This document shows positions 1-6,445 of a stretch of DNA of 6,445 nucleotides, piece after piece. The notes under the pieces were generated by a model, which made no database searches, had not been told where the DNA came from, and was given only the letters and a program-made list of their open reading frames with translations. How positions within the stretch are numbered: position 1 is the first letter of the stretch; the number at the start of each line of letters is the position of its first letter. Where the stretch lies: positions 1 to 6,445 of the forward strand of contig VGCB01000166.1 in the NCBI GenBank assembly GCA_016870235.1. The letters run 5' to 3'. This stretch comes from Actinomycetota bacterium (GTDB taxonomy: Bacteria > Actinomycetota > Thermoleophilia > Gaiellales > Gaiellaceae). A program made the translations under genes and the position numbers.

Positions 1-192
1 ACGCGTCGCGCGTACACCGTTTCCGCCGGCTTCGAGGAGGTGCCGGTGTTCGACGGCGCCACCCTCCGCGAGGGATGCACCGTGCCCGGCCCCGCGATCA
101 TCGAGGAGGTGACGACGTCGATCGTCGTCACCGAGGGCTGGGTGGCCACCGTCGACGACCGTGGCGCGTACGACCTGCGGCGGCCGGGATAG
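1..192 (+). CDS. Hydantoinase A/oxoprolinase family protein, C-terminal fragment
   Basis: Only the last 63 codons are present, read from base 1 in frame 1 to the TAG at 190-192; the start lies outside the window. The tail has the pattern that closes HyuA-type proteins (N-methylhydantoinase A, 5-oxoprolinase and acetone or acetophenone carboxylase subunits): a VPVFDG segment, a basic-to-acidic linker, then GPAIIEE followed by a TTSIVVTEGW strand and a final VDDRGAYDL. Full members are around 650-700 residues and carry out ATP-dependent ring opening or carboxylation, usually with a HyuB partner. No hyuB follows here, since the next gene starts 2 nt after the stop, so a partner would have to lie upstream. 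The close spacing suggests one transcript with the two downstream genes. Family assignment is fairly secure; the substrate cannot be inferred from this tail. Confidence 0.8.
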   Translation, partial: TRRAYTVSAGFEEVPVFDGATLREGCTVPGPAIIEEVTTSIVVTEGWVATVDDRGAYDLRRPG

Positions 193-194
193 CG

Positions 195-680
195 ATGGAC
201 GTCGAGGCCAGGCTCCGGCAGCTCGAGGCCCGCGCAGCCGTGCAGGACCTGCTCGGCGCGTACGCGGACGCCGTCGACCGTCAGGACGTCGAGGCGCTGG
301 GACTCCTCTTCGCCGACGACGTCGAGTGGGTCAGCCCCGGTCGCGCGGAGGCCTCGGGGCGCGCGGCCGTGCTCGACTACTACGCGGCGTGGTTCGCGTC
401 GCCCTACCGCGGGTCGCGGCACCACGTCTCGAACGTCGTCGTCGGCGTCGCCGCGGACGGGCTCGAGGCGACAGCCCGCGCCTACTTCTTCGAGGTCGTC
501 GCCCACGGAGACGCCTCCCTCGTCGGCTGGGGGAACTACGTGGACGTGTGCGCTCCCGACCCGGACGGCCGCTGGCGCATCCGGCACAAGACGGTCGAGC
601 TACTCCGGCTCGCCCGGCTGGACGAGGGCTGGGCCGGCCCTGAAGCGATACTCACCCCTGACCGAGGAGGCGCCGCATGA
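195..680 (+). CDS. NTF2-like (SnoaL-type) small enzyme or binding protein
   Basis: This 161-residue protein has the cone-shaped alpha+beta fold pattern of the SnoaL_4/NTF2-like superfamily. An N-terminal helical stretch (about residues 11-40, RAAVQDLLGAYADAVDRQD) is followed by the LFADDVEW strand (38-45). The RHHVSN segment lies at 75-80, and the sheet ends in GWGNYVDV and GRWRIRHKTVEL (111-136). Members include dehydratases, isomerases, cyclases and ring-hydroxylating dioxygenase beta-like proteins. His76/His77 and the acidic residues near 41-44 could line a pocket, but no catalytic set can be named. I chose the ATG at 195 because the fold begins immediately after it and it lies 2 nt past the preceding stop. 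An in-frame ATG at 75 would add 40 residues inside the upstream gene. The stop overlaps the next start (ATGA, 677-680), implying translational coupling with the flavin monooxygenase and a shared substrate pathway. Function is unknown beyond the fold. Confidence 0.85.
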   Translation: MDVEARLRQLEARAAVQDLLGAYADAVDRQDVEALGLLFADDVEWVSPGRAEASGRAAVLDYYAAWFASPYRGSRHHVSNVVVGVAADGLEATARAYFFEVVAHGDASLVGWGNYVDVCAPDPDGRWRIRHKTVELLRLARLDEGWAGPEAILTPDRGGAA

Positions 681-1705
681 AGTTCGGGCTGCTGTTCCGA
701 CCCCAGGATCCCCCCGACGCGAAGAACATCCGTCGCCGCTGGCAGGAGATCCTGCGAGCCTCCGAACTCGCGGAGGACGTGGGCTTCGACGGGCTCTTCG
801 TGCCGGAGCATCACATGCTCGACGACGGCTACCTGCCGGCTCCCCTGATCGGGATGGCTGCGATCGCGGCCCGGACACGCCGCGTCGACGTCGGCTCGAC
901 GATCCTCCTCTCGCCCCTCTACAACCCGGTTCAGCTCGCCGAGCACGCGGCGATGATCGACGTGATCTCGGGTGGGCGCTTGATCCTCGGCTGCGGGCTC
1001 GGCAACTACGCGCCGGAGTTCGAGCTGATGGGGCGCAGCAAGTCCAACCAGGTCGCGCTCTTCGAGGAGGGTATCCGGATCATGCGTCGCCTCTGGACGG
1101 GCGAGGAGCTCGACTACGAGAGCGACGTCTACCGCTTCAAAGGCAGGATCCGCCCGCTGCCCGGGAACATCCGGCTCTGGATGGGGGCGCAGTCCGTACC
1201 CGGGGTCAAGCGGGCTGCGCGTCTCGGCGCTCCCTGGCCGACCGATCCCCTGCACTCGATCCACGTGATCGCCGACTGGGCGCGGGTCTACCGCGAGACC
1301 GCCGAGGAGTACGGGACGCTGCCGCAGACGTCGGTCGCCCTCCTGCGCGACGGCTGGGTCGCGGACGACATGGACGCGGTCGAGCGCGAGTGGTGGTCGT
1401 GCATCCGCGCCGAGCACTGGTTCTACATCTCCCAGATCCCACGCTGGGACGAGGAGCGCGAGCCGTTCCTCGCCGGGGTGAAGGAGGAGAAGGACCTCAC
1501 TTTCGCGGGCCATCACGTCGACCGCCTCGTCGTCGGCAATCCGGAGCAGTGCATCGAGACGATCCGCCGATTTGAGAGCATCGTTGGGAACGACTACCTG
1601 ATCATGACCCTGCGCATGGCCGCGGGACCCGACCACGGCAAGGAACTCGAAGCGATACACCGGTTCGGGACCGAGGTGATAGTAGGATACAGGTCTGGGG
1701 GGTAG
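677..1705 (+). CDS. Luciferase-like flavin-dependent monooxygenase (LLM class)
   Basis: This 342-residue protein belongs to the bacterial luciferase/F420-dependent reductase TIM-barrel superfamily. It begins with the strand MKFGLLF, followed by the AEDVGFDGLFVPEHH segment (residues 32-46), whose EHH is typical of luciferase-type active sites. A strand of the form RRVDVGSTI follows (68-76), then ISGGRLILGCGLGN (97-110), the usual phosphate/flavin-binding turn. The C-terminal part has VGNPEQCIETIRRFE (286-300), the helix that normally closes the barrel. Such enzymes use reduced FMN (or F420) to insert oxygen into, or transfer hydride to, small organic substrates in the cytoplasm; which of the two applies here cannot be told. 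The start is secure: AGGAGG at 665-670 sits 6 nt before the ATG, inside the end of the upstream gene. A specific substrate cannot be named. It differs clearly from the second LLM enzyme on the minus strand and is not a recent duplicate. Confidence 0.9.
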   Translation: MKFGLLFRPQDPPDAKNIRRRWQEILRASELAEDVGFDGLFVPEHHMLDDGYLPAPLIGMAAIAARTRRVDVGSTILLSPLYNPVQLAEHAAMIDVISGGRLILGCGLGNYAPEFELMGRSKSNQVALFEEGIRIMRRLWTGEELDYESDVYRFKGRIRPLPGNIRLWMGAQSVPGVKRAARLGAPWPTDPLHSIHVIADWARVYRETAEEYGTLPQTSVALLRDGWVADDMDAVEREWWSCIRAEHWFYISQIPRWDEEREPFLAGVKEEKDLTFAGHHVDRLVVGNPEQCIETIRRFESIVGNDYLIMTLRMAAGPDHGKELEAIHRFGTEVIVGYRSGG

Positions 1706-1710
1706 CCAGC

Positions 1711-1740
1711 GGTCAACGGGTTCCTGTGGCCCGGTTGGTC
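1711..1740 (+). terminator. Imperfect hairpin after the first operon
   Basis: CAACGGG at 1714-1720 pairs with CCCGGTTG at 1730-1737 with one bulged base and a 9-nt loop. Outer positions extend the stem by G-U and G-C pairs. It begins 6 nt after the monooxygenase stop and could end that transcript, but there is no T-run after it. It may be only an RNA-stabilising structure or chance pairing. Confidence 0.3.
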
Positions 1741-1814
1741 GGCGGAAGACCATGACGCAGCCTAGGAGGACGCGCCACGCAAAGAGACAAAGACGCGCAC
1801 AGTTCTAAGGACAT

Positions 1815-1820
1815 CATAAT
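1815..1820 (+). promoter_or_regulatory. Probable -10 element for the binding-protein gene
   Basis: CATAAT matches five of six bases of the TATAAT consensus. It lies in the only A+T-rich stretch between the two plus-strand gene groups, 26 nt before the ATG at 1847, and would give a short leader. I see no convincing -35 hexamer 16-19 nt upstream. A separate promoter would fit a binding protein expressed at a different level from the enzymes before it. Confidence 0.4.
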
Positions 1821-1846
1821 CTCGAAACCAATCCCAAAGGAGGAAT

Positions 1847-3049
1847 ATGAATAAGCCATTGGTTCGGCGGCGGCCCAAGGTCGTGCTCGCCGTCTCCGTG
1901 CTCACGCTTGCCGTCGCGGTGACGGCGACGGTGAGCCCGGCAGGCGCCTCACCCGCGGCGCTCGACAGGACGCCGTGGTACGCGAAGGGCGAGCCAGCAC
2001 AGACGGACTCGACCGGCGCGCGCGGCGCGTACGACAGGGCCCAGGGCATCGCCGCCGCAAAGAAGGCGGGCCCGAAGGTGAAGCTGCCGAAGCTCAAGGC
2101 CGGCTTCATCCAGATCATCGGCGCGGTCTACTCCGCCCAGCGGATCGAGCGTGCCACGAAGACGGCAGTCCAGAAGATCGGTTGGTCGTGGGCGCGCTGC
2201 GACGCACAGGGTGACCCCGCGAAGATGGAGTCCTGCGGGCAGAGCCTGCTCAACCAGGGCGTGAACGTGCTCTTCGCGGACGGCATCGAGCCCTCGTTCA
2301 TCAACGGCACGCTCATCCGCGCCAGGGACAAGCAGGTGCCGGTGTTCATCATCGGCGGCATGGTGACGCCGAGCAAACTCATCTACAACTACGCGCCGGA
2401 CGAGGGCGTGGCGGCGAAAATCCTCTCCGCCGCCGTGATCAAGCAGCTCCAGGCCCTGCCCGGCACGAAAGAGGTGGCGGTCTGGAACTACCCGGCGATC
2501 TGGGGCAGCCTCCGCACGAAGGTCTTCAACGCCGAGGTCCAGAAGACCTCCGACATCAAGGTCAAGTACACGACCGACGTTGATGGAATGAACGTCGTCG
2601 ACGGGACCCGCACCGGCGTCGCCTCGCAGCTGACCCAGACCCCGGACCTCAAGGGCATCTGGAACTCGTTCGACTCGGCTGCGTTCGGCGCCGCCCAGGC
2701 CGTCAAGGCCGCGTTCCCCGGCAAGGCGTTCCCCGACGCGCCGTGCGTCTGGACGTTCTCCGGTGACCCGCCGCAGTTCGACGCGATGCGCAAGGGCGAG
2801 GTCTGCATCCTGCTCGACCAGGCCTACGACAACACCGGTTGGATCAGTGTCGACCAGGCGGCCGAGTGGTTCGCCCGCAAGAAGGTCCCGTCGCGGAGGC
2901 TCGACGGAGGCTACGGTCGGAGCGTGAGCTTCCATGAGCAGACGATCGTGACGAAGGCGAACGTGCCGAAGCCGGGAGAGTGGCTCCAGTCGCCCACGTC
3001 CGCCAAGACGTTCTTCACGGCCAAGTGGGCCGAGGAGTTCACGCAGTAG
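1847..3049 (+). CDS. Secreted ABC-transporter-type solute-binding protein (RbsB/Peripla_BP_4-like)
   Basis: This 400-residue exported protein resembles ribose/sugar-type periplasmic binding proteins. Residues 1-35 form a classic Sec signal: RRR at 7-9, a hydrophobic stretch at 11-29 and a small-residue cleavage region around AGAS (32-35). There is no lipobox cysteine, so the mature protein should be secreted or held by a partner rather than lipid-anchored, which is less usual for a Gram-positive receptor. The two-lobed fold shows as KLKAGFIQI (82-90), LLNQGVNVLFADG (134-146), VPVFIIGG (164-171), KEVAVWNY (208-215), LKGIWNSFD (268-276), and EVCILLDQAYDNTGW (318-332) in the hinge region. Cysteines 118, 130, 300 and 320 could form two disulfides outside the cell. 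The start has a strong AAAGGAGG at 1836-1843, only 3 nt before the ATG. No permease or ATPase gene adjoins it, so the transporter must be elsewhere. The ligand is unknown; sugar, polyol or a cyclic catabolic substrate are all possible. Confidence 0.85.
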   Translation: MNKPLVRRRPKVVLAVSVLTLAVAVTATVSPAGASPAALDRTPWYAKGEPAQTDSTGARGAYDRAQGIAAAKKAGPKVKLPKLKAGFIQIIGAVYSAQRIERATKTAVQKIGWSWARCDAQGDPAKMESCGQSLLNQGVNVLFADGIEPSFINGTLIRARDKQVPVFIIGGMVTPSKLIYNYAPDEGVAAKILSAAVIKQLQALPGTKEVAVWNYPAIWGSLRTKVFNAEVQKTSDIKVKYTTDVDGMNVVDGTRTGVASQLTQTPDLKGIWNSFDSAAFGAAQAVKAAFPGKAFPDAPCVWTFSGDPPQFDAMRKGEVCILLDQAYDNTGWISVDQAAEWFARKKVPSRRLDGGYGRSVSFHEQTIVTKANVPKPGEWLQSPTSAKTFFTAKWAEEFTQ

Positions 3050-3073
3050 AAGCACGCAGAAGGGAGGACAGGA

Positions 3074-3108
3074 GCGCGCGTCGGGGACCGTGGGGCCCCG
3101 GCGCGCGC
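3074..3108 (+). other. Strong GC hairpin between binding-protein and cupin genes
   Basis: Thirteen bases at 3074-3086 pair with 3096-3108 without gaps (twelve Watson-Crick pairs plus one G-U wobble at 3081/3101) around a 9-nt loop. It starts 25 nt after the binding-protein stop and ends 39 nt before the cupin GTG. No T-run follows, so it is not a standard intrinsic terminator. Hairpins at this place after binding-protein genes often protect the upstream mRNA and reduce downstream transcription; that role here is inferred. Confidence 0.6.
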
Positions 3109-3133
3109 CCCCGCTCCCGCGTGGCGCCCACCG

Positions 3134-3140
3134 AAAGAGG
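3134..3140 (+). promoter_or_regulatory. Ribosome binding site deciding the cupin start
   Basis: AAAGAGG lies 7 nt before the GTG at 3148 and selects it over the in-frame GTG at 3121, which has only the hairpin and a C-rich run before it. Confidence 0.55.
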
Positions 3141-3147
3141 CCTCTCC

Positions 3148-3549
3148 GTGCCCCATCCGATCCCGATCGAGGCGATCCCGGCCCGTGGCGGGCAGAGGTT
3201 CCAGTTCCACGGCCGGGCCGAGATCCGGAACGTGTCCGAGGCCGCAGGCACCGAGGAGACGAAGGTGCGGCATGTCGCGTTCGAGGCGGGTGCGCGATCG
3301 CGTCCGCACGCTCACCCGTTCGATCAGCTCCTCTACTTCCTGCAGCCCGGGATCGTCGCTGTCGACGGCGGCGACGACGTCCTGATCGAGGCGGGCGAGG
3401 TCGTCGTGCTGCCGGCGAACGTGCCGCACATGCACGGCGCCTGCGAGGGTGCCCCGTCGGCGCACCTCTCGATCATGCGCGAGATCGGGTCGACCGAGTA
3501 CGACGTCCCGATGCCGGCCGGTTGGGAGCGCTACCGCGCGGGCCCGTAG
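3148..3549 (+). CDS. Small single-domain cupin protein
   Basis: This 133-residue protein starts with GTG and forms one cupin beta-barrel. Motif 1 is GARSRPHAHPFDQLLYFLQPG (residues 48-68 with this start), with His54, His56 and Gln60 at the metal-ligand places; Gln replaces the usual Glu. Motif 2 is GEVVVLPANVPHMHG (83-97), giving the fourth ligand His94. Cupins of this size act as dioxygenases, isomerases, sugar epimerases or small-molecule sensors, and the fold alone does not say which. The frame stays open far upstream into the binding-protein gene, so the start was chosen from the ribosome site at 3134-3140. It follows the binding-protein gene on the same strand across a strong hairpin and converges on the minus-strand monooxygenase with 12 nt between the stops. 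It probably shares a pathway with its neighbours, but no reaction can be assigned. Confidence 0.85.
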   Translation: MPHPIPIEAIPARGGQRFQFHGRAEIRNVSEAAGTEETKVRHVAFEAGARSRPHAHPFDQLLYFLQPGIVAVDGGDDVLIEAGEVVVLPANVPHMHGACEGAPSAHLSIMREIGSTEYDVPMPAGWERYRAGP

Positions 3550-3561
3550 TCGGGATCCACG

Positions 3562-4692
3562 TCAGCCCTTGCGGAGGCCGGCCTGCACGCAGAGCGGCAA
3601 CAGCTCGTCCTTGAACTGACGCAATCCCGCCGCGTAGTCGGGCCAGTTGAGCGTGATCCCGTCGAACCCGGCCGCGGCCATCTTCACCATCCCGTCGACG
3701 ACCTGCTCGGGCGTGCCGTGCAGCGGAATCGCCCCCATGCCGCCGATGATGAGCGCCTTCATCCGGTCGAGATCCTCCTTGGGGATCGAGCCCGAATGGA
3801 GCCCGACCTCGTCGGTCATCGTCGTCGCGGCAACCCAGTCACCCTTCTCGTGGACGTAGTAGTCGACGTACCGCTTCACCTCCGCCTCGGTGTCGCGACA
3901 CACGATCGAGCCCATCCCGAACACCATCACCTCGCGCCCGAACTCCCGGCGGGCGTACTCCTTGCAGTCCTTGATCAACGCCGCCGCGATCTCGAGGTCG
4001 GGGGCAACCGCGAAGTTGATGTCGCAGTGCTTTGCCGCGAACGCCCGGCCGGCCGGGCTCGAGCCCGCGCCCATCAGGATCGGGTGTGGCTGCTGCAGCG
4101 GCTTTGGATCGGAGTCGGCGTCGTACACCTGCAGGTATCTGCCGTCGTGCGTGAACGGCTCCTGCTCGGTCCAGAGGCGACGGCAGATAGTCATCCACTC
4201 GTCGGCGTACACGTAGCGCTCGTCGTGCTCCAGCATGACCTTCGAGCCGAAGAGGCGGAACTCGCGGCTGAACCAGCCGGCGACGACGTTCGCCGCGGCG
4301 CGCCCGCCCGAGATGTGGTCGAGCGTCGCGACCTGCTTCGCGAACATCACCGGATGCACCGACGGCATCAGCACCGTCGTGAAGATCTGCGTCCTCTCGG
4401 TCTTCGCCGCAAGGCCCGCGGCCCAGGTCGTGGTCTCGAAGTTTCGCTGGCCCGGGTTCGTGTCGCCCTGCATCCCCTTCCAGCGGACGTACGGGACGAT
4501 GCCCTCGATCCCCGCCTCCTCCACGAGCCGGGCCACCTCGACGCTCTCCTCCCACTCCGCCTTCAGCGTCCCCTCGGCGGCCGTCATCGTGCAGCCACCC
4601 TGCGCGCTCATGCCGAAGACCATCAGCTTGAGCGGGTTCTCGCTGAAGAGCGGCGCGCCGCCCTCCCTGCGCTCAAGAGCCATTGTCGCCAT
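3562..4692 (-). CDS. Luciferase-family flavin monooxygenase, RutA/SfnG/SsuD-like
   Basis: This 376-residue enzyme belongs to the group of two-component FMNH2-dependent oxygenases that includes pyrimidine monooxygenase RutA, dimethylsulfone monooxygenase SfnG and alkanesulfonate monooxygenase SsuD. Visible blocks are the first barrel strand LKLMVFGMS (21-29), ARLVEEAGIEGIVPYVRWKG (54-73), QIFTTVLMPSVHPVMFAKQ (102-120), DHISGGRAAANVVAGW (125-140), GAGSSPAGRAFAAKHCDINF (208-227) and a C-terminal GTPEQVVDGMVKMAAAGFDG (326-345). Thr106 and Asn135 align with RutA Thr105 and Asn134, residues tied to oxygen placement at flavin N5 (alignment by eye from memory). A separate NADH:FMN reductase would be needed and is not in view. 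The ATG at 4692 has GGAGG (4704-4700) 7 nt before it; an alternative ATG lies 9 nt inside. It is 35 nt downstream of the crotonase gene in the same operon. Substrate unknown: a cyclic ketone, ring nitrogen or sulfur compound are all possible. Confidence 0.9.
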   Translation of the reverse strand: MATMALERREGGAPLFSENPLKLMVFGMSAQGGCTMTAAEGTLKAEWEESVEVARLVEEAGIEGIVPYVRWKGMQGDTNPGQRNFETTTWAAGLAAKTERTQIFTTVLMPSVHPVMFAKQVATLDHISGGRAAANVVAGWFSREFRLFGSKVMLEHDERYVYADEWMTICRRLWTEQEPFTHDGRYLQVYDADSDPKPLQQPHPILMGAGSSPAGRAFAAKHCDINFAVAPDLEIAAALIKDCKEYARREFGREVMVFGMGSIVCRDTEAEVKRYVDYYVHEKGDWVAATTMTDEVGLHSGSIPKEDLDRMKALIIGGMGAIPLHGTPEQVVDGMVKMAAAGFDGITLNWPDYAAGLRQFKDELLPLCVQAGLRKG

Positions 4693-4727
4693 CCCCGTTC
4701 CTCCGACGTGTCGGGTGTGAGACGTGA

Positions 4728-5486
4728 TCAGGAGTTCGGTCGGGGCGGCGGCGGCGCGTCCGAGTACGAGACGCCCTCGAGCGCGAGGCCCGACGCCAGT
4801 CCGGTCAGGAGGTGCTGCCGCTCGAAGGTGTTCAGCGCCTCCCGGGTATAGCGGAGATGGGGGAGCGGCCACTTGGCCCACTCGAGCGCGATCTCCCACG
4901 CGCGGCCCATCAGCTGATCGTGCGGGACGATCTCGTTGACGACACCGAGCTCGAGCGCCTCGCGCACCGGGATCTCCTGCCGCATCATCAGGAAGTACTT
5001 GGCGCGGCGGTGCCCGATCAGCCAGGGCCAGATCAGGTGGACACCGTCACCGGGCACCGTCCCGGTCGTGAAGTGGGTCTTGTCTGCGAAGACCGTCGTG
5101 TCCGACGCGATCACGATGTCGGCCAGCAGCGGCATCTCCGCGTGGATGAAGGCAGGCCCGTTGACGGCGCCGATGACGGGCACGTCGATCTCCAAGAGGT
5201 TGCGGAGCATGCGCTTGCCCTCCCAGTAGGTGACCTCCCAGTTTCCGCCGCCGACGCCGATGTTCAGCTTCGCGAAGGCAGGGCGGTCGATCGAGGCGCA
5301 GAACGAGTCGCCCGTCCCGGTGACGATCACCACCTTGGTCTCGCGATCCCCCGCGACCTCGGCGAAGGCGTAGCCGGCCTCGCGGTGCGCTTCTGGAGTC
5401 CAGCGGAGAGGCCCGCCCTCGGTGTGGAAACGGATCTCGGTGACGCCGTCGCGGTGCGTCAGAACGATTGACTCGTAGTCGCTCAT
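4728..5486 (-). CDS. Crotonase-fold 6-oxocamphor hydrolase-like beta-diketone hydrolase
   Basis: This 252-residue protein has the crotonase fold and would usually be labelled enoyl-CoA hydratase, but its detail matches 6-oxocamphor hydrolase (CamK of Rhodococcus), which cleaves a C-C bond in cyclic beta-diketones by a retro-Claisen reaction without CoA. Shared blocks include HTEG...LxWTxxAH (21-34), DRExKVVIxTGTGxSFC (47-63), VPVIxAVNGP (102-111) and GxVPGDGxHxxWP (142-154). His115, His138, Asp147 and Glu237 all fall exactly 7 residues before the His122, His145, Asp154 and Glu244 of that enzyme (alignment by eye from memory). The second hydratase glutamate, normally just before the LLGTIPGAGG-type turn, is replaced by the THFTTG segment, which argues against ordinary hydratase chemistry. 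The C-terminus ends in a proline-rich tail (APPPPRP). The ATG at 5486 has GGAGG (5498-5494) 7 nt before it. It is the first gene of a minus-strand operon and diverges from a P450. A CoA-dependent hydratase or hydrolase remains the alternative. Confidence 0.85.
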   Translation of the reverse strand: MSDYESIVLTHRDGVTEIRFHTEGGPLRWTPEAHREAGYAFAEVAGDRETKVVIVTGTGDSFCASIDRPAFAKLNIGVGGGNWEVTYWEGKRMLRNLLEIDVPVIGAVNGPAFIHAEMPLLADIVIASDTTVFADKTHFTTGTVPGDGVHLIWPWLIGHRRAKYFLMMRQEIPVREALELGVVNEIVPHDQLMGRAWEIALEWAKWPLPHLRYTREALNTFERQHLLTGLASGLALEGVSYSDAPPPPRPNS

Positions 5487-5574
5487 CAGGATGCCTCCAC
5501 CTCGTTGACTGCTGCGATTCAACCATCGCCCGTCCGGCCCGGTCGGGGTCATGTAACACGACTGTGCATCAGAG

Positions 5575-5604
5575 TTGACACGTGTGTCGAAATCCTCCGA
5601 TGAT
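5575..5604 (+). promoter_or_regulatory. Candidate promoter for the P450 gene with overlapping palindrome
   Basis: A perfect -35 hexamer TTGACA (5575-5580) is followed after 18 nt by GATGAT (5599-5604), four of six to TATAAT. Transcription would begin near 5611, about 46 nt before the ATG. The 8-bp palindrome ACACGTGT (5578-5585) overlaps the -35 and could be a repressor site. The region is shared with the divergent crotonase operon, for which I could find no clear promoter hexamers. Confidence 0.45.
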
Positions 5605-5656
5605 TGACTCCGAACAGAGCTCCGAGGAGGACACGTTCCGCCGGAGCGGAGACGAG

Positions 5657-6445
5657 ATGAGCGCGAGACCGACGACGACTGGCATCGAGGCGCCGCCGGC
5701 AGGCGACCGGGAGGCGCAGCACGCGTACTACGCGGCGCTCCGCGACCGGGGAGAGGTGCTGTGGGACGAGGGTCGCCGGGCCTGGCTCGTCGTGTCGCAC
5801 CGCATGGCGAAGGAGCTCGCCCGCCGCGAGGAGAAGAGCGTCCGCTCCGCGATGGCGTTCCGCCGCGAGCGGTTCCTCGGGATGGACTGGGACACGTACG
5901 CGTGGTACCAGGGCGGGCACCGGCGCATCAACCTCCTCACGGGCGAGGAGCACCAGCGCGTCCACCGCTGGTGGATGTCGGTCTTCACCCCGAAGGTGAT
6001 CGACACCTGGCGCGCCGACGTGATCCGGCCCGTGGTGCACGCCCAGATCGGCCGCCTCGGCCGCACGGGCCGGACCGAGCTCGGTCTCCTCGCGGACGGC
6101 GTCCACATCCGCATCATCGCGGGCACCGTCGGCATGCCCTGGACCGACGACGCCTGGATGGAGCGCTGGGAGAGGCTCAGCGAGGCGAACCAGCGCGTCA
6201 AGTGGTACATGTCCGAGGCGTCGGTTCCCGAGGAGATCGTCCAGGCCGGCCTCGAGGCCTCGGCGGAGATCCGGGACGAGCTGCTGACATGGGTGCGGCA
6301 CCACTGCGGCGGCACCGGCGACTCGCTGCTCGAGATGATGTGGCGGGACTTCCCCTCGCTGCTCGAGGACGTCACCGAGGAGGACGTGCTCGCGAACCTG
6401 AAGCCGTCGTTCGAGACGAACTCGACCCGTGCGGTGATCCGGAAC
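5657..6445 (+). CDS. Cytochrome P450, N-terminal part (cut by window end)
   Basis: The frame stays open from 5657 to the last base, giving the first 263 residues of a soluble bacterial P450 (typically about 400). It shows the N-terminal YYAALRDRGEVLWDEGRRAWLVVSH (24-48) that forms the first beta sheet. The C-helix GEEHQRVHRWWMSVFTP (96-112) has His99 at the heme-propionate position and Trp105/106. The segment ELGLLADGVHIRIIAGTVGMP (141-161) matches the usual region before the F helix. The I-helix start EEDVLANLKPSFETNST (241-257) lacks a clear AGxET signature. The heme cysteine loop lies outside the window. I chose ATG 5657, with GGAG at 5648-5651, because an in-frame ATG at 5600 overlaps the likely -10 and lacks a ribosome site. 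Electron partners are not visible. Divergence from a diketone-hydrolase-like gene suggests it oxidises a ring carbon early in that pathway (inference). Confidence 0.85.
   Translation, partial: MSARPTTTGIEAPPAGDREAQHAYYAALRDRGEVLWDEGRRAWLVVSHRMAKELARREEKSVRSAMAFRRERFLGMDWDTYAWYQGGHRRINLLTGEEHQRVHRWWMSVFTPKVIDTWRADVIRPVVHAQIGRLGRTGRTELGLLADGVHIRIIAGTVGMPWTDDAWMERWERLSEANQRVKWYMSEASVPEEIVQAGLEASAEIRDELLTWVRHHCGGTGDSLLEMMWRDFPSLLEDVTEEDVLANLKPSFETNSTRAVIRN

Follow-up and report, generated by a model that had tools for sequence, protein, structure and literature searches.

A crotonase-fold protein from a Gaiellaceae actinobacterium, of a kind commonly named enoyl-CoA hydratase, is a member of the 6-oxocamphor hydrolase/ABDH family

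The locus described here raises the question of whether a protein of the crotonase fold is an enoyl-CoA hydratase, as annotation pipelines label it, or a hydrolase of carbon-carbon bonds. The gene lies in a 6,445-nucleotide stretch of contig VGCB01000166.1 (assembly GCA_016870235.1), referred to below as the window. It occupies positions 4728..5486 on the minus strand, with its ATG at 5486 and the stop codon included, and is a genuine open reading frame of 252 aa (P0001), as first described. A luciferase-like monooxygenase gene (LLM2, 376 aa; 3562..4692, minus strand) lies 35 bp downstream in the same direction; its best NCBIfam match was SfnG, at 168 bits against a cut-off of 383. A cytochrome P450 gene (5657..6445, plus strand), divergent from the hydrolase gene, is truncated by the window end, and its start was inferred from the homologues P0121 and P0122. 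The remainder of the window comprised what by eye resembles the C terminus of a hydantoinase-A-like protein (1-192), a SnoaL-like protein (195-680), a second luciferase-like monooxygenase (LLM1, 677-1705), a periplasmic binding protein (1847-3049) and a cupin (3148-3549).

Pfam returned a single match for the protein, ECH_1, at 108 bits against a cut-off of 27. Among the 25 NCBIfam models listed of the 63 matched, none exceeded its cut-off, the top one scoring 110 against 292 bits. Together these results explain why the protein would routinely be named a hydratase. The preliminary description had anticipated such naming, and the plasmid-encoded relatives bore this out: of the 30 listed (35 in total), 24 were called "enoyl-CoA hydratase/isomerase family protein", one enoyl-CoA hydratase and one crotonase, and four were unannotated. 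The name 6-oxocamphor hydrolase was borne by one of the 120 listed homologues (P0112). An ordinary CoA-dependent hydratase or isomerase is thus the reading that the ECH_1 score and the names of many relatives would favor, and acyl-CoA genes lie near some of those relatives; the missing NCBIfam assignment among the listed models speaks against it.

The protein was compared with PDB sequences using phmmer. The highest match was ABDH of Anabaena (alr4455; 2j5g, 232 bits, 5.9e-68; also 2j5s), followed by 6-oxocamphor hydrolase (OCH, CamK; 1o8u, 221 bits, 2.2e-64). The next match, EchA15 (3qk8), scored 80 bits (1.5e-21), and OCH and ABDH were the only close relatives among PDB sequences. Identity to these two characterized enzymes was at most 47%.

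The active-site residues were located from the reading frame and the printed alignment with OCH. The alignment shows four additional residues in the region from about 67 to 80; query residue 106 then stands opposite OCH residue 113 and no gap follows, so that an offset of 7 applies from there on. His115, His138, Asp147 and Glu237 accordingly correspond to OCH His122, His145, Asp154 and Glu244, the constant offset that had been claimed from the sequence, and ABDH has the same site. The register is fixed by the His122Ala mutant of OCH in the PDB (1szo), in which the alanine falls opposite His115. The codons, all on the minus strand, are at 5142..5144 (His115), 5073..5075 (His138), 5046..5048 (Asp147) and 4776..4778 (Glu237). 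The query shares the fold of canonical crotonases and retains their first catalytic glutamate as Glu117 (5136..5138, minus strand). In contrast to them, it has His138 where the second catalytic glutamate aligns, which is the hydratase glutamate previously noted as missing, and IHAE replaces the GGGCE stretch. Both differences argue against the hydratase.

Conservation was assessed in 209 sequences, consisting of the 120 listed proteins (query included) and proteins from 89 of 95 loci; the set contains repeats, e.g. L001, L111 and P0049. His115 was kept in 208, Glu237 in 207, and Glu117, Asp135, His138 and Asp147 in all 209. These sequences were chosen by similarity to the query, so the counts indicate a site that is fixed within the family and do not imply that it is unique to it. 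Of 28 further members of the crotonase family, drawn from five genomes, none had histidine at position 115, one had it at position 138, and none had aspartate at position 147.

A tree of 73 rows was constructed with care. The query fell outside the hydratases, in an OCH-like clade of 42 rows that also contains the PDB entries for OCH and ABDH (support 100/100); canonical crotonases occupied another clade. In an earlier, separate tree the OCH-like clade also received a support of 100. A predicted model of the query matched OCH and ABDH best, superposing on them along the whole chain, with an rmsd of 1.4-1.5 to ABDH. By family placement, predicted fold and conserved site, the protein is a member of the OCH/ABDH family, and with the tree against it an ordinary CoA-dependent hydratase or isomerase is very improbable. 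This enzyme family is already known, and the query is a further, commonly misnamed member; the find is useful, yet would not surprise a specialist in the crotonase superfamily. Many OCH-type relatives are filed as enoyl-CoA hydratases and would be recovered by testing for His115 and His138 together with Glu117, Asp147 and Glu237. Beta-diketone hydrolases are useful for desymmetrizing diketones.

The family had also been described as rare. That fits the Actinomycetota sampled, in which 8 of 396 genomes had a relative at E<=1e-30 with a maximum of six candidates scored per genome, but not the family as a whole: when genome contigs were scanned once with a pattern, 307 of the 361 stretches encoded a relative.

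The query was further said to carry the full 6-oxocamphor hydrolase active site. All four residues are indeed present, but the quartet is less specific than was claimed, with His138, Asp147 and Glu237 also found in EchA15-like proteins. These proteins (near PRK07327; PDB 3qk8, 3q1t, 7m3w) are the nearest outside group in the tree; a PRK07327 match is also present in Thermus composti. Five of the six EchA15-like rows stood beside the OCH clade, forming with it a joint group of 47 rows at 100/100, although their order next to the clade was weakly supported (87/32); the sixth, L135, was placed among ordinary crotonases. All five adjoining rows had His138, Asp147 and Glu237 (5/6 overall), with glycine at 115, and His34 was present in four of the six. 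Unlike the query, EchA15-like proteins have glycine for His115, lack Glu117 and score only 72-80 bits. His138, Asp147 and Glu237 are thus marks of a wider OCH/EchA15 group, and His115 with Glu117 marks the OCH clade. The position of the adjoining rows fits a prediction in the SALSA paper that the EchA15-like 3q1t is a beta-diketone hydrolase (PMC3584854). Proteins called enoyl-CoA hydratases at L130-L133 (loci of genome G002), like 3qk8, 3q1t and 7m3w, have His138, Asp147, Glu237 and mostly His34, without His115 or Glu117. Judged by these residues, such EchA15-like "enoyl-CoA hydratases" may be likewise misannotated.

Taken together, the query is probably a hydrolase of beta-diketones that has the crotonase fold, needs no CoA and acts by a retro-Claisen reaction, most likely on a cyclic or bicyclic substrate. 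The tree does not refute the original proposal of a probable retro-Claisen C-C hydrolase in place of a hydratase, and that proposal is supported. By analogy with the chemistry of OCH and ABDH, the His/Asp/Glu site would activate water for attack on one of the two carbonyls of a 1,3-diketone; the C-C bond that links them would then break, giving a keto acid. As a guess from the neighboring genes, hydroxylation by a P450 followed by dehydrogenation would yield such a diketone within a catabolic gene cluster.

Both OCH and ABDH act on cyclic diketones, and the bound products named in PDB titles derive from cyclic compounds. The same chemistry might instead be applied to a CoA thioester, or to an open-chain or N-heterocyclic 1,3-dicarbonyl. 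The identity of at most 47% to the two characterized enzymes leaves room for this, and neighbors vary widely across the family, with molybdenum hydroxylase genes at L121 and L122 and acyl-CoA genes at L120 and L001. Given the cyclic origin of the bound products, and the words "coenzyme A-independent" in the title of the ABDH structure paper as it appears in the reference list of PMC3584854, we regard such substrates as rather unlikely. In two plasmids (L122:9141-14190 and L121:4505-10738), OCH-like genes lie beside subunits of a molybdenum hydroxylase of the xanthine dehydrogenase family, with an MFS transporter nearby, suggesting other ring-opening substrates.

A beta-diketone hydrolase of this kind could in principle be the OCH orthologue of a camphor breakdown pathway. 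The query has the same residues as OCH, among them Trp29 where OCH has Trp40 (phenylalanine in ABDH), and a P450 gene adjoins. It was, however, 46% identical to OCH, whereas the homologue on a Rhodococcus plasmid (L120) reached 66%. It also belonged to a separate subclade of 10 rows (100/96); OCH was in another subclade, and ABDH formed its own group of four rows at 98/98. Because of this separation from both enzymes, 6-oxocamphor is probably not the substrate, and orthology with OCH is highly doubtful. Two of the ten rows in the query's subclade come from named organisms, both actinobacteria (Mycobacterium pinniadriaticum, L017, and a Frankiales MAG, P0049). P0112, called 6-oxocamphor hydrolase by its source, is also in this subclade.

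The adjoining P450 bears on the same point. The window fragment gave no Pfam match at 1e-3 and was identified through full-length homologues. It has few relatives, seven proteins at E<=1e-3 including itself in the protein search. The full-length homologue P0122 reads PSFET at the position expected for the P450 I-helix motif. At six loci (L019, L020, L021, L022, L034 and L042) a gap of 7-11 bp separates the hydrolase gene from a P450 gene upstream of it, and these P450s are 60-64% identical to the P450 of the Rhodococcus plasmid L120. Only L019 and L034 are among the 56 dereplicated loci, so fewer than six of these cases are independent. In L120 the P450 stands beside a ferredoxin and an SDR, and six genes separate it from the hydrolase gene. 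P0122 was 27% identical to the L120 P450 across 174 aa. Judged from these sequences, the window P450 is of another kind than the P450 beside OCH-type genes, which again weighs against the OCH orthologue.

P0122 is 78% identical to the window P450, and P0002 is 86% identical to the query hydrolase. Both come from one source, each on one contig that is 46,693 bases long. They apparently share one contig, which suggests, without proving, that the P450-hydrolase pair is conserved. For none of the 120 listed LLM2 homologues was the longest contig 46,693 bases. Relatives with flanks nearer than those at L001 and L111 (64-66%, the copy of G001 itself) were absent from three overlapping samples of 396, 394 and 397 genomes, taken respectively from G001's phylum, its class and its order. 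At L001, the nearest locus with flanks (64%), no P450 or LLM was present among the ten genes scanned. The neighboring P450 is a testable lead to the natural substrate of the query. A wider proposal, possible but somewhat less probable than its opposite, is that the query represents a retro-Claisen subfamily undescribed in the literature searched, whose named members are actinobacterial and which has a divergent P450 family of its own as partner. Modules of a P450 followed by a C-C hydrolase would then have arisen at least two times with unrelated P450s, each for a different alicyclic (e.g. terpenoid) compound, and the wider EchA15 group would have enough of the site to include further C-C hydrolases.

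Neighbor enrichment was assessed by phmmer over all called genes of the 56 dereplicated loci, with genes called using a custom script and ranks 1-3 compared with ranks 4 and beyond. P450s numbered 11/308 against 11/437 further out (p 0.51), LLMs 11/308 against 12/437 (p 0.53) and SDRs 24/308 against 19/437 (p 0.055). The rank control was taken as strict because outer genes often lie in the same catabolic regions. By Pfam, the 109 direct neighbors at these loci included 12 SDR, 7 LLM, 6 PAC2 and 5 P450 genes; 109 random genes from ranks 6-8 included 7 SDR and 3 LLM, with P450 and PAC2 absent among the 25 families listed. LLM or P450 neighbors as a general mark of the family are unsupported, there being no significant enrichment.

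Individual loci nevertheless had LLM genes directly beside OCH-like genes (L025:3301-6156, L039:1100-3038 and L075:8902-10735; Chloroflexota and a Nevskia MAG), an arrangement that was not significant overall. In one study, some SAR202 monooxygenases of the LLM class are likened to diketocamphane monooxygenase (PMC5395668), a likeness that makes a shared ring-opening module conceivable. In a SAR202 bacterium, a PAC2-domain gene adjoins the OCH-like gene (L075:10833-11735).
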